This document shows, in pieces, positions 1 through 64,000 of a stretch of 64,000 nucleotides of DNA. The stretch comes from Micromonospora echinospora. GTDB lineage: Bacteria > Actinomycetota > Actinomycetes > Mycobacteriales > Micromonosporaceae. Below the pieces are notes generated by a model. That model saw only the letters and a list, made by a program, of their open reading frames with translations. It did no database searches and was not told where the DNA came from. The translations under genes and the position numbers were made by a program. The stretch's first letter is position 1. Each line of letters begins with the position of its first letter. Location: NCBI RefSeq assembly GCF_014203425.1, contig NZ_JACHJC010000001.1, forward strand, positions 682,001 to 746,000, read 5' to 3'.

Positions 1-824
1 CGGACGTCTACGCGCTCGGCGTGGTCGCGTACCAGTGCCTCGCGGGCCGGCGCCCCTTCGAGGGGGACAACCCGCTCGAAATCGCCATGAAGCACGTACG
101 GGAGACGCCCCGGGCGCTTCCGGCCGACATCCCGCCGCCGGTCCGGGCCATCGTGGAGCGGGCCATGGCGAAGGACCCGGCCACCCGCTGGCCCAGCGCC
201 GCCGCGCTGGCGAGCATCGCCCGGCAGGCCAAGCTCGCGCTCTCCCAGGCGGCCCGTGCCGGTCGGCCCATCTCGGCCGCTCCGGCCTCACCGGCCGCAC
301 CCGTCGCACGCGCGCAGGTGCCGACCGCTCCCCGTCCGCAGCCACCGGCCGCCGCCGCGCATCCGCAGCCCCGGCCGCCGGTCTCCCCGGCCCGTCAGCC
401 CGTCTCGCCGGCCCGTCCGCCGGTGACGCCGCGCCCGGCCGTGATCGCCCACCCGGCCCCGATGCCCCGCCCGCCGGTGGCGCCGCGTGGCGCGGCCCCC
501 GTACCGCCGCGGCCAGTGCCCCAGCACAACCCCATGCCGTACGCCCGCCCGGCCGCCCCGCCGCCACCCCGGCGCTCCCGATCCGGGCTCTGGACGACGG
601 CGATCGTGGTGGCCGTACTGGTCATCCTCTGCTCGGGCGTGATTTCGTTCCTGTACCGGAAATACGGTGCTACCGCATCCGCTCCGGCGAGTGTGAGCGT
701 GACCTCCGGCGCGGTGCGGCCGCACGGAGGCGACTATCCGGTCCGCACGTCGTACCGTCGTGAGGTACGCCTCCTGCCGGCCGGCGGCGGTACGACGACG
801 AGCGAAGGACGAGACACGCGATGA
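1..824 (+). CDS. pknA: Serine/threonine protein kinase PknA, C-terminal part (5' end outside window)
   Basis: The window opens inside the kinase domain at the conserved DVYALGVV segment, so the catalytic loop is not visible. About 273 residues remain: the last kinase helices (to about residue 85), a linker very rich in Pro and Ala, one transmembrane helix near residues 195-215 and a short extracellular tail without PASTA repeats. PknA-type kinases phosphorylate division and wall-synthesis proteins at the membrane. The stop codon overlaps the ATG of the next kinase gene by 4 nt (ATGA), so the pair is translationally coupled. The order pknA-pknB followed by a sortase/crgA block is the usual actinobacterial one. 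The assignment rests on context and the missing PASTA domains. Confidence 0.9.
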   Translation, partial: DVYALGVVAYQCLAGRRPFEGDNPLEIAMKHVRETPRALPADIPPPVRAIVERAMAKDPATRWPSAAALASIARQAKLALSQAARAGRPISAAPASPAAPVARAQVPTAPRPQPPAAAAHPQPRPPVSPARQPVSPARPPVTPRPAVIAHPAPMPRPPVAPRGAAPVPPRPVPQHNPMPYARPAAPPPPRRSRSGLWTTAIVVAVLVILCSGVISFLYRKYGATASAPASVSVTSGAVRPHGGDYPVRTSYRREVRLLPAGGGTTTSEGRDTR

Positions 825-2659
825 CAGCGCAGGCCCGCCTGCTCGGTGGCAGGTATCAGGTCGGCGAGCTGCTGGGCTACGGCGGCATGGCCGAGGTGCA
901 CCGCGGCCGCGACCTCCGGCTCGGGCGGGATGTCGCGATCAAGATGCTCCGTACCGATCTGGCCCGGGATGCGACCTTCCAGATGCGGTTCCGCCGCGAG
1001 GCGCAGAACGCCGCCTCGCTGAACCACCCGGCCATCGTCGCCGTCTACGACACCGGTGAGGAAACCGCCCCGACGGGCGAGACCCTGCCATTCATCGTGA
1101 TGGAGTTCGTCAACGGCCGCACGCTCAAGGAGGTCCTCGGCGTCGAGGGGCGGCTCCAGCCGCGCCGGGCGCTGGAGATCTGCGCCGACATGTGCGCGGC
1201 GCTGGAGTTCAGCCACCGGCACGGGATCATCCACCGGGACATCAAGCCCGGCAACGTGATGCTCACCCAGACCGGCCAGGTCAAGGTGATGGACTTCGGC
1301 ATCGCCCGGGCGCTGGCCAGCGGCGCCACCACGATGACGCAGACCAGCGCGGTCATCGGCACCGCGCAGTACCTCTCCCCGGAGCAGGCGCGCGGAGAGG
1401 CGGTAGACGCCCGCTCCGACGTCTACGCGGCCGGCTGCGTGCTGTTCGAGCTGCTCTGCGGCCACCCGCCGTTCGTCGGCGACAGCCCGGTCAGCGTCGC
1501 GTACCAGCACGTGCGGGAGCAGCCGCCGACGCCCAGCACGATCAACCCGGACGTCAACCCGGCTGTCGACGCCATCGTGCTCAAGGCGCTGTCGAAGAAC
1601 CCGCTCAACCGCTACCAGAGCGCCGGTGAGATGCGGGCGGACCTGCTCCGCGCCGCCGCCGGCCGGCCGGTGCTCGCCACCCCGGTGATGCCGGCCGAGG
1701 AGACCATGCCGATGGGCGCCGCCGCGGGCGGCGGTTACCACCAGGCGCAGCAGACCCAGATGATGGGCCCGCAGACCCGCTCGCAGCCGGCGGCGCGCGT
1801 CGGCGACCCGGGCAAGCGCAAGAGCTCGTCCTGGGTCATCGCGGCGTTCGCCGCGCTCGGCGTGCTCGCGGTGATCGCGCTGGGCACCGCGCTCTGGCTC
1901 AACCAGGCCGGCAACGAGAAGGTGTCGGTGCCGCAGCTGGTAGGCCGTTCGCAGGCCGACGCGCAGGCAGCGCTGACCCAGGCCGGGCTGCGGTTCGTCC
2001 CCGGCGATCCGGTGCAGAGCACCACCTGCGAGAAGGGCTCAGTGGTCGAGCAGAGCCCGACGTTCGGCCAGCGGGTGGACAAGGACACCGAGGTCACTGT
2101 CAAGGTCTGCACCGGCCCGGGCCAGGTCACCATCCCCACCAACCTGAAGGGCGGCACCTACAACGCCGCGAGGGACCGACTGACCGAACTTGAGCTGGTT
2201 CCGGTTCGCGAGGATGTCAACGACAGCGCGCCGGAGGGTCAGGTCATCTCCGTCTCGCCCACCGAGGGCAGTACGGTCGCCGAGGGCAGCAAGGTGACGC
2301 TCAAGGTCTCCAAGGGCAACGTCGGCGAGGTCCCGGACGTCCGCGGCTACACCGAGGAGCAGGCGACGAAGCTGCTGAAGGAAGCCGGCTACACGGTCCG
2401 GGTCCGGGAGGGCAACGAGGTCGACCCGTCCCAGGCGGGCAAGGTCAGCAGCCAGTCGCCGACCGGCAGGACCAAGCTGGCCAAGGGCGAGCGGGTGACC
2501 ATCGAGGTCGACGTGCCGCGCGAGGACGAGGAGCCGACGACCCCGACGCCGAGCGGCACCCCCAGCACGACGCCCAGCACGCCGGGCGGAGGCGGCGGCA
2601 ACGGCGGCGGCAGTGGCTTCCCGTTCCCGACCCTCGCGCCCAGCCGTACCGAACGCTGA
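821..2659 (+). CDS. pknB: PASTA-domain serine/threonine protein kinase PknB
   Basis: A 612-residue membrane kinase. The catalytic domain covers about residues 10-270, with a glycine-rich loop (GYGGMAEV), VAIK lysine near 41, HRDIKPGN catalytic loop near 137 and DFG near 157. One transmembrane helix at about 335-360 is followed by three PASTA repeats (about 368-570; units begin VPQLVG, IPTNLK and VPDVRG) and a Thr/Pro/Gly-rich tail. PASTA repeats bind peptidoglycan fragments or lipid II, so the protein senses wall state outside and phosphorylates wall and division proteins inside. Most PknB proteins carry three or four PASTA units. It is coupled to pknA by a 4-nt overlap. Confidence 0.97.
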   Translation: MTAQARLLGGRYQVGELLGYGGMAEVHRGRDLRLGRDVAIKMLRTDLARDATFQMRFRREAQNAASLNHPAIVAVYDTGEETAPTGETLPFIVMEFVNGRTLKEVLGVEGRLQPRRALEICADMCAALEFSHRHGIIHRDIKPGNVMLTQTGQVKVMDFGIARALASGATTMTQTSAVIGTAQYLSPEQARGEAVDARSDVYAAGCVLFELLCGHPPFVGDSPVSVAYQHVREQPPTPSTINPDVNPAVDAIVLKALSKNPLNRYQSAGEMRADLLRAAAGRPVLATPVMPAEETMPMGAAAGGGYHQAQQTQMMGPQTRSQPAARVGDPGKRKSSSWVIAAFAALGVLAVIALGTALWLNQAGNEKVSVPQLVGRSQADAQAALTQAGLRFVPGDPVQSTTCEKGSVVEQSPTFGQRVDKDTEVTVKVCTGPGQVTIPTNLKGGTYNAARDRLTELELVPVREDVNDSAPEGQVISVSPTEGSTVAEGSKVTLKVSKGNVGEVPDVRGYTEEQATKLLKEAGYTVRVREGNEVDPSQAGKVSSQSPTGRTKLAKGERVTIEVDVPREDEEPTTPTPSGTPSTTPSTPGGGGGNGGGSGFPFPTLAPSRTER

Positions 2660-2749
2660 GCATCACCTGACCGACGACGCGGCGGCGTCCCCTCCCCCCG
2701 GGGCCGTCGCCGTCGTCGCACCCGCCCTTACCGCCCCACCCTCCCCGTC

Positions 2750-2805
2750 GATCATGAGGTTGGCGGCGACAAATCGGCCGCGCTCGTACCGCTAACTTCA
2801 TGATC
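2750..2805. repeat. Dispersed inverted repeat (GATCATGA family)
   Basis: Imperfect 12-bp arms, GATCATGAGGTT at 2750-2761 and AACTTCATGATC at 2794-2805 (one mismatch), flank a 32-nt spacer in the gap between pknB and the convergent amidotransferase gene. It looks like a repetitive extragenic palindrome; it could also help terminate both genes, although no T-run is seen. Confidence 0.5.
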
Positions 2806-2847
2806 GCCGGGCGGGCCGGGCGGGCGGCGGGTGAGTGGGGTTGGGGG

Positions 2848-3498
2848 TCAGGCGGCGGCGAAGGCGGCTCGGCGGCGGGCGTCGACCTCGGCGGCCAGCT
2901 CCGGGGCGCGTTCCAGCGCCCCCGGGAAGCCGCAGGCGGCCAGCCAGTTAGCCAGCATCAGGTGACCGCCCTCGGTCAGCACCGACTCCGGGTGGAACTG
3001 CACGCCCTCGATGGGCAGCGTGCGGTGCCGCATCGCCATCACCACGCCGGAGCCGGTCCGGCCGGTCACCTCCAGCTCGTCCGGCAGCGTCTCGGGCAGT
3101 ACGGCGAGCGAGTGGTAACGGGTGGCGGTGAACGGGTCGGGCAGGCCGGCGAGCACGCCCACGCCGTCGTGGCGTACCTCGGAGGTCTTGCCGTGCAGCA
3201 GTTCCGGCGCACGCGCCACGGTGGCACCGAACGCCTCGCCGATCGCCTGGTGACCGAGGCAGACGCCGAAGATCGGGAGCTTGCCGGCGTACTCGCGGAT
3301 GACGTCCAGGCAGATGCCGGCGCGGTCCGGGCTGCCGGGACCGGGTGACAGCAGGATGCCACCGGCGCCGGCGCGCCCCACCTCGGCGACGTCGATCTCG
3401 TCGTTGCGCCGTACGTCGCAGTCGGCCCCGAGCTGGCCGAGGTACTGCACGAGGTTGAAGACGAACGAGTCGTAGTTGTCGATCACCAGGACACGCAT
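2848..3498 (-). CDS. pabA: Glutamine amidotransferase subunit (PabA/TrpG type)
   Basis: A class I glutamine amidotransferase of 216 residues that releases ammonia from glutamine for aminodeoxychorismate or anthranilate synthase. The start is the ATG beginning MRVLVIDNYDSF, the classic N-terminus of this family. The oxyanion strand LLSPGPGSP, the nucleophile in GVCLGHQ (Cys near 83) and the His/Glu pair in VQFHPES complete the triad. It lies apart from any trp operon, downstream of a sortase gene and convergent with pknB, the usual position of pabA near the origin in actinobacteria. Sequence alone does not separate PabA from TrpG; context favours folate synthesis. Confidence 0.9.
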   Translation of the reverse strand: MRVLVIDNYDSFVFNLVQYLGQLGADCDVRRNDEIDVAEVGRAGAGGILLSPGPGSPDRAGICLDVIREYAGKLPIFGVCLGHQAIGEAFGATVARAPELLHGKTSEVRHDGVGVLAGLPDPFTATRYHSLAVLPETLPDELEVTGRTGSGVVMAMRHRTLPIEGVQFHPESVLTEGGHLMLANWLAACGFPGALERAPELAAEVDARRRAAFAAA

Positions 3499-3503
3499 CG
3501 GGG

Positions 3504-3776
3504 TCACCTGTTCGGGGTGGGGGGCGGGGCGTTGTTCGTCTCGGTGCTGTACGGCAGCTCCTCGTCGCCGGGCAGCCCGGTCGGCTCGGTGAGCCCGCCG
3601 TCGCCCGGTACGCCGGAGTCCTGGGTGACCTGCACGTCGTCGAAGGGCAGCAGCGGCTCGGCCCACGGGAAGACCACGAACCAGAGCAGCGCGACGGTGG
3701 CGGTGGCCAGCAGCAGCGAGCCGATCAGCTTCCCGGGCAGCCCGAAGGGAAGTTTCCGCCAAATCCAGGTGTACAC
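3504..3776 (-). CDS. Small single-pass membrane protein, conserved beside sortase
   Basis: A 90-residue protein with a basic N-terminus, one transmembrane helix at about residues 17-37 (LIGSLLLATATVALLWFVV) and an acidic, Pro/Gly/Thr-rich outer tail. No enzymatic motif is visible. It sits 3 nt after the sortase gene and 5 nt before the amidotransferase gene on the same strand, so it is almost certainly co-transcribed with both. Small proteins of this shape are common at this spot in Micromonosporaceae. A function with the sortase is possible but unproven. Confidence 0.75.
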   Translation of the reverse strand: MYTWIWRKLPFGLPGKLIGSLLLATATVALLWFVVFPWAEPLLPFDDVQVTQDSGVPGDGGLTEPTGLPGDEELPYSTETNNAPPPTPNR

Positions 3777-3779
3777 GGC

Positions 3780-5561
3780 TCACGTCTCCAGTTCGGCCGG
3801 GCGGCCCGCCGACTTGGCCTGGACGGCGTCCAGCCGGGCGTGAATGATCAGCCGCTGGTAGTTGTCGAACTTCGGGTTGCAGGTGGTGAGCGTGAGCAGC
3901 TTCTCGGTGGGCTTCTGGCCAGGCTTGCCCGGCACCGGCGCGACCACCTCGACCTGGGACGGCTTGACGATGCGCTGCTGATAGACGCGGTAGACGAGCC
4001 AGTCGGTGCGGGTCTCGACCACTATGGCGTCGCCGGTCTTCAGCTCGTCCAGCCGCCAGAACGTGGAGCGGATCCGGTGGCCCGCCACGGAGAAGTTGCC
4101 CACCTCGCCGGGCATCGCGCTGTCCGGGTAGCGGCCCGGGGCGTACCGGATGTCGTTCGGGCTGACCCCCTCGACCACCACCCAGTGCTTGTCGAACTTG
4201 GGGATGTAGAGGCCGGCGACCGGCTTTCCGTTGGCCGGCGGCTTCGGTTTCACGGTCGGCCCGGTGGTCGGGGCGACCGTCGGGTCCGCGCCCCACTCCT
4301 GGGCGAGCTGGCTGTTCAGATCGCTCTGGTGGGCCTCGACGATGACCGCCTTGCCCCAGATCTCGTAGCCGGCGAAGAGGAGCACCACGATGCCGAAGGT
4401 GATCAGCAGTTCGCCGGTGCCGCGTACGACGGTGCGCAGCCGGGAGCCGACGGTGGGGCGGGTCAGCTCGGAGTAGACGCTCCGGTAGCCCTCGCCGGTC
4501 TGCTCGGGCCGCAACTGCACCACCCGCTCACCGCGCCGGGGGCGGGGCGGCTCGCCCGAGGACTCGTCGCCGCCGTCCGCCGCGTCCGGCGCCGGAGGCA
4601 CCGCCCCCATCAGCCCGGTGGCGTCCATCCGGGGGTCCGCGGGCGGGCGGGTGACGGGGGGCAGCACCGCCGTCGCTCCCGGGTCGACCGGCGGTGTCCG
4701 GTCCGCGTCGGCCGGGCCGCCGAACCGGGGTACGCCGGGCGGACCGGCTGCCTGCCGTCCCTCGCCCCCCGGTGGCCGGCCGGTGGCCTCTGGTGGCCGT
4801 CCGGCGCTCTCCCACGGCTGCGCGCCGGGCTGCGGCGGCTGCCCTGCGCGCCCACCGCGCTCCGGCGGGAGCGCGCCGCCGGCCTGGCGGGCGGGATGCT
4901 GGTGCGCCGCCGGTCCGTACGCGCCCGGCCGCATCTGGCGCTCGCCCGTCCCGGGTGGGACATCGCCGGGTCGCGCCCGGCGCTCACCCGCCGGAGGCGG
5001 GACATCGCCCGGTCGCGCCCTGTGGTCACCCGTCCGGGGCGGCACGTCGACCGGCGTGGACGGACGCATCCCGGGGGCGCGCTGTGGCGCCGCTGCGTGG
5101 TGCGGTGGGCCGCCCGGCAGACCGGCGCCAGGTCCGCCTGGTCCGGCGAAGCGCGCCGGGCCGGACCCGGCCGCGCCCGGACGGCCGGGTGACCGGGGCA
5201 CGGACTCGGGAGCCCCGCCGCCGGAGGGGCGGAAACCGGCCTCGGGAACCCCGCCACCGGAGGGGCGGAGCCGCCTGTCGGCCTCGGCGTGGTGCGGGCC
5301 GGCCGGCGGATGTGCCTGGTTGCCCGGCCAGGGCGGCGGCGGGGCGGGCGGTGGTGGGGCGGTCCGTGGCGGGGCGGGCGGTGGTGGGACCGGTCCATGC
5401 CGGGCCGGGGAGGCGTGGGCCGGTCCGGCGTCGGGCCAGGGCAGGTCGAGCGGGGGCGGCGACGCCGGGGCAGGGGCCGGGCGCTCGACCTTGGGGAGGA
5501 ACGCGGTCGGCTCCTCCTGGCGGTCGTGGCCGCGGCGGTCCCGGGGGTCGCCGCCGCTCAC
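3780..5561 (-). CDS. Class E sortase with long disordered N-terminal region
   Basis: A 593-residue membrane transpeptidase that should link LPXTG-like surface proteins to the wall. The first 340 or so residues are an unusually long, low-complexity Pro/Gly/Arg-rich cytoplasmic region with repeats of the type RPGDVPPxxGER. A transmembrane helix follows near 390-410, then the sortase fold with the catalytic His in VAGHR and Cys in TLTTCNPKF, and an Arg in a following strand. The TLTTC signature fits the class E (SrtE) group. Its start overlaps the end of the DUF881 gene by 4 nt. Typical class E sortases are 200-350 residues, so most of the extra length is the disordered head. Confidence 0.92.
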
Positions 5562-6364
5562 CGGGGCACCGTCGCCGACTGCAACGCGGTGGAGTCCTCG
5601 AACGCCGGCACGGTGACGGTGGCGACGCGCTCGACGTAGCCGAGTTGGTAGTGGTCGGCCACTTCCTTGAACACCCGCACTCCCTCAGAGGCGGCGAGCG
5701 CCCGCTGGAGTTCCGCGGGGTCGCCGATTGCCACGATCTTGAAAGGAGGGGAGTACACCCGGCCGTGCAGCAGCAGGGTGTTACCGACGCAGCGTACCGC
5801 GCTGGTGCTGAGCACGCGCACGTTCATGATTGACATGGCCTCCGCGCCGCCGGCCCAGAGCGCGTTGACCACCGCCTGGACATCGCCCTGGTGCACGACC
5901 AGGTCGTCGTTGCTGGCGCCCTTGGGTAGCGGCTGGTCGGGCCGGCGGTCGGCGTCGTTCAGCTCGACCGTCACGCCGCTGCCGGTGAGCGCTGTGAACC
6001 CGGCGGCCTGCCGGCTCGCGGCGGCCCGGTCCCGCTCGGTCTTGATCGGCCCGTCGGCGCCGGCCAGCGCGGCGGTCTGCTCCTCCACCTCGGTGCGGAG
6101 CCGGGCGGCCTTCGCCTCACTCGCCGCGACCTGCTCGCGGCGGTCCTCGATCAGCTGGGTGAGCTGAGGGCGCCGGTCCTCGCGCAGCGACGTGCCGCCC
6201 GCGGTGGTGGCGGTGGTGGTGAAGAGCAGCCCGGCCGCGGCGGCGATCAGGGGTACGCCGATCGACCAGCCCGGGCGGCGCTGGCGGGCGCGCCGGGGCA
6301 GCAGGGCGGCTACCGCGCGGCGGAGGGCCTTCTGCCAGGAGGCGGCGCCGGACGTGTACTCCAC
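5558..6364 (-). CDS. DUF881 family membrane protein
   Basis: A 268-residue protein with a short cytoplasmic head, one transmembrane helix at about residues 34-52, a coiled-coil segment rich in Glu/Ala/Arg at about 65-120 and a C-terminal globular DUF881 domain (motifs VELNDA and [10 protein letters not shown]). DUF881 proteins are conserved in Gram-positive bacteria next to division genes; their molecular role is not settled. It begins the leftward operon DUF881-sortase-small membrane protein-pabA and overlaps the sortase gene by 4 nt. It is divergent from crgA, with about 230 nt between them that should hold both promoters. Confidence 0.88.
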
Positions 6365-6594
6365 CGGGCGTTCCCTTTCCCGTCGTCTCGTTGCGGCTCG
6401 CGCCGATGCGAACCGACCTGATCGACCCGGAAAGTCCGCTCTTTCCGGTTACTGAGTGCACCGGCCTGGCCCCATTCGTGGCCTGGACGGTCCGTCGGGA
6501 CTACGCTAGCTGTCGAACATTATTGGCCATGGACCGTCGCCCTCGCGCCCGGTTGTCAGGCCGGACGAGGTCGTACCCCCCTCTGGAGAGCGTC

Positions 6595-6858
6595 GTGCCC
6601 AAGTCTCAGGTCCGTAAGAAGAAGGTGTACACCCCGCCCACGGACGTTCGTCCGACGGCGACGGCGTCGACGCGCAAGCCTAGCCCGGTCTGGCTGCCGG
6701 TCACGGCGGTCGCGCTGATCGTGGTCGGCATCGGGTGGCTGGTGCTCTACTACCTGTCCGAGCAGGCCTACCCGGTCGCCACCTGGGGTTACTGGAACCT
6801 CGCTGTCGGCTTCGGCGCGATGGTCTCCTCGCTGATCCTGCTGTCCCGCTGGCGGTGA
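6595..6858 (+). CDS. crgA: Cell division protein CrgA
   Basis: An 87-residue integral membrane protein. The GTG start gives a basic head with the characteristic PKSQVRKKK sequence, then two transmembrane helices (about residues 33-53 and 64-83) joined by a short loop containing YPVATWGYWN. CrgA inhibits or tunes Z-ring assembly and recruits wall-synthesis proteins at the septum in mycobacteria and streptomycetes. Length and two-helix architecture match the family. It is a single gene, divergent from the sortase operon. Confidence 0.95.
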   Translation: MPKSQVRKKKVYTPPTDVRPTATASTRKPSPVWLPVTAVALIVVGIGWLVLYYLSEQAYPVATWGYWNLAVGFGAMVSSLILLSRWR

Positions 6859-6973
6859 GCCGGCTGCCCGTCGACCCGGCGTAGGTCACGCCACGCCGCC
6901 CCTGCCAGGCGCTTCGTCGCCGCTGCACCTAAGGTGTGCGCAGGGCGGCGTGGCCTGGTGCGAGAAGACTCAC

Positions 6974-6989
6974 GTTACTGCTGGGTAAC
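6974..6989. promoter_or_regulatory. Palindromic operator overlapping the promoter of the etfD-like gene
   Basis: GTTACTGCTGGGTAAC is a 16-bp near-palindrome 48 nt before the ATG at 7038. Its TTACTG (6975-6980) can serve as a -35 box 17 nt from TAGGCT (6998-7003), so a bound repressor would block the promoter. A 14/16-identical site lies before the fadE5-like gene at 43691-43706. A TetR-type fatty-acid regulator is inferred; no such gene is in the window. Confidence 0.55.
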
Positions 6990-7037
6990 CTTGCGCGTAG
7001 GCTGCACGGACAAGCAGCAGACCGGGAGGCCAACTCG

Positions 7038-9281
7038 ATGGGCAGCGTCCAGATCGTCACCACGATCCTCGCGGCCGCCATCACCGCTGTCGCGGTGTGG
7101 CTTGCGGTGCGCGCGGTCATGAAGATGACCGCCGTCATCCGGCTCGGCCAGCCCGCGCCGGAGCGCTTCGGCGACAAGGGCGCGCGTACGAAGACGATGC
7201 TGGTGGAGACCGCAGGCCACACCCGCATGCTGAAGTGGAGCGTGGTCGGCGCCGCCCACTGGTTCGTGATGGTCGGCTTCATCGTCCTGTCGCTGCTGGT
7301 GCTGGAGGCCTACTTCGAGGTGGTCTCGACCGGTGGCGGGCTGCCGATCATCGGGCACTGGACGATCTTCGGTCTGGTCACCGAGTGGATCGGCATCCTC
7401 GGTCTGGCCGGCATCCTGGTGCTGATGGCGATCCGCCTGCGCAACCGTCCCGGTCGCGCGGAGAACCGGTCCCGGTTCACCGGTTCGAGCATGTGGCAGG
7501 GCTACTTCGTCGAGTGGGTCGTCCTGCTGGTCCTGATCTTCGGGTTCGTGATCCGGGGCTTCAAGGTCGCCACCGACCACTTCGAGTACCCGGTCTGGGC
7601 CGCCCCGCTCAGCCACGCGATCGGCTCGGTGCTCCCGAACTGGGAGGCCGGCGTCAGCGTGGCCGCCCTCATCAAGATCTGCATCTCGATGACCTGGCTC
7701 ATCGTGATCTCGCTGAACGTGACCATGGGCGTGGCCTGGCACCGCTTCCTGGCCTTCCCGAACATCTTCTTCAAGCGCGACCCGGAGAAGCCGGCCGGCT
7801 CCGGCCTCGGCCCGCTGCGCCCGATGACCAGCGAGGGCAAGCCGCTCGACTTCGAGGAGGCCGACCCGGAGAAGGACCAGTTCGGTGTCGCCCAGGTCGA
7901 GCAGTTCAGCTGGAAGGGCCTGCTCGACTTCAGCACCTGCACCGAGTGCGGCCGCTGCCAGTCACAGTGCCCCGCCTGGAACACCGGCAAGCCGCTGTCG
8001 CCGAAGCTGCTGGTGCTGAGCCTGCGCGACCACGCGTACGCCAAGGCGCCGTACCTGCTGGCCGGTGGCGGCAAGGACCTCACCGGCGAGGAGAAGGCGA
8101 CGCAGGAGCAGCTGGCCGGCGTCGACGTGCTCGCCATGGCCGAGGCCGACCGGCCCCTGATCGGCACCGCCGAGGAGGGCGGCGTCATCGACCCGGACGT
8201 GCTCTGGTCCTGCACCACCTGCGGCGCGTGCGTCGAGCAGTGCCCGGTGGACATCGAGCACGTGGACCACATCGTCGACATGCGCCGCTACCAGGTGCTG
8301 ATCGAGTCGAGCTTCCCGTCCGAGGCCGGCGTCATGCTCCGCAACCTGGAGAACAAGGGCAACCCGTGGGGCGCCCCGCAGAACACCCGCGAGGACTGGA
8401 CCAAGGGCCTCGGGTTCGAGGTGCCGCGGGTCGGCGAGGTCGACGACTTCGAGTACCTGTTCTGGGTCGGCTGCGCCGGCGCGTTCGAGGACCGGGCCAA
8501 GAAGACCACCCGCGCGGTCGCCACGCTGCTCAACGAGGCCGGTGTCAAGTTCGCCATCCTCGGTGAGGGCGAGACCTGCTCCGGTGACCCGGCCCGCCGC
8601 ATCGGCAACGAGTTCGTCTACCAGATGCTCGCCCAGCAGAACGTCGAGACGCTGAACGAGGCGTTCGAGGGCCGGGAGAAGAGCAAGCGGAAGATCGTCG
8701 CCACCTGCCCGCACTGCTTCAACACGCTCGGCAACGAGTACGGCCAGCTCGGCGGCGAGTTCGAGGTCGTGCACCACACCCAGTTGCTGGCCCACCTGGT
8801 CAGCGCCGGCAAGCTCACCCCGGTGCAGCCGGTGGACGGCGGCGTGACCTACCACGACCCGTGCTACCTGGGCCGCCACAACCGGATCTTCGCCGCCCCG
8901 CGCGAGGTGCTCGGCAGTGCCATCGGAGATGGCCGCGGTGGCGCAGCCTCGGATTCCGGTGCAGGCCGCGACAGCGGCCTCGTCGAGATGCCGCGCAACA
9001 GCGAGCGCTCCTTCTGCTGCGGCGCCGGCGGCGCCCGGATGTGGATGGAGGAGAAGATCGGCAAGCGGATCAACGTGGACCGGGTCGAGGAGGCCATGTC
9101 CACCGGGGCGAAGACCATCGCGGTCGGCTGCCCGTTCTGCTCGACGATGCTGAACGACGGCGTGAACGGCAAGGGCGCGGGCGAGCAGGTCGAGGTGGTC
9201 GACGTGGCCAGCGTGCTGCTGCGCTCGGTCAAGCCGGAGGCCCCGGCCGGTGAGCCCGAGGTCGCGCCGAGCGCGAGCTGA
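7038..9281 (+). CDS. EtfD-like membrane Fe-S oxidoreductase (FadE electron acceptor)
   Basis: A 747-residue fusion of a membrane cytochrome-like domain and a heterodisulfide-reductase-type Fe-S domain. The N-terminal 270 residues carry several transmembrane helices. Two ferredoxin-type clusters follow: CTECGRCQSQCP near residue 301 and CTTCGACVEQCP near 392. Two cysteine-rich CCG-type domains follow, including CPHCFN near 557 and CCGAGGARMW near 661. The mycobacterial homologue (Rv0338c, EtfD) passes electrons from acyl-CoA dehydrogenases via EtfAB to the respiratory chain. The ATG at 7038 is preceded by GGGAGG. A Gly/Ala/Ser-rich insert lies between REVL and the last CCG motif. The sequence supports the family; the EtfD role is by homology. 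Confidence 0.85.
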   Translation: MGSVQIVTTILAAAITAVAVWLAVRAVMKMTAVIRLGQPAPERFGDKGARTKTMLVETAGHTRMLKWSVVGAAHWFVMVGFIVLSLLVLEAYFEVVSTGGGLPIIGHWTIFGLVTEWIGILGLAGILVLMAIRLRNRPGRAENRSRFTGSSMWQGYFVEWVVLLVLIFGFVIRGFKVATDHFEYPVWAAPLSHAIGSVLPNWEAGVSVAALIKICISMTWLIVISLNVTMGVAWHRFLAFPNIFFKRDPEKPAGSGLGPLRPMTSEGKPLDFEEADPEKDQFGVAQVEQFSWKGLLDFSTCTECGRCQSQCPAWNTGKPLSPKLLVLSLRDHAYAKAPYLLAGGGKDLTGEEKATQEQLAGVDVLAMAEADRPLIGTAEEGGVIDPDVLWSCTTCGACVEQCPVDIEHVDHIVDMRRYQVLIESSFPSEAGVMLRNLENKGNPWGAPQNTREDWTKGLGFEVPRVGEVDDFEYLFWVGCAGAFEDRAKKTTRAVATLLNEAGVKFAILGEGETCSGDPARRIGNEFVYQMLAQQNVETLNEAFEGREKSKRKIVATCPHCFNTLGNEYGQLGGEFEVVHHTQLLAHLVSAGKLTPVQPVDGGVTYHDPCYLGRHNRIFAAPREVLGSAIGDGRGGAASDSGAGRDSGLVEMPRNSERSFCCGAGGARMWMEEKIGKRINVDRVEEAMSTGAKTIAVGCPFCSTMLNDGVNGKGAGEQVEVVDVASVLLRSVKPEAPAGEPEVAPSAS

Positions 9282-9309
9282 GGCGTACCCCGGCAGAAGT
9301 CGGACCACG

Positions 9310-9342
9310 ACGGCGGCGGCACCCCTGCGGTGCCGCCGCCGT
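9310..9342. terminator. Bidirectional terminator hairpin
   Basis: Perfect 14-bp arms (ACGGCGGCGGCACC, 9310-9323, and its complement at 9329-9342) with a 5-nt loop lie between the convergent etfD-like and GPP34 genes. Confidence 0.8.
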
Positions 9343-9347
9343 CGCGT

Positions 9348-10025
9348 TCAGCTGGTCGTGGTGGTCATGATGGCAGCGCTCGTCCCGGCCGTCATCGCGA
9401 CCAGCAGCGCGGCCTGCATCTCCTCGATCGCCTTCTTGACGGCGGCCGACGCCCAGTCACCCGCCGCGATCTCGTCCATCCGGGCCTTGACCCGCTCCTT
9501 CGGCAGCTCGCGGAAGACCTTGCGGTCCAGGCCGACCGCGCGGGTCAGCGTGAGCAGCGCGGCGGTCCGGGCGTCGACCGGGCCGTCGGTGGTGAGCGCC
9601 GCCGCCATCCGCTCCCGGGCCGCCGTCTCCACCGCCGGTTCCGCGCCGGTCGGCGAGGGATAGCGGGTACGCGGGAAGACCAGCAGCACCCGGTCGGACT
9701 CCCGGCGCAGCACCCCCGCGGCCACCAGCCCGTCGAGCACCCGCTCCGGCAGGCCCCTGGCCAGCTTGCCGATCCAGTCCTTCGGCTTGCGTGGGCGGCC
9801 GGAGCCGACAGTCGCCAGCGCCTCGTCCAGCAGCGGCACGCCGGTCGGCGCGGGATCGGTCACCACGAGCCGCTTGTCCGCCACCTCGACGCGCCGGGCG
9901 AGCGCCAGTTCCAGCAGCACCGCCCCGGCGAGGCCGTAGCCGAGGTGCGGACTGCCGAGGCGGCTCGTGCCGCTGTCGTCGTACGCGAGCAGGACCAGTT
10001 CGTCGGTGAGCAGCAGACCGTCCAT
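9348..10025 (-). CDS. GPP34 (GOLPH3-like) family protein
   Basis: A 225-residue protein of the GPP34 family, related to eukaryotic GOLPH3, which binds phosphatidylinositol 4-phosphate. It opens with LLLTDELVLLAYDD and continues with LGYGLAGAVLLELAL, both typical of the family. It is mostly helical with no signal peptide. The bacterial role is unknown; membrane-lipid binding is assumed from the fold. The ATG at 10025 is the only reasonable start. Its 5' end nearly abuts the divergent CNNM-type gene, so the two promoters must overlap or lie inside each other's coding region. Confidence 0.85.
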   Translation of the reverse strand: MDGLLLTDELVLLAYDDSGTSRLGSPHLGYGLAGAVLLELALARRVEVADKRLVVTDPAPTGVPLLDEALATVGSGRPRKPKDWIGKLARGLPERVLDGLVAAGVLRRESDRVLLVFPRTRYPSPTGAEPAVETAARERMAAALTTDGPVDARTAALLTLTRAVGLDRKVFRELPKERVKARMDEIAAGDWASAAVKKAIEEMQAALLVAMTAGTSAAIMTTTTS

Positions 10026-11415
10026 GCGTTCCACGCTACGGGGGGCCCACCATCGGCGCTCGCGTGCCACAATCACGCCCATCGACGGCCTTCTCCTTCT
10101 GACGCTGTTGCCCCTGGCCGGTTTCGTGCTGCTGACCGCGGGCAACGCCTTCTTCGTCGCGGCCGAGTTCGCCCTCGTCACGGTGGACCGGGCGGAGATC
10201 GACAGGCGCGCCGACGAGGGCGACGGCCGGGCCGCCACGGTACGCCGCGCGCTGCGCGAACTGTCCTTCCAGCTCTCCGGCGCGCAACTCGGCATCACCC
10301 TCACCGCGTTGCTCACCGGCTACCTCGCCGAGCCCGCGCTGGCCCGGATCTTCGCCCCGCTGCTGCATCCGCTCGGCGGCGCGGAACGCTTCTCCGGCCT
10401 GCTCGCGCTGGCCCTGGCCACGCTCATCTCGATGCTCTTCGGCGAGCTGGTGCCGAAGAACCTGGCGCTGGCCCGGCCGATGCCGGCGGCGCTCGCCACC
10501 GCCGCGCCGATGCGCGCGTTCTCCCGCACGTTCGGGTGGCTGATCCGGCTGCTGAACGAGTCCGCCAACCGGCTGGTGCGCCGCCTCGGCGTGGAACCGC
10601 AGGAGGAGCTGGCCAGCGCCCGCTCCCCGGAGGAGCTGGGTCTGCTCGCGGCCATCTCGGCGCGGGCCGGCGCGCTGCCGCCGGACACCGCGATGCTGCT
10701 GCGGCGCACGATCCGCTTCGGCGACAAGCGGGCCGCCGAGGCGATGACGCCCCGGGTGGACGTCACCGCGCTGCGGGCCACCGCGTCCGTCGCCGACCTG
10801 CTGGACCTCTCCCGGCAGACCGGCCGGACCCGGTTCCCGGTCTACGAGGAGACGCTCGACCTGGTCACCGGCGTCGCCGGGGTGCCCGACGCACTGGGCG
10901 TCCCGCTGGCCCGCCGGGCCGCCACCTCGGTAGCCGCGGTGGCCCGGGAACCGGTGTACGTGCCGGAGAGCCTCAACCTGAACGGCGTGCTGGCCGCGCT
11001 CAAGGCCGCCGGGGCGGACCTGGCGATCGTGGTGGACGAGTACGGCGGCACCGACGGCGTGGTGACAGTGGAGGACCTGGTCGAGGAACTGGTCGGGGAG
11101 ATCGCCGACGAGTTCGACCCGGACGCGGTCGACGACGCCGGGCCGGTGGAGCTGACCGTGCCGGGCGGCGAGCGGACCGTCCTGGCCGACGGCGTGCTGC
11201 GCGCCGACGAACTGGTCGAGCAGACCGGGTTCCGGCTGCCCGACGGGCCGTACGAGACGCTGGGCGGCTTCCTGATGGCGCGGCTGGGCCGCATCCCGGT
11301 GCCGGGCGAGACGGTCGACGAGGCCGGGTACGAGTTCACGGTGGTGGAGGTCGACCGGCACCGGATCGAACAGGTGCGGGTGGTGCGCCCCGAGGAGCCC
11401 GACGACGGTGCCTGA
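10024..11415 (+). CDS. CNNM/CBS-domain membrane protein (hemolysin C/CorC family)
   Basis: A membrane protein with an N-terminal CNNM domain (several helices; NAFFVAAEFALV and GELVPKNLAL), a CBS pair at roughly residues 205-320 (MTPRVDVTAL, IVVDEYGGTDGVVTVEDL) and a C-terminal CorC_HlyC domain (FRLPDGPYETLGGF). Relatives export magnesium/sodium or handle cobalt/magnesium resistance. The start is uncertain: ATG 10024 has no ribosome-binding site and overlaps the divergent gene, while the conserved part begins near 10081 at an ATC codon. The stop overlaps the start of the second CNNM gene by 8 nt, so the two are coupled. Confidence 0.88.
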   Translation: MRSTLRGAHHRRSRATITPIDGLLLLTLLPLAGFVLLTAGNAFFVAAEFALVTVDRAEIDRRADEGDGRAATVRRALRELSFQLSGAQLGITLTALLTGYLAEPALARIFAPLLHPLGGAERFSGLLALALATLISMLFGELVPKNLALARPMPAALATAAPMRAFSRTFGWLIRLLNESANRLVRRLGVEPQEELASARSPEELGLLAAISARAGALPPDTAMLLRRTIRFGDKRAAEAMTPRVDVTALRATASVADLLDLSRQTGRTRFPVYEETLDLVTGVAGVPDALGVPLARRAATSVAAVAREPVYVPESLNLNGVLAALKAAGADLAIVVDEYGGTDGVVTVEDLVEELVGEIADEFDPDAVDDAGPVELTVPGGERTVLADGVLRADELVEQTGFRLPDGPYETLGGFLMARLGRIPVPGETVDEAGYEFTVVEVDRHRIEQVRVVRPEEPDDGA

Positions 11416-12412
11416 GCTACTTGTCGCGGTGGTGCTGCTGCTCGGCAACGCGTTCTTCGTGGGCAGCGAGTTCGCGCTGATCGCCTCCCGGCGTACGGTG
11501 ATCGAGCCGCTGGCGGCGACGTCGAAGCGGGCCCGGTGGGCGCTGGCAGCGATGAACCAGATCCCGCTGATGATCGCCGGGGCGCAACTCGGCATCACGG
11601 TCTGCTCCCTCGGCCTCGGCGCGATCGCCGAGCCGGCGCTGGCCCACCTGCTGGAAGGGCCGTTCGCCGCGCTCGGGCTGCCCGCCTCGGCGGTGCACCC
11701 GGTGACCTTCGTCATCGCGCTGGCAGTGGTGGTGTTCCTGCACACGGTGGTCGGCGAGATGGTGCCGAAGAACATCACGCTGGCCGGTCCGGAGCCCTCG
11801 GCGCTCTGGCTCGGCCCGGCGATGCTGGCGTTCTGCCTGGTCACCAAGCCGCTGCTGCTGGCGATGAAGTGGGCGTCCCGGCAGGTCCTGCGGTGGTGGC
11901 GGGTGGAGGCGACCGACGCGGTGAAGACCGTGTTCACGGCCGAGGAACTGGCCGGGCTGGTCTCGCAGGCGCGTACCGAGGGGTTGCTGGACGCCGAGGA
12001 ACACGCCCGGATCACCGGCGCGCTGGCCCTGCACAGCCGTACGGCGGCGGACGCGCTGCAACCCTGGTCCACGGTCACCACAGTGGCCGAGGACGTCTCC
12101 CCGGCGTCGCTGGAGGTGCTGGCGACCCACACCGGCCGGTCCCGCTTCCCGGTGGTGCAGCGGACCACCCGCCGGGTGCTCGGTTTCGTGCACGTGAAGG
12201 ACGTGCTCGGGTACGCCGGCGCGAGCCGCCGGGCGCCGGTGCCGGCCGATGTCTACCGGCCGCTGGCGGTGGTGCCGCCGGACCGTACGCTCGCCGACCT
12301 GCTGCTCGCGATGCGCCGTGAACGCCGCCACATGGTGCTGGTCAGCGACGGACGGCGGCCGATGGGTGTGGTCACGCTCGACGATGTATTGACAGCCATC
12401 GTCGGGAGATGA
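11408..12412 (+). CDS. Second CNNM/CBS-domain membrane protein, lacking CorC_HlyC domain
   Basis: A 334-residue paralogue of the upstream gene, starting at GTG inside the other gene's last codons. It has the CNNM domain (NAFFVGSEFALIAS, VVGEMVPKNITLAG) with membrane helices, and a CBS pair (SRFPVVQRT, GFVHVKDVLG, MGVVTLDDVL), but stops right after it, without the C-terminal CorC_HlyC domain. Tandem long/short CNNM pairs are common in actinobacteria and may act as hetero-oligomers; ion transport is inferred from the family. Confidence 0.88.
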   Translation: MPELLVAVVLLLGNAFFVGSEFALIASRRTVIEPLAATSKRARWALAAMNQIPLMIAGAQLGITVCSLGLGAIAEPALAHLLEGPFAALGLPASAVHPVTFVIALAVVVFLHTVVGEMVPKNITLAGPEPSALWLGPAMLAFCLVTKPLLLAMKWASRQVLRWWRVEATDAVKTVFTAEELAGLVSQARTEGLLDAEEHARITGALALHSRTAADALQPWSTVTTVAEDVSPASLEVLATHTGRSRFPVVQRTTRRVLGFVHVKDVLGYAGASRRAPVPADVYRPLAVVPPDRTLADLLLAMRRERRHMVLVSDGRRPMGVVTLDDVLTAIVGR

Positions 12413-12469
12413 AATGAATACCCTTTGTGTGCAACCGATTGCGGATACGTGATTGAACAAACGGTCGCC

Positions 12470-12498
12470 TTGATTCCACCGGACGCCTTCCCTAATGT
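12470..12498 (+). promoter_or_regulatory. Sigma70-type promoter for NlpC/P60 gene
   Basis: TTGATT (12470-12475) and TAATGT (12493-12498) are spaced by 17 nt in a relatively AT-rich gap upstream of the wall hydrolase gene. The predicted transcript start near 12505 leaves a leader of about 80 nt. Confidence 0.6.
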
Positions 12499-12583
12499 GG
12501 GGCACCGACCGCTGTGGGTCGTCTGCCTCGAATCTTCCCTCTCGCGAGGCGCCCGGCGGTCGGTTGCAAAGGAGTCCGTGCCG

Positions 12584-13594
12584 GTGGCAACCACGCCCCC
12601 TCAACGTCACGCCCCGAGCGCTCCACCCGGCCGGCGGGCCGGGTTCCAACGGATGGCACGCCGTCTGGTCACCCTGGTGGCGGCCGCCGCGGTCGGTGCC
12701 GGGATGCTGACGGCTCCGGCGCACGCGGCGCCGTCGGTGGACGAGATCGACGCGCAGATCGACAAGCAGTGGGAGCAGCTCGAACCCACCATCGAGCAGT
12801 TCAACAAGGTCCGCTCGCAGCTTCGCGCCAACCAGAAGAAGTCCAAGGCGCTGAAGGACAAGATGGTGCCGCTGGAGCTGGCCTCCACGCTCGCCATGAA
12901 CAAGGTCGGCGACATCGCGGCCCGCTACTACATCCAGGGCCCGTCGCAGGAGCTGGGCGCGCTGCTGGTGAGCACCAAGCCGGGCACGCTGGCCGAGCAG
13001 CTGGTCATGCTGGACCGGATCGCCGACGACCAGCGCCGCCAGATCGCCGGTGTGCTCAAGGTGCGGGACGAGTACAACAGGCAGAAGGAGAAGCTCGACG
13101 CGCTGATCGAGCTGGAGACCAAGCAGCAGAACGATCTCGCGGCGAAGAAGAAGCAGATCGACTCGGAGATCAAGCGGCTCACCGCCATGCTGCCGGTGAC
13201 CTCGATCCGCCCGGCGGGCTGCCCGAAGATCGACGGCGTGGTGAGCAGCGCCGCGCGGACCGCGATCGCGACGGCGTGCGCCCAGGTCGGCGACCCGTAC
13301 GTGTGGGGCGCCACCGGCCCGAACTCGTTCGACTGCTCCGGCCTCACGCAGTACGCGTACAAGGCGGCGGGCATCTCGCTGACCCACTTCACCGGCGCGC
13401 AGTGGAACGAGGGCCGCAAGGTGTCCCGCTCCGAGGCACGCCCCGGTGACCTGGTCTTCTTCGGCTCCGATCTGCATCACGTCGGGCTCTATCTCGGCAA
13501 CGGGGTGATGGTGCACGCGCCCCGGACAGGCAAACCGGTCCAGGTGTCGAGCATCAACACCCAGCCGCTGGCCGGCTTCGTCCGGGTCACCTGA
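12584..13594 (+). CDS. Secreted NlpC/P60 peptidoglycan endopeptidase
   Basis: A 336-residue secreted wall hydrolase. A signal peptide (twin-Arg-free; hydrophobic core LVTLVAAAAVGAGM, cleavage after AHA) is followed by a long coiled coil at about residues 55-205 and a C-terminal NlpC/P60 domain with catalytic Cys in SFDCSGLTQYA and His in LHHVGLYLG. Such enzymes cut the D-Glu-m-Dap bond of stem peptides, as in RipA/RipC. The second GTG (12584) is preferred because it lies 9 nt from GGAG, the first only 3 nt. It is a paralogue of the gene at 16083, with the same coiled-coil plus catalytic plan. Confidence 0.93.
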   Translation: MATTPPQRHAPSAPPGRRAGFQRMARRLVTLVAAAAVGAGMLTAPAHAAPSVDEIDAQIDKQWEQLEPTIEQFNKVRSQLRANQKKSKALKDKMVPLELASTLAMNKVGDIAARYYIQGPSQELGALLVSTKPGTLAEQLVMLDRIADDQRRQIAGVLKVRDEYNRQKEKLDALIELETKQQNDLAAKKKQIDSEIKRLTAMLPVTSIRPAGCPKIDGVVSSAARTAIATACAQVGDPYVWGATGPNSFDCSGLTQYAYKAAGISLTHFTGAQWNEGRKVSRSEARPGDLVFFGSDLHHVGLYLGNGVMVHAPRTGKPVQVSSINTQPLAGFVRVT

Positions 13595-13609
13595 CCTCGG
13601 TCACACCGA

Positions 13610-13641
13610 AAGGCCCCCGGTCCGCAGGGACCGGGGGCCTT
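13610..13641. terminator. Bidirectional terminator hairpin
   Basis: AAGGCCCCCGGTCC (13610-13623) pairs perfectly with 13628-13641 around a 4-nt loop, between the convergent NlpC/P60 and amidase genes. Confidence 0.85.
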
Positions 13642-13659
13642 CGCGTTCTCGTGGAAAGG

Positions 13660-15693
13660 TCAGCGCGGCGCGCCGACCGGGGACGGCAGGATCAGCACGT
13701 CGTCCAGGTTCACGAACATGATCCGGTGGCCGAACTGGACCTGCACGTACCGGTTCTTCCCGCGTACCACGGTCCGGTCACCCGGGGCGGAACCGTCGAA
13801 CGAGACCGCCCGGTAGTACTCGCCGGGCAGCACCCCGCCCACCGCGTACCGCTGGCCGGCGGCGAACGTGTACTGCAGCGGCGAGATGGTCTGGTACGGG
13901 ATGGTGTCCGGGTAGGCGGCCTGCTCCGGGTAGGCGCGGCCGTACACCGGGATGGTGGCCTTGCCGGGCCGCGGGGTCACCACGAAGCCGGTCGCCCACT
14001 TGGCAGTGGGCGCGGAGGCCGGGTTGAGGAACCACGCCTTCTGGCCGAGGTACCAGATCGCCGTCCAGTCGCCCTGCCGGCCGGCGAGCGCGTACGTCTG
14101 GCCGGCGGAGGCGCGGGCGCCGTGGTCGGAGATGTACATCGTGTCCGGCGTGCCGTCCGGGCGCAGCCCGAGGTCGTTGACGAGCGGGGCGTCCGGGCTC
14201 GGCGCGGTCCGCAGGACCACCGCCGAGGAACCGCGCGACGGGCACGGCTCGGCCGGCGGCCGGGGCGTCGGGACGCCGGGCGGCTGCTGGTTGCAGCCGA
14301 CGAACGCGGGCCGGTTGGTGGCGAAGTCCGGGTCGATGGTGACCAGGCCGGTCCGCGCCGTGCCGGTGCCGCGGAACGGCGCCTTCATCAGGTCGAAGTA
14401 GTGCGACCAGTCCCAGTACGGTCCCGGGTCCCAGTGCATGCCGCCCACCGCGCCGGCGTTGATGCCGGGCACGTTGTCGTGGCCGATGATGTGCTGCCGG
14501 TCCATCGGGATGCCGAACTTCAGTGCCAGGTGGCGGACCAGCTTGGCGGAGGTGCGGTACATCGCCTCGGTGTACCAGGTGCCCTGGCCGGCGAAGCCCT
14601 CGTGCTCCAGGCCGATGGACTTGGCGTTGACGTACCAGTTGCCGGCGTGCCAGCCGACGTCCTTGGTCTTGATGTGCTGGGCGATGTAGCCGTCCACCGA
14701 GCGCAGCGTGTAGTGCCAGCCCAGGTAGTCGGCCCGCTTCACCAGGTCGACGCTCGGGCCGAAGTAGCCCTCGGTGTCGTGGATGACGATGTACTCGATC
14801 TTCTGCTGCTTCGGCCGGTCGCCCAGGTCGTGGTTGCCGTAGTCGCCCGGGTCGTCGCTGAGCTGCTCGTAGGGCGCGGGAATCCACTCGCAGGCCAGCC
14901 GGACCGGGCACTCCAGCCCGTCCGGCCGTTCGGCGTTGCGCAGACCGAGCCGGGCCAGCCGGGAGCGGTCCGGCTTCGCGGCGGTGGCGGCGAGCGTGAC
15001 CCGCTGGCCGTCGTCGGTGGTCCGGGTGGCGCCTTGGCCGAGCTGGTCGTAGACCTCGTCGGCGAAGGCCGCCGCCGCGTCGGAGGTGTCCGCGCCGGAG
15101 TAGCGGGCCACCGCGGCGTACCAGGCCGCCGGGTCGGTGCCGGCACCGACCGGCCCGCCCAGTGCCTTCTGGTACGACGCCAGCAGCGCCGCGCCACCGC
15201 GGATGTTCGCCGCCGGGTCGGTCCGCAGCGTGCCCGCGTCGAGCCCGGTGAGCGCGGCGGCGGCGTCGAGCGTCTGGAGCGAGGCGCTCGGCAACGAGGT
15301 CTCCCGCTTCGGCGCGGCGGCCGTGGCCGGGTCGAGTTTCAGCGGGCGGGAGTCGTCGCCGCGCGGGTCCTCGTCCTCGTCGACATGGGCGCTGCCCGGT
15401 GTGGCGAGGATGTGCGCGGCGTCGGTCAGGTGCATCGGGCCGTAGCCGCCGCTGGTGCTGGGCTGACCCGGGTGGGTGTCCCACCGGGACTCCAGATAGG
15501 AGACACCGAGCAGAACGTTCTGCGGCACGCCGTACTCGGCCGCGGCCGCAGCGTACTGTTGTTGGCGGTCGCCGGCGGGCGCTGTCGCGTCCGGCGCGGC
15601 GACCACCGGGCCGGTGGTCGCCAGCGCGGTGGCGGTCGCCACGGCGGCGGCGAGCAGTATCCGTCTGCCCGACGGCAGGGCGGAGAGGTGCAT
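13660..15693 (-). CDS. Secreted N-acetylmuramoyl-L-alanine amidase (Amidase_2) with lysozyme-like N-terminal region
   Basis: A 677-residue secreted protein. A signal peptide (residues 1-33, cleavage near VVAA) precedes a transglycosylase-like region ([19 protein letters not shown]) and a central zinc amidase domain at about 290-450: VIHDTEG supplies a metal His, GLEHEGF lies mid-domain and [10 protein letters not shown] is the late His/Asp segment. About 200 C-terminal residues contain SH3-like repeats. It should cleave the muramyl-L-Ala bond during wall turnover. It is longer than simple amidases because of both flanking regions, and is transcribed away from the riboswitch-controlled NlpC/P60 gene. 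Confidence 0.9.
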
Positions 15694-15904
15694 CGAACCT
15701 CCTGGACAGGGATGGGGGTCACTGCATTCTCACCCTCACTCCGCGCACCCGCGAGGGTCAATACCTTTCCGCCAGGTAATCAAGATTGAAAGAAAACTTC
15801 ACCTCCGCGCGGGGGTGCGGCCGTCATCGCGTACGGAGTGTCACGTCGCCGGAAGTTGCGGATCGATAACGGTGGTCCCTACTCTGGTCAAGCGTCGGCC
15901 GCAT

Positions 15905-16058
15905 GTCTCACCGTCCAACCCGGTCGGTGACGGTCCGACACCGCCGAGTCGCCCACGGGCGAGCCGGGGAACCAGGTACCTGGGGTGAATCCGCAGCGCT
16001 GCTGCGGTAGGGCGGCTCCCTTCCCGCCCGAATCCGTCAGCTAACCCGGTAGGCGGTA
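15905..16058 (+). promoter_or_regulatory. Cyclic di-AMP riboswitch (ydaO-yuaA type)
   Basis: The leader of the second NlpC/P60 gene carries conserved pieces of this RNA class: GCCGGGGAACC near 15963, GGGGTGAATCC near 15982, the GGGCGG...CCGCCC pairing, and CCGAATCCGTCAGCTAACC followed by CGGTAGGCGG at the 3' side. In actinobacteria it normally precedes rpf or NlpC/P60 wall-hydrolase genes and turns expression off when c-di-AMP is high. The 5' boundary is approximate. Confidence 0.85.
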
Positions 16059-16082
16059 CGGAAGAAGGAGTACGGACGCCCG

Positions 16083-17114
16083 GTGGCACTCCATGCCCCG
16101 CGGCCGTCGTCGAACCGGTCGGTCGACCGGTCCAGCGTCGCGCCGCGTTCCCGCTGGTCCCGCTTCACCACAGCCCTCGCCGCGCTGGTCGGCACCGCCG
16201 TCGTTCTGACCGGCGGCGCCACTGCGGCACACGCCGAGCCCTCGGTCGCCGAGATCGAGGCCCAGATCGACCGCGACTGGAACAAGCTCGAACCGGTCAT
16301 CGAGCAGGTGAACGCCGTACGCGAGCAGCTCGCCGCACGGCGCAAGCAGGCCGACGCGCTCGGCCGGCAGATCGCACCCCTCCAGGCCCGGGTGGACGCC
16401 GCTCTCGGCCAGGTCGGCGGCCTCGCCGCCGACGCCTACAAGGGCGACAACCTCTCCACAGTCAACGTGCTGCTCGGCAGCCGCTCGCCCGGTGAACTGG
16501 TCAACGGCCTGGAACTGCTCGACCGCTTCGCGCACCGGCAGCACGAGCAGGTGCGTTCCGTCGCCGCGCTGCGCGACGAGCTGGCGGCGAAGAAGAAGCC
16601 GCTGGACGAGATGATCGCCGGGCTGGCGCGCACCGAGGCCCAGCTCGCGGCGAAGAAGAAGCAGATCGACGCCGAGATCGCCAAGCTGCAGAAGCTGCGG
16701 CTCAAGGTGTACGGCAAGGGTGGCGGCGGCCCGCTGCGCCCGGCGCCCTGCCCGGCCGGCTATCCCGGCGGCCCGGCCGGGGCGGCGGTGAAGTTCGCCT
16801 GCGCCCAGATCGGCAAGATCTACGTCTGGGGCGCAGCCGGCCCGGACCACTTCGACTGCTCGGGCCTCACCCTGGCGGCCTGGGCCAAGGGCGGAGTCTC
16901 GCTGCCGCACAACGCGCGCCAGCAGCACGCCGTGACGAAACGGATCAGCCGCGCCGACCTGCGCGCCGGTGACCTCGTCTTCTACTACAGCGACCTGCAC
17001 CACGTGGCGATGTACGTGGGTGACGGCTGGGTGGTGCACGCCTCCCAGTCCGGCAAGCCCATCACGATGAAGCGGGTCGACGACGGCGACATCAACAGCT
17101 ACGGCCGCGTGTAA
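16083..17114 (+). CDS. Secreted NlpC/P60 endopeptidase under c-di-AMP riboswitch
   Basis: A 343-residue secreted endopeptidase. A signal peptide (core ALAALVGTAVVLTGG, cleavage near AHA) leads to a coiled coil at about 55-215 and the NlpC/P60 domain with Cys in HFDCSGLTLAA and His in LHHVAMYVG. Plan and many segments match the 12584 gene (for example AAKKKQIDxEI and CAQxGxxYVWGA), so the two are paralogues. The GTG start follows GAAGGAG at a slightly long spacing. Riboswitch control links wall cleavage to osmotic and c-di-AMP state. Confidence 0.93.
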   Translation: MALHAPRPSSNRSVDRSSVAPRSRWSRFTTALAALVGTAVVLTGGATAAHAEPSVAEIEAQIDRDWNKLEPVIEQVNAVREQLAARRKQADALGRQIAPLQARVDAALGQVGGLAADAYKGDNLSTVNVLLGSRSPGELVNGLELLDRFAHRQHEQVRSVAALRDELAAKKKPLDEMIAGLARTEAQLAAKKKQIDAEIAKLQKLRLKVYGKGGGGPLRPAPCPAGYPGGPAGAAVKFACAQIGKIYVWGAAGPDHFDCSGLTLAAWAKGGVSLPHNARQQHAVTKRISRADLRAGDLVFYYSDLHHVAMYVGDGWVVHASQSGKPITMKRVDDGDINSYGRV

Positions 17115-17165
17115 GGAAGGGCCCCCTGTTAACGCCTCCGGCAGAGGAGGGGGCCCTTCTTAACA
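17113..17165. repeat. 53-bp palindromic repeat, copy 1 (likely bidirectional terminator)
   Basis: Arms AAGGGCCCCCT (17117-17127) and AGGGGGCCCTT (17148-17158) pair perfectly; a GTTAAC lies in the loop and TTAACA at the right edge. The unit is 51/53 identical to 51478-51530. Each copy fills the gap between two convergent stop codons. Confidence 0.8.
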
Positions 17166-17178
17166 ACTGCGGGCGCCG

Positions 17179-17757
17179 TCAGCGCGTCGGCCAGGTGCGC
17201 CAGCTCTGCCAGGACCGGCTCGGCGTCGGGCCGCGCTGCCCCTGGTAACGCGAGCCGTAGACGGCCGAGCCGTACGGGTGCTCGGCCGGCGAGGAGAGCC
17301 GGAAGATGCAGAGCTGGCCGATCTTCATGCCGGGCCAGAGCGTGATCGGCAGGTTCGCCACGTTCGACAGCTCCAGCGTGACGTGACCGGAGAAGCCCGG
17401 GTCGATGAAGCCGGCGGTCGAGTGGGTCAGCAGACCCAGCCGGCCCAGGCTCGACTTGCCCTCCAGCCGGCCGGCGAGCTGGTCGCCCAGCGAGATCACC
17501 TCGAGCGTGGAGGCGAGCACGAACTCGCCCGGGTGCAGCACGAACGGCTGCCCCTCCGGCACCTCCACCATCGAGGTCAGGTCGTCCTGCTGGATCGACG
17601 GGTCGATGTGTGTGTAGAGATGGTTGTTGAACACCCGGAACAGCCGGTCCAGGCGTACGTCGATGCTCGACGGCTGCACCAGCGTGGGCTCGAAGGGCTC
17701 CAGCGCAAGCGTGCCGGCCTTGATCTCGGAGACCAGGTCGCGGTCGGAGAGCAGCAT
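17179..17757 (-). CDS. dcd: dCTP deaminase
   Basis: A 192-residue cytosolic enzyme that deaminates dCTP to dUTP (or dUMP in bifunctional forms) for thymidylate synthesis. It starts MLLSDRDL, and contains the family signatures QPSSIDVRL, the catalytic segment [11 protein letters not shown], and [13 protein letters not shown]. Length matches the family. The last residues (TPSRSWQSW and on) are the variable tail. It is transcribed alone, convergent with the NlpC/P60 gene and divergent from the flavoprotein gene. Whether it is mono- or bifunctional cannot be read with confidence here. Confidence 0.96.
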
Positions 17758-17807
17758 CGGAACACCATAGCGACCGGTATGGGTGACCTGCGTGTCGCAC
17801 TACATCT

Positions 17808-17835
17808 TCGTACACGTGTTCGATAGGATGTCCGC
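17808..17835 (+). promoter_or_regulatory. Leaderless-type promoter with overlapping palindrome
   Basis: TAGGAT (17824-17829) lies 6 nt before the ATG at 17836 and no ribosome-binding site is present, so the transcript should start at the start codon. A 14/16 palindrome with core ACACGTGT (17808-17823) abuts the -10 box and is a plausible operator. Confidence 0.5.
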
Positions 17836-18381
17836 ATGGCTTCCTGGTCCGAATTCGCCGCCGACGAGCCCCGCCTCGCCGACGAGATCCGCCTCCTGAT
17901 GCAGCAGTACGGGCCGGGCTTCGGCTACCTCGCCACGGTCCGCGCCGACGGCGGCCCCCGCGTCCACCCGGTTTCCCCGGTGATCACCGACGACGGCCTC
18001 TGGTGCTTCGTCATCGACTCGCCGAAGCGCCGCGACCTCGAACGCGACGGCCGCTACGCGCTGCACTCGTTCCCGCCGGAGGAGAGCGACGACGAGGCGT
18101 ACATCGCGGGGCGCGCGCGGCCGGTGACCGACCCGGCCACAGTGGCCCACCTGGCCCGGATCGCGCGGGCGTCGCCGCAGGGTGACTGGCGGCTGTTCGA
18201 GTTCACCGTCGAGGCGGCGATGCTGACCCGGCGCGACCCGGTGGCCCAGCCCGGCGCCGCCCCGCCGCAGGTGCGGGTGTGGCTCGACCCGCTCGGGGCC
18301 GAACCGGCCCGGCGTGAGCCGGTAGCCGCCGAGGGCCGGCGCGGGCGGCACGGCTTCGACACCCGCCGCCCGGCCGCCTGA
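17836..18381 (+). CDS. Pyridoxamine 5'-phosphate oxidase-like flavoprotein
   Basis: A 181-residue protein with the split-barrel fold typical of FMN/F420-binding PNPOx-like proteins: FGYLATVRADGGPRVHPVSP forms the first strands, then CFVIDSPKRRDLERDGRYAL, the phosphate-contact region. Members of this broad family include real PNPOx, F420 reductases and haem-degrading-like enzymes; the substrate cannot be assigned. The C-terminus is rich in Arg and Pro and probably flexible. It is monocistronic. Confidence 0.8.
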   Translation: MASWSEFAADEPRLADEIRLLMQQYGPGFGYLATVRADGGPRVHPVSPVITDDGLWCFVIDSPKRRDLERDGRYALHSFPPEESDDEAYIAGRARPVTDPATVAHLARIARASPQGDWRLFEFTVEAAMLTRRDPVAQPGAAPPQVRVWLDPLGAEPARREPVAAEGRRGRHGFDTRRPAA

Positions 18382-18401
18382 CCAGAGCCCCGAAACGAGC
18401 G

Positions 18402-18432
18402 GTGCCGGCCCGTCCGAGGACAGGGCCGGCAC
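18402..18432. terminator. Bidirectional terminator hairpin
   Basis: GTGCCGGCCC (18402-18411) pairs with GGGCCGGCAC (18423-18432) around an 11-nt loop, between convergent genes. Confidence 0.75.
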
Positions 18433-18452
18433 CGGTACGTGGTGCGAGAAGG

Positions 18453-19445
18453 TCAGGCTGCGCGGTAGGCGTTCCACGCGGTGAGCATGCGGCTCGCCTG
18501 TCCGGCGGTGAACTGGTACATGCAGGAGTCGTACGTGTAGTCCATGAAGTTGGTGATCGGGTCCTTGCCGGTGGCCGAGCAGGTGTCACGGCCGGTAGGG
18601 CACTGGTACGCCGGGGACGCCTCGGCCGGGGTGTCGGAGACGCTGTCGCCGGAGCCGGAGCAGCCGCCCTGGAAGGTGTGGTAGAGGTTCAGCCAGTGGC
18701 CGACCTCGTGCGTGCCGGTGTCGCCCTGGTTGTAGTTGGTCGACGTGCCGCCGGGCAGCGACTCGCTGAGCACTACCACGCCGTCCATCTTGTCCAGCGT
18801 CCGCTTCGGGAACGTGGCCCAGCCCAGCAGGCTGTCGCTCAGCTCGCCGAGGTAGATGTTCAGCGTGTTCTTGCCGCCCTGACGCAGCGAGGTCTTCATC
18901 GAGCGCTCGGCGGAGGAGCCCTGCACGATCGGGTACCACGACGGGTTCGTCACCCGGTTGATCTTCGTGAGCTGGAACCCGAAGGCGGTGGCCGCGCCGC
19001 CGGTCGAGCCCGCGTACGACTGGTTCAGCACGGTGATCTGCTGGTTGATCATCGAGTCCGGGATGTTGCCGCCGGCCCGGGTGCTGTTCTCCTGGATGAC
19101 GTGCACGACGACCGGGATCGTCACGGTGGCCAGCGGGGTGACGGCGCCGGCCCGGAAGTTGGTCCGCTCGCGCTGCGCCGCGGCGAGGTCGGCTTCCCGG
19201 TCCTGGACCTGCTTGGCGGTCAGGTGGTTGGGGTCGAGCTTGGCGTTGCCGCCCTTCGCGACGCGGGCGTTCGAGTGCTCGTCGGCGTGGGCGTCAGCAG
19301 GCTCGGCGCAGACGCCGGCCGGGGCGGCCGAGAAGGCCGAAGCAGCGGGGACGACGCCGACGGCGGCGGTGCTGAGCAGCAGCGCGAGGGTCGACGTCGC
19401 GACACCGGCGGTACGCCGGGTCAGCAGGTTGGGACGGAGTCCCAT
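18453..19445 (-). CDS. Secreted zinc metalloprotease, M43 (pappalysin/cytophagalysin) type
   Basis: A 330-residue secreted protease. A signal peptide (residues 1-38, hydrophobic core STLALLLSTAAVGVV) and a propeptide-like segment precede the catalytic domain, with the zinc site HEVGHWLNLYH followed by TFQGGC, and the Met-turn segment NFMDYTYDSCM. The M43 layout, including conserved cysteines in GGCSGSGD and YQCPTGRDTC, is clear. The eighth position of the zinc motif is Asn rather than the usual metzincin Gly. The ATG 19445 follows GAGGTG. Probable role is extracellular protein digestion; the substrate is unknown. Confidence 0.9.
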   Translation of the reverse strand: MGLRPNLLTRRTAGVATSTLALLLSTAAVGVVPAASAFSAAPAGVCAEPADAHADEHSNARVAKGGNAKLDPNHLTAKQVQDREADLAAAQRERTNFRAGAVTPLATVTIPVVVHVIQENSTRAGGNIPDSMINQQITVLNQSYAGSTGGAATAFGFQLTKINRVTNPSWYPIVQGSSAERSMKTSLRQGGKNTLNIYLGELSDSLLGWATFPKRTLDKMDGVVVLSESLPGGTSTNYNQGDTGTHEVGHWLNLYHTFQGGCSGSGDSVSDTPAEASPAYQCPTGRDTCSATGKDPITNFMDYTYDSCMYQFTAGQASRMLTAWNAYRAA

Positions 19446-19590
19446 GGGCCCACCTCTTTCTGACGGCGTGCCAGGGGGTGTGTCACGCCGGTGCGGAAAC
19501 GTGGGCCAGACGTTACATCTCATCGACGCATTTGAGAACGCCCATATGTTGCCGACGTGCAACTTCGCGCCCGGCGACCCCGGTGTGTGC

Positions 19591-19661
19591 TTGATCCACT
19601 CCAGTTCGGGGAGATGGCGGGGTCAACCGCCCGCCGACGCCGCCACCTCGCCGAGGTGGCG
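19591..19661. repeat. Palindromic repeat, single copy of the 62-kb array family
   Basis: Contains TTGATCCAC then, 37 nt later, the palindrome CCACCTCG-C-CGAGGTGG (19643-19659). The 21 nt at 19641-19661 are identical to a segment of the array near 62.5 kb. It lies in the gap between the protease gene and tRNA-Gly. Confidence 0.6.
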
Positions 19662-19713
19662 CGCGCACCTGACTGCACGGGGGTGGTGACCTTCAGGTAG
19701 AGTGGTGCCGCCT

Positions 19714-19784
19714 GCGGGTGTAGTTCAATGGCAGAACATCAGCTTCCCAAGCTGACAGTGCGGGTTCGATTCCCGTCACCCGCT
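19714..19784 (+). tRNA. tRNA-Gly (anticodon CCC)
   Basis: A 71-nt cloverleaf: acceptor arms GCGGGTG (19714-19720) and CACCCGC (19777-19783), anticodon loop TTCCCAA giving CCC, and T-loop GGTTCGATTCC. The gene ends T-CC-G, so CCA is not fully encoded. Its 3' half, from 19744, is part of the attL repeat, meaning the integrated element rebuilds the tRNA end. TAGAGT (19698-19703) is a likely -10 box. Confidence 0.96.
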
Positions 19785-19786
19785 CC
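19744..19786 (+). other. attL, 43-bp direct repeat
   Basis: Identical to 31129-31171. It begins in the anticodon loop (TTCCCAAG) and runs through the acceptor stem to TCC. The first mismatches are C/A at the left side and G/A at the right side. Confidence 0.93.
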
Positions 19787-19790
19787 GGGT

Positions 19791-19829
19791 TGAGGCCCAG
19801 GTCAGGACACGTTTCCGACCTGGGCCTCA
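19791..19829. terminator. Terminator hairpin between tRNA-Gly and integrase
   Basis: TGAGGCCCAGGTC (19791-19803) pairs perfectly with 19817-19829 around a 13-nt loop. It separates rightward tRNA transcription from the leftward element operon. A diverged copy with compensating stem changes is at 31176-31215. Confidence 0.85.
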
Positions 19830-19839
19830 TTCATGCCGG

Positions 19840-20985
19840 TCACTTCTTGGTCTTGCCGTGCCCCTTGCGTGCCCGATCGCGGCTCTTCTTGATCTGGTCG
19901 CTGAGGCCGCCGGCGATGTGCTGGTCACGCTCCTGGGCGGTGTGCTGGTAGATCAGCGCGGCGCGGGTCGAGGCGTGGCCCATGCGGGCCATCAGGTCGG
20001 CGAGGCTGGCCCCGGTTCGTGAGGCGAGCGTGTTGCCGGTGTGCCGCAGGTCGTGGAAGTGGAAGCCCGGCAGGCCAACCGCCGCCACGGATGCCCGCCA
20101 GTTGCAGGTCCGTTGGAAGTTGGAGCGGCGCAGGACCGCGCCGGTAGCGCCGGTGAAGACGAGCGCGTCCTGGTCCTCGTCGACGAAGTCGTCCAGGTGT
20201 GCGCGGACCTCGCGGCGGATCGCCGCCGGGATGGTGACGGTGCGCAGGCCGGCATCGGTTTTGGGCGGGCCGAAAGTCAGGGTGCCGTCCTGGCGCTCGA
20301 CCAGAGTCGCGCGGACCGTCAGGGTCCGACAGCGCGGGTCGAAGTCGCGGCGGCGAAGGGCGGCCAGCTCTCCGTAGCGGAGGCTGGCGAAGGCGGCCAG
20401 CAGGATGAGGACGCGGAGGCGTCGAGGCACGAGGTCGGCGAGCTGGAAGACCTGGGCGACGGTGGCGGTCGGTCGTTCGGCCGGCCGTTCGATGCCCGCG
20501 CCTTGGATGCGGCAGGGGTTGCGTTGGATCAGTTCGTCGTCAACGGCGGTGTTCAGCACGGCGCGGAGAAGGCGATACGCCTTGGCCGTCATGGTGGGGC
20601 TGACTCCCTCGGTTACGAGGTCAGCACGCCAGGCCCGGATGGCACCGGGGGTGAGGTCGGTGAGGAAGTAGTCGCCGAGTCTCGGCGCGATGTACTTGCG
20701 GTGGAGCCAGCGATAAAGATCGAGGGTGCGAGGTCGCAGACCCGGCCGGTGGTCGATCCACTCGGTCAGGTAGTCGCTGAGGGAGATCCGGCCGAGGTCC
20801 GGGTTGCGCCAGGTGCCCCGGATCATGTCCGCCTCGATCGCGGTGAGCCATCGGTTGGCGTCTGTCTCGGTAGCGAAGGTGCGGGGCGCAGGTCGGTCGA
20901 TGCCGTTGGGATCGGGGTAGCGAGCTTGGAAGCGGCCGGACGGCAGTTTACGGACGCGGCCGAAGCGGCGCTTCTTAGGCGGCAT
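19840..20985 (-). CDS. int: AICE site-specific tyrosine integrase
   Basis: A 381-residue tyrosine recombinase that inserts and excises the element at tRNA-Gly. It has a basic N-terminal arm-binding segment (MPPKKRRFGRVRK), a SAM-like core-binding domain (about 65-170) and the catalytic domain with the first Arg in SLRYGELAALRRRD, HDLRHTG with the second Arg, GHAS and the nucleophile Tyr in ALIYQHTAQERD. It ends in a Lys/Arg-rich tail (KGHGKTKK). The ATG at 20985 is chosen because AAGGGAG lies just upstream; it overlaps the excisionase gene by 11 nt. A longer in-frame start upstream reads against the xis frame and is rejected. Confidence 0.95.
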   Translation of the reverse strand: MPPKKRRFGRVRKLPSGRFQARYPDPNGIDRPAPRTFATETDANRWLTAIEADMIRGTWRNPDLGRISLSDYLTEWIDHRPGLRPRTLDLYRWLHRKYIAPRLGDYFLTDLTPGAIRAWRADLVTEGVSPTMTAKAYRLLRAVLNTAVDDELIQRNPCRIQGAGIERPAERPTATVAQVFQLADLVPRRLRVLILLAAFASLRYGELAALRRRDFDPRCRTLTVRATLVERQDGTLTFGPPKTDAGLRTVTIPAAIRREVRAHLDDFVDEDQDALVFTGATGAVLRRSNFQRTCNWRASVAAVGLPGFHFHDLRHTGNTLASRTGASLADLMARMGHASTRAALIYQHTAQERDQHIAGGLSDQIKKSRDRARKGHGKTKK

Positions 20986-21187
20986 AACGGGTTTCTCCCT
21001 TCGTGTACGTGAGGACCGGTCGGATGGGTTCGACCTGCCCTTGTTGGATGTAGTCGGCCACGTCGTCAGGGTCGAACCGGACGTACTTGCCGACCTTGTA
21101 GAAGCGGATGCGGCGCTCGGCGACGATGCGGCGCACGAAACGCACTCCCGTGCCGAGGCGTTGCGCGGCTTGCTCGACGGTGAGCAT
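20975..21187 (-). CDS. xis: Excisionase (MerR-like helix-turn-helix)
   Basis: A 70-residue DNA-binding protein. The head LTVEQAAQRLGTGVRFVRRIV is a winged helix-turn-helix of the excisionase/BldC-like type, followed by the wing RFYKVGKYVRFDPDDVADYI. Such proteins bend attachment-site DNA and direct the integrase towards excision. It overlaps the integrase start by 11 nt, the normal xis-int coupling in AICEs. Confidence 0.92.
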   Translation of the reverse strand: MLTVEQAAQRLGTGVRFVRRIVAERRIRFYKVGKYVRFDPDDVADYIQQGQVEPIRPVLTYTKGETRYAA

Positions 21188-21232
21188 GTCGACGTCATGG
21201 GGTTCGTTCAGGGCGATCTCCTTCCAGACCGA

Positions 21233-23010
<1,778 letters not shown>

Positions 23011-23011
<1 letters not shown>

Positions 23012-23280
23012 CAGGCGGCCTCACCAGTGAGGTGCCGAGTGGTGATGGTGTGTTGGGTGACGATGATCCGGCAGGCCCCGCACTGGCGGTCGGCCGGTTC
23101 GTGCCGGTAGCAGGGGATGACGGCGGTCGTGTCGCCGCAGCGGATGGTGACCGGGGTCCGGCAAGGACCGCCGGGGATGACGTCGATGACGGTCCTGCGG
23201 GTGTCGTAAGGGTGCGGCTCGTCCGGCCAGGCCGGGCAGGTGTGAGTGAAGTGCTGGATGTCGACGACGTGGATGGTCAT
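23011..23280 (-). CDS. Small AICE protein of unknown function
   Basis: An 89-residue protein with Cys and His residues (HTCPAWPDEP, GGPCRT, VIPCYRHEP, QCGACR) that could bind a metal. It lies directly before repSA with a one-base stop/start overlap, and its own start overlaps the stop of the SpdB-like gene by 4 nt. The tight coupling argues that it is real and used with the replication or spread functions. No family could be named. Confidence 0.7.
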
Positions 23281-24092
23281 CGGGCACCACCGGCGACGGG
23301 GGTGCCGTTGACGGCCGTGGTGTGGCCGTTGATGGAGTGCAGCAGTTCCCGGGCGATGGCCGGGGTGACGGAGAGCAGGGCGGCGAGTTCGTCGGCGGTG
23401 ATGGGTCGGCCGTGGGTCTGCTCGTGCTGGCGGGTGGCGAAGCGGGCGGTGGGCACCAGGTGCGCGGGGACCTCCGGCCGGGCGGCCGGGATCGGGGTGA
23501 GCGCGGGTGTGGCGATGGCGACCGGCGCGGCGGCCGGCGGGGTGTCGACGACGGCCGGCGTCTCGACGGGTTCAGGGGTGGGTTCGGTGGTCTGCTCGGC
23601 CTTGTCCGCCAAGTCGCGGGCGGCGGTGAGCAGGGCGGCGGCTTCGGCTTGGATGGCCGCGAAGTCGGGTCGGATGCGTCCGGCGACGAGTTCCACGCCT
23701 ATGACGAGGACGACGACCAGGGCGAAGACCAGGCGCAGGCCGAGGCTGCCGGGGGAGGCGAAGTTGATGGTTGCCGACAGCAGCGCGGCGCAGGCGAACA
23801 CCACCAGGGCTCCACGCTTGGCGTCCTTGGCGATGCCGGAGGTGCGGACGACGGTGAGCATCGACACCATGGCGGCGTCGAAGATCAGCGGCACCAGGTA
23901 GGCGAAGTAGCCGGCCTTTTGGGTCCACAGGTAGTGGCCCTGGTGTAGGTAGCTGGTGGCGAGTGCGCCGAGCAGAACGAAGCGGTTGTACCGCTTGACG
24001 GAGGCGATTGCCTTGAGCATGGCGGGTACGGCGTTGCGGGCGTACTCGGCGGCGAACTGTTCGGTGACGGCGGCGGGGTCAGTGCTCGACAT
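23277..24092 (-). CDS. SpdB-like spread membrane protein (DUF2637 type)
   Basis: A 271-residue membrane protein. Four hydrophobic segments (FVLLGALATSYLH, GYFAYLVPLIFDAAMVSML, GALVVFACAALLSATINFA, LRLVFALVVVLVIGVELVA) fill residues 38-150, followed by an Ala/Pro/Thr-rich linker and a C-terminal helix-turn-helix-like region (ITADELAALLSVTPAIARELL). This layout is that of DUF2637/SpdB2 proteins of actinomycete plasmids, which help spread the element within the recipient mycelium. It is coupled to both neighbours. Confidence 0.82.
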   Translation of the reverse strand: MSSTDPAAVTEQFAAEYARNAVPAMLKAIASVKRYNRFVLLGALATSYLHQGHYLWTQKAGYFAYLVPLIFDAAMVSMLTVVRTSGIAKDAKRGALVVFACAALLSATINFASPGSLGLRLVFALVVVLVIGVELVAGRIRPDFAAIQAEAAALLTAARDLADKAEQTTEPTPEPVETPAVVDTPPAAAPVAIATPALTPIPAARPEVPAHLVPTARFATRQHEQTHGRPITADELAALLSVTPAIARELLHSINGHTTAVNGTPVAGGAR

Positions 24093-24375
24093 GGGGAGTC
24101 ACCTCCGGTGCCGGGACGGTGTCGAGGGGGATGAGGTCGACTACGCCGGAGCAGTGGGCGCACATGATCGGGGCTAGGCCCTTGGCGGCGAGCTGGTCGC
24201 GGAAGCAGGGCAGGCAGGTGAAGTCGGCCGGGAACAGCCCGTCGCCCTCGCAGAGGGTGCAGGCACCGATGCAGACGGGGCAGGGCTTGTAGACCGGGCC
24301 GACGATGTCGTGGATGCCGGCAGGGCTACTGCCCTCGATGCACCAAAGGCACGGGTCCGACAGGTGGAAGCTCAC
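24079..24375 (-). CDS. Cysteine-rich zinc-ribbon protein of the AICE
   Basis: A 98-residue protein with four CxxC-type pairs (CLWC, CPVC, CTLC with CLPC, CAHC), as in zinc-ribbon proteins. It has no membrane segment. Start and stop overlap the neighbouring transfer-region genes (4 nt and 14 nt). The role is unknown; DNA or protein contact in the transfer complex is a guess from context. Confidence 0.7.
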   Translation of the reverse strand: MSFHLSDPCLWCIEGSSPAGIHDIVGPVYKPCPVCIGACTLCEGDGLFPADFTCLPCFRDQLAAKGLAPIMCAHCSGVVDLIPLDTVPAPEVTPHVEH

Positions 24376-24722
24376 GACGGGTTCCCTTCGTGGCAGTCGA
24401 AGCAGCAGCCGTAGCGGCGGGGGATGTAATAGGGCTGCACTTGGCCGCAGACGCGGCAGGTGCGGCGGGCGCGCAGTGCCTTGGCAATGGCGGCCCGCTG
24501 GGCCTCGGTGGCGGTGCGCTTGGGCGCAGCCAGGTCGAGGCGGTAGAGGTAGGCGACGCGCTTGCCGCGACGCCAGAGGATCTGGGCAACCGGGTAGTTG
24601 CCTCCGGGACGGAGGCCGGCGGCGCGCAGTTGCCGGCGGGTCGCCAGCCCTTGCGGGGCGAGGCGATAGCGGTAGGTGGGGAACTCTTCGTCAGTTCCCG
24701 CGAAGTGGTAGGTGGTGGTCAC
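24372..24722 (-). CDS. RRQL-motif zinc-binding protein of the AICE
   Basis: A 116-residue protein with the segment LATRRQLRAAGLRPGG, typical of the RRQRL-motif zinc-binding family of actinomycete mobile elements, and a C-terminal zinc ribbon (CRVCGQ ... CCFDCHEG). The basic middle region suggests nucleic-acid binding. It overlaps both neighbours by 4 nt. The molecular role is not known. Confidence 0.78.
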   Translation of the reverse strand: MTTTYHFAGTDEEFPTYRYRLAPQGLATRRQLRAAGLRPGGNYPVAQILWRRGKRVAYLYRLDLAAPKRTATEAQRAAIAKALRARRTCRVCGQVQPYYIPRRYGCCFDCHEGNPS

Positions 24723-25018
24723 GGCTTCTCACCGCCCCAGCGCTGCTGGGCGGCTTGCTTGGAGATGCCAAGCCGGGTGCCGATCTCGGACCAGGAGTAG
24801 CCGAAGGCCCGCAGGCCGACGACGGCCTCACCGATGGCCTCGTCGAGGTTGGCCGACAGGGCGACCAGGTCGCGGAGGGCTTCGACGTCACCGGCGGCGA
24901 CGCGGCGGCCGTGGGCGCGGATGATGCGCCGGGCGAACGCGGCGAAGGCGTCGTTCTCGACGACCTCGCGGCGCTTCTGACGGGGGATGCGCGTCAAGGA
25001 CGCCTTGACGGTGAACAT
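24719..25018 (-). CDS. Helix-turn-helix protein of the AICE
   Basis: A 99-residue protein; the ATG at 25018 is taken because it shares a base with the upstream stop. The C-terminal helix-turn-helix YSWSEIGTRLGISKQAAQQRW resembles sigma region-4 and related domains; the N-terminal two thirds is helical and basic. Similar proteins sit in the transfer operons of many AICEs. It may regulate the operon or act as a DNA-recognition partner of the translocase. Confidence 0.75.
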   Translation of the reverse strand: MFTVKASLTRIPRQKRREVVENDAFAAFARRIIRAHGRRVAAGDVEALRDLVALSANLDEAIGEAVVGLRAFGYSWSEIGTRLGISKQAAQQRWGGEKP

Positions 25019-25458
25019 CAGTCCTCGCCTCCGTCGGTGTGGAGGCGGTCCCACTCGTCGGCAGCGGCCTCAAGGGCGGTGATGACCTGCTCGGCGGTGC
25101 GGCCGGGAATGTCGTTCCAGGAGTAGGGAAGGCAGCCGGAGTCGTCGTCGAGAACGAACCCGAGTTCGTCGGTCCAGTAGGCCGGCGTGTCGGTGTCGAG
25201 GTAGTCGGTGAACACGCGGACGGCGAAGAGGTAGTCGACCAGGGCGTCGGTGTCGAGCTGGGCGAATTGCTCGATGCGGTGGCCGGTGCAGGCGATGCCG
25301 ATGGCCCCGACGGCGCAGGCCGGCGGGGTGGGGGTGTCGGTGGTGGCGTAGTAGCTGCCCTGGTGCCAGCCGTGCCGGCGCAGGTAGAGGGCAGCCATCC
25401 GCAGCAGGTCAGCAGTGGTGACTGGTGCGGCGGTGGGTGGGTTGTGGGTAGCCTTCAT
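25018..25458 (-). CDS. DUF6197-like protein
   Basis: A 146-residue soluble protein with the pattern LLRMAALYLRRHGWHQGSYY, CAVGAIGIACTG and WNDIPGRTAEQVITALE, as in DUF6197 proteins found widely on actinomycete mobile elements and of unknown function. ATG 25458 is favoured over GTG 25467 because AAAGGA stands 10 nt before it and only 2 nt before the GTG. It is separated from the next upstream gene by an 86-nt gap with a hairpin. Confidence 0.72.
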   Translation of the reverse strand: MKATHNPPTAAPVTTADLLRMAALYLRRHGWHQGSYYATTDTPTPPACAVGAIGIACTGHRIEQFAQLDTDALVDYLFAVRVFTDYLDTDTPAYWTDELGFVLDDDSGCLPYSWNDIPGRTAEQVITALEAAADEWDRLHTDGGED

Positions 25459-25498
25459 GGCAGCCACGTCCTTTCAGATGGGCTTGGTGGGTGGTCGG

Positions 25499-25535
25499 CA
25501 GGACCAGAGCTGCTGCCAGGCGGGACCTGGTCCTG
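25499..25535 (-). promoter_or_regulatory. Hairpin in the transfer operon
   Basis: CAGGACCAG (25499-25507) and CTGGTCCTG (25527-25535) form perfect 9-bp arms in one of the few gaps of the operon. It may attenuate, process or protect the mRNA between the translocase part and the downstream small genes. Confidence 0.5.
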
Positions 25536-25544
25536 TCGGCCGAT

Positions 25545-25754
25545 TCAGGTGGTGCGCAGCCGCAGGTAGCGGCGTTGGCGGGTGTCGTCGCCGCCCATCG
25601 AGCGCGGGGCGGACAGGTAGACGAGTCGGCCGCTGGCCGAGGCGACCTGGACCATGGCGGCGATGTCCTCGGGACGCCCGACGATCCACAACTCGGTGAA
25701 CTGGGCAGCCCGCTGGTTGTTGGCACGCGCGTAGGTACGCTCGCGGGTGGTCAT
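25545..25754 (-). CDS. Small protein coupled to TraB-like ATPase
   Basis: A 69-residue basic protein (MTTRERTYARANNQR ... RYLRLRTT). Its ATG overlaps the TGA of the ATPase gene by 4 nt, so it is translated with it. The segment ELWIVGRPEDIAAMVQVA resembles a small alpha/beta fold. No family is recognised; a role as translocase accessory is inferred only from coupling. Confidence 0.65.
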   Translation of the reverse strand: MTTRERTYARANNQRAAQFTELWIVGRPEDIAAMVQVASASGRLVYLSAPRSMGGDDTRQRRYLRLRTT

Positions 25755-26620
25755 GCCGCCATCTCCCATCCGGTCGGGTCGACGGCCGGGGTGCTGGTGC
25801 CGGCGGGGCGGCGGGTCCAGGCGGCGTAGTCGGCGATGTTGTAGATGTCGGTGTCGGTGAGGTAGGCCGCCTTGATGCGCCGGGGAACGCCGCCTTCGGC
25901 CAGGAGGTAGGCAGCGCCCTGGTTGGTGGGGGCGATGTCGGAGGCGGTGTAGCCCTGCTCGGCCCAGCCCTGGCCGAGGATGATGTTCGAGCTGTTCAGC
26001 GAGGTGCACCGGAACGCGGCCCGGTAGCCGAACAGGTCCCGCAGGCTGGCAGGGATGATGTCCCACGACGGCCGCTGCGTTGCGGCGACCACCGGCATGC
26101 CGCAGGCGCGGCCGAGGGAGACGAGGCCGCGCAGGAGGGTGGAGAACTCTTCCTGCTGGGCCTTGGTCCCCAGCACCGTAGAGAACATGGCGAGTTCGTC
26201 GATGACGGTGAGGATGACCGACATGCCGTCACCGGGGGCGAGCTTGCGGCGCCGGTTGGCGAGCAGCCAGGTGTAGCGGTTGGTCGCCACGACCAGGAGG
26301 CGGCGCAGCACGTCGATGCCCTGGTCGATGTCGGGGCCGATGAACGCATCGGCCAGGTCGCGCCAGGGGCCGAGTTCGACGAGCTTGGCGTCGAAGAGCA
26401 CGAGGCGGGTGTTGTCGCACAGGACGCCGTGGCCGCAGATGTTGTTGACCAGGCCGGACTTCCCGCCTCCGGGCTCACCGGCGGCGAGCAGGTTGTGATA
26501 GACGACGTCGAGGTAGACGGGCTGGCCGAACTCGTCGATCCCGATGAACACCGGGTCGAACATCGACAGGCCAGCACCCACCGGCACCGCGTCGGCGGTG
26601 GTGGGAATCGTGGTGGTCAT
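25751..26620 (-). CDS. FtsK/TraB-like DNA translocase ATPase subunit
   Basis: A 289-residue FtsK/SpoIIIE-type motor domain. Walker A is GEPGGGKSG near residue 51, Walker B is VILTVIDEL near 140 and the sensor-like segment VVAATQRPS lies near 180. It has no membrane helix and no C-terminal gamma/winged-helix domain. In AICEs a TraB-type motor moves double-stranded DNA into the recipient. Classical TraB proteins are single chains of about 700 residues with membrane helices, but here the membrane part seems to be the separate gene at 26888. Confidence 0.88.
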   Translation of the reverse strand: MTTTIPTTADAVPVGAGLSMFDPVFIGIDEFGQPVYLDVVYHNLLAAGEPGGGKSGLVNNICGHGVLCDNTRLVLFDAKLVELGPWRDLADAFIGPDIDQGIDVLRRLLVVATNRYTWLLANRRRKLAPGDGMSVILTVIDELAMFSTVLGTKAQQEEFSTLLRGLVSLGRACGMPVVAATQRPSWDIIPASLRDLFGYRAAFRCTSLNSSNIILGQGWAEQGYTASDIAPTNQGAAYLLAEGGVPRRIKAAYLTDTDIYNIADYAAWTRRPAGTSTPAVDPTGWEMAA

Positions 26621-26638
26621 GGGATGCGCTCCTTAGGT

Positions 26639-26674
26639 GGGCGCGGAACCCCAACAGGTGGAGACTCCGCGCCC
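26639..26674 (-). promoter_or_regulatory. Hairpin upstream of the translocase ATPase gene
   Basis: GGGCGCGGA (26639-26647) pairs perfectly with TCCGCGCCC (26666-26674) in the 64-nt gap before the ATPase start. It may attenuate or stabilise the operon mRNA. Confidence 0.5.
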
Positions 26675-26684
26675 GTCGAGACAG

Positions 26685-26873
26685 TCAGTCGGAAGGGGTG
26701 CAGGTGTGCTCGCGCTGCGAGCCGTGGCAGCCGCAGGCGAGGTAGCCGCCGGTGTCGAGCAACGGAAGCTCGGGGCCGGTGTCGCAGTGGCCGTTGACGA
26801 GGCCGGACGAGTTGTGCTCGCGCACGTCCACGCCGCACTCGCGGGGGCAGGAGATGTAGTCGGATCGGTTCAT
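26685..26873 (-). CDS. Small cysteine-rich AICE protein
   Basis: A 62-residue protein with seven cysteines (CPRECGVDV, CDTG, CGCHG, CTPSD). The ATG follows GGGAG at a good distance, and the gene fits the gap between the two translocase genes on the same strand. It resembles small zinc-ribbon proteins of transfer operons; function unknown. Confidence 0.65.
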   Translation of the reverse strand: MNRSDYISCPRECGVDVREHNSSGLVNGHCDTGPELPLLDTGGYLACGCHGSQREHTCTPSD

Positions 26874-26887
26874 CGGGGTTGCTCCCG

Positions 26888-27823
26888 TCAGATCCAGTCG
26901 GAGGTGTCGTCGTCCGGCAGGGACGACGCGGAGGAGGCCGCGGGCTTGCTGCCGTTGGCGGTCGTGGCCGGCTTCTTCGCCGGCTTGCCCTGGGCCGGGA
27001 GGGTGATCGTCGGGGTGTCGACGTCCGGCAGGTCCAGGGCGGTGGGCACCGTCAGCGGAGACGCCGAAACCGGCGCGGTCCGGTCGATCACGTCGACCAG
27101 CGGGGAGTTCACCTGAGCGTTGAGCACCTCGCGGCGCTTGATGTCGAACCGCAGGTACGCGGCGTTGCTCTCCCCGGCGCGCTCGATGAGCACGGTCGAG
27201 GCGTGGCAGGTGACCGCGATCTTGTCGAGGCGGGATTCCAGGTCCTTGGCCGACAGGCCAGGACGCAGGTACACCCAGACCCGCTCACCGACCGGCGTGG
27301 GACGAGCCCACAGGATTAGCGGCAGCGAGCCGGACTGGTTGGCGATGATGAACTGCGCGAAGCACACGCGCAGCCGGTGGCGCACCACGAGGCACCATCC
27401 CCATGCCTTGACCTGGCGGCGAACCGGGCCGATGGCGGCTGGAACGCCGACGACCAGGGCGACCACGAGCAGGGTCACCACGGTCGGGGTGTGGTTAGCG
27501 AGCTGCACCCAGCCGGTCAGCAGTCCGGCACTCAGCAGGGTTTCCGGGGTCCACCACCACAGCAGCCGGATGACCGGCCAGATCCGCACGAGCAGCCACA
27601 TGAGGCCGCCGGTCGGAACGCCGATCAGGGCACCGACGAACAGGGCCACGATCGGGTGCCAGTAGGCGGCGGCTACCACGGCCGACAGGACGCCGACGAT
27701 AACGGCGGTGAGGATGAACGCCATGCGGGCGTTACGCGCGGAGGAACGGTGAACCTTGGCCTCGATGACCGTCACCGTTCCGGTTGACTTGCCGCCGAAG
27801 CGGCGGGGGCTAGACTTGGACAC
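26888..27823 (-). CDS. Membrane partner of the split TraB-like translocase
   Basis: A 311-residue protein. The GTG at 27823 follows GGGAGGA by 6 nt. After a basic head it has hydrophobic segments (FILTAVIVGVLSAVVAAA, ALFVGALIGVPTGGLMWLL, VVTLLVVALVVGVPAAI) within about residues 30-150, then a soluble domain (VGERVWVYLRPGLSAKDLE) and a disordered acidic tail ending DTSDWI. This corresponds to the N-terminal membrane and linker region of TraB/FtsK proteins of AICEs. It is the first gene of the leftward transfer operon. The pairing with the 25751 ATPase is inferred from order and complementary domain content. Confidence 0.75.
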   Translation of the reverse strand: MSKSSPRRFGGKSTGTVTVIEAKVHRSSARNARMAFILTAVIVGVLSAVVAAAYWHPIVALFVGALIGVPTGGLMWLLVRIWPVIRLLWWWTPETLLSAGLLTGWVQLANHTPTVVTLLVVALVVGVPAAIGPVRRQVKAWGWCLVVRHRLRVCFAQFIIANQSGSLPLILWARPTPVGERVWVYLRPGLSAKDLESRLDKIAVTCHASTVLIERAGESNAAYLRFDIKRREVLNAQVNSPLVDVIDRTAPVSASPLTVPTALDLPDVDTPTITLPAQGKPAKKPATTANGSKPAASSASSLPDDDTSDWI

Positions 27824-27867
27824 GACGAGTCCTCCCAATGCCAGTTGGGTTGGATGAGTAGGCGGCA

Positions 27868-27981
27868 CCGGGGTCGGCAGACGTAGGAGTCAGTACCGAC
27901 CCCGGGCCATTTCTTCGGGGTTGTCGCCACTGCCAGGTGGCGACCGGACCGGGAGAAGTAGGAGTCAGAGACAACTCCCGG
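27868..27981 (-). promoter_or_regulatory. Three-hairpin leader with twin identical loops
   Basis: Three perfect stem-loops lie upstream of the transfer operon. Hairpin 1: CCGGGGTCGG (27868-27877) with 27896-27905. Hairpin 2: GTCGCCAC (27923-27930) with 27937-27944. Hairpin 3: CCGGGAG (27949-27955) with 27975-27981. Stems 1 and 3 differ, yet both loops hold GTAGGAGTCAG (27883-27893 and 27958-27968). In the leftward transcript the loops read CUGACUCCUAC, containing an anti-Shine-Dalgarno CUCCU that could pair with the operon's GGGAGGA. Confidence 0.6.
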
Positions 27982-28073
27982 AACCGCATGAGGGTTGGTT
28001 CAGCGGACCATCAGGCCGCTTGCGCGGTGGCCACGGACACCGTGTGGCACACACAGCACGTCGTGCGATGGAC

Positions 28074-28391
28074 TTACTTGGCCGCAGAACCGTTCTTCGG
28101 CTTCAGGGACACCGCCCGGAACGCGACGCCGTTACGCCCGTTGGTCGCCCACGGAATGGCCTCCAACTGCTCGACGGCCAGGAAGTCGCCCACCTTCACG
28201 TTCGGCTTCTCTCCCGCCGTGGTGATGGTGATGACCTCCCCGCCGTTCTCGTCGAGCACGAAGACCTGGGTGGACCACATGAGCCGGCCCGTGTTCTTCT
28301 CGGACTTCTGGTTGCCGTTCTGGTCGTTCTTCGGCTCCGGGTCCTTCGACGCCGTCACCTGCTTGCTCGTGGTGTCCACGTACAGCTTCAC
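28074..28391 (-). CDS. Small AICE protein, possible replication/excision regulator
   Basis: A 105-residue soluble protein with a GTG start 6 nt after AGGAGG. It is rich in beta-strand pattern (GRLMWSTQVFVLDENGGEVI, NVKVGDFLAV, GVAFRAVSLKP) with a charged linker. Proteins of this size and place in AICEs are sometimes annotated as activators of replication, integration and excision (Pra), but no firm signature is visible. It is divergent from the XRE-type regulator and separated from the transfer operon by the hairpin leader. Confidence 0.65.
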   Translation of the reverse strand: MKLYVDTTSKQVTASKDPEPKNDQNGNQKSEKNTGRLMWSTQVFVLDENGGEVITITTAGEKPNVKVGDFLAVEQLEAIPWATNGRNGVAFRAVSLKPKNGSAAK

Positions 28392-28446
28392 AACAGACCT
28401 CCTGTGTCTAGGCGCATCCCTTGTTGGATGACTGCCTCACCATCAA

Positions 28447-28467
28447 AGTACCAACTGAGTTGGTACT
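28447..28467. promoter_or_regulatory. 21-bp perfect palindrome, candidate operator
   Basis: AGTACCAACT-G-AGTTGGTACT has 10-bp arms about one central base. It sits in the intergenic region between the divergent 28391 (minus) and XRE regulator (plus) genes. A degenerate half-site (CCAACTGG on the minus strand) occurs near 27840 before the transfer operon. Confidence 0.6.
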
Positions 28468-28547
28468 ACGCCAGGTCATCAACGGACTTTCTTCCGGTGT
28501 TCTGCTGGCACTCACAACGATGACCTTCGTCGCGGTAGAACGACAGG

Positions 28548-28563
28548 TGTCACTGCGGTGACA
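28548..28563. promoter_or_regulatory. Inverted repeat upstream of the AICE regulator
   Basis: TGTCAC-TGCG-GTGACA, 49 nt before the regulator's ATG, is a perfect 6-bp inverted repeat and may be the autoregulatory site of the XRE-type protein. Confidence 0.45.
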
Positions 28564-28611
28564 GGTCGAAGTCCCCTCGCCATGTCCCCGAGCCGGAGCG
28601 ATACTGGCTAC

Positions 28612-29856
28612 ATGGCTGATGTAGCTACTGACCTCGATCGACCCGTCTGGGCTTCCCGGCTGAGAGCTGAGCGCACTGCGCGAGGCTGGTCCCAAGGTGA
28701 GGCCGTGCGAGCGATGCGAGTGCACGCCGTCGAGCAGCTACCCGCCGACAGCACCCTCCTGCGAAACTGGAAGAGGTGGGAATCCGGGAGTTCGGAGCCT
28801 GACGCCTTCTACAAGGCGTTGATTGCGAAGACGTTCGGAACTGTCACGGCCGCCTTCTTCCCGCCCACCGTTTCCCGTGACGCTGATGCCGAGCTGATCG
28901 CCGGAACGGGCATGGAGACGGTCGAAATTCTTGCTCGTTTGCGAACTTCGGACGTCTCCAACGCGACCTTGGAAGCGCTTCGGATCACAGCCGATCGCCT
29001 TTGCAGCGAGTACCCGTACATGTCACCCGATCAGCTCCGGGCCGAAGGCCGATCGTGGTTGCGACGGATCACCGCTCTGATGGACCGCCGGCTAACTCTC
29101 GCTCAGCACCAGGAGGTGCTGACACTTGCGGGATGGGTAGCGTTGCTCGTCGGTTGCGTCGAGTACGACATGGGTCTACGCCGCATCGCCGAGGGAACCC
29201 GCAAAGCGGCGTTGACGCTCGGCGAGGAAGCGGGAAACGCGGCGGTGTCGGGCTGGGCGTATGAGATGCGGGCCTGGTACTCGCTCACACAGGGCGACTA
29301 CCGAGGTGTCATCGCAGCGGCCGAGGCGGGCGAGTTGATCGCAGCCGGTAGTAGCGCAGCGGTGCAGCTCGCCGGCCAGCGTGCCAAGGCGTGGGCTCGA
29401 CTTGGTGACAGGCGACAGGTAGAGATGGCTCTGGACAAGGGCCGGACGCTGCTTGAATCACTGCCATACCCGGAGAACACCGATCACCACTTTGTCGTAG
29501 ACCCGGCAAAGTTCGACTTCTATGCGATGGACTGCTACCGGCTGGCAGGCGAGGATCGCCTAGCAGAGATGTACGCCGAGCAGGTCATGCAGTCGTCGAT
29601 AGACCCCGACGGGACCGAACGTAAGCCAATGCGGATTGCGGAAGCGCGGGTCACGCTCGGAGTGGCCGCTGCCCGGGCGGGCGACCTCGAACGGGCCGTT
29701 GCTCACGGACGGCAGGCGCTTGAAGGCGACCGCAAGTCGTTGCCGTCTCTCCTGATGTGCTCGAAGGAACTCGCGACGCTTCTACGGGCGCGGTACCCGA
29801 AAGACCCGCAGGCGCTGTCGTACCTGGACGAACTTCGGACCCTCAGCGCGAGCTGA
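28612..29856 (+). CDS. XRE-type regulator with TPR-like C-terminal domain
   Basis: A protein of 414 residues from ATG 28612. The N-terminal helix-turn-helix (WASRLRAERTARGWSQGEAV) is of the XRE type, though the recognition part is extended by an insertion (about 20-65). The rest is helical and TPR-like, with a clear unit at VTLGVAAARAGDLERAVAHG. Such proteins resemble peptide- or ligand-sensing regulators of actinomycetes. It is the only large plus-strand gene in the element, divergent from the 28391 gene, with two palindromes between. Starts at 28558 (GTG) and 28582 are also open, and none has a strong ribosome-binding site. Confidence 0.8.
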   Translation: MADVATDLDRPVWASRLRAERTARGWSQGEAVRAMRVHAVEQLPADSTLLRNWKRWESGSSEPDAFYKALIAKTFGTVTAAFFPPTVSRDADAELIAGTGMETVEILARLRTSDVSNATLEALRITADRLCSEYPYMSPDQLRAEGRSWLRRITALMDRRLTLAQHQEVLTLAGWVALLVGCVEYDMGLRRIAEGTRKAALTLGEEAGNAAVSGWAYEMRAWYSLTQGDYRGVIAAAEAGELIAAGSSAAVQLAGQRAKAWARLGDRRQVEMALDKGRTLLESLPYPENTDHHFVVDPAKFDFYAMDCYRLAGEDRLAEMYAEQVMQSSIDPDGTERKPMRIAEARVTLGVAAARAGDLERAVAHGRQALEGDRKSLPSLLMCSKELATLLRARYPKDPQALSYLDELRTLSAS

Positions 29857-30112
29857 CGCCGGAACCGCTCTCATCGGTGTTCACGGGGCTGGGGCGACCG
29901 CCGACGCCAGGACGCGGACGGCTCTCGTGCCAGGACACGATCCGGCTGGGACGCCACATGTGGGTACGCCCGACCGTCGCATCGGGCTCCGGCATCTGGC
30001 TCCGCTTGCGGTAGTTGGAAACGGTCGCCACCTTGACTCCGAGGTACGCAGCTACGTCGGAGGTCGTCCACCACTCCGCGGTTGTGTCTGGGCCAGCTCC
30101 CACGCTCATCAT
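29843..30112 (-). CDS. Helix-turn-helix DNA-binding protein (excisionase/MerR-like)
   Basis: An 89-residue protein starting MMSVGAG, preceded by GGAAAGGA. The segment EWWTTSDVAAYLGVKVATV is a winged helix-turn-helix, and the tail (RPSRIVSWHESRPRP) is the usual end of this small family in actinomycete elements. It is convergent with the XRE regulator and overlaps its 3' end by 14 nt. It could be a second directionality factor or a local regulator. Confidence 0.75.
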   Translation of the reverse strand: MMSVGAGPDTTAEWWTTSDVAAYLGVKVATVSNYRKRSQMPEPDATVGRTHMWRPSRIVSWHESRPRPGVGGRPSPVNTDESGSGVSSR

Positions 30113-30177
30113 TCTGGCATTCCTTTCCGGTGTGGCACCTCCTACTTGCCGCTGTCGAACATGTGTACGATCCTCGC

Positions 30178-30429
30178 GTGGCAAAGGAGCTGGTCACACG
30201 CTGGTGGAACGGCACGTGGGGACGACTGACTCGACGTGATGTGTGGCTTGCCCGCGAAGTGCGGTGGCACGTTATCGCCAGGGCCGGCGACTCCGAGACG
30301 GGCAGGGTGCTCCGGTGGGAGTTCGACACCGAGGACGAGGCACGCCGGATGGCGCAGCGTCTCGTCCAGGCAGACGGCGGCCAGTGGCGAGAGCAGTCCC
30401 GCGATGTAGCCACGCAACCACCGGAGTAG
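30178..30429 (+). CDS. Small conserved protein of actinomycete elements, leaderless
   Basis: An 83-residue protein (VAKELVTRWWNGTWGR ... WHVIARAGDSETGR) rich in Trp and Arg. There is no ribosome-binding site, but TACGAT (30166-30171) stands 6 nt before the GTG, as in leaderless actinobacterial genes. Similar short proteins are seen near the ends of AICEs and plasmids. Function unknown. Confidence 0.6.
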   Translation: MAKELVTRWWNGTWGRLTRRDVWLAREVRWHVIARAGDSETGRVLRWEFDTEDEARRMAQRLVQADGGQWREQSRDVATQPPE

Positions 30430-31128
30430 AGGCCGGGCGGCCGGACTGCCGGCGATGTTGTGCAAAGTTTCTGTACGTCTTCAAGGCGGCCCGAGACGGG
30501 CCGCAAGCGCCGCCGCCTGGGCGCGCGTCCGTCGCTCCGCTGGCGCTCCGACTCCGGCCACGCAGGACGCCCGGCGGCTGGCGCGGGAAGCGGTGAGCCC
30601 GGGGCCGCCGCAGACGGTGGGGCCGAGGGTTGTTGGTGTTCGTGGGCCGGCAGCCGGCCGGGCCGCGCCCCGAGCGGCGCGGCGCAGCGAAGGGCACGCC
30701 GGGTCCGCGCGGCGGGTCGCGGCGGCGAGCTGGTCGCGGTTACCGCGCCTCCGGCGGGGGCGCAACGACTCCGAGATGGTCGGGGGTCCGTCGGCGGGTC
30801 GCGGTCCGTGGGTGGTTGCGCAGGGCCATCCCGCCAGCCGCCGACCCGGGCGAGCCGAGCAGACCACCGCCCGGCCCGCCAGCGTCCGAACGTGCGTCAA
30901 GGTCCGCTTGACGTGGCGGACCGGGCGGCGGCCCGCTCCCCAGAGGGCGGGTCGGCGGCAGACGGGATGGCAAACACTGCGTGGCTCGTGGGCGTGCCCG
31001 ATGCGTGCCCGAAGACCGGGTTTACAGGGGTCAACACCACCGAAGGCAGCGCCGCAAGACTGACGCTCTGTAGTTGCTACCTCGTGGAGGATTGGTCGTT
31101 TGTCTACCGACAGTGACGATCAACCCGA
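30430..31128. other. 699-bp GC-rich region without a recognisable gene, inside attR
   Basis: Open frames exist on both strands but none has a start signal or a plausible protein composition. Clear inverted repeats are GCGGCCC-GAGAC-GGGCCGC (30486-30504) and CGTCAAG-GTCCG-CTTGACG (30895-30913). The position next to attR and the repeats suggest a cis region such as a replication origin or transfer locus (clt); nothing proves this. Confidence 0.5.
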
Positions 31129-31171
31129 TTCCCAAGCTGACAGTGCGGGTTCGATTCCCGTCACCCGCTCC
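31129..31171 (+). other. attR, 43-bp direct repeat
   Basis: An exact copy of 19744-19786. The 5' half of the tRNA is absent, so it is not a tRNA gene. The next base makes CTCCA, so this copy encodes a CCA end that the attL copy lacks. Confidence 0.93.
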
Positions 31172-31175
31172 AACG

Positions 31176-31215
31176 TGAGGCCCCAGCTCAGGACAGGTTT
31201 CTGGCTGGGGCCTCA
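31176..31215. terminator. Relic terminator hairpin, diverged copy of the attL-side hairpin
   Basis: TGAGGCCCCAGC (31176-31187) pairs perfectly with 31204-31215. Compared with 19791-19829, both arms have changed together, which keeps the stem, and the loop keeps TCAGGACA. It lies the same distance from attR as the other lies from attL. Confidence 0.75.
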
Positions 31216-31219
31216 GTCG

Positions 31220-31250
31220 TTACTGCCGCTTCTTGTTGTGGCCGTGCCCG
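31220..31250 (-). pseudogene. Remnant of a second integrase gene (last codons)
   Basis: On the minus strand the bases read GHGHNKKRQ and stop, matching the tail of the resident integrase (KGHGKTKK and stop). The stop is 49 nt from attR, and in the intact copy it is 54 nt from attL. The similarity ends at 31250 where the VOC gene's stop begins. It is best read as the trace of an older related element. Confidence 0.7.
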
Positions 31251-31970
31251 CTACCGCAGTGCTGCTGCAAGGTCGGCGGCGTTGTCGAACGCGGGTGCCG
31301 CCCTTTCGGATTCGTCTTCCGTGAGCGTGACGGACTGGGCGCGGGCCAGCATCTCGGCCGCAGTCTTCGGATCGTCCAGCACCATCGCGAGTTCGGCGCG
31401 GTAGACCAGGACCTCTACCTGCTCGACCGGGTCGTCGTCGGTTTGCGGGCGGGCCAAGGCGCTGTCGAGGATCCGAACGGCCTGTCCGACGCTTCCCCTG
31501 GAATCGGCCTGCACGACAGCATTCGCCAGAGCCTTGGCCAGCCGCCCGGCAGGCGTGGTGGCCGGCATGGGCGCGGTGGCGGCGTGCCGAAAGACGCGGA
31601 TCCAGTTGCCGCCCGGGTCGATGACGCTGAACCCGCCCATCCCGTCGGCGTTCTTCCGCGCCCTGGGCCGGGTCATCCGCGGCGTTCCGGACACCAGTAC
31701 CTTGCCGTACGCGGCGCGCATGCCGGCTGCGAATGCCCGGTGTAGTCCCTCGATGTCCGCGGTGAGTACGAGACAGGAGCCATAGGACTGCTCCGGGTCA
31801 AACCCGGGGATCTCGAAGAACTGCAGATTGAGGTCTTCCCGCTGCACCCCCACACACGCGTTGGGCTTGCGTTGCTTGTACGTGGTCCGGAAACCGAGAA
31901 CTCCATAGAAGGTTTCGATGTCGTCAATGGATGCGCACGGAAGCAGGGGAACGGTCACCTCGTTGGTCAT
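31251..31970 (-). CDS. VOC (glyoxalase/bleomycin-resistance-like) protein with helical C-terminal extension
   Basis: A 239-residue protein. Residues 1-130 form one VOC module pair (IDDIETFYGVLGF, LNLQFFEIPGF, GFSVIDPGGNWIRVF); the remaining 110 are helical and TPR-like (LAKALANAVVQADSRG, AELAMVLDDPKTAAEML). The start follows GGAAGGAGGC. VOC proteins range from dioxygenases and glyoxalases to antibiotic-binding proteins; the substrate is unknown. It sits at the very edge of the element relic, so its 3' end may have been shaped by the insertion. Confidence 0.8.
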   Translation of the reverse strand: MTNEVTVPLLPCASIDDIETFYGVLGFRTTYKQRKPNACVGVQREDLNLQFFEIPGFDPEQSYGSCLVLTADIEGLHRAFAAGMRAAYGKVLVSGTPRMTRPRARKNADGMGGFSVIDPGGNWIRVFRHAATAPMPATTPAGRLAKALANAVVQADSRGSVGQAVRILDSALARPQTDDDPVEQVEVLVYRAELAMVLDDPKTAAEMLARAQSVTLTEDESERAAPAFDNAADLAAALR

Positions 31971-32420
31971 GCCTCCTTCCTAAGCGCCGCAGGGTGTCCG
32001 TCGCACATGGAAAGAGCCGATCATCGCCTTCGGTTATCCGATCGGCTGATGACCCAGAGCGCAACGTGGCCCGGCCGAACCATCGGCGGTGCCTTCCTGC
32101 CTGCCACATGTCTCGCCAGGATCAGGCGCCTGGATCTGCCGCGCCCCGCCAGATCGGCCGCCCGCTCTCGGTGGCGAAACGCCAAGCTCCGGAAACGCCT
32201 CGGGTTGCTGCCCGAACCCGGCCCTCCTCGGAGATCATCCGCACCAGTTCCGACTTTCCAGCCACCTGGCTCTGGAACACACGCCCGCCGAACACCGAGA
32301 GGTCCCTTGGTCGAAGCCGCCGCCCCGCGGAGCCTTGGCGGGTGCGGGATCATGCCTGTCATGACTTCGGAAGAGGTTCGCTGGTCAGATGTCGCCTGCT
32401 TCGTCGGGCGATCCGATTAA
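31971..32420. other. Intergenic region without a convincing gene
   Basis: About 450 nt of lower-quality coding signal. Short frames on both strands lack start signals and recognisable domains. I see no RNA gene or clear terminator. Confidence 0.5.
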
Positions 32421-32642
32421 ATTCCGTCGGCGCTCGCAGACCTCTCATCCCCCGACAAGCAGGTTCGCTCGAAAGCGCTCAGGTTGCTGACGCACGACCT
32501 TGTTTGGAACGAGAACGTCTGGGAAGCAACGCCATATGCAATTCGCGAAATCGTGCAACGCCTGGAGCGGCGTGAGATCGCAAACCCTGAAGAGGCGCTG
32601 GCGCTGCCGATGAGCGCACGTTCTGATCCGGAGCCATTCGTG
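32421..32642 (+). pseudogene. Fragment of a HEAT-repeat-like protein gene
   Basis: One frame reads a coherent helical stretch (ALADLSSPDKQVRSKALRLL, then WEATPYAIREIVQRLERREI) typical of immunity/HEAT-like proteins. An in-frame TAA (32418) cuts it off at the left, with no ATG/GTG start, and it runs without a natural end into the AraC gene region. GC content is lower than in the neighbours. It is best read as a truncated, dead gene. Confidence 0.5.
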
Positions 32643-32662
32643 GTTACACGTACCATCGGGAC

Positions 32663-33511
32663 GTGCGACCTACTGAGCCGGTGCGCTCCGGTCCGCCCGC
32701 TTGGGACATCGCGGTCCCGGCACGACCGGGCCGGTTGGCGGGGGTCACCATGGCGGGGTTCAGCGATCGGGCTGACACTCCGGTCGAGGTCGAGGTGGTG
32801 CCGCATCCCGCTCTCATGGTGCTCTTCGACCTCGGTGACCAGCCGCTCGTCGTTGACGACGGCAGTGGGCAGCAACGGCGAGGCTCCGTCACCGCCGGGC
32901 TCGCGCCTCCCCACGGTGCTCGCGGACGAGGCCAGGCCGGAAGCTCCGTGTGCCTTCAGGTGCGGCTGTCGCCCGTGGTCGCGTACGCGGTCCTGAGCGG
33001 CGCGCCGGAGTTGAGTGGGGCCGTGACGACCCTTGACGACCTGTGGGGGCGTGACGCCGCGCGGGTCCAGGAGCAGTTGCGCGCCGCCCGGTCCTGGGAC
33101 GACCGTTTCGCGATCGTCGAGGTGGCGCTGGTCCGACGTCACGACGCGAGCCGCGCGGTCGATGCGGAAGTGGCCTTCTGCTGGAGGCGGATGGTGGCGA
33201 GCCGGGGGCAGGTGCGGGTCGAGCGGCTGGCGGCTGAGGTCGGGTGGAGCCGCAAACGGCTGTGGGCCCGGTTCCGGTCCCAGATCGGTCTCACCCCCAA
33301 GCGGGCCGCGCAGCTCATCCGGTTCGATAGTGCGGCTCATCGCCTCGCCGCGGGTCACAGCGCCGCTGCGACGGCGGCGGACAGCGGTTACGCCGATCAG
33401 TCCCACCTGCATCGCGAGGTAATGACCTTCACCGGAGCGACGCCGGCGACAGTGGCGAGCGCGCCGTTCCTGGCCGTCGACGATGTCGCGTGGCCCGCCC
33501 GGGCCGGCTGA
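32663..33511 (+). CDS. AraC-family transcriptional regulator
   Basis: A 282-residue regulator. The N-terminal 150 residues form a cupin-like sensing domain (PHPALMVLFDLGDQPLVV); the C-terminal 100 carry the double helix-turn-helix (VRVERLAAEVGWSRKRLWAR, SGYADQSHLHREVMTFTG). The GTG start at 32663 has no strong ribosome-binding site. It lies 83 nt before the hydrolase gene on the same strand and probably controls it. Confidence 0.85.
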   Translation: MRPTEPVRSGPPAWDIAVPARPGRLAGVTMAGFSDRADTPVEVEVVPHPALMVLFDLGDQPLVVDDGSGQQRRGSVTAGLAPPHGARGRGQAGSSVCLQVRLSPVVAYAVLSGAPELSGAVTTLDDLWGRDAARVQEQLRAARSWDDRFAIVEVALVRRHDASRAVDAEVAFCWRRMVASRGQVRVERLAAEVGWSRKRLWARFRSQIGLTPKRAAQLIRFDSAAHRLAAGHSAAATAADSGYADQSHLHREVMTFTGATPATVASAPFLAVDDVAWPARAG

Positions 33512-33594
33512 CGTCCGTCCTGACATTCGTTCAATCCACCGGGACGCAACGGCTGTGACAGTGAGCTCACAGCGTCTGCATCCCGGAGGACACC

Positions 33595-34551
33595 ATGAGA
33601 GGCAAGGCTCCACTGGGCACCCGGCTCCTGAGGGACAGCCAGGACTGGGAGGCTCTGACCGACGACGAGTTGATCGCCGCGCGCGACAAGGCGAACCGCG
33701 TGGCGTCGTCGCGTGCCGCCCGGGTCATCACCGGCCGGCCGGATCGCGGTGCGTATATCGAGCAGACCTCGATCGATCTTCCGGGCCGCCGCCTGATGCT
33801 GCGGGTTCACCGTCCGAAGGACGCCAGCGGACGCCTGCCGCTGGTTGTCTCGTTCCACGGCGGAGGTTTTTTCGCGGGCACCGCTGCGCAGAACGACTGG
33901 CTCAACAGCCACCTCGCGGCGCGGTGCCCCGCGGTGGTCGTCTCGGTGGAGTACCGCCTCGCTCCGGAGCACCCGCTGCCCCAGCCGATAGACGACGGCT
34001 ATGACACTGTGGTCCGGCTCGTCGACGACGCCGCCCGGTGGGGCGTAGATCCCGCATCCGTCGCGGTCATGGGTGAGAGCGCGGGCGGCACGATCGCCGG
34101 ACTTGTCGCCCTGCGTGCCCGTACGGACGGCCCACCGCTGCGCGCCCAGGCGCTGATCTACCCGGGCACGGACTGGACGGAGAGCATGACCGAGTACTCC
34201 TCGGTCACCGAGAACGCCGACAATCCCACGCTGTCGTTGTCCCGGCTGCGCGTCGCCCGCAAGTTGAGCGTGCCGCCCACCCTCGACCCGCGCAGCGTGT
34301 CGCCCGTCAAGTTCGACAGCCTTGCCGGACTGCCGCCGACACTGGTCGTCACCGCCGCGCTGGATCCGCTGGCCGACCATGGACGCCGCTACGTCGAGCG
34401 ACTTCGCGAGGACGGCACCGACACCCACCTGACCTGCTACCCGAGGGCCACCCACACCTTCCTGAGCATTCCTGGCCTCGTGCCGGCCGCCCGGCCGGCG
34501 CGCCGCGAGATCGTCGCCTTCCTGCGCGGTCACCTTCATCCGGCGCCGTGA
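33595..34551 (+). CDS. Alpha/beta hydrolase, HSL family (esterase/lipase)
   Basis: A 318-residue hydrolase of the hormone-sensitive-lipase group. The oxyanion motif is FHGGGFFAG near residue 85, the nucleophile Ser lies in GESAGG near 162, the Asp in DPLADH and the His in ATHTFLS near 288. The ATG follows GGAGGACACC. These enzymes hydrolyse short-chain esters; the natural substrate is unknown. It follows the AraC gene on the same strand. Confidence 0.92.
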   Translation: MRGKAPLGTRLLRDSQDWEALTDDELIAARDKANRVASSRAARVITGRPDRGAYIEQTSIDLPGRRLMLRVHRPKDASGRLPLVVSFHGGGFFAGTAAQNDWLNSHLAARCPAVVVSVEYRLAPEHPLPQPIDDGYDTVVRLVDDAARWGVDPASVAVMGESAGGTIAGLVALRARTDGPPLRAQALIYPGTDWTESMTEYSSVTENADNPTLSLSRLRVARKLSVPPTLDPRSVSPVKFDSLAGLPPTLVVTAALDPLADHGRRYVERLREDGTDTHLTCYPRATHTFLSIPGLVPAARPARREIVAFLRGHLHPAP

Positions 34552-34572
34552 AGCGGGCGGCCGCCCGACGAA

Positions 34573-34959
34573 TCAGGGGTTCAGGCTCGCCCACTGCGCC
34601 TGGGTGGGCAGCTCCCCGTGGTTGAGGCGGTCGGCTACCGCCTGCTTCGCGGCCCGGTCCAGCGTCTCGGGCAGCCGGTCGAACGACGCGGGCCAGACGT
34701 CGAGCAACGAGAAGATCTCCTGACCGTCGCGCACGGTCAGCAGCAGCATGCACCGCCAGTGCGGGCAGAACTCCGGCCGCCGGCCCGCCCTGTGCACCAG
34801 GAACGGGTGTAGGTAGTGCAGGGCGTGCGGGGCGGCGTGCTCCGCGAGCCAGCCGTGGCCGTGATTGCGGCTGAACCCGTACTCGATCGCCTGGCTGTCG
34901 AGTTGGATGAGCGTGGCGGTGTCGACCGCCTTGACGGTCCGGGGCACGGGAGACGGCAC
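34573..34959 (-). CDS. Conserved hypothetical protein
   Basis: A 128-residue protein with conserved-looking stretches (IQLDSQAIEYGFSRNHGHGW, HYLHPFLVHRAGRRPEFCPH, LLLTVRDGQEIFSLLDV). No known domain is recognised. It is convergent with the hydrolase gene and divergent from the RibD-like gene. Confidence 0.65.
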   Translation of the reverse strand: MPSPVPRTVKAVDTATLIQLDSQAIEYGFSRNHGHGWLAEHAAPHALHYLHPFLVHRAGRRPEFCPHWRCMLLLTVRDGQEIFSLLDVWPASFDRLPETLDRAAKQAVADRLNHGELPTQAQWASLNP

Positions 34960-35057
34960 CCCGGAAGCATTCCATCGACCGGGCGGGCAGAGCGATGAGT
35001 CGCGGGCCGCAGCCGGGTCTGACGGGGGAAAGCAGCGGAAACCGGAGGAGCAGACCC

Positions 35058-35669
35058 ATGGGTACGTTGATCGTGACCGAGTTCCTGACCCTCGACGGCG
35101 TGGCGCAGGCGCCCGGCGAGCCCGACGAGGACCGCGAGGGCGGCTTCAGCCACGGTGGCTGGCAGATGCCGCTGCTGGACGACAAGTCCGGCGCGGTGAT
35201 GTTCCAGCGGGCGAGCAGCATGGATGCGCTGCTGCTGGGCCGCAAGACGTACGACATCTTCGCCGGCTACTGGCCCAAGGCGCCCGCGGACATCCCCTTC
35301 ACCGGGCTGCTCAACGGCGTGCCCAAGTACGTGGCCAGCCGCACCCTGACCGAGCCGCTGGCCTGGGCGAACTCGACGCTGGTGAGCGGCGACCTGGCCG
35401 AGCGGGTGACCGAGATGAAGGCCCGCCACGACGAGATGCACGTGATCGGCAGCCTCGACCTGGTGCAGTCGCTGCTGCGCGCCGGCCTCGTGGACCGGCT
35501 CAACCTGTGGGTGTACCCGGTGCTGCTCGGCACCGGCAAGCGGCTGTTCGGCGAGGGGACGGTGCCGAGTGCGCTGCGGCTCACCGAGTCGGTCACCCAC
35601 GCCCACGGCACGCTCCAGCTGACGTACGAGCCGGCCGGCGCGCCCGCCTACGGGGACGCGGCCGCGTAG
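35058..35669 (+). CDS. Dihydrofolate reductase-like (RibD C-terminal) protein
   Basis: A 203-residue protein of the DHFR/RibD-C fold: TEFLTLDGVAQ, LLLGRKTYDIFAGYWP, NGVPKYVASRTL and HVIGSLDLVQSLL mark the NADPH-binding core. The ATG at 35058 follows GGAGGAG; the longer upstream frame has no signal. Such stand-alone proteins are common in actinobacteria, and their substrates are mostly unknown. Its 3' end overlaps the convergent acetyltransferase gene by 22 nt. Confidence 0.88.
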   Translation: MGTLIVTEFLTLDGVAQAPGEPDEDREGGFSHGGWQMPLLDDKSGAVMFQRASSMDALLLGRKTYDIFAGYWPKAPADIPFTGLLNGVPKYVASRTLTEPLAWANSTLVSGDLAERVTEMKARHDEMHVIGSLDLVQSLLRAGLVDRLNLWVYPVLLGTGKRLFGEGTVPSALRLTESVTHAHGTLQLTYEPAGAPAYGDAAA

Positions 35670-36154
35670 CGCGCGTCGAGGTCGAGCACGTGCCGCAGGC
35701 CGGGCTCCCCGTCCAGCTCCACCGGACCGTCGGGTACGAATCCGGCACGCCGGAGCACCGCCAGGGAGGCCGGGTTCGCCAGTGCCGCCGAGGCGACCAG
35801 CCGGCGCAGCCCGTACTCGGTGCTGGCCAGTGCGCAGACGCGCCGTACGCCGTCCCGGGCGAGCCCGCGCCCGGCGGCGCGTTCGGCCACCCGGTAGCCC
35901 AGCTCGGCGCTGCCGCCTGCGACGTCGACCAGGTTGAACCGTCCGAGCACGGCGCCGTGGTCGCCGACCAGCACGTGGAAGTGGCAGGTGCCGCGGTCCT
36001 GCTCGTCCAGCAGGGCCGCGTGCCGGGCGGCGTACCGGGTGAAGAAGTCGTCGCCCCGGTCGGGTACGTACCGGGCGAAGTACGCACGGTTCTCCCGCTC
36101 GAACCGCAGCACGGCGGGTGCGTGGTGAGCGGCGAGTCGTTCCAGCTCCGGCAT
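35648..36154 (-). CDS. GNAT-family N-acetyltransferase
   Basis: A 168-residue acetyl-CoA-dependent acetyltransferase (FNLVDVAGGSAELGYRVA; RAAGRGLARDGVRRV carries the CoA-binding R/Q-x-x-G-x-G/A loop; NPASLAVLRRAGFVPDG is the C-terminal motif). It resembles the RimJ/RimL group that acetylates protein N-termini or small molecules. It overlaps the RibD-like gene tail to tail by 22 nt. Confidence 0.87.
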   Translation of the reverse strand: MPELERLAAHHAPAVLRFERENRAYFARYVPDRGDDFFTRYAARHAALLDEQDRGTCHFHVLVGDHGAVLGRFNLVDVAGGSAELGYRVAERAAGRGLARDGVRRVCALASTEYGLRRLVASAALANPASLAVLRRAGFVPDGPVELDGEPGLRHVLDLDARYAAASP

Positions 36155-36163
36155 CGGGCCAGG

Positions 36164-36559
36164 TTAGGCGTCGGCCGGGTAGGAGCGCAGTTCGATTGTG
36201 TTGCCGTCCGGGTCGCGGACGTAGATCGAGGTGCCGGTGCCGCGCGCGCCGAAGCGCGGTACCGGGCCGGTCAGCACCGTGAAAACCCCGGAGCCGATCA
36301 CCCGCTGCCAGTCGACCGGCTCGACCACCAGGCAGAAGTGGTCCACGTTGGACCCCGCCGGGTCGCCCTCGACCAGGTCGATGATGGTGCCGGCGTCGAC
36401 CCGTACGGACGGGAAGGGCGCCTCGCCGGCCCGCCACCTGTCGACCCGCACCGGGGCCAGCCCGAGCGTGCCGCAGTAGAAGTCGAGGGAGCGCTCGACG
36501 TCGCTCACCGAGAGCACGAGATGGTCGAATCCGGTCACCGTCACGAGATCGTTCCGCAT
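36164..36559 (-). CDS. VOC-family protein (glyoxalase/dioxygenase fold)
   Basis: A 131-residue metal-site protein: FDHLVLSVSDVERSLDFYC supplies the first His, VDHFCLVVEP the second, and DPDGNTIELRSY the Glu. This is the layout of small glyoxalase-like or fosfomycin-type proteins; the substrate is unknown. It is divergent from the LysR gene, which probably controls it. Confidence 0.88.
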   Translation of the reverse strand: MRNDLVTVTGFDHLVLSVSDVERSLDFYCGTLGLAPVRVDRWRAGEAPFPSVRVDAGTIIDLVEGDPAGSNVDHFCLVVEPVDWQRVIGSGVFTVLTGPVPRFGARGTGTSIYVRDPDGNTIELRSYPADA

Positions 36560-36598
36560 GCGTCAACCCTGGCCCGGCGCGGCGGCGGGGCCAACCCC

Positions 36599-36615
36599 CG
36601 ATCGCACTACGATCG
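36599..36615. promoter_or_regulatory. Paired CGATCG sites between divergent LysR and VOC genes
   Basis: CGATCG-CACTA-CGATCG lies in the 86-nt gap between the divergent genes, where a LysR regulator would bind. Confidence 0.35.
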
Positions 36616-36645
36616 TTTACTCACGGGCAACGACGGAGGTGCCTT

Positions 36646-37545
36646 GTGCTGGAGCGGTACGAGATCGAGACGTTCCTGACGCTGGCCGGGGAACTGCACT
36701 TCGGGCGGACCGCCGAGCGGCTGCGGGTGAGCACCGGACGGGTCAGTCACGTGGTGCGCAAGCTGGAACGCCGCATCGGCGCGCCGCTGTTCGAGCGCAC
36801 CAGCCGGGTCGTCCGGCTCACCCCGATCGGCGCCCGCCTGGCCGAGGAGATGCGCCCGCTGGTGGCCGGCATCGAGGAGGCGGTCCAGCGGGCCGTGGAC
36901 GCCGGGCGCGGGCTCACCGGCGGGCTGCGGGTGGCGTACGTCGGCGAGTCGACAGCGCCGGTGCTGCTGCGCGCGGTGGCCCTGTTCACCGAGCGTCACC
37001 CGGACTGCGAGGTGCACGTGCACGAGGCACCGCTGGCCAGCACCCGGTCGAGCCTGCTGGACGGCACGATCGACGTGCTGATCGCCTCGTACCCCTTCGA
37101 CGGGATGGCGAACGGCCCGGTGCTGCTGCGCGAGCGCCGGGTGCTCGCGGTGGCCGCTGATCATCCGCTGGCGGCCCAGGAGTCGGTGTCGCTGGAGGTG
37201 CTGGGTGACCATCCGGTGGTGCAGTACCCGGCGGTGACGTCGGCCGCGTTCAAGCAGGACCGCACGCCGGACCGCACCCCGTCGGGCCGTCCGGTGCCGA
37301 AGGGCCCGGTCGGCGGCAGCTTCTCCGAGATGCTGGCGCTCGTCGCGCTGGGGCGCGGCGTGCTGCCGGTGGGCGAGCAGGCCCGGCAGTTCTACGCCCG
37401 TCCGGACGTGGCCTACGTGCCGATCCACGACGCGCCGCCGATCTGTCGCGGCCCGGTGTGGCCGGCCGGGAACACCACGTCCCGGGTACGTGAGTTCGTC
37501 CGCGCGGCGGCCGACGCCAACCCGCTCCCGCCCGACGCGGCTTGA
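36646..37545 (+). CDS. LysR-family transcriptional regulator
   Basis: A 299-residue regulator: N-terminal winged helix-turn-helix (EIETFLTLAGELHFGRTAER, SHVVRKLERRIGAPLFERTS) and a periplasmic-binding-like effector domain (LRVAYVGESTAPVLLRAVAL). The GTG start follows GGAGG. It is divergent from the VOC gene, its most likely target. The effector cannot be predicted. Confidence 0.92.
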   Translation: MLERYEIETFLTLAGELHFGRTAERLRVSTGRVSHVVRKLERRIGAPLFERTSRVVRLTPIGARLAEEMRPLVAGIEEAVQRAVDAGRGLTGGLRVAYVGESTAPVLLRAVALFTERHPDCEVHVHEAPLASTRSSLLDGTIDVLIASYPFDGMANGPVLLRERRVLAVAADHPLAAQESVSLEVLGDHPVVQYPAVTSAAFKQDRTPDRTPSGRPVPKGPVGGSFSEMLALVALGRGVLPVGEQARQFYARPDVAYVPIHDAPPICRGPVWPAGNTTSRVREFVRAAADANPLPPDAA

Positions 37546-37621
37546 CCCGGCCCCTGCGGCAAGGCCCAGCGTGGTCAGTGCCGGTCGCGGTGACCGGCAC
37601 GAGGAGCGCGAGGGAGGACAC

Positions 37622-38674
37622 GTGCGACTGCTGACCATCGGGGCGTTCGCCCGCGCGACCGGCCTGAGCGCCAAGGCGCTGCGCATCTACGACGACTGCG
37701 GGCTGCTGCCCCCGGCGGCGGTGGACCCGCACTCGGGCTACCGCTACTACGCGCCGGAGCAGGCGGACCGGGCGCGGCTGATCGCCGGGCTGCGCCGGGC
37801 CGGGATGCCGCTGGCCGAGATCCGTACCGTCTGCGGTCTGCCGCCCGCTGCCGCCGCCGAGGCGCTCGACGCCTGGTGGCGGCGGGTCAGCGCGGACACC
37901 GCGGCGCGCGGCCGGGCCGTCGCGCTCCTCGTCGACAGGCTCAGCGAGAGGGGCACCACCATGTCCGAGACGACCTTCCGGTACGCGACGCGCTGCGAGA
38001 CCGGCGCGGTCCGCGACTCCAACGAGGACACCGCGTACGCGAGCGCCACGCTGCTCGCGGTCGCCGACGGCGTACGCGGTCCGGCCGGGTCCACCGCGAG
38101 TGCGGAGGCGGTGGACGCGCTGCGGCCGCTGGAGCAGGCGGACGAGTCGCAGGCCGATCTGCTCGCCGCGCTCGCCGACGCGGTCACCCGGGCCGACCGG
38201 GCGGTACGCGCGCACGCCACCGACGCCGATCAGCCCGCCACCACGCTCACCGCGATCGTGCGGCGCGGCACCCGGCTCGCGCTGGTGCACGTCGGGGACA
38301 GCCGGGCGTACCTGCTGCGCGGCGGCGAGCTGTCCCGGCTCACCCAGGACCACACGTACGTGCAGACGCTCGTGGACCAGGGCCGGCTCACCCCGGCCGA
38401 AGCCGGGACGCACCCGCAGCGGGCACTGCTGGCCCGGGCGCTCGGCGCGGGCGTCGAGGTGGAGGCGGATCTGGCGCTGCGTACCGCACTACCGGGCGAC
38501 CGCTATCTGCTCTGTTCCGACGGCCTCTCCGCAGTGGTGGACCCGGGCGCGCTGCACGCCGCGCTGACGGAGGCGGACGATCCGGGGACCGCCGTCGAGC
38601 GCCTGGTCGAGCTGGCGTACGCGGCCGGCGCGCCGGACAACATCGCCTGCGTGGTCGCCGACCTGGCGGCGTGA
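37622..38674 (+). CDS. MerR-PP2C fusion: DNA-binding domain joined to a Ser/Thr phosphatase
   Basis: A 350-residue protein joining two domains seldom seen together. Residues 1-70 are a MerR helix-turn-helix (TIGAFARATGLSAKALRIYD, SGYRYYAPEQADRARL), followed by a helical dimer segment. From about 120 a PP2C phosphatase follows with its metal motifs: RDSNEDTAY, LLAVADGVRG, HVGDSRAYLL, LLCSDGL and DNIACVV. The GTG start follows GGGAGGA. It may be a phosphatase whose activity is tied to DNA binding, or a regulator sensing protein phosphorylation. Homologous fusions exist in actinobacteria; the role is unknown. Confidence 0.88.
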   Translation: MRLLTIGAFARATGLSAKALRIYDDCGLLPPAAVDPHSGYRYYAPEQADRARLIAGLRRAGMPLAEIRTVCGLPPAAAAEALDAWWRRVSADTAARGRAVALLVDRLSERGTTMSETTFRYATRCETGAVRDSNEDTAYASATLLAVADGVRGPAGSTASAEAVDALRPLEQADESQADLLAALADAVTRADRAVRAHATDADQPATTLTAIVRRGTRLALVHVGDSRAYLLRGGELSRLTQDHTYVQTLVDQGRLTPAEAGTHPQRALLARALGAGVEVEADLALRTALPGDRYLLCSDGLSAVVDPGALHAALTEADDPGTAVERLVELAYAAGAPDNIACVVADLAA

Positions 38675-38724
38675 TCCCCGCGACCCGGGTCGGCATGTCC
38701 GACCCGGGTCGTACCCTGGCGATC

Positions 38725-39606
38725 ATGCGAATCGGCATCGTGATCCTGCCCGACCAGCGCTGGTCGGAAGCGCGTCGGCGGTGGGCGCAGGTGGACGAGT
38801 GGGGCTTCGACCACGCCTGGACCTACGACCACCTGGGCTGGCGTGACCTGGTCGACGGCCCGTGGTTCGACTCGTGGACGACGCTCACCGCGGCGGCGGG
38901 CGTGACATCCCGCGTCAAGCTCGGGACGCTCGTCGCGTCGCCGAACTTCCGGCATCCGGCGGCGTTCGCCCGGCAGGTCACCGCGCTCGACGACGTGTCC
39001 GACGGCCGGGTGCTGCTCGGCCTGGGCGCGGGCGGCATCGGCTTCGACTCGGCGGTGCTCGGCGGGGAGACGCTGCCGCCCCGGCAGCGCGTCGACCGGT
39101 TCGCCGAGTTCACCGAGCTGCTCGACACGATCCTGCGGGAGGACGGCACGACCTGGCGCGGGGAGTGGTTCACCGCCGTGGACGCCCGCAACAACCCGGG
39201 GTGCGTCCAGCAGCCCCGGGTGCCGTTCGTGGTGGCCGCGAACGGTCCCCGCTCGATGCGGCTGGTCGCCCGGTTCGGGCAGGGCTGGGTCACCACCGGG
39301 CTCGGCGGCGACGACATCGAGGCGTGGTGGGGCACGGTGGCGGAGCTGTCCGACCGGATGACGCGGACGCTGGAGCAGGCCGGGCGCGACCCGGCGACGC
39401 TCGACCGCTACCTGTCGCTGGACTCCGCTCCGGTGTTCTCGCTCACCAGCGCCGACTTCCTCGCCGAGCAGGTGGCGCGGGCGGCCCGCCTGGGCTTCAC
39501 CGACGTGGTGACGCACTGGCCCCGGGCCAGCAGCTGGTACGCCGGTGACGAGGCGGTGCTGGTGGAGGCGGCGGCGCTGCTGCCGGAGCTGCGCCGGGCC
39601 GGCTAA
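38725..39606 (+). CDS. LLM-class (luciferase-like) F420/FMN-dependent oxidoreductase
   Basis: A 293-residue barrel enzyme: IGIVILPDQRWSEARRRW, GFDHAWTYDHL, LGTLVASPNFRHPAAFARQ, and LLGLGAGGIGFDS carry the cofactor-binding strands. The ATG 38725 stands 7 nt after TACCCT and lacks a ribosome-binding site, so the gene is probably leaderless. F420 rather than FMN is likely in this organism but not proven. Its TAA stop uses the TA target site and the first base of the IS element; before insertion the stop would have been TAG. Confidence 0.87.
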   Translation: MRIGIVILPDQRWSEARRRWAQVDEWGFDHAWTYDHLGWRDLVDGPWFDSWTTLTAAAGVTSRVKLGTLVASPNFRHPAAFARQVTALDDVSDGRVLLGLGAGGIGFDSAVLGGETLPPRQRVDRFAEFTELLDTILREDGTTWRGEWFTAVDARNNPGCVQQPRVPFVVAANGPRSMRLVARFGQGWVTTGLGGDDIEAWWGTVAELSDRMTRTLEQAGRDPATLDRYLSLDSAPVFSLTSADFLAEQVARAARLGFTDVVTHWPRASSWYAGDEAVLVEAAALLPELRRAG

Positions 39607-39670
39607 GGCGTGTTTCGTAACTCGGGGTTGGCCGGTTGAAGTCACGGCGTGGCGGTGATCGATAACTGAA

Positions 39671-39724
39671 GAGGTCTCCGGTACTTGGTACAACGACCAA
39701 GAAGCACCATGCACCGGAGACCTC
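39671..39724 (+). promoter_or_regulatory. Hairpin covering the transposase ribosome-binding site
   Basis: GAGGTCTCCGGT (39671-39682) pairs perfectly with 39713-39724, ending just before the GTG start. The GGAG in the 3' arm is the likely ribosome-binding site. A nested CTTGGT/ACCAAG pair lies in the loop. Readthrough RNA from outside would fold and hide the site. Confidence 0.65.
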
Positions 39725-40618
39725 GTGGCCACCTTAGCGGTGACGAGGCGGCATGACCTGACTGACGCGCAGTGGGCTGTCCTGGCCCCGTTGCTGCCTG
39801 CTGCGTCGTCTACCGGTCGGCCGCCGAAGTGGGAGAAACGGCAGCTCATCGACGGGATTCGGTGGCGGATCCGGATCGGTGCGCCGTGGCGAGACGTGCC
39901 AGCGGAGTACGCGCCCTGGCCGACGATCTACGGACTGTTCCGTCGGTGGCAGCGCGATGGCACGTGGGACCGAATCTTGTCAGCGTTGCAGGCGCAGGGC
40001 GACGCCCGGGGACGCATCGACTGGACGGTCAGCGTGGACTCGATGACCAGTCGCGCTCACCAGCACGCCGCAGGTGCCCGCACCGACGGTCATCTGCAGA
40101 AGGAACCACCCGGCGGGGTTCATGACGAGCCGGCCGATCACGGGCTGGGCCGCTCCCGTGGCGGGCTGACGACCAAGACGCATCTGGCCTGTGAGCAGGG
40201 CCAGAAAGTCTTGTCCCTGATCGTCACCGCCGGGCATCGCGGGGACAGCCCGCAGTTCATCCCGGTCCTGCGCCGCATCCGCGTGAACCGCCTCGGTGTC
40301 GGCCGGGCCAGGACCAGACCGATGCTGGTGCTGGCCGACAAGGCCTACACCAGCCGCGCCAACCGCAGATACCTGCGCTCTCGCGGGATCCGGGCGTGCA
40401 TCCCGAGCAAGAAAGACCAGGACGCCCACCGCAAAGCCAAAGGCTCCCACGGCGGGCGCCCACCGGCGTTCGACCCGCAGCTCTACCGGCTACGCCACGC
40501 TGTCGAGAACGGCATCAACAGGCTCAAACGCCACCGCGGCGTCGCCACCCGCTATGACAAGTTGGCCGTCCGGTTCCACGCCGTCCTGACCATCACCATC
40601 ATCACCGAATGGCTCTGA
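39725..40618 (+). CDS. IS5-family DDE transposase
   Basis: A 297-residue transposase. An N-terminal DUF4096-like domain ([31 protein letters not shown]) leads into the DDE domain: first Asp in [14 protein letters not shown], second in [16 protein letters not shown] and Glu in [17 protein letters not shown]. One intact frame encodes the whole protein, with no programmed frameshift. The GTG start lies directly after the hairpin arm. Confidence 0.95.
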
Positions 40619-40637
40619 CCGGCTTATGAAACACGCC

Positions 40638-41051
40638 TTAGGTGCCGACGCTGCCTTCGGTGGAGACCAGCCGGAACCGGAGGCAGACGATCCGGGTGTC
40701 GTCGGTGACCGGGGTGCCCTGCCGGGCCCAGTAGGCGCCGTGGCCCTCGCGCCACTCCTCGATCGACCGGTCGCCCTCGCCCTCGGCGCGGGCGAAGTCC
40801 CACGGCACGTCGGCGAAGCGCACCACCTCGACGCCGGTGACCTCCACGACGCCGACGAGCGCGTCGTTGTCGTCGACCAGGACCAGTCGCTCGCCGACGT
40901 ACTCCAGTTCCTCGTTCTCGTCGTCGTACTCCTGGACCAGCCCGGCGGTGGCGGTCTTCACGCCGGAGAGCACGAGGGTGTTGAGTCGGGTGCGCAGCTC
41001 ACCGGGCGTGCCGAGGGCGAGCGCGCGCAGTCCACCGATGCGGGGCCACAT
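40638..41051 (-). CDS. ASCH-domain protein
   Basis: A 137-residue protein of the ASCH fold, related to PUA domains: GTPGELRTRLNTLVLSGVKT is the signature start with the Gly-x-Lys-T loop, followed by RLVLVDDNDALVGVVEVTGV. ASCH proteins bind RNA or nucleosides; some are amidohydrolases of modified cytidine. Its TAA stop reaches into the IS end; without the IS the stop would be TAG shared head-on with the LLM gene. Confidence 0.85.
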   Translation of the reverse strand: MWPRIGGLRALALGTPGELRTRLNTLVLSGVKTATAGLVQEYDDENEELEYVGERLVLVDDNDALVGVVEVTGVEVVRFADVPWDFARAEGEGDRSIEEWREGHGAYWARQGTPVTDDTRIVCLRFRLVSTEGSVGT

Positions 41052-41079
41052 GCCGTGGACGCTACGGCACCGTCCCGCC

Positions 41080-41628
41080 TCACGGCAGTTCGTCGCCGGT
41101 GAGCAGGGCGCGCAGCCTCAGCCGCTCGCGTACCTCGGGCGGGCAGGTCGCCACCAGCGCCGCGGCACCGATCATGTCGGCTCCGGCGTCCCCGACGACC
41201 CGGCACAGCGCGTCCAGTTGCGCGCCGGTGTCGACCCAGTCGTCCACCAGCAGCACCCGGTCGCCGGGGCCGAGTCGCCGGCCGTCCACGCCGACCCGCA
41301 GCCGCCGTCCCCGGTAGTCGGGGGGTGTGTCGGCCCAGCGCGTCGGCCCGGCCCGGCGTCGCTCGCCACCGTCCTTGTACGCGGGCAGGAAACCGGCGCC
41401 GGCGGCGACCGCAACGAGCGGGCCGAGCAGCAGCCCGGTCACCTCGGGCGCGATGACGACGGTCGGGCGGGCGTCCGGAAAGAGCCCGGCCAGCGCGGGG
41501 CCGACCTGCGCGAGCACCTCGGGGTCACGCCACCAGCCGGAGATGTCGCTGACCAGGTGGGTGCTGCCCGGCCCGGGGTCGATCCACCGGAACAGCTCGA
41601 CCAGGCGACGGTTCAGCACGGTTTCCAT
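41080..41628 (-). CDS. Phosphoribosyltransferase-like protein
   Basis: A 182-residue PRTase type I fold: [20 protein letters not shown], and the PRPP-binding loop [13 protein letters not shown] near residue 124. It resembles adenine/xanthine-type enzymes; the base is unknown. It lies 28 nt upstream of the ASCH gene on the same strand, suggesting a nucleotide-linked pair. Confidence 0.85.
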
Positions 41629-41719
41629 CCTCGCGGATCGGTGGGCCGTTCGGCCGATCGACTGTGGCGTGATCGGCTACACGTACCGGGGTAAATACGG
41701 GCATAGCACCATGATCACG

Positions 41720-41750
41720 TTGACTTCGGAAGTGCTTCTCTCGTTACGGT
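41720..41750 (+). promoter_or_regulatory. Promoter of the RlpA-like gene
   Basis: TTGACT (41720-41725) and TACGGT (41745-41750), 19 nt apart, precede the GTG at 41789, which has AAAGGA 8 nt before it. The spacing is slightly long. Confidence 0.4.
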
Positions 41751-41788
41751 CCGGGCCGGTTTGTTCAGTTGACGAAAGGACCGGGCCG

Positions 41789-42421
41789 GTGGCTGCTAGG
41801 CACCTTCGTACCCGCAAGTTCTCCTCGCCCGCCGCCATCGCCGCGACCGCGGCGGTCGGCGTGGCGCTCGCGGTCGGCGGTACCGTCGGCGCCGTGCGGC
41901 TCACCTCCGCCGAGCCGCCCGCCGAGCAGGTCGCGGTCGAGGCCGTGCCCAGCACGCCCGCCCCCACCTCGGCCGCCCCCTCGCCGAGCGCGTCGCCCTC
42001 GCCGACGGCGAGCGTCAGCCCGTCGCCCAAGGCCACCGCGAGCCCGAAGTCGAGCCGTACCCAGGCGGCCTCCCGGAGCAAGGCCCGGACCGCCTCTCCG
42101 AAGCCGACGGCGAAGAAGACGAGCAGCCCGAAGGTCGTGGACAGCGGCTCGTGCGGCGCGTCCTTCTACGCCGAGGGCCAGATGACCGCGAACGGCGAGT
42201 CGTTCAACCCGAACGCGCTGACCGCCGCGCACAAGACGCTGCCGTTCAACACCAAGGTCCGGGTCACCAACCCGGACAACGGCAAGTCGGTGGTGGTGCG
42301 GATCAACGACCGGGGCCCGTTCATCGAGGGCCGCTGCCTGGACCTGTCCCGAGCCGCGTTCGCGTCCATCGCCGCCACCGGTCTCGGCCACATCCAGGTC
42401 CGGTACGAGGTCCTCGGCTGA
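41789..42421 (+). CDS. RlpA-like septal lytic transglycosylase (DPBB domain)
   Basis: A 210-residue exported protein. A basic head and hydrophobic segment ([20 protein letters not shown]) form a signal or anchor, followed by a long Ser/Pro/Ala/Lys linker (about 55-120). The C-terminal double-psi beta-barrel has [31 protein letters not shown] and [11 protein letters not shown] with the catalytic-type Asp. RlpA enzymes cut naked glycan strands at septa. The GTG 41789 is preferred over upstream in-frame starts because of AAAGGA. Confidence 0.88.
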
Positions 42422-42489
42422 CCGTCCACTCGGCCAGAACTTCCACGGCCGACGGGCCAGGTTCATTCTCCCGTTCACGTCCATCAGGC

Positions 42490-43617
42490 ATGCTGTCCGA
42501 TGTACGCACGCAACCCTTCCAGCCGGGCCGCGGCCCGCTGAGCCCCGGATCCCGCGCCGGCCTCGGCGCGGCCCTCGGGCTGCTCGCGATCGTCGCCGCG
42601 GCGGAGCTTGCCGACGGTCGCCCGGCGCACTACCTCGCGATGATGGTCGTCGCGCCGTTCCTCGCGGCGGCGCTGGCGTCCTGGCGGGTGGTGCTCGCCG
42701 TGGGTGGGCTGGCCACCGCCGTCGGCGTCGCCTTCGCCCTGGCCGAGCGGGGCACCCCGCTGGTGACCGCCGTCAACGTGACGGCCATCGCGGTGGCGAC
42801 GGCGGTCGCGGCGGCCACGGCTGCGGTACGCCAGCGGCAGGTGGACCGGATCGCGGAGCTGTCCCGGCTCGCCTCGGTCGCCCAGCAGGCGGTGCTGCGC
42901 CCGCTCGGCCCGCAGGTCGGCACGCTCGCGGTGGCCGCCCGGTACATCTCCTCCACGGCGACCGCCGAGATCGGCGGCGACCTGTACGAGGCGATGGACA
43001 CCCCGTACGGCGTCCGCATGATCATCGGTGACGTCCGGGGGAAGGGGCTGGACGCGGTCCGCCTGGCCAGCATCGTGCTCGGTTCCTACCGGCACGTGGC
43101 GTACGAGCGGGCCGACCTGCGTGCGGTGGTGACCGACCTGGACCGGGCGGTGGCCCGCAACGTCGGCGACGAGGACTTCGTCACCGCGGCGCTGGTCGAG
43201 GAGCGCGGCGGCACGCTCACCATCGTCAACTGCGGGCACCCGCCGCCGTTGCTGCTGCGCCGGGGCAAGGTGATCCCGCTGGAGCCGCCCGCGCCCGCGC
43301 CGCCGCTCGGGTTCATGCCCGTGGTCCGGCCGCGGGTGGAGCGGCTGGAGCCGGGCGACCGGCTGCTGCTGTTCACCGACGGGCTGGGCGAGGCGCGGCG
43401 GGACGGGGAGTTCTTCCCCACCGCCGACCGGGCCTGGCGGCTGCTCGGCCACGGCACCGTCGCCGACGGGCTGGCCTCGCTGGAGACCGCCCTCGTCGAG
43501 TGGGTGCACGGCCGGCTCGACGACGACATCGCGCTGGTCCTGATGGAGTACGCCGGCCCGTACAGCGCCACCGCGACGCCGGTGCCGAGCTGGGAGGTCG
43601 GCGCCGCCGAGGGGTGA
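42490..43617 (+). CDS. Membrane PP2C/SpoIIE-type Ser/Thr phosphatase
   Basis: A 375-residue protein. Four or so hydrophobic segments (residues 20-110) precede a SpoIIE phosphatase domain from about 140: EIGGDLYEA, MIIGDVRGKGLDAV, IVNCGHPPPLLL, FTDGLGEAR and DDDIALVL carry the metal-site acids. Such membrane phosphatases usually act on anti-sigma-factor antagonists in partner-switching control. No such partners are nearby. ATG 42490 has no strong ribosome-binding site; a start a few codons downstream is possible. Confidence 0.9.
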   Translation: MLSDVRTQPFQPGRGPLSPGSRAGLGAALGLLAIVAAAELADGRPAHYLAMMVVAPFLAAALASWRVVLAVGGLATAVGVAFALAERGTPLVTAVNVTAIAVATAVAAATAAVRQRQVDRIAELSRLASVAQQAVLRPLGPQVGTLAVAARYISSTATAEIGGDLYEAMDTPYGVRMIIGDVRGKGLDAVRLASIVLGSYRHVAYERADLRAVVTDLDRAVARNVGDEDFVTAALVEERGGTLTIVNCGHPPPLLLRRGKVIPLEPPAPAPPLGFMPVVRPRVERLEPGDRLLLFTDGLGEARRDGEFFPTADRAWRLLGHGTVADGLASLETALVEWVHGRLDDDIALVLMEYAGPYSATATPVPSWEVGAAEG

Positions 43618-43655
43618 ACGGGAAGTGTGTAATCGCTGTCACTTCCGAGATCCGC

Positions 43656-43706
43656 TTGTCGTTGCCTACCGACGAGTAATACAGTCTGGAGTTACTGATC
43701 GGTAAC
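43656..43706 (+). promoter_or_regulatory. Promoter and operator of the fadE5-like gene
   Basis: TTGTCG (43656-43661) and TACAGT (43680-43685) are 18 nt apart. The palindrome GTTACTGATCGGTAAC (43691-43706) lies at the predicted transcript start and is 14/16 identical to the site before the etfD-like gene. A common repressor is inferred. Confidence 0.6.
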
Positions 43707-43733
43707 ACCTGTCCGGAAGCGGGGCCAGCGAGC

Positions 43734-45590
43734 ATGACCCACTACAAGAGCAACGTTCGGGACCTCGAGTTCAACCTGTTCGAGGTCTTCGGGGCGGACC
43801 GGACGTTCGGCCAGGCGCCGTTCACGGACCTGGACGTCGACACCGCCCGCAGCTTCCTTGCCGAGGTCGACCGCCTCGCCCGCGAGGATCTGGCCGCCAG
43901 CTACTCGGACAGCGACCGCAATCCACCGGTCTTCGACCCGGCGACGTTCACCGCGCCGCTGCCGGAGACGTTCAAGAAGTCGTACAAGGCGTTCATGGAC
44001 TCGGAGTTCTGGCGCCTCGACCTGCCGGAGGTCCTGGGCGGCACCAACGCCCCGCGCGCCCTCTGGTGGTCGCTCGCCGAGCTGGTGCTCGGCGCCAACG
44101 CCCCGATCTGGATGTACGCCTCCGGCCCCTCCTTCGCCCACGTGCTGCACGTCGAGGGCACCGAGGAGCAGAAGAAGTGGGCCCGGCTGTTCATCGACAA
44201 GCAGTGGGGCTCGACCATGGTCCTCACCGAGCCGGACGCCGGCTCGGACGTGGGCGCCGGCCGCACCCGGGCGATCCAGCAGCCGGACGGCTCGTGGCAC
44301 ATCGAGGGCGTGAAGCGCTTCATCACCTCCGGTGAGCACGACCTGAGCGACAACATCGTCCACTACGTGCTGGCCCGTCCGGTCGGCGTCGAGGGCGTCG
44401 GCGGCCCGGGCACCAAGGGCCTGTCGCTGTTCGTCGTGCCGAAGTACCACTTCGACCCCGAGACCGGCGAGCTGGGCGAGCGCAACGGCGCCTTCGCCAC
44501 GAACGTCGAGCACAAGATGGGTCTGAAGGTCTCGAACACCTGCGAGGTGACCTTCGGCGAGCACGGCGTACCGGCCAAGGGCTGGCTGCTGGGCGAGAAG
44601 CACGACGGCATCCGCCAGATGTTCATGATCATCGAGTACGCCCGGATGCTTGTCGGCACCAAGGCGATCGCCACGCTCTCCACCGGCTACCTGAACGCGC
44701 TGGAGTACGCCAAGAACCGGGTGCAGGGCGCCGACCTCACCCAGATGGCCGACAAGACCGCCCCCCGGGTGACCATCACCAACCACCCGGACGTGCGCCG
44801 CTCGCTGCTGCTGCAGAAGTCGTACGCCGAGGGCCTGCGCGCGCTGGTCTGCTACACCGCCAGCTGGCAGGACAAGGTGGCGGTCGCCGAGGCGGCCGGC
44901 GACGAGAAGGCCACCAAGCTGGCCAAGCGCGTCAACGACCTGCTTCTGCCGCTGGTCAAGGGCGTCGGTTCGGAGCGGGCGTACGAGCTGCTCGGTCACG
45001 AGGCGCTGCAGACCTTCGGCGGCTCCGGCTTCCTCCAGGACTACCCGCTGGAGCAGTACGTCCGGGACGCCAAGATCGACACCCTGTACGAGGGCACCAC
45101 CGCGATCCAGAGCCTCGACCTGATCTTCCGGAAGATCGTCCGGGACAACGGCAAGGCCCTGATGGCGGTCGCCGCCGAGATCCAGGAGCACATCGCCTCC
45201 GAGGCCGGCAACGGTCAGCTCAAGGAGGAGCGGCAGGCGCTCGGCAAGGCGCTCGCCGAGATCCAGAACATCCTCGGCGTGATGACCGGCTGGCTGGGCG
45301 AGGCCCAGGGCGGCGACACCCGCGCCCTCTACAAGGTCGGCCTGAGCAGCCGCCGGTTCCTGCTCGCGATCGGCGACCTGGTGGTCGGCTGGCTGCTGCA
45401 GAAGCAGGCGGACGTGGCGCTCAAGGCGCTGGCCGGCGAGGTCTCCGCGGCCGACAAGTCCTTCTACACCGGCAAGGTCGCCGCCGCCCGGTTCTTCGCC
45501 CGCGAGGTGCTGCCCCGCATCGGCGCCGACCGGCGGATCATCGAGGGCACCGACCTGGAGATCATGGACCTCCCGGAGGAGATCTTCTGA
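43734..45590 (+). CDS. fadE5: Acyl-CoA dehydrogenase, FadE5 type
   Basis: A 618-residue flavoprotein of the long acyl-CoA dehydrogenase branch. It has an N-terminal extension (residues 1-60), the FAD-site segment [17 protein letters not shown], the substrate-side segment [14 protein letters not shown], and the catalytic Glu in [15 protein letters not shown] near 455, then a C-terminal helical domain. In mycobacteria FadE5 catalyses the first beta-oxidation step and passes electrons via EtfAB to EtfD. It is monocistronic, with a strong terminator after it. No frameshift or missing residue is seen. Confidence 0.93.
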
Positions 45591-45637
45591 GCCCTTCCGG
45601 GGCCTTTCTCCCCTGAAGCGTCACTCTCCCCCTCATG

Positions 45638-45673
45638 ACGACGGCCGGCGGGCACCAGCCCGCCGGCCGTCGT
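45638..45673 (+). terminator. Strong terminator hairpin after fadE5-like gene
   Basis: ACGACGGCCGGCGGGC (45638-45653) pairs perfectly over 16 bp with 45658-45673 around a 4-nt loop. Confidence 0.85.
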
Positions 45674-45776
45674 CGTCAACGGGCCCGAGGTGGATAGGCG
45701 GGCCCGGTGGCGGGTAACCGTCGCGGACCACGACCGGAGTACGCCCAAGGCCATCGCACGGGGGAGTGCAGCGCAC

Positions 45777-46046
45777 ATGGGCATTGGTAGCGCCATCTTT
45801 CTCATCGCGCTCGGCGCGATCATGACCTTCGCCATCCGGGCCAACGTCTGGTGGATCGACCTGCGCGCGGTCGGCTGGGTCTTCATCCTGGCCGGGCTGG
45901 GCGTCCTGCTGACCACGCTGTGGTTCTGGCAGGACCGCCGCAAGCGGGCCCGTACGCTCATCGTGGAGGAGAACCGGCTCTCGCATCCGACCGCGATGAT
46001 GCCGCCGCCGCCCGACCCGCCGCCGCCGACGGCCCCGCCGTCCTGA
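45777..46046 (+). CDS. Two-helix membrane protein, DUF6458-like (copy 1)
   Basis: An 89-residue protein starting MGIGSAIFLIALGAIMTFAI, with a second helix VGWVFILAGLGVLLTTLWFW, a basic stop-transfer segment and a Pro-rich tail. The ATG 45777 follows GGGGGAG. It is paralogous to the gene at 48128. Such proteins are widespread in actinobacteria; function unknown. Confidence 0.8.
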   Translation: MGIGSAIFLIALGAIMTFAIRANVWWIDLRAVGWVFILAGLGVLLTTLWFWQDRRKRARTLIVEENRLSHPTAMMPPPPDPPPPTAPPS

Positions 46047-46055
46047 CGCCGCGTC

Positions 46056-46922
46056 TCAGCGGCCGATCCGGTCCAGCTCGGCAAGATCGTCGCCGGAGAG
46101 GGACAGGCCGGCGCCCGCGACGTTCTCGCGCAGGTGCGCGACGGACTTCGTGCCGGGGATCAGCAGGATGTTCGGGGAGCGGCGCAGCAGCCAGGCCAGG
46201 GCGACGCCCATCGGCGTCGCCCCCAGGCGCTCGGCGACTGCCGACAGCGCCGAGGACTGCAGCGGCGTGAACCCGCCGAGCGGGAAGAACGGCACGTACG
46301 CGACGCCCTGACTGGCCAGGTCGTCGATCAGGTCGTCGTCGCCGCGGTGCGCCAGGTTGTACTGGTTCTGCACGCAGACGATCGGCGCGACGGTCTGTGC
46401 CTCGGCGACCTGTTCCCGTGTCACGTTGCTCAGGCCGAGGTGGCGGATCACGCCCTCCTGCTGGAGCGCGACGAGCGTTTCCAGCGCCTCGGCGAGCGAG
46501 CCGGGCTTCGGTCCTTCCGCGTCGCCGAGCCGGAGGTTGACCAGGTCGAGCGTCTGCACGCCCAGCGTCTCCAGGTTCTCCCGGATCTGCCGGCGCAGGC
46601 TCTCCGGGTCGCGTGCCGTGGGCCAGCCGCCCTGCTGGTCCCGGTCCGCGCCGACCTTGGTGACGACGTGCAGCGACTCCGGGTACGGGTGCAGCGCCTC
46701 CCGGATCAGCCGGTTGGTGACGTGTGGCCCGTAGGCCGCGCTGGTGTCGATGTGGGTGATGCCGAGCGCGACCGCCTCGCGCAGGACCGCGAGGGCGCCG
46801 TCGTGGTCGGCGGGCGGTCCCATGACCCAGGGGCCGGCGAGTTGCATCGCGCCGTAGCCGAACCGGGTGACGGTCAGGTCTCCCAGCGTCCAGGTGCCGC
46901 CGGGAAGGGTGGTGGGGGCCAT
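46056..46922 (-). CDS. Aldo/keto reductase
   Basis: A 288-residue NADPH-dependent oxidoreductase. The catalytic set is visible: Asp and Tyr in HIDTSAAYGPH, Lys in VVTKVG and the segment IRHLGLSNVTREQ. The C-terminal part has IPGTKSVAHLREN, the cofactor-phosphate region. The substrate is unknown; it resembles the AKR11/12-like group. It is divergent from the HxlR regulator, the likely local controller. Confidence 0.92.
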   Translation of the reverse strand: MAPTTLPGGTWTLGDLTVTRFGYGAMQLAGPWVMGPPADHDGALAVLREAVALGITHIDTSAAYGPHVTNRLIREALHPYPESLHVVTKVGADRDQQGGWPTARDPESLRRQIRENLETLGVQTLDLVNLRLGDAEGPKPGSLAEALETLVALQQEGVIRHLGLSNVTREQVAEAQTVAPIVCVQNQYNLAHRGDDDLIDDLASQGVAYVPFFPLGGFTPLQSSALSAVAERLGATPMGVALAWLLRRSPNILLIPGTKSVAHLRENVAGAGLSLSGDDLAELDRIGR

Positions 46923-46998
46923 GCGTGTACCTCTGGCTCTCGTCGTCCGTCACGGGCGCCGCCGGATCACGGTGCCCGGCCTCCACTATCGGGGTGTA

Positions 46999-47015
46999 AC
47001 TTTCCAGCGGGAAGT
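46999..47015. promoter_or_regulatory. Candidate HxlR operator
   Basis: ACTTTCCAGCGGGAAGT is an imperfect inverted repeat in the gap between the divergent reductase and HxlR genes. Confidence 0.35.
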
Positions 47016-47059
47016 AGGCACCTGAAAGTGCGTAGCTCACCGAGGCGGCAGGAGCACAG

Positions 47060-47470
47060 ATGAGCAAGGCGGAGTACGACGCGTTCCTGGCCCAGTGCCC
47101 CAGCCGGCAACTGCTCGACCGGATCACCGACAAGTGGGTCGCGCTGGTGCTGGCCGCGTTGCGCAGCGACGGCTCGCACCGGTTCGGGGCGGACTGCGCG
47201 GGCGACCCGCGCCCGAGGCGATACTCCGAGCTGTTCCGCACGCTCCCCGGGGTCAGCCAGAAGATGCTCACCCAGACGCTGCGCGCCCTGGAACGCGACG
47301 GTCTGATCACCCGCACCGTGGAGCCGACAGTGCCGGTGACAGTCACCTACGAGCTGACCGACCTCGGGTTCTCCCTGCACGAGATGATCCGGGGCCTGAA
47401 GTCCTGGGCGGAGACGCACATGGACGACGTGCTCGCCAACCGGGCGGCGTACGACACCCGCGTCGGCTGA
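47060..47470 (+). CDS. HxlR-family transcriptional regulator
   Basis: A 136-residue winged-helix regulator with the family start CPSRQLLDRITDKWVALVLA, then RYSELFRTLPGVSQKMLTQT and the wing LIRT-like LITRTVEPTVPVTVTYEL. HxlR proteins sense reactive aldehydes or thiols in some species; two cysteines are present (in QCPSR and DCAGD). It is divergent from the aldo/keto reductase. Confidence 0.92.
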   Translation: MSKAEYDAFLAQCPSRQLLDRITDKWVALVLAALRSDGSHRFGADCAGDPRPRRYSELFRTLPGVSQKMLTQTLRALERDGLITRTVEPTVPVTVTYELTDLGFSLHEMIRGLKSWAETHMDDVLANRAAYDTRVG

Positions 47471-47473
47471 GCC

Positions 47474-48010
47474 TCAGGCGCGGGCGGTGTGGCGGCCGGT
47501 GATCGGCGCGTTTCCCGGCGCGAGGTCGGCCCAGCGGGTCGTCGGCCGGTGCACCACCAGGTCTGTGGTCCGCAGGCCGTCCGGGTCGGCCCGCTGCGGG
47601 TCGAGCAGTGCCGACAGCAGAGAGATCCCCGGGTTGTGGGCGACCAGCAGCACCGTGCCGGCGGTCGGCTCGACGGTCCACAGCAGCTCCAGCAGCTGAT
47701 CCGGAAGCGCGTCGTACGCGGTCGCCTCGTACCGCACCGCGGGCGCCGAGCCCGCCGGACCGCCTTCCGCCGGGGAACCGCTCATGCCCATCGCCACGTC
47801 GTGCCAGGTCTGCCGGGTGCGCCGGGCCGGCGAGCAGAGGACCACGTCGGGAAGCAGCCCGTGCCGGGCCAGCCAGGCGCCGGCGGTGGCGGCGTCGGCG
47901 TGCCCCCGCGCCGTCAGCGACCGCTCCGCGTCCGGGGCGTCCCCGGACGGCTCGGCCTTGGCGTGCCGCAGCAGCACCAACGTCCGCTGCCCGTTCCTGC
48001 CGTCCGTCAT
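47474..48010 (-). CDS. sixA: SixA-type histidine phosphatase
   Basis: A 178-residue phosphatase of the phosphoglycerate-mutase fold: LLRHAKAEPSG holds the phosphorylated His and an Arg; CSPARRTRQTW and LVAHNPGISLL complete the pocket. SixA acts on phospho-His domains in E. coli; the actinobacterial target is unknown. The ATG 48010 is the start of MTDGRNGQRTL. It is convergent with HxlR and divergent from the second DUF6458-like gene. Confidence 0.9.
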   Translation of the reverse strand: MTDGRNGQRTLVLLRHAKAEPSGDAPDAERSLTARGHADAATAGAWLARHGLLPDVVLCSPARRTRQTWHDVAMGMSGSPAEGGPAGSAPAVRYEATAYDALPDQLLELLWTVEPTAGTVLLVAHNPGISLLSALLDPQRADPDGLRTTDLVVHRPTTRWADLAPGNAPITGRHTARA

Positions 48011-48127
48011 ACCGCCCAGCTTGCCTGATTGACGATCAAAGCGCCTGGGTATGTCGATGGGTGCCGCTACCTGATCCATGGCCGCGGCGGGCAGGAAACG
48101 CCAGCAGGACGCCAAGGAGGCGACGTC

Positions 48128-48418
48128 ATGGGCATCGGTGCCAGCATCTTCCTCATCGCGCTCGGCGCGATCTTCGCGTTCGCCATCGACGCCAACCTGG
48201 GATGGCTGAACCTCAACGTGGTGGGCTGGGTGCTCATGCTCGCCGGCGTCGCCGGCCTGCTCACCACGCTCTACTTCTGGAACAGCCGCCGCCGCGTCGT
48301 GGCCGCCCCGGTTCGCGAGCGGGTCGTCGCCGAGCCGGTCGCGCCGGTCCGGGAGGACCGCGTCGTACGCGAGGAGTACCGCGAGGTGCGTGGTCCGGGC
48401 TCGGGCTACCCGGTCTGA
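48128..48418 (+). CDS. Two-helix membrane protein, DUF6458-like (copy 2)
   Basis: A 96-residue protein (MGIGASIFLIALGAIFAFAI; VGWVLMLAGVAGLLTTLYFW; tail with repeated VRxxRVV). The ATG follows AAGGAGG. It shares over half its membrane-part residues with the gene at 45777, so the two arose by duplication. Function unknown. Confidence 0.8.
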   Translation: MGIGASIFLIALGAIFAFAIDANLGWLNLNVVGWVLMLAGVAGLLTTLYFWNSRRRVVAAPVRERVVAEPVAPVREDRVVREEYREVRGPGSGYPV

Positions 48419-48436
48419 CCCGTACCCCCCGAACCC

Positions 48437-48464
48437 GAGGGCCCCGCAACGGCGCGGGGCCCTC
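48437..48464. terminator. Bidirectional terminator hairpin
   Basis: GAGGGCCCCGC (48437-48447) pairs perfectly with GCGGGGCCCTC (48454-48464) between convergent genes. Confidence 0.85.
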
Positions 48465-48510
48465 GCGCGTGTCCGGGGCCCGTCAGGTCCTGGCGCGGCT
48501 CGGCCTCGGC

Positions 48511-49188
48511 TCAGGCGAACAACGCGAAGTAGATCGCGATGTGGTGGCAGATCGCCGCGACGAGCGTGCAGGCGTGGAAGAACTCGTGGTGGCCGAAGAC
48601 CGTGGGCCACGGGTTCGGGCGGCGCAGCGCGTAGAAGACCGCGCCCACGCTGTAGATCGCGCCGCCCACGCTGAGCAGCACCAGCGCGGTGACGCCGCCG
48701 GAGTGCAGGATCTGCGGCAGCATGGCCACCGCGACCCAGCCGAGCGCGAGATAGAGCGGGGCGGAGACCCAGCGCGGCGCGTGCGGCCAGATCAGCTTGA
48801 CCGCCACGCCCGCGATCGCGCCGCCCCAGACCAGGCTCAGCATGATCGTGGCCTGCCGGTTGTCCAGCAGCAGGGCGCAGAACGGCGTGTAGGTGCCGGC
48901 GATGAACACGAAGATCATCGAGTGGTCCATCCGGCGCATGATCTGGTAGCCGCGTTCGGACCAGACCCGCCGGTGGTAGAGCGCGCTGGTGCCGAAGAGC
49001 CCGCACACGGTGAGGCTGTAGATCAGACAGCTCACCAGTGGCGCCCAGCCGGGACGGCCGGCGGCGATCGAACAGAGCACGATGCCGCAGACGAGAGCGG
49101 CGAAGAACGCGTACGCGTGCAGCCAGCCGCGCATGCGCGGCTTCCCGATGTCGGCCGGCCGGAGCCGGAACGGTGCGGATGTGGTCAC
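48511..49188 (-). CDS. Hemolysin III / PAQR-family membrane protein
   Basis: A 225-residue protein with seven membrane helices. The PAQR zinc residues are seen: Ser and His in CLIYSLTVCGLFGTSALYHR, Asp in RMDHSMIFVFIAG and His pair in FGHHEFFHACTLVAA. Bacterial members are called hemolysin III or YqfA; they are likely zinc hydrolases such as ceramidase-like enzymes. The start at 49188 is taken from MTTSAPFRL. Confidence 0.9.
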   Translation of the reverse strand: MTTSAPFRLRPADIGKPRMRGWLHAYAFFAALVCGIVLCSIAAGRPGWAPLVSCLIYSLTVCGLFGTSALYHRRVWSERGYQIMRRMDHSMIFVFIAGTYTPFCALLLDNRQATIMLSLVWGGAIAGVAVKLIWPHAPRWVSAPLYLALGWVAVAMLPQILHSGGVTALVLLSVGGAIYSVGAVFYALRRPNPWPTVFGHHEFFHACTLVAAICHHIAIYFALFA

Positions 49189-49263
49189 GTAAACAGGTTA
49201 CGACGGCGTAGGTTACTTGCAAGTAGTGTGGACCGTCACCTCAGCCGGCGGGAGGATGACCGG

Positions 49264-49878
49264 ATGCGGATCCGGCCGGTCGGGACCCATGCCCTGCTGC
49301 TCGACTGCGACGACCCCGAGCAGGTCGAGGCGTGGCGGGCCGAACTGTGGCACCGGCGCGCGAGCGGCGAGCTGACCGCCACCGAGATCGTCCCGGGCGC
49401 GGTCACCGTGCTGCTCGACGGCGTACCGGACCCGGAGGCGGCCGCCGCCCGGATCGCCGGCTGGCGTCCACGGGCCGCCGACTCCGGCGCAGCCACCGAG
49501 GAGGTCCGGGTGCCGACCGTGTACGACGGCGAGGACCTGCCTCGCGTCGCCGCCCACTGGGACACCGACGTGCCCGCTGTGGTCGACCGGTTGCGGCGTA
49601 CCGAGTTCCGGGTCGCGTTCTGCGGGTTCGCGCCCGGGTTCGCGTACCTGACCGGGCTGCCGCCCGAGCTCGCAGTGCCCCGGCTCGCCACGCCGCGTAC
49701 CCGGGTGCCGGCCGGCTCGGTCGCGCTCGCCGGCCCGTACGCGGGCATCTACCCCGCCGCGTCGCCCGGCGGCTGGCTGCTGGTCGGCCGGACCGACCTG
49801 CCGCTGTTCGACGTACGCGCCGACCCGCCGGCCCGGCTCACCCCCGGCACCCGGGTCCGGCTGGTCGACGCGCCGTGA
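49264..49878 (+). CDS. pxpB: 5-oxoprolinase subunit PxpB
   Basis: A 204-residue protein of the KipI/PxpB family: VRVPTVYDGEDLPRVAAH and FCGFAPGFAYLTGLP are the family marks, followed by PRLATPRTRVPAGSVALAG. PxpABC hydrolyses 5-oxoproline to glutamate with ATP. The stop overlaps the pxpC GTG start by 4 nt (GTGA). The ATG follows GGGAGGA. Confidence 0.92.
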   Translation: MRIRPVGTHALLLDCDDPEQVEAWRAELWHRRASGELTATEIVPGAVTVLLDGVPDPEAAAARIAGWRPRAADSGAATEEVRVPTVYDGEDLPRVAAHWDTDVPAVVDRLRRTEFRVAFCGFAPGFAYLTGLPPELAVPRLATPRTRVPAGSVALAGPYAGIYPAASPGGWLLVGRTDLPLFDVRADPPARLTPGTRVRLVDAP

Positions 49879-50744
49879 TCGAGGTGCTGCGGGCCGGGGC
49901 GCTCACCACAGTGCAGGACCAGGGCCGCCCCGGCTGGGCGCACCTCGGCGTGCCCCGCTCCGGCGCGCTCGACCCGGCCGCGCTGCGCCTGGCCAACCGC
50001 CTCGTCGGCAACGACGAGCACGCCGCCGGGCTGGAGATCACCATGACCGGCTGCGTGCTGCGCTTCACCCGGGCCGTAGCGGTCGCGCTCACCGGCGCCC
50101 CCGCCGAGGTGGTCGTCGAGTGGCCGCCGCCCGGCGCGCGGCGGCGTCCGGGGGACGTGGGACGGCCGCTGGCGCTGCCGGCCGGGGCGGTGCTGCGCGT
50201 CGGGCCGGCCCGGGCCGGGGTGCGCACCTGGCTGGCGGTGAGCGGCGGGATCACCGTCGAGGCGGTGCTCGGCAGCCGATCCACCGACACGCTCTCCGGG
50301 CTCGGGCCGCCACCGCTGCGCGACGGGGACCGGCTGCCGCTCGGCATCCCGGACGGTCCCCCGCCCCCTGTCGACCTCACCGTCACCGAGCCGTTGCCGG
50401 ACGAACTGCGGCTGACCGTGCGTCCCGGCCCCCGGCAGGGCTGGTTCACCCCGCAGGCGCTGTCCCTGCTCTGCGGCAACGCGTACACGGTGAGCCCGGA
50501 CAGCAACCGGGTCGGCGCGCGGCTGGCCGGCGCGGCACTGCCCCGCGCGGTGGCCGGCGAACTGCCCAGCGAAGGGCTGGTGCTCGGCGCGGTGCAGGTC
50601 CCGCCGGACGGCCAGCCGCTGGTCTTCCTCGCCGACCACCCCACCACCGGCGGTTACCCGGTCGTCGGGGTGGTGGACGACGTGACCCCGCTCGCCCAGG
50701 CCCGGCCAGGCGCTACGGTGACGTTCCATGGACCTCAACGCTGA
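49875..50744 (+). CDS. pxpC: 5-oxoprolinase subunit PxpC
   Basis: A 289-residue KipA/PxpC-family protein: VQDQGRPGWAHLGVPRSGAL at the N-terminus, AVSGGITVEAVLGSRSTDTL mid-chain, VSPDSNRVGARLAG and ILADHPTTGGYP-like FLADHPTTGGYPVVG at the end. It starts at GTG inside the pxpB stop and overlaps pxpA by 17 nt. Confidence 0.92.
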   Translation: MIEVLRAGALTTVQDQGRPGWAHLGVPRSGALDPAALRLANRLVGNDEHAAGLEITMTGCVLRFTRAVAVALTGAPAEVVVEWPPPGARRRPGDVGRPLALPAGAVLRVGPARAGVRTWLAVSGGITVEAVLGSRSTDTLSGLGPPPLRDGDRLPLGIPDGPPPPVDLTVTEPLPDELRLTVRPGPRQGWFTPQALSLLCGNAYTVSPDSNRVGARLAGAALPRAVAGELPSEGLVLGAVQVPPDGQPLVFLADHPTTGGYPVVGVVDDVTPLAQARPGATVTFHGPQR

Positions 50745-51477
50745 CCTCGGCGAGGGATTCGGAAGCTGGCGGCTCGGCGACGACCACGCGCTGCTCGACC
50801 TGATCAGTTCCGCGAACGTCGCATGCGGCTTCCACGCCGGCGACGCGCCCACCATGCACCGGGTCTGCGCCGCCGCCGCCGAACGCGGCGTCGCGGTCGG
50901 CGCGCAGGTCGGCTACCGGGACCTCGCCGGCTTCGGCCGGCGGCACATCGCGTACGACTTCGCCGAGCTGCGCGACGAGACGATCTACCAGCTCGGGGCG
51001 CTCGACGCCTTCTGCCGGCTGTACCGCACCCGGGTCCGCTACCTCAAACCGCACGGCGCGCTCTACCACGCGGCCGCCCGCGACGAGGCCCAGGCCGCCG
51101 CGCTGGTGGCCGCGATCAGCGGGTACGACCACGAGCTGCCCGTGCTCTGCCAGCCCGGCAGCGTGCTCGCGCAGCTCGCGACCGGCGCCGGGCTGCGGGT
51201 GGTGGCCGAGGGGTTCGCCGACCGCAACTACCTCCCGAACGGCACGCTGGTGCCGCGCAGCTCACCGGACGCGCTGGTGACCGACCCGGAGCAGGTCGCC
51301 GTCCGGGCGGTACGGATGGCTGTCGAGCAGACGCTCGTCGCTGTCGACGGGACGGTGATTCCCTGCCCGGTCGAGTCGATCTGCCTGCACGGGGACACGC
51401 CTGGTGCGGTGCGGTGCGCGGAGCTGGTGCGGGCCGCGCTTGTCGATGCCGGGGTCACGCTCACTCCGTTCGCGTGA
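50728..51477 (+). CDS. pxpA: 5-oxoprolinase subunit PxpA (LamB/YcsF family)
   Basis: A 249-residue protein: MDLNADLGEGFGSWRLGDD is the family start; ANVACGFHAGDAPTMHR and VRYLKPHGALYHAAA hold the conserved active residues. It completes the pxpBCA operon, all three overlapping. A 53-bp palindromic repeat directly follows its stop codon. Confidence 0.95.
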   Translation: MDLNADLGEGFGSWRLGDDHALLDLISSANVACGFHAGDAPTMHRVCAAAAERGVAVGAQVGYRDLAGFGRRHIAYDFAELRDETIYQLGALDAFCRLYRTRVRYLKPHGALYHAAARDEAQAAALVAAISGYDHELPVLCQPGSVLAQLATGAGLRVVAEGFADRNYLPNGTLVPRSSPDALVTDPEQVAVRAVRMAVEQTLVAVDGTVIPCPVESICLHGDTPGAVRCAELVRAALVDAGVTLTPFA

Positions 51478-51530
51478 AAGGAAGGGCCCCCTGTTAACGC
51501 CTCCGGTAGAGGAAGGGGCCCTTCTTAACA
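51478..51530. repeat. 53-bp palindromic repeat, copy 2 (likely bidirectional terminator)
   Basis: Arms AAGGGCCCCCT (51482-51492) and AAGGGGCCCTT (51513-51523) pair with one mismatch. Only two bases differ from 17113-17165. It starts at the base after the pxpA stop and fills most of the 60-nt convergent gap. Confidence 0.8.
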
Positions 51531-51537
51531 CGCGCTG

Positions 51538-53370
51538 TCAGGCGTCCATGCCGCGTAGGACCAGCGGCACGCGGGTCGCGCCGCCGGTGACCACCCGGAC
51601 CGGCACGCCCCAGTCCTGCCGCGTCAGGTGGCAGGCCGCGTGCTCCACGTCGGCGTCGCACGTCGCCGCCTGGGCGGTCACCTGGAGCACGCCCTGAGCC
51701 ACGTCGCCGCTGACCACCAGCTTGCGGGACAGGTCGGTGGTGGTGCCCGCGCCCTCGACCAGCAGCTCCGGCGGGGACGCCGAGACCACCAGGCGGGTCG
51801 ACGGCCCGTACGTCTCGTCGAGCTTCTGCCCCGGCGCCGGCGTGAAGATCACGTCCAGGGTCAGCTCCCCGGCCGTCACGTCGGTCGGCTTGCGCTCCAG
51901 CCGGTGCCGGGGGCCGTCCACCGTGTTCGCCCCGGCCGAGGTCAGCGCGCCCGGCGCCAGCCGGGTCAGCCGGTGCGCGGCCGACTCGACCACGAGCACG
52001 TCGCCCTCGCCGGTGAGCACCAGGTCGCTCGGCTCGGCCAGCCCGTCCGCGACGGTGCCCACCTGCCCGGTCTCCGGGTCGAAGCGGCGCACCGCCCCGT
52101 TGTACGTGTCGGCGATCAGCACCGAGCCGTCGGGCAGCGCGCACACGCCCAGCGGGTGCTGGAGCAACGCCTGGTCGGCAGGGCCGTCGACGTGCCCGAA
52201 GTCGAACAGGCCCTGACCGACGGCGGTGTGCATCACGCCGCCTTCGACCCAGCGGATCGCGCTGGTCTCGCTGTCGGCGATCCAGAGCCGCGAACCGTCG
52301 GCCGACACGGACAGACCGGACGGCTGCGCCATCCACACGTCCGGCAGCGGGCCGTCGCGCAGCGCCTCGACAGTGGTCCCGGCGTACATGCCGGCGGTCC
52401 GCTTGATCGGGTCGAACCACCAGAGCTGGTGAATGCCGGCCATGGCGACGATCACCCGGTCGTCGTACCAGGCCACGTCCCACGGGGACGAGAGGTCGAC
52501 GGCGCGGGCGTCGTGCGCGTGGTCGTCGACGGTCGAGCGCCACTGCCGACCGGTGCCGGCCACGGTGACCACCTCGCCGGTGGACAGCCGTACGCCGCGC
52601 AGCAGGTGGTTGACCGTGTCCGCGATCACCACGTCGTAGCCGGCCACCTCGGCCACGTGCGGCGGCAGCAGGCAGACCCCTTGCGGCTCGGCGAACGTGG
52701 CGGCGGTGGCCGGGCCGTCCGTCCGGCCCCGGGAACCGGCGCCGATGCGGCGGACCACCGTCTCGCCGTCGGCGGCCAACTCGACCAGGGAGTGCCGGGC
52801 CGAGTCGCTGACCAGCAGGTTTCCGCCGTCGAGCGGCAGCGCCTTGCCGGGGAACCGCAGCACGGTGTCCGGCTCGGCCGGCGGCACATACGGGCCCTCG
52901 CCCCGGTGCAGCGTGCCCTTGGCCTCGTGGGCCGCTGTCAGCTGGTCGATCAGCCGGGCGAGACCTTCGGCGTGCCCTTCGCCGGCCATGGTGGCGACCA
53001 CGTAGCCCTCCGGGTCGACCACGGCCAGGGTCGGCCACGCCTTGGCCGCGTACTGCTGCCACATGTCCATGTCGGCGTCGTCGAGCACCGGGTGGTGCAC
53101 GCCGTACCGTTCGACGGCCGCGGCCAGCGCCGCCGGGTCCTTCTCGTGCTCGAACTTCGGCGAGTGCACCCCGATCACGACCAGGACGTCGCCGTACTTC
53201 TCTTCGAGTGGCCGCAGCTCGTCCAGCACGTGCAGGCAGTTGATGCAGCAGAAGGTCCAGAAATCCAACAGGACGATCTTGCCTCGCAGGTCGGCCAGCG
53301 TGACGGCCTTGCCGCCGGTGTTCAGCCAGGACCGGCCCCGCAGTTCCGGTGCCCGTACGCGTGCGCTCAT
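51538..53370 (-). CDS. Thioredoxin-like NHL-repeat protein (NHLRC2 type)
   Basis: A 610-residue protein. An N-terminal thioredoxin/AhpC-TSA-like domain (LLDFWTFCCINCLHVLDEL, with the CINC redox pair) covers about 1-150. NHL repeats form a beta-propeller from about 165 to 480 (FAEPQGVCLLP, SSPWDVAWYDD, LQHPLGVCALPDGSVLIADT), and a C-terminal beta domain follows. It is the bacterial homologue type of human NHLRC2; its role is probably redox-linked but not defined. The ATG 53370 begins MSARVRAPEL. It is convergent with pxpA. Confidence 0.9.
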   Translation of the reverse strand: MSARVRAPELRGRSWLNTGGKAVTLADLRGKIVLLDFWTFCCINCLHVLDELRPLEEKYGDVLVVIGVHSPKFEHEKDPAALAAAVERYGVHHPVLDDADMDMWQQYAAKAWPTLAVVDPEGYVVATMAGEGHAEGLARLIDQLTAAHEAKGTLHRGEGPYVPPAEPDTVLRFPGKALPLDGGNLLVSDSARHSLVELAADGETVVRRIGAGSRGRTDGPATAATFAEPQGVCLLPPHVAEVAGYDVVIADTVNHLLRGVRLSTGEVVTVAGTGRQWRSTVDDHAHDARAVDLSSPWDVAWYDDRVIVAMAGIHQLWWFDPIKRTAGMYAGTTVEALRDGPLPDVWMAQPSGLSVSADGSRLWIADSETSAIRWVEGGVMHTAVGQGLFDFGHVDGPADQALLQHPLGVCALPDGSVLIADTYNGAVRRFDPETGQVGTVADGLAEPSDLVLTGEGDVLVVESAAHRLTRLAPGALTSAGANTVDGPRHRLERKPTDVTAGELTLDVIFTPAPGQKLDETYGPSTRLVVSASPPELLVEGAGTTTDLSRKLVVSGDVAQGVLQVTAQAATCDADVEHAACHLTRQDWGVPVRVVTGGATRVPLVLRGMDA

Positions 53371-53490
53371 GCCCCCATCGTGCCGCACCGGCCGGGCGCG
53401 CTCCCGGCGATCCCGGGGTGAACAGACGCACACCGAAACGGCGCGGAGCGCCCACCCCGGCGAGGGGTGGACGCTCCGGCGTACGTGCGG

Positions 53491-56337
53491 TTACTGGCCG
53501 GCGGGCTTCAGGCAGAGCACCCGGGTGGTACCGCCGCTGTCGACGGAGACCGTTGGCTGCGTCAGATCGGCGCACTTGTCCTTGTTGTCCACCTTCGACA
53601 CCACGCTGAACGCGCCCTGCTCCCCGCAGTCGGCGGCCACGGCGGTCTCGCCGGACTGCTTGACGCAGGAGCCGACCGCCGGGTCGAAGCCCGCCGGCTT
53701 GTCGTCGCCGACCTTGCCGAGCAGCGTGAGCAGACCGAGCGGTACGGCGAGGATGAGCACCGCCGCGATCAGCACCGCGGCCAGCACCCGTCCGTTGCGT
53801 ACCTTCGGCGGGGGCGCCTCGGTCTGCGGCTCGGCGGCGTCCGGCTTGAACGCGTCGAACCGGCCCTGCTCCGGCTCACCGGACGGTCCGTCCTGCGACC
53901 AGGCCGGCGGGGCCTGCTGCGGCGCCGGGAACGGGCTCGTGTCTCCCGGCCGGCCCTGGCCGGGCACTGCGACGGAGGCGCGCCCACCGGCCGACGGGCC
54001 GAACTGGTCCGGCTGGCCGCCGAACGGCTCGGGACGGCCGGCCGGGCTGCCGAACGCCTGGTGGCCGCCGGGAGAACCGAATGGATCCTGGTGGCCGCCG
54101 GGAGAACCGAACGGGTCCTGGCGGCCGCCCGGCGGGCCGAACGGGTCCTGGTGACCGCCCGGGGTGCCGTACGGGCTCTGCGGGCCGTCGAACGGGTCCC
54201 GGACCGCGCCGGGCTGCTCGCCGCCCGGGTGCACCCCGTTGGCGGGGCGGGTGTTCGCGGGCGGGTCCATGAAGGACGGCACACCGGCCGGGAACGGCGG
54301 CGGCGCGGCCGGCGACGACGGCGGCACGGCGGCGTACCCGTGCGGCCCGTCGGCGTCCTCGGCACGTGACTGCGGGCCGGGGAAGCCGTTGTCCGGGCCG
54401 AATCCGGACGGCCCGTCCTGGTCGGGGAAGCCGTGCCCGTCCCGCTCGGGCGCGTCCTCGGGCTCCGGGCGGGCCGGCCGGCCGTACACCCGGGGCTGCG
54501 GCGCCGGGGTGCCGGTCGGCAAGGGCTGGTCGGACGGCGGGGTGACCCGGCTGGTCACCGGGACCGACGCGCTGGCCGAGACCGGGCCGCCCTCCGGGGA
54601 GGTACGCGGGCCGGGCACGGACGCCGACTGCGGCTCGTCGTTGCCGGGGCGGGACGCGCCCCACGCGCCGTCGCCGCGCTCCGGCTCGTACCCCTGGGGT
54701 TCGGCCGGCGCGGGCGGGTGGTCGGCGGGCGACGACGCGGCAAGCGAGGCACCGGGCACCCGCTGCTGCTGTGCGGGCAGCGGCACGGCGTTGCCCGGCG
54801 AGATGCCCGGCGCGGGAGCGGGCTGGTACGCCGGCGCGGAGTCCTCGGAGCGGCCCCACGCCTCGGCGGGCGACCACGGCTCGGCGGCCGGTACGGCCGG
54901 GCGGTCGTCCTGGTTGCCGCCCCAGCCGGTGGGCGCGTCGGGAGCCGGTACGGAGACGCTCGCGCGGGCTGCCGGCGCCTCGGCCGGTGCGGCGGCGCCC
55001 CAGCCGGGCTGTGCCGGCTCCTCCGCCGGCCGCCCGGTCTCCTGACGCTGCGGCACGGACGCGGCGCCGCTCCAGGCGCCGGCCTGCTCCTCGGAGTCAC
55101 GCTGCTGCGGTACGGCGGCGGCACCCCAGCCGCCGGGCTGCCGGCCCTGGTCCGGCTCGCCCCAGCCGCCCGGCTGCGCCGCCTCGGCCGGGTTGGCGGC
55201 GCGGCCCGCGGCCCAGCCACCGGAACGGTCCGGGTCGTCAGGGCGGACAGGCTCGTCCCAGCCACCTGCGCGGTTCTCGGGCTGCGGGGCGGGCCAGCCG
55301 CCGGAGCGGTGCCCCTCGTCGTGCTGCGGTCCTCCCGTCGGACGCCAGCCGCCGGAGCGGTGCGGGTCGTCCTCGGGAGCGGCGGAGCGGTTGTCCTGAT
55401 CGGACTGCTCCGGAGTGGACCACGGAGTGTCCGGCCGGGTGGCGCCGGGCACCGAGACCGCGGCGGCGGCCCGGGCGGGCGGATCGGCCGGCGGCCAGGT
55501 GGCGCCGGTCTGCTGACCCGGGGGCGCCCAGGCCGGCTGGCTCTCGCGCGGCGTCCAGCCGCCGGAGCGGCCGGGGTCGTCGGCCGCGGCGGGCTGCTCG
55601 TCACGCGGGTTCCAGCCGCCGGAGCGGTTCGGGTCGTCCGGCGGCGCGGCGGCGGGGGGCCAGCCACCGGCGTGTCCCGGGGCGTCGTCGTGCTGCCCGC
55701 CGGTGGGCGCGAAGCCGCCGGAGCGGTGCGGGTCGTCCGGCGGGGCGGGCGTGACCCAGGTCTCGTTCGGCACGGTGGCCGGGGCGGGGACGTAACCGGT
55801 GCCGCGAGCGGCCGGGTCGCCGGACGGCGACCGGACCGGCTGCTCGCCGGAGCCCCACCCCTGGCGGTTCTGCTCCGCGGCCCAGGCCGGCGCCGTCGGC
55901 TCGGCAGGGCTGCCCGGCGGCGTGGCGGCCCAGGCGGGCGGCGCCGGGTCGGCGGAGCGGTCCGGGCGGGGCTGCTCGGGTGCGCCCCACGCGGGGCTGC
56001 CCTGGCCGGGGCCGGCCCAGGCGGGGGTGCCCTGGTCGGTGCCGCCCCAGGCGGGCTGCTGCCCGCGCTCGGCGGGCGGTGGGACCTGGGCGGTGGCCCG
56101 GCCGGTCACCGGCTGGCCCGCGGGCGGGGCCCACGGGGGTGGCTGTTCGTCGTTCGCGGCCCAGGCCGGTTGCGCGGGCCGACCGGCCGGCGGGGGCGGT
56201 GCCCAGCCGAGGTCGGGCGCGCCGTTGTACCCGTTGTCCTGCTGCGCCGGCTGATCGCCGTACGGCACCGGTCCGCCGGTGCCCGGCGACACCTCGCCCG
56301 GCTCCTGGCCGGGGCGGTGCGGAGCCTCGGACGTCAT
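53491..56337 (-). CDS. Very long disordered membrane protein with LppU/SCO3897-like C-terminus
   Basis: A 948-residue protein. The first 830 or so residues are low-complexity, rich in Pro, Gly, Ala and Trp, with six related units around DDPxRSGGW (DDPHRSGGF, DDPNRSGGW, DDPGRSGGW, DDPHRSGGW, DEGHRSGGW, DDPDRSGGW) and later FGSPGGHQDP-type repeats. One transmembrane helix (VLAAVLIAAVLILAVPLGLL) at about 845-865 precedes an outer domain of 80 residues with four Cys (SCVKQSG, ADCGEQG, KCADL, VLCLK), as in LppU/SCO3897-like proteins. The long cytoplasmic part may drive assembly or condensation; function unknown. Confidence 0.82.
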   Translation of the reverse strand: MTSEAPHRPGQEPGEVSPGTGGPVPYGDQPAQQDNGYNGAPDLGWAPPPPAGRPAQPAWAANDEQPPPWAPPAGQPVTGRATAQVPPPAERGQQPAWGGTDQGTPAWAGPGQGSPAWGAPEQPRPDRSADPAPPAWAATPPGSPAEPTAPAWAAEQNRQGWGSGEQPVRSPSGDPAARGTGYVPAPATVPNETWVTPAPPDDPHRSGGFAPTGGQHDDAPGHAGGWPPAAAPPDDPNRSGGWNPRDEQPAAADDPGRSGGWTPRESQPAWAPPGQQTGATWPPADPPARAAAAVSVPGATRPDTPWSTPEQSDQDNRSAAPEDDPHRSGGWRPTGGPQHDEGHRSGGWPAPQPENRAGGWDEPVRPDDPDRSGGWAAGRAANPAEAAQPGGWGEPDQGRQPGGWGAAAVPQQRDSEEQAGAWSGAASVPQRQETGRPAEEPAQPGWGAAAPAEAPAARASVSVPAPDAPTGWGGNQDDRPAVPAAEPWSPAEAWGRSEDSAPAYQPAPAPGISPGNAVPLPAQQQRVPGASLAASSPADHPPAPAEPQGYEPERGDGAWGASRPGNDEPQSASVPGPRTSPEGGPVSASASVPVTSRVTPPSDQPLPTGTPAPQPRVYGRPARPEPEDAPERDGHGFPDQDGPSGFGPDNGFPGPQSRAEDADGPHGYAAVPPSSPAAPPPFPAGVPSFMDPPANTRPANGVHPGGEQPGAVRDPFDGPQSPYGTPGGHQDPFGPPGGRQDPFGSPGGHQDPFGSPGGHQAFGSPAGRPEPFGGQPDQFGPSAGGRASVAVPGQGRPGDTSPFPAPQQAPPAWSQDGPSGEPEQGRFDAFKPDAAEPQTEAPPPKVRNGRVLAAVLIAAVLILAVPLGLLTLLGKVGDDKPAGFDPAVGSCVKQSGETAVAADCGEQGAFSVVSKVDNKDKCADLTQPTVSVDSGGTTRVLCLKPAGQ

Positions 56338-56621
56338 GGGTGCGCCTCCTCCATCACAGGTCGGCCGCCGATGCCGGTCGGGGGAACCGTCGGCATGGTT
56401 GCCGGCGTCGCCGGCGGGTACCGGCCGTGCGGGCTCCCCGCACCGTATCCGGTGGTTGCCCGGAGCCGCCCGGGGGAGCATCGGCCGTCACCGAAAGTCA
56501 CCGGACGACGTCGATGAGTGTCACTTGCTCGCGTCGGCCCGGAACCACCGGTTGGCGACCGTGCCAACCGTACCGGGCGCTGCGGCGAGGTGGAATCCCG
56601 GTGCCGACCGATGCCGATACG

Positions 56622-56655
56622 CCGAAGACCCGCCCGGTGTCGGGCGGGTCTTCGG
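56622..56655. terminator. Terminator hairpin of the 45-residue gene
   Basis: CCGAAGACCCGCCC (56622-56635) pairs perfectly over 14 bp with 56642-56655, just after the minus-strand stop at 56685. Confidence 0.85.
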
Positions 56656-56684
56656 ACTGGAGGAGGTGAGAAAGGTCTGTGGCG

Positions 56685-56822
56685 TCAGCTCATGTGACGC
56701 TGGGCGATGGCGAGAAGCTCCTCGCGGACCGCGGGCGAGTTCGCGGAGCGCAGGGCGTGCTCGATGGCACGGGCCCGGCGGTTGGCGTCGCGGCGGGTGC
56801 GGATTCGCTCGATCATGCTCAT
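56685..56822 (-). CDS. 45-residue basic protein
   Basis: A short gene below usual length limits: MSMIERIRTRRDANRRARAI and on to IAQRHMS. It is strongly helical, Arg-rich and amphipathic. It has a textbook ribosome-binding site (AGGAGGAG), a promoter with 17-nt spacing upstream and a perfect 14-bp terminator downstream, so it is very likely expressed. Function unknown; nucleic-acid or membrane contact is possible. Confidence 0.8.
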   Translation of the reverse strand: MSMIERIRTRRDANRRARAIEHALRSANSPAVREELLAIAQRHMS

Positions 56823-56904
56823 CTTGGGTCTCTCCTCCTGGCTATTCGGTTGTCAGCCCCTTGATGTCTCTATTTAAGCGCATCGGGCCGCCGATCGCCA
56901 TCGA

Positions 56905-56933
56905 TTATTAGGTGAGCTGAGCCACGTGCCTAA
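56905..56933 (-). promoter_or_regulatory. Promoter of the 45-residue gene
   Basis: On the minus strand TTAGGC (56933-56928) and TAATAA (56910-56905) are spaced by 17 nt in an AT-rich stretch unusual for this DNA. Confidence 0.6.
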
Positions 56934-56982
56934 GGATCGTAGGTCCAGAGCGGCTTCGATCCTATGATTCGGTTCCCAAAAC

Positions 56983-57032
56983 GGTCACGGCCGGTGTGCC
57001 GGGCGCTCACCCGTGGCACACCGGCCGTGACC
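56983..57032. terminator. Terminator hairpin of the dehydrogenase operon
   Basis: GGTCACGGCCGGTGTGCC (56983-57000) pairs perfectly over 18 bp with 57015-57032, immediately after the E2 gene stop at 57047 on the minus strand. Confidence 0.88.
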
Positions 57033-57046
57033 GGAGCGGTGGTACG

Positions 57047-58507
57047 TCACGTCCAGGCGAGCAGCGCCGCCTCCGGGTCGGCGAGGAACTCCCCGATGTC
57101 GCGGAGGAACTTCGAGCCCAGCTCACCGTCGATGATGCGGTGGTCGAAGGAGAGGCCGAGCGTGGTCACCAGGCGCGGCTTCACCTTGCCCTTGTGCACC
57201 CACGGCTGCTCCCGTACCGCGCCGAAGGCGAGGATCGCCGACTCGCCCGGGGGCAGGATCGGCGTACCGGTGTCGACGCCGAAGACGCCGACGTTGGTGA
57301 TGGTGAGCGTGCCGCCGGACATGTCCGCCGGGGACGTCTTACCCGACTTCGCGGTCTGCACCAGGTCGGTCATCGCGTCCGCCAGCTCGCGCAGCGAGAG
57401 CCGCCCGGCGTCCTTGATGTTCGGCACGATCAGGCCACGCTCGGTGGCCGCCGCGATGCCGAGGTTGACGTACTCCTTCACCACGATCTCGTCGCCGGCC
57501 CAGGTCGAGTTGACCATCGGGTGCCGCTTGACGGCCAGCAGCACCGCCTTGGCGACCAGCAGCAGCGGCGAGACCCGGACGTCGCGCCACTCGCGCCGGT
57601 CGCGGAGCCGGTCCAGCGCCTTCATCGCCCGGGTCACGTCGACGGTCAGGAACTCCGTCACGTGCGGGGCGGTGAACGCCGAGCGGGCCATGTTCTCCGC
57701 GGTGAGCTTGCGTACCCCCTTGACCGGGATGCGCTGCTCGCGGTCCGCGCCGAAGCTCGCGGCCGACATGGCCGGCGCCGCGACCGACTGCGGCTCGGCC
57801 GCCGCCGGGGTCGCGGTCGCCGCCCGCTGTACGTCCTCGCGGGTGATCGAGCCGAGCGGACCCGAGCCGGTCAGCGTGGCCAGGTCGATGCCCAGGTCCT
57901 TCGCCAGCTTGCGGACCGGCGGCTTGGCCAGCACCGGACCGGTGACCCGGCCGTTGCCGTTCACTGTCGGAGCGGTCGCCGGCGCGGGAGCGACCGGCGC
58001 GGGTGCCACCGGGGCAGCGGCCTGAGCCGGTGCCCCGGCCGGCGCGTCACCCTTGCGCGGGCGGCGCTTGGCCGGCGCGTTGCGCGGGCCGTAGCCGACG
58101 AGCACCGCGGTGCGCCCACCCGGGGCGACACCACCGATCAGACCCGGCTCGACCATGCCCTCGGCGGGCGCGACCTGGACCGCTGCCAGCGACGCGGCCG
58201 ACGGCGTGGGCAGCTCCGACGCCGGGGTCGCGGTCGTCGACTCCTCGATCGGCCCGGCGCCCGGGTCGGTGTCGATCGCGATGATCGGCACGCCCACCTC
58301 GACAGTGGACCCCTCCGGGTGGAAGATCGCCTGCACCCGGCCGGCCCACTTCGCCGGGATCTCGACCGCCGCCTTCGCGGTCTCCACCTCGACGATCGGC
58401 TGGTTCAGCTCGATGTCGTCGCCGACCTTGACCAGCCAGGCGAGGATCTCGCCCTCGGTCAGGCCCTCGCCCAGGTCGGGAAGGTTGAACTCCTTGATCC
58501 GGGACAT
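57047..58507 (-). CDS. bkdC: Dihydrolipoamide acyltransferase (E2) of a 2-oxoacid dehydrogenase
   Basis: A 486-residue E2 subunit. Lipoyl domain (residues 5-80) with the modified Lys in VEVETAKAAVEIP; Pro/Ala linker; peripheral-subunit-binding domain VRKLAKDLGIDLATL near 215; and catalytic domain with SFDHRIIDG near 455, the active His and Asp. It transfers acyl groups to CoA. With the E1 genes it forms a branched-chain or pyruvate-type complex; branched-chain is favoured by E1 type and gene order. No E3 gene is here. Confidence 0.92.
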   Translation of the reverse strand: MSRIKEFNLPDLGEGLTEGEILAWLVKVGDDIELNQPIVEVETAKAAVEIPAKWAGRVQAIFHPEGSTVEVGVPIIAIDTDPGAGPIEESTTATPASELPTPSAASLAAVQVAPAEGMVEPGLIGGVAPGGRTAVLVGYGPRNAPAKRRPRKGDAPAGAPAQAAAPVAPAPVAPAPATAPTVNGNGRVTGPVLAKPPVRKLAKDLGIDLATLTGSGPLGSITREDVQRAATATPAAAEPQSVAAPAMSAASFGADREQRIPVKGVRKLTAENMARSAFTAPHVTEFLTVDVTRAMKALDRLRDRREWRDVRVSPLLLVAKAVLLAVKRHPMVNSTWAGDEIVVKEYVNLGIAAATERGLIVPNIKDAGRLSLRELADAMTDLVQTAKSGKTSPADMSGGTLTITNVGVFGVDTGTPILPPGESAILAFGAVREQPWVHKGKVKPRLVTTLGLSFDHRIIDGELGSKFLRDIGEFLADPEAALLAWT

Positions 58508-58512
58508 GCCGC

Positions 58513-59502
58513 TCACCAACCGAAGGTGCGGTCGACGGCGTCGAGCACCCGGTCCAGGTCGGGCAGGTACTCCTCCTCCACCCGGGCGGCCGGGTAGGGC
58601 GTGTCGAAGCCGGTCACCCGCAGCACCGGGGACTCCAGGGAGTAGAAGCACTCCTCGGTGATCCGGGCCGCGATCTCCGACCCGAGACCCAGGTTGCCCG
58701 GGGCCTCGTGCACGACCACGCAGCGGCCGGTGCGCCGCACCGACTCGTACACGGCGGTCAGGTCCAGCGGCGAGAGCGTCCGCAGGTCGATGACCTCCAG
58801 CTCGCGGCCGTCCTCGGCGGCGGCGGTGGCCGCGTCGAGCGCGGTGCGCACCATCGGGCCGTACGCCAGCACCGTCGCGTCCGTGCCGGGCCGCACGACC
58901 CGGGCCGAGTGCAGCGGGTACGCGTCGGCGATCGGCGCCTCCAGGTCCACCGGACCCTTCTCCCAGTAGCGCCGCTTCGGCTCCAGGAACACGATCGGGT
59001 CGTCCGAGGCGATCGCCTGCTGGATCATCACGTACGCGTCCTGCGGGTTCGCGCAGCTCACCACCTTGAGACCGGCGGTGTGCGCGAAGTACGCCTCGGG
59101 CGACTCGGAGTGGTGCTCGACAGCGCCGATGCCGCCGCCGAACGGGATGCGGATGACCATCGGGATCCGCACCTTGCCCTGCGAGCGGTAGTGCATCTTC
59201 GCCACCTGCGACACGATCTGGTCGTACGCGGGGTAGACGAAGCCGTCGAACTGGATCTCGCAGACCGGCCGGAAGCCACGGATGGCCAGGCCGACAGCGG
59301 TGCCGATGATGCCGGACTCGGCCAGCGGGGTGTCGATCACGCGCTGGTCGCCGAAGTCCTTCTGGAGGCCGTCGGTGATCCGGAACACGCCGCCGAGCTT
59401 GCCGACGTCCTCGCCCATGATGACGACCTTGGGGTCGTTCTCCAGGGCCCGCCGCAGGCCGGTGTTGAGCGCCTTGCCGAGGGTGAGCGTCTCCGTGGCC
59501 AT
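58513..59502 (-). CDS. bkdB: 2-oxoacid dehydrogenase E1 beta subunit
   Basis: A 329-residue TPP-dependent subunit: MGEDVGKLGGVFRITDGL, TPLAESGIIGTAVGLAIRG (cofactor Glu), GGGIGAVEHHSESPEAYFAH (active His) and EAPGNLGLGSEIAA. Its start shares one base with the E1 alpha stop, so the subunits are made in equal amounts. It ends 5 nt before the E2 start. The short chain and alpha/beta split are those of the branched-chain enzyme. Confidence 0.93.
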   Translation of the reverse strand: MATETLTLGKALNTGLRRALENDPKVVIMGEDVGKLGGVFRITDGLQKDFGDQRVIDTPLAESGIIGTAVGLAIRGFRPVCEIQFDGFVYPAYDQIVSQVAKMHYRSQGKVRIPMVIRIPFGGGIGAVEHHSESPEAYFAHTAGLKVVSCANPQDAYVMIQQAIASDDPIVFLEPKRRYWEKGPVDLEAPIADAYPLHSARVVRPGTDATVLAYGPMVRTALDAATAAAEDGRELEVIDLRTLSPLDLTAVYESVRRTGRCVVVHEAPGNLGLGSEIAARITEECFYSLESPVLRVTGFDTPYPAARVEEEYLPDLDRVLDAVDRTFGW

Positions 59503-60680
59503 CAGTGGGCGCTCCCCTCGAACGACTCCATGTACTGCGAGAACCGGGCCCGCTGCTCGTCCAGCTCGGGAGACCCGTTGGGGTAGACGTGGTCGAACAT
59601 GCTGACCGGCTGCGGGTCGGGCATCGCGAGCACGCGCTCACGCAGGTGCACCGACTCGGTGCGGGCCTGCTCGTCGACCTCGGTGAAGAACGACTCGTCG
59701 GCGATCTTCTGCTTGGTCAGGAACGCCTTCATCCGGGCGATCGGATCCTTGGCCTGCCACGCCTCGACCTCGCTGGCGATGCGGTAGCGGGTCGGGTCGT
59801 CGGAGGTGGTGTGCGCGCCCATCCGGTAGGTGTACGCCTCGATCAGGCTCGGGCCCTGGCCGTTGCGCGCGTTGTCCAGCGCGTGCCGGGTCACCGCGTA
59901 CGACGCGAGCACGTCGTTGCCGTCCACCCGGACGCCGGGGAAGCCGAACCCGCCGGCCCGGCGGTACAGCGGGACGCGGGTCTGCCGCTCCAGCGGCTCG
60001 GAGATGGCGTACTGGTTGTTCTGGCAGAAGAACACGAGCGGGGCGTTGAAGACGCTGGCCCAGACGAACGACTCGTTGACGTCGCCCTGGCTGGTGGCGC
60101 CGTCGCCGAAGTAGGCGATGACCGCCTCGCCGTCCTCGCCGCCGGTCTTGCCGTCCATGGCGACACCCATGGCGTACCCGGTCGCGTGCAGGGTCTGCGC
60201 CCCGATCACGATCGTGTACATGTTGAACTTGAACTCGTTCGGGTCCCAGCCGCCCTGGTCGACGCCGCGGAACAGGCCCAGCGGCATGATCGGGTCGATG
60301 CCACGGCAGTAGAGCACGCCGTGCTCACGGTAGGTCGGGAAGGCCATGTCCTGGGTACGCAGCGCCCGGCCGGAGCCGACCTGCGCCGCCTCCTGACCCA
60401 GCAGGCTGGCCCACAGGCCCAGTTCGCCCTGGCGCTGCAGGGCGGTGGCCTCGGCGTCGAGCTTGCGCACCAGGACGAGATCGCGGTAGAGCCCGCGGTA
60501 CTCCTCGTCGGTGAAGTCGACGCGGTACTCGGTCCCGTCCGGGCCGAGCGCGGTCTCGATCCGCTCACCTTCCGGCGTGAGCAGCTGTACGAGTTCCGGT
60601 TCACCGGCCGCGGCGGCGCGCCTGGTGCGGGGTGCGGCCCGCTTGCTGCGGGCGGCGGCCCCGGGGTCGCCCTTTGCCAT
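59502..60680 (-). CDS. bkdA: 2-oxoacid dehydrogenase E1 alpha subunit
   Basis: A 392-residue subunit with a basic, probably flexible head. The TPP motif runs from GDGATSQGDVNESF to FFCQNNQYAIS near 215-245, and the segment YRMGAHTTSDDPTRYR is the phosphorylation-loop region of the family. ATG 60680 (MAKGDPG) is chosen because GGGAGAG is just upstream; an ATG ten codons earlier is possible. It heads the operon E1alpha-E1beta-E2. Confidence 0.93.
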   Translation of the reverse strand: MAKGDPGAAARSKRAAPRTRRAAAAGEPELVQLLTPEGERIETALGPDGTEYRVDFTDEEYRGLYRDLVLVRKLDAEATALQRQGELGLWASLLGQEAAQVGSGRALRTQDMAFPTYREHGVLYCRGIDPIMPLGLFRGVDQGGWDPNEFKFNMYTIVIGAQTLHATGYAMGVAMDGKTGGEDGEAVIAYFGDGATSQGDVNESFVWASVFNAPLVFFCQNNQYAISEPLERQTRVPLYRRAGGFGFPGVRVDGNDVLASYAVTRHALDNARNGQGPSLIEAYTYRMGAHTTSDDPTRYRIASEVEAWQAKDPIARMKAFLTKQKIADESFFTEVDEQARTESVHLRERVLAMPDPQPVSMFDHVYPNGSPELDEQRARFSQYMESFEGSAH

Positions 60681-61170
60681 CCGTCTCTCCCTGTCTGTCT
60701 GCGCCGGCACCGGGGGTTACCCGAGCCGCGCACCTCGTGCGCCCGCCCCGGCTGATGCCGGGCCGGTCCCTGGCGACCGCGCCTGACCCCGGTGGGGGTT
60801 GCCGCGCGGCGTGAGCCCGGGATCCGTCGCGGACGGACCCAGGCCCGGGAGCGCCGGCGTCGTTCCGCACCAGCCGCGGGGTACGCGGAGGTGGCGGCTG
60901 CGTTGCCGTCGTGCCTGAATGATTGCAGAGGAGGTGAGCGGGCCCACAGTATGGCCTCCCCCACGAGCGAGGTTCCATCTGGTTCATGACGGATAGCCGT
61001 CTTTGTCGCCAGTGGTGCGATCGGCTGACGTACAAAATGTGTGTCGACACGCGGTTGCGACTGGTGAACTGAACGTCACTGGGTCAAGCTTGCAATGAGC
61101 TTTTGCGCGGCATTTGTCCGATATCCGCGCGGGCTCTCCCCGTCCCCGTCCGCGCGTGAGGAGTGTGCCG
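60681..61170. other. Promoter region between the dehydrogenase operon and surface protein gene
   Basis: About 490 nt between divergent genes. The right half (60960-61110) is AT-richer and should hold both promoters. No protein or RNA gene is convincing; an Lrp-type site would be expected for a bkd operon but I could not point to one. Confidence 0.5.
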
Positions 61171-61929
61171 GTGTCCGAACCAGAGGGTCCCCCCGGCACG
61201 CCCTTCCTCGGCCGCCACCGGGCGCTGCCCGCCTCCCCGTACCGCCGGGTGATCGGCGCGCACCGCGCCCCCGGGGCGGGTGGACCCAGCCGGGGCTACC
61301 TGCTCACCGTGGCGCTGCTCGCCGGCACCGCGTCGATGCCGATCCTCGCCGCGGTCAGCACCGGATCGGCGACCGTGGGCAACAGCGCGCTCCCCGACAC
61401 CAGCACCCCGTTCCTCCCGACGCCCTCGGTCGGGCCGGTGGTCATCCCGGTGCCCCAGGCGACCCAGCCCGCCGTGCCGTCCACGCCCACGCCCGCGGTC
61501 GACGTCACCTCCGTACCCCCGGCGCGGCCGGTGCTCCCGGCCGCGCCGAGCCTGCCCGACGACAGCGACCTGGCCGCCCGCCACCGCTCCCGGCCGGTGG
61601 CCGCGCCGCGGCCACCGGCCACGCCGGTCCGGCCCACCCCGGTCCGGCCGCCGCGCCCGTCCCCGGTGCCGTCGCCGTCACCGTCGCACTCGCCGTCCGA
61701 CCCGGGTACGCCGACGCCCGAGCCGAGCCCCAGCCCTGAGCCGTCCGCCACGTCCGTCGAGCCGACGCCCTCGACGGGTTCGTCCGAGCCGTCCGGCCCA
61801 TCGGGTACGTCCGGTCCCGCCGAGCCGTCGGGTCCTGCCGATCCGTCGGGTCCTGCCGATCCGTCCGGTCCCGCCGAGCCGTCCGCCACCTCCGCTACCT
61901 CCGAGCCGTCGGGTCCCGCCGAGTCGTAG
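61171..61929 (+). CDS. Pro/Ser/Thr-rich surface or secreted protein, tail probably truncated
   Basis: A 252-residue protein from GTG 61171 (preceded by GAGGAG). A hydrophobic segment (GYLLTVALLAGTASMPILAA) at about 45-65 is a signal or anchor. The rest is Pro/Ser/Thr-rich and ends in repeats around PSGPAEPSGPADPSGPA, a wall-spanning type of sequence. No catalytic domain is present. The stop at 61927 falls where other repeat units have TCG, and the repeat pattern continues downstream in another frame to 62046. Confidence 0.7.
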   Translation: MSEPEGPPGTPFLGRHRALPASPYRRVIGAHRAPGAGGPSRGYLLTVALLAGTASMPILAAVSTGSATVGNSALPDTSTPFLPTPSVGPVVIPVPQATQPAVPSTPTPAVDVTSVPPARPVLPAAPSLPDDSDLAARHRSRPVAAPRPPATPVRPTPVRPPRPSPVPSPSPSHSPSDPGTPTPEPSPSPEPSATSVEPTPSTGSSEPSGPSGTSGPAEPSGPADPSGPADPSGPAEPSATSATSEPSGPAES

Positions 61930-62074
61930 GGTCCTGCCGGGCCCCGCCACCTCCGCTACTTCCGACGCCAGCCCGTCGGCTCCGTCCGAGCCGTAGGCCA
62001 CCTCGTCCGGTTCCACCGCCGAGCCGACGTCACTCGCCGGCCGTTAGGGAGCGCGGTCTCGCGCCCGCACCCCT

Positions 62075-62550
62075 CATGATCGACACCACCCCGGCGTAGT
62101 GGTGCAGTCCCGACCGGCCCGATACAGCCACTTCGCCGAGATGGTGTCGATCAACGAGGTTGTGGGTCTTCCCGGGACATGCCCCTGCCATTGCGGCGGG
62201 GTGGTCCGGAGCGCGCAGACCACATGATCGACGCCATTACGCCGTGGTGGTGCGGTTCCGGCGGGCCCGATGCCGCCACCTCCCCGAGATGGTGGATCAA
62301 CGAGGGGGAGGCCGGACAGGGCAGGCGCATGATCGACACCATTACGGCGTGGTGGTGTGGTCACGGCCGGCTTGAGGCAGCCACTTCGGGGAAGTGGTGG
62401 ATCAACGCGGTCCGGGGGCATGCCCTCACGTCGGGCGGGGTGATCCGGCCAGCCTGCATGATCGACACCACTTCGGCGAAGTGGCTGGATCAGACCGGTT
62501 GCGACCACGCCACCTCGCCGAGGTGGCGGCGAGGTGGCGGCGATCATGCG
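62075..62550. repeat. Array of four imperfect palindromic repeats
   Basis: Units start with CATGATCGAC at 62075, 62223, 62338 and 62457. Each then has a palindrome near CCACTTCGGCGAAGTGG, a short GC-rich spacer, and a second CCACYTCG-type palindrome; in the first three units this leads to GATCAAC (62149, 62295, 62400). Unit spacing is 148, 115 and 119 nt and spacers differ. A single related copy is at 19591-19661. Confidence 0.7.
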
Positions 62551-62561
62551 GGCGCGACTGC

Positions 62562-63788
62562 CTAGGCCGGGTCGTCGGTCAGGCGGTGGCGGTTCGCCTC
62601 GATCCAGGCGTTGAGCGCCTCCGGGTCGTCCGGATCCACGCCGTCCGCCATGAGCTGGGCCACCGCCGCGGTAGCCGGACTGCGCCGCTCGCCGGTGCTG
62701 TAGAGCCGCGCGAACTCCGGGACCATCTCGGTGATCGCCTCGTCCGTCCGGGCGGCGGCCGGCTGCGACAGCCCGCGCTGCCGGGCCGCGTACGCCGCCC
62801 AGGCGCGCAGCACCCGGGGCAGCATGGCCGCGTCGTCCATGTCCAGCACGGCCCGCCGGTGCACCCAGTCGAGCAGGAACAGCTCGGCGACCATCGGGCT
62901 CCACCGCATCGGGTCGGCGTCCGGGAAGCTGGCCGCGTGGTCGAGCAGCAGGCCGAGGCAGAAGTGCAGCGAGGCCAGCTCGCCGTCGGCCACCTCGGGC
63001 AGGCCGAACCGGGCCGCCTCGGGCGAGTCGAGGAACGCGCGTACCAGACGGGTGCGCTCCTCGTCGGTGGGCGGCGGCACGACAGCCGGCCCGGCCGGCG
63101 GGGTCGGCCCGGGCAGTACGGCCAGCCGCGCGCCCACGAGCGCCCGGTCGGTGGCCAGTGAGCCCTGCGCGGGCAGCTCGGTGAGATCGTCGGTGACCGC
63201 CAGGTGGCGGCTCACCTCGGCGTGCATCCGGGCCGGGTCCTCGGTACGGAACCAGGTGAACTCGTCCTCGGTGCAGATCTCCCGGGCCTGCTCCACGATC
63301 CGGGCCGCCGGGCCGCCGACGAAGACGTCCTTGGTGATGCCGATGTTGTGGTCGACCAGCGCCACCAGCGCGTGCTCCGGCCCGCCCTGCTCCTCGTCGT
63401 CGTAGGCGAACGTGGCGAGGTAGGACGTCTGGTCGCCGTACACGTCGCCGTACGCCCAGGCGCCCGTGACGTGCACCCGGCCGAGCTGGGCGGTCCACGT
63501 CGGGGCGTACGCGCCGGGTCGGACCCGGGCGGCGCCCTCGGCGTCGGGCACCAGGGCGGCGAAGACGGCGCGCAGGGTGGTCGCGGCGGCGCTGCGCCGC
63601 CGGGACGTGGCGGCGAGGAAGCCGGTGACGAACTCGCGGACGGCCTGTTCCCGGTCGTGTTCCGCGACGGCGTAGACGCTGCCCAGCAACGCGGCGCCGA
63701 GCATCTCCGCGTCCAGGGCCGAGTCGAGCCTCGTCACGTCGCGCGCGGCGTGCAGCACCGCGTCGTAGGGGGTCTGTGGCGTGGCCAT
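62562..63788 (-). CDS. Conserved hypothetical protein
   Basis: A 408-residue soluble, mostly helical protein, with regions such as HALVALVDHNIGITKDVFVG and LLLDWVHRRAVLDMDDAAML-like FLLDWVHRRAVLDMDDAAML. Nothing identifies a domain with certainty. It is acidic, has no signal peptide and appears monocistronic. Proteins like this are common in actinobacterial genomes near housekeeping genes. Confidence 0.75.
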   Translation of the reverse strand: MATPQTPYDAVLHAARDVTRLDSALDAEMLGAALLGSVYAVAEHDREQAVREFVTGFLAATSRRRSAAATTLRAVFAALVPDAEGAARVRPGAYAPTWTAQLGRVHVTGAWAYGDVYGDQTSYLATFAYDDEEQGGPEHALVALVDHNIGITKDVFVGGPAARIVEQAREICTEDEFTWFRTEDPARMHAEVSRHLAVTDDLTELPAQGSLATDRALVGARLAVLPGPTPPAGPAVVPPPTDEERTRLVRAFLDSPEAARFGLPEVADGELASLHFCLGLLLDHAASFPDADPMRWSPMVAELFLLDWVHRRAVLDMDDAAMLPRVLRAWAAYAARQRGLSQPAAARTDEAITEMVPEFARLYSTGERRSPATAAVAQLMADGVDPDDPEALNAWIEANRHRLTDDPA

Positions 63789-63840
63789 GCATCGACCCTA
63801 CGCCGCGCGAGCCGCCCCCACACCGGTCAGCACGCCGGGT

Positions 63841-64000
63841 TCAGCGCCGCCCGGCCTCGCGCAGCGCGTCCCGGCCCGTGCCGTAGCGGGTCAGCACCGC
63901 CCACACCGGGTCCAGCACGTACTTCTCGCCGACGCTGCCCACCGAGGTGAGCAGGCGTCGCTCGGCCCGCGCCCGGGCCCGCCGGGCCGCCCATCCGACC
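63841..64000 (-). CDS. C-terminal end of an unidentified protein (5' part outside window)
   Basis: The minus strand shows a good open frame ending RYGTGRDALREAGRR and stop, preceded by an Arg/Ala-rich stretch and VGSVGEKYVLDPVWAVL. About 52 residues are visible. No family can be named from this part. Confidence 0.6.
   Translation of the reverse strand, partial: VGWAARRARARAERRLLTSVGSVGEKYVLDPVWAVLTRYGTGRDALREAGRR

Follow-up and report, generated by a model that had tools for sequence, protein, structure and literature searches.

To the right of an integrated element in a 64,000-nucleotide stretch of DNA from Micromonospora echinospora (hereafter the window, part of a 7.13 Mb genome in one contig), positions 31172-31254 are very probably the att-proximal end of an earlier AICE, with a subtype-C integrase, that resided in the same tRNA-Gly(CCC) gene in the past; we assign this reading a probability of about 0.88. 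Its homology, its position, its truncation, its absence from the nearest relatives examined and its precise junction with the neighbouring gene were all shown directly. The features on which the analysis is based are the following.

19714-19786, plus strand: tRNA-Gly (CCC), the integration target, predicted by ARAGORN
19744-19786, plus strand: attL core, the last 43 nt (3' half) of the tRNA, from comparison of core copies
19791-19829, plus strand: terminator-like hairpin at attL, type B, with 13-bp perfect arms (19791-19803/19817-19829), from inverted repeat search and folding
19840-20985, minus strand: subtype-B tyrosine integrase of the present AICE (Pfam PF00589, C-terminus read; start coordinate provisional)
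21236-23011, minus strand: RepSA-type replication initiator of the present AICE (PF20199, E 2e-139)
25754-26620, minus strand: FtsK/SpoIIIE-type transfer protein of the present AICE (PF01580, E 4e-07)
31129-31171, plus strand: attR core, an exact 43-nt copy of the tRNA 3' half, from comparison of core copies
31176-31215, plus strand: relic terminator-like hairpin, type C, with 12-bp perfect arms (31176-31187/31204-31215), from inverted repeat search and folding
31220-31254, minus strand: relic integrase C-terminus, subtype C, comprising the stop, the last ten codons (SGHGHNKKRQ) and two bases, from comparison with C sites and translation
31253-31254, no strand: junction of the integrase tail with the 3' end of the VOC-like gene, a 2-nt overlap (AC), from comparison with VOC copies
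31251-31970, minus strand: VOC/bleomycin-binding-like open reading frame, with homology to copies elsewhere reaching about 32142
32143-32178, minus strand: 36-nt piece of the catalytic domain of a subtype-A integrase (FATESGRPIWRG), from similarity search
32642-34693, plus strand: AraC-type regulator with alpha/beta hydrolase, a pair shared with genome G121

The attR core was located 11.4 kb to the right of the attL core, and Pfam matches to integrase, RepSA, FtsK/SpoIIIE and DUF2637 were obtained between the two. With an att-adjacent tyrosine integrase, RepSA, FtsK/SpoIIIE and direct repeats of the tRNA 3' end at both borders, the region 19744-31171 reads from its genes as a pSAM2-type AICE. 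Elements of this type include pACPL of Actinoplanes and pMR2 of Micromonospora rosaria, and most AICEs enter the 3' end of a tRNA gene (PMC3364876). The gene content of pACPL (int, xis, repSA and an FtsK/SpoIIIE-type tra) resembles that of the window's element, and the passages of that account dealing with pACPL and pMR2 mention no relic (PMC3364876). The best named relative of the window integrase was found in M. thermarum (90%), and in genome G013 the same tRNA is occupied by an element 93-94% like that of the window over the matched parts.

The initial annotation had described a second hairpin and integrase tail to the right of attR, in the same order as on the attL side, and this proved real and far beyond chance. 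The feature is longer than the 31176..31250 first assigned to it, extending over 31172-31254, and ten codons before the stop remain in place of the nine noted (GHGHNKKRQ). Folding returned -32.8 kcal/mol (z -7.1) for the left hairpin and -32.5 kcal/mol (z -6.0) for the right one, each better than 200/200 shuffles. The left integrase tail ends in ...RARKGHGKTKK with its stop at 19840-19842, the right one in GSGHGHNKKRQ with its stop at 31220-31222, and the gap between hairpin and stop is 10 nt on the left and 4 nt on the right. Three stem pairs are changed on both sides between the two hairpins (A-T/C-G, G-C/A-T, T-A/C-G), as read from stems aligned by eye from the stem base, an 18-hairpin alignment having been left unused with its arms out of register. 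The compensating changes initially reported therefore exist, but they distinguish hairpin types found genus-wide and do not reflect drift within one lineage.

On sequence comparison, chance is excluded as the source of the likeness between the right-hand copy and an integrase end, because an 89-nt query (31172-31260) matched other Micromonospora genomes down to E 3e-23. The search covered 61 genomes (60 relatives and the genome itself), 10 of which matched at E <= 0.01, all within the genus; none of the 24 genomes from other genera did so.

We then assigned the copy to a subtype, type B being defined by likeness to the present integrase end and type C by likeness to the integrase end of genome G109. 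The right-hand 83 nt showed a mean identity of 82% to 24 other C sites, with a maximum of 89% (75/84 over 31172-31254), 68% to 17 B sites and 59% to 137 others. The relic tail and hairpin are thus placed by similarity in integrase subtype C, another subtype than that of the present element (B). The order and spacing of the parts are the same at both ends, which might suggest that the right-hand copy is a duplicated and drifted version of the present element's own left end; when the two ends were aligned, 59/83 positions were identical, below the 75/84 reached with subtype C, and on these identities the duplication was rejected, its probability being negligible. The proposal that an older, related element had left its att-proximal end at this site is consequently supported as regards an AICE-type integrase end, which belongs to a different subtype and is no drifted copy.

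The search for the diverged tail also showed that this tRNA harbours C-type integrases in other genomes of the genus. In G109, a C integrase at this tRNA-Gly(CCC) is open over its full length, ends in ...RARSGHGQRKKR and stands beside a RepSA gene; five open reading frames of that element were scanned, returning the integrase, RepSA and an IS transposase, with no FtsK-type protein among them. Further genomes in which the C homology breaks off are G032, G026, G099, G158, G173, G123 and G132.

The DNA to the right of the tRNA was then surveyed in 150 of 151 genomes of the genus (149 others and the window's own, G011 being left out), with at least 5 kb downstream covered in 114/150 and about 1.5 kb in 30. 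A B- or C-type hairpin and tail followed 42 of 180 copies of the tRNA 3' half, a number in which hairpin-less sites are under-counted, since tail sites were found by similarity including the hairpin. The homology extended over 40-941 nt at 37 of these sites and over 1436 nt or more at the other 5, and at the 37 early-ending sites it broke off at many different places, a loss of similarity that does not everywhere amount to deletion. Most breaks look independent, because among the 26 sites with homology of at most 142 nt only two pairs share at least 300 nt beyond the break; two further sites match others over a shorter length. Eight of the 42 sites stand behind an att half-copy, as in the window. 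Four places matched by the 89-nt query lie outside the 42, G010 contributing two of them and G014 and G035 one apiece, being off the covered tRNA flank or next to a core too diverged. Altogether, the comparison shows that one Micromonospora tRNA gene has been entered repeatedly by integrative elements of several integrase subtypes.

The flanks of 132 genomes could be compared with that of the window, and the 11 closest (89-95% identity) carry a non-B/C hairpin at the tRNA and no B/C tail there. They are led by G086 (95.2%), G083 (94.4%, over 1.4 kb only) and G020 (94.1%), followed by flanks of 89-91%, and include G121; three of them (L034, L035 and L029) were covered for about 1.5 kb downstream, with 14 kb then obtained for L029 (G121). 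The next closest genome, G018 (88%), has a B-like hairpin and tail. As far as this coverage allowed, the right-hand sequence did not appear in these closest relatives; its presence in related strains never entered by an element would have spoken against the relic. Collinearity across the genus holds to the left of the tRNA and to the right of a point that varies among genomes (about 35.5-38.7 kb), with a variable stretch in between. In G121, the window's AraC/hydrolase pair (86%) begins about 400 nt to the right of the same tRNA. As the nearest relatives are devoid of the B/C tail and the G121 pair starts so close to the tRNA, the window's lineage probably acquired the C tail, the VOC gene and the B element, all of them between the tRNA and the flank. 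The AraC/hydrolase pair (32606-34554) was also observed elsewhere in several genomes at 72-88% identity, and in G121 directly to the right of the tRNA-Gly(CCC).

These data bear on the view that the right-hand sequence is the native terminator region of the tRNA-Gly(CCC), with the likeness to integrase accidental or copied by elements. A strong hairpin (dG <= -20) follows 148 of the 149 tRNAs examined, so that a hairpin as such is native-like; yet in other genomes the tail is part of a longer integrase sequence, in the extreme case a fully open gene, and the nearest relatives have a different hairpin type and lack the B/C tail. A native terminator alone was rejected on these grounds and is very unlikely.

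Hybrid ends were observed at two loci. In G067 (L187), an A-type (A/B hybrid) hairpin runs into a B-type integrase end, and in G114 (L207) a C-type hairpin is combined with a B-type integrase; both point to exchange between types of element at the hairpin. The window's tail could likewise stem from recombination, placed by hairpin exchange or by imprecise excision of a visiting element, with a C element never stably resident. The mosaic combinations of G114 and G067 lend this some plausibility, but tail and hairpin in the window are both C-type and collinear, and the C homology of many lengths at this tRNA, up to an open gene, is more simply explained by decay. We regard such an origin as unlikely. 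Neither the shortness of the relic, nor recombination, nor the lack of an FtsK-type protein among the five G109 reading frames scanned, nor missed hairpin-less tails favours another origin of the tail.

The right border of the relic was defined by comparison of the VOC-like gene with its copies elsewhere. The encoded protein remained below the NCBIfam cut-offs, and 29 copies with 81-96% DNA identity were found at other loci of the genus. A stop of their own occurs at the junction place in 28 of the 29 (TGA in 26, TAA in 2), L055 being without this end, while in the window a TAG that arises together with the integrase tail takes the place of the gene's stop. On the window strand, the VOC copies typically read ...GTGAGTCACCGCAGTG at the junction and the window reads ...GTGCCCGCTAC and then CGCAGTG. 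The C tail is thus fused to the VOC-like gene inside its stop codon.

The recurring VOC unit (31254-32142) consists of the gene and about 100-170 nt of upstream DNA, about 0.9 kb in all. None of the 20 VOC contexts fetched shares DNA beyond this unit with the window's surroundings, with the one exception of L131, which has a single match to 30465-30973 of the present AICE, though a few copies have flanks in common; it may be a mobile unit of a single gene. A genus-wide search with the left flanks of two copies gave matches in 124/151 and 151/151 genomes, and in most of the matches listed part of the query was covered at about 70-75% identity. With the first flank, homology ended about 120-220 nt before the unit in 23 of 24 other loci, and these 23 showed no match to the VOC gene or the right flank; G092 (L226) alone matched throughout, and the 24 loci yielded no exact borders for the unit. 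The VOC gene was also considered as cargo of the C element, which G109 does not support, its sole VOC match being weak (E 1e-29) and far from its tRNA.

Next to this unit, the 36-nt fragment at 32143-32178 is 92-97% identical to the A-type integrases that nine genomes carry at this tRNA and has the same orientation, the matched part being (T/S)TESGRPIWRG of the catalytic domain. The best E value was 4e-10, compared with 0.21 in a reversed-sequence control database. Because this fragment matches A-type integrases and lies beside a B element and a C tail, the window carries traces of three integrase subtypes (B, C and A). At least two different elements used this spot, and probably three. The relic of a second element, as first annotated, is accordingly present, though it is not the only one, the A fragment lying further to the right.

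On the preferred reading, a C element would have inserted in the tRNA 3' half, and an illegitimate deletion or rearrangement would then have removed its body together with its attR, so that the last ten or so codons of the integrase gene became joined to the stop codon of the VOC-like gene. The B-type AICE would have inserted into the tRNA/attL in front, and both orders fit, with decay of the C element before or after its arrival. The A fragment would come from yet another element, which may be still older. About 83 nt is all that remains of the C element; between 31171 and 55213 the window showed no further att core, and no second rep or tra gene was noticed among four proteins scanned to the right of attR. 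The lack of a second att copy of its own counts against a complete element, not against a relic. A specific element subtype can thus be recognised from a fossil as short as a 30-nt integrase tail behind a tRNA.

The hairpins were finally compared with background sequence. A strong hairpin (dG <= -20) follows the tRNA in 148/149 genomes compared with 61% of 117 background stretches, with a median dG of -34.7 behind the tRNA and -20.7 in the background, and a perfect inverted repeat of at least 8 bp occurs at 140/179 sites compared with 27/725 background stretches. The right-hand hairpin is not followed by a T run. Two loci, L016 (G101, the sole dG failure) and L036 (G122), have a quite different 3' flank of the tRNA-Gly(CCC), and the usual-family hairpin is absent next to the tRNA in both. 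From these comparisons, the tRNA-adjacent hairpin probably ends tRNA transcription, and the need for a terminator may explain why this end survives the decay of an element, the hairpin outliving the element because the tRNA perhaps requires it. We tentatively propose, at somewhat less than even odds, a succession of terminators, in which an entering element severs the tRNA from its terminator and installs its own hairpin, which can no longer be lost, so that a dead element leaves behind the hairpin and a few integrase codons. If this were true, the tRNA flank could be read as a stratigraphy, here with layers B, C and A, and dead elements would have supplied the domesticated terminators on which the host tRNA runs. 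Should the hairpins be functional terminators, how the tRNA works while elements repeatedly replace its 3' flank becomes testable.

Tandem AICEs and remnants at one tRNA have already been published, and the window is a new instance in Micromonospora; a limited literature search showed no paper on this tRNA-Gly site among the entries listed. At a Streptomyces tRNA-Arg, several AICE families have accreted between direct repeats and the trace of an ancient element remains (PMC9513070). As there, elements are stacked at one tRNA together with a remnant in the window, but the Streptomyces remnant is an element devoid of traB (PMC9513070), whereas that of the window, at a Micromonospora tRNA-Gly(CCC), has no attR and is reduced to a hairpin with ten codons. 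Tandem AICEs are also described at the tRNA-Lys of Frankia EAN1pec and the tRNA-Arg of S. avermitilis, with closely related integrases in one case and integrases of different subfamilies in the other (PMC3218068). Those tandems consist of extant elements (PMC3218068), while the window holds one element and the fossil of a second.

Within Micromonospora, two or more core copies were counted at this tRNA in 27/150 genomes, the window included, a count that allowed up to 8 mismatches and may contain one or two spurious copies; relatives with several att copies at this tRNA thus exist. Tandem elements, whose existence at this tRNA-Gly in other genomes had been suggested for checking, do occur: in G067, an open integrase of type B adjoins the tRNA and another of type A, likewise open, follows the attR. 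The arrangement in G071, with an open A-type integrase in front and a C tail behind its attR whose homology ends at 80 nt, is the closest parallel to the window. G061 was considered as a case of two live elements and discarded, the integrases in its array being interrupted or cut. In G108 (L151), four copies of the tRNA 3' half, its own and three more, lie within about 12 kb in a dense array of element ends.
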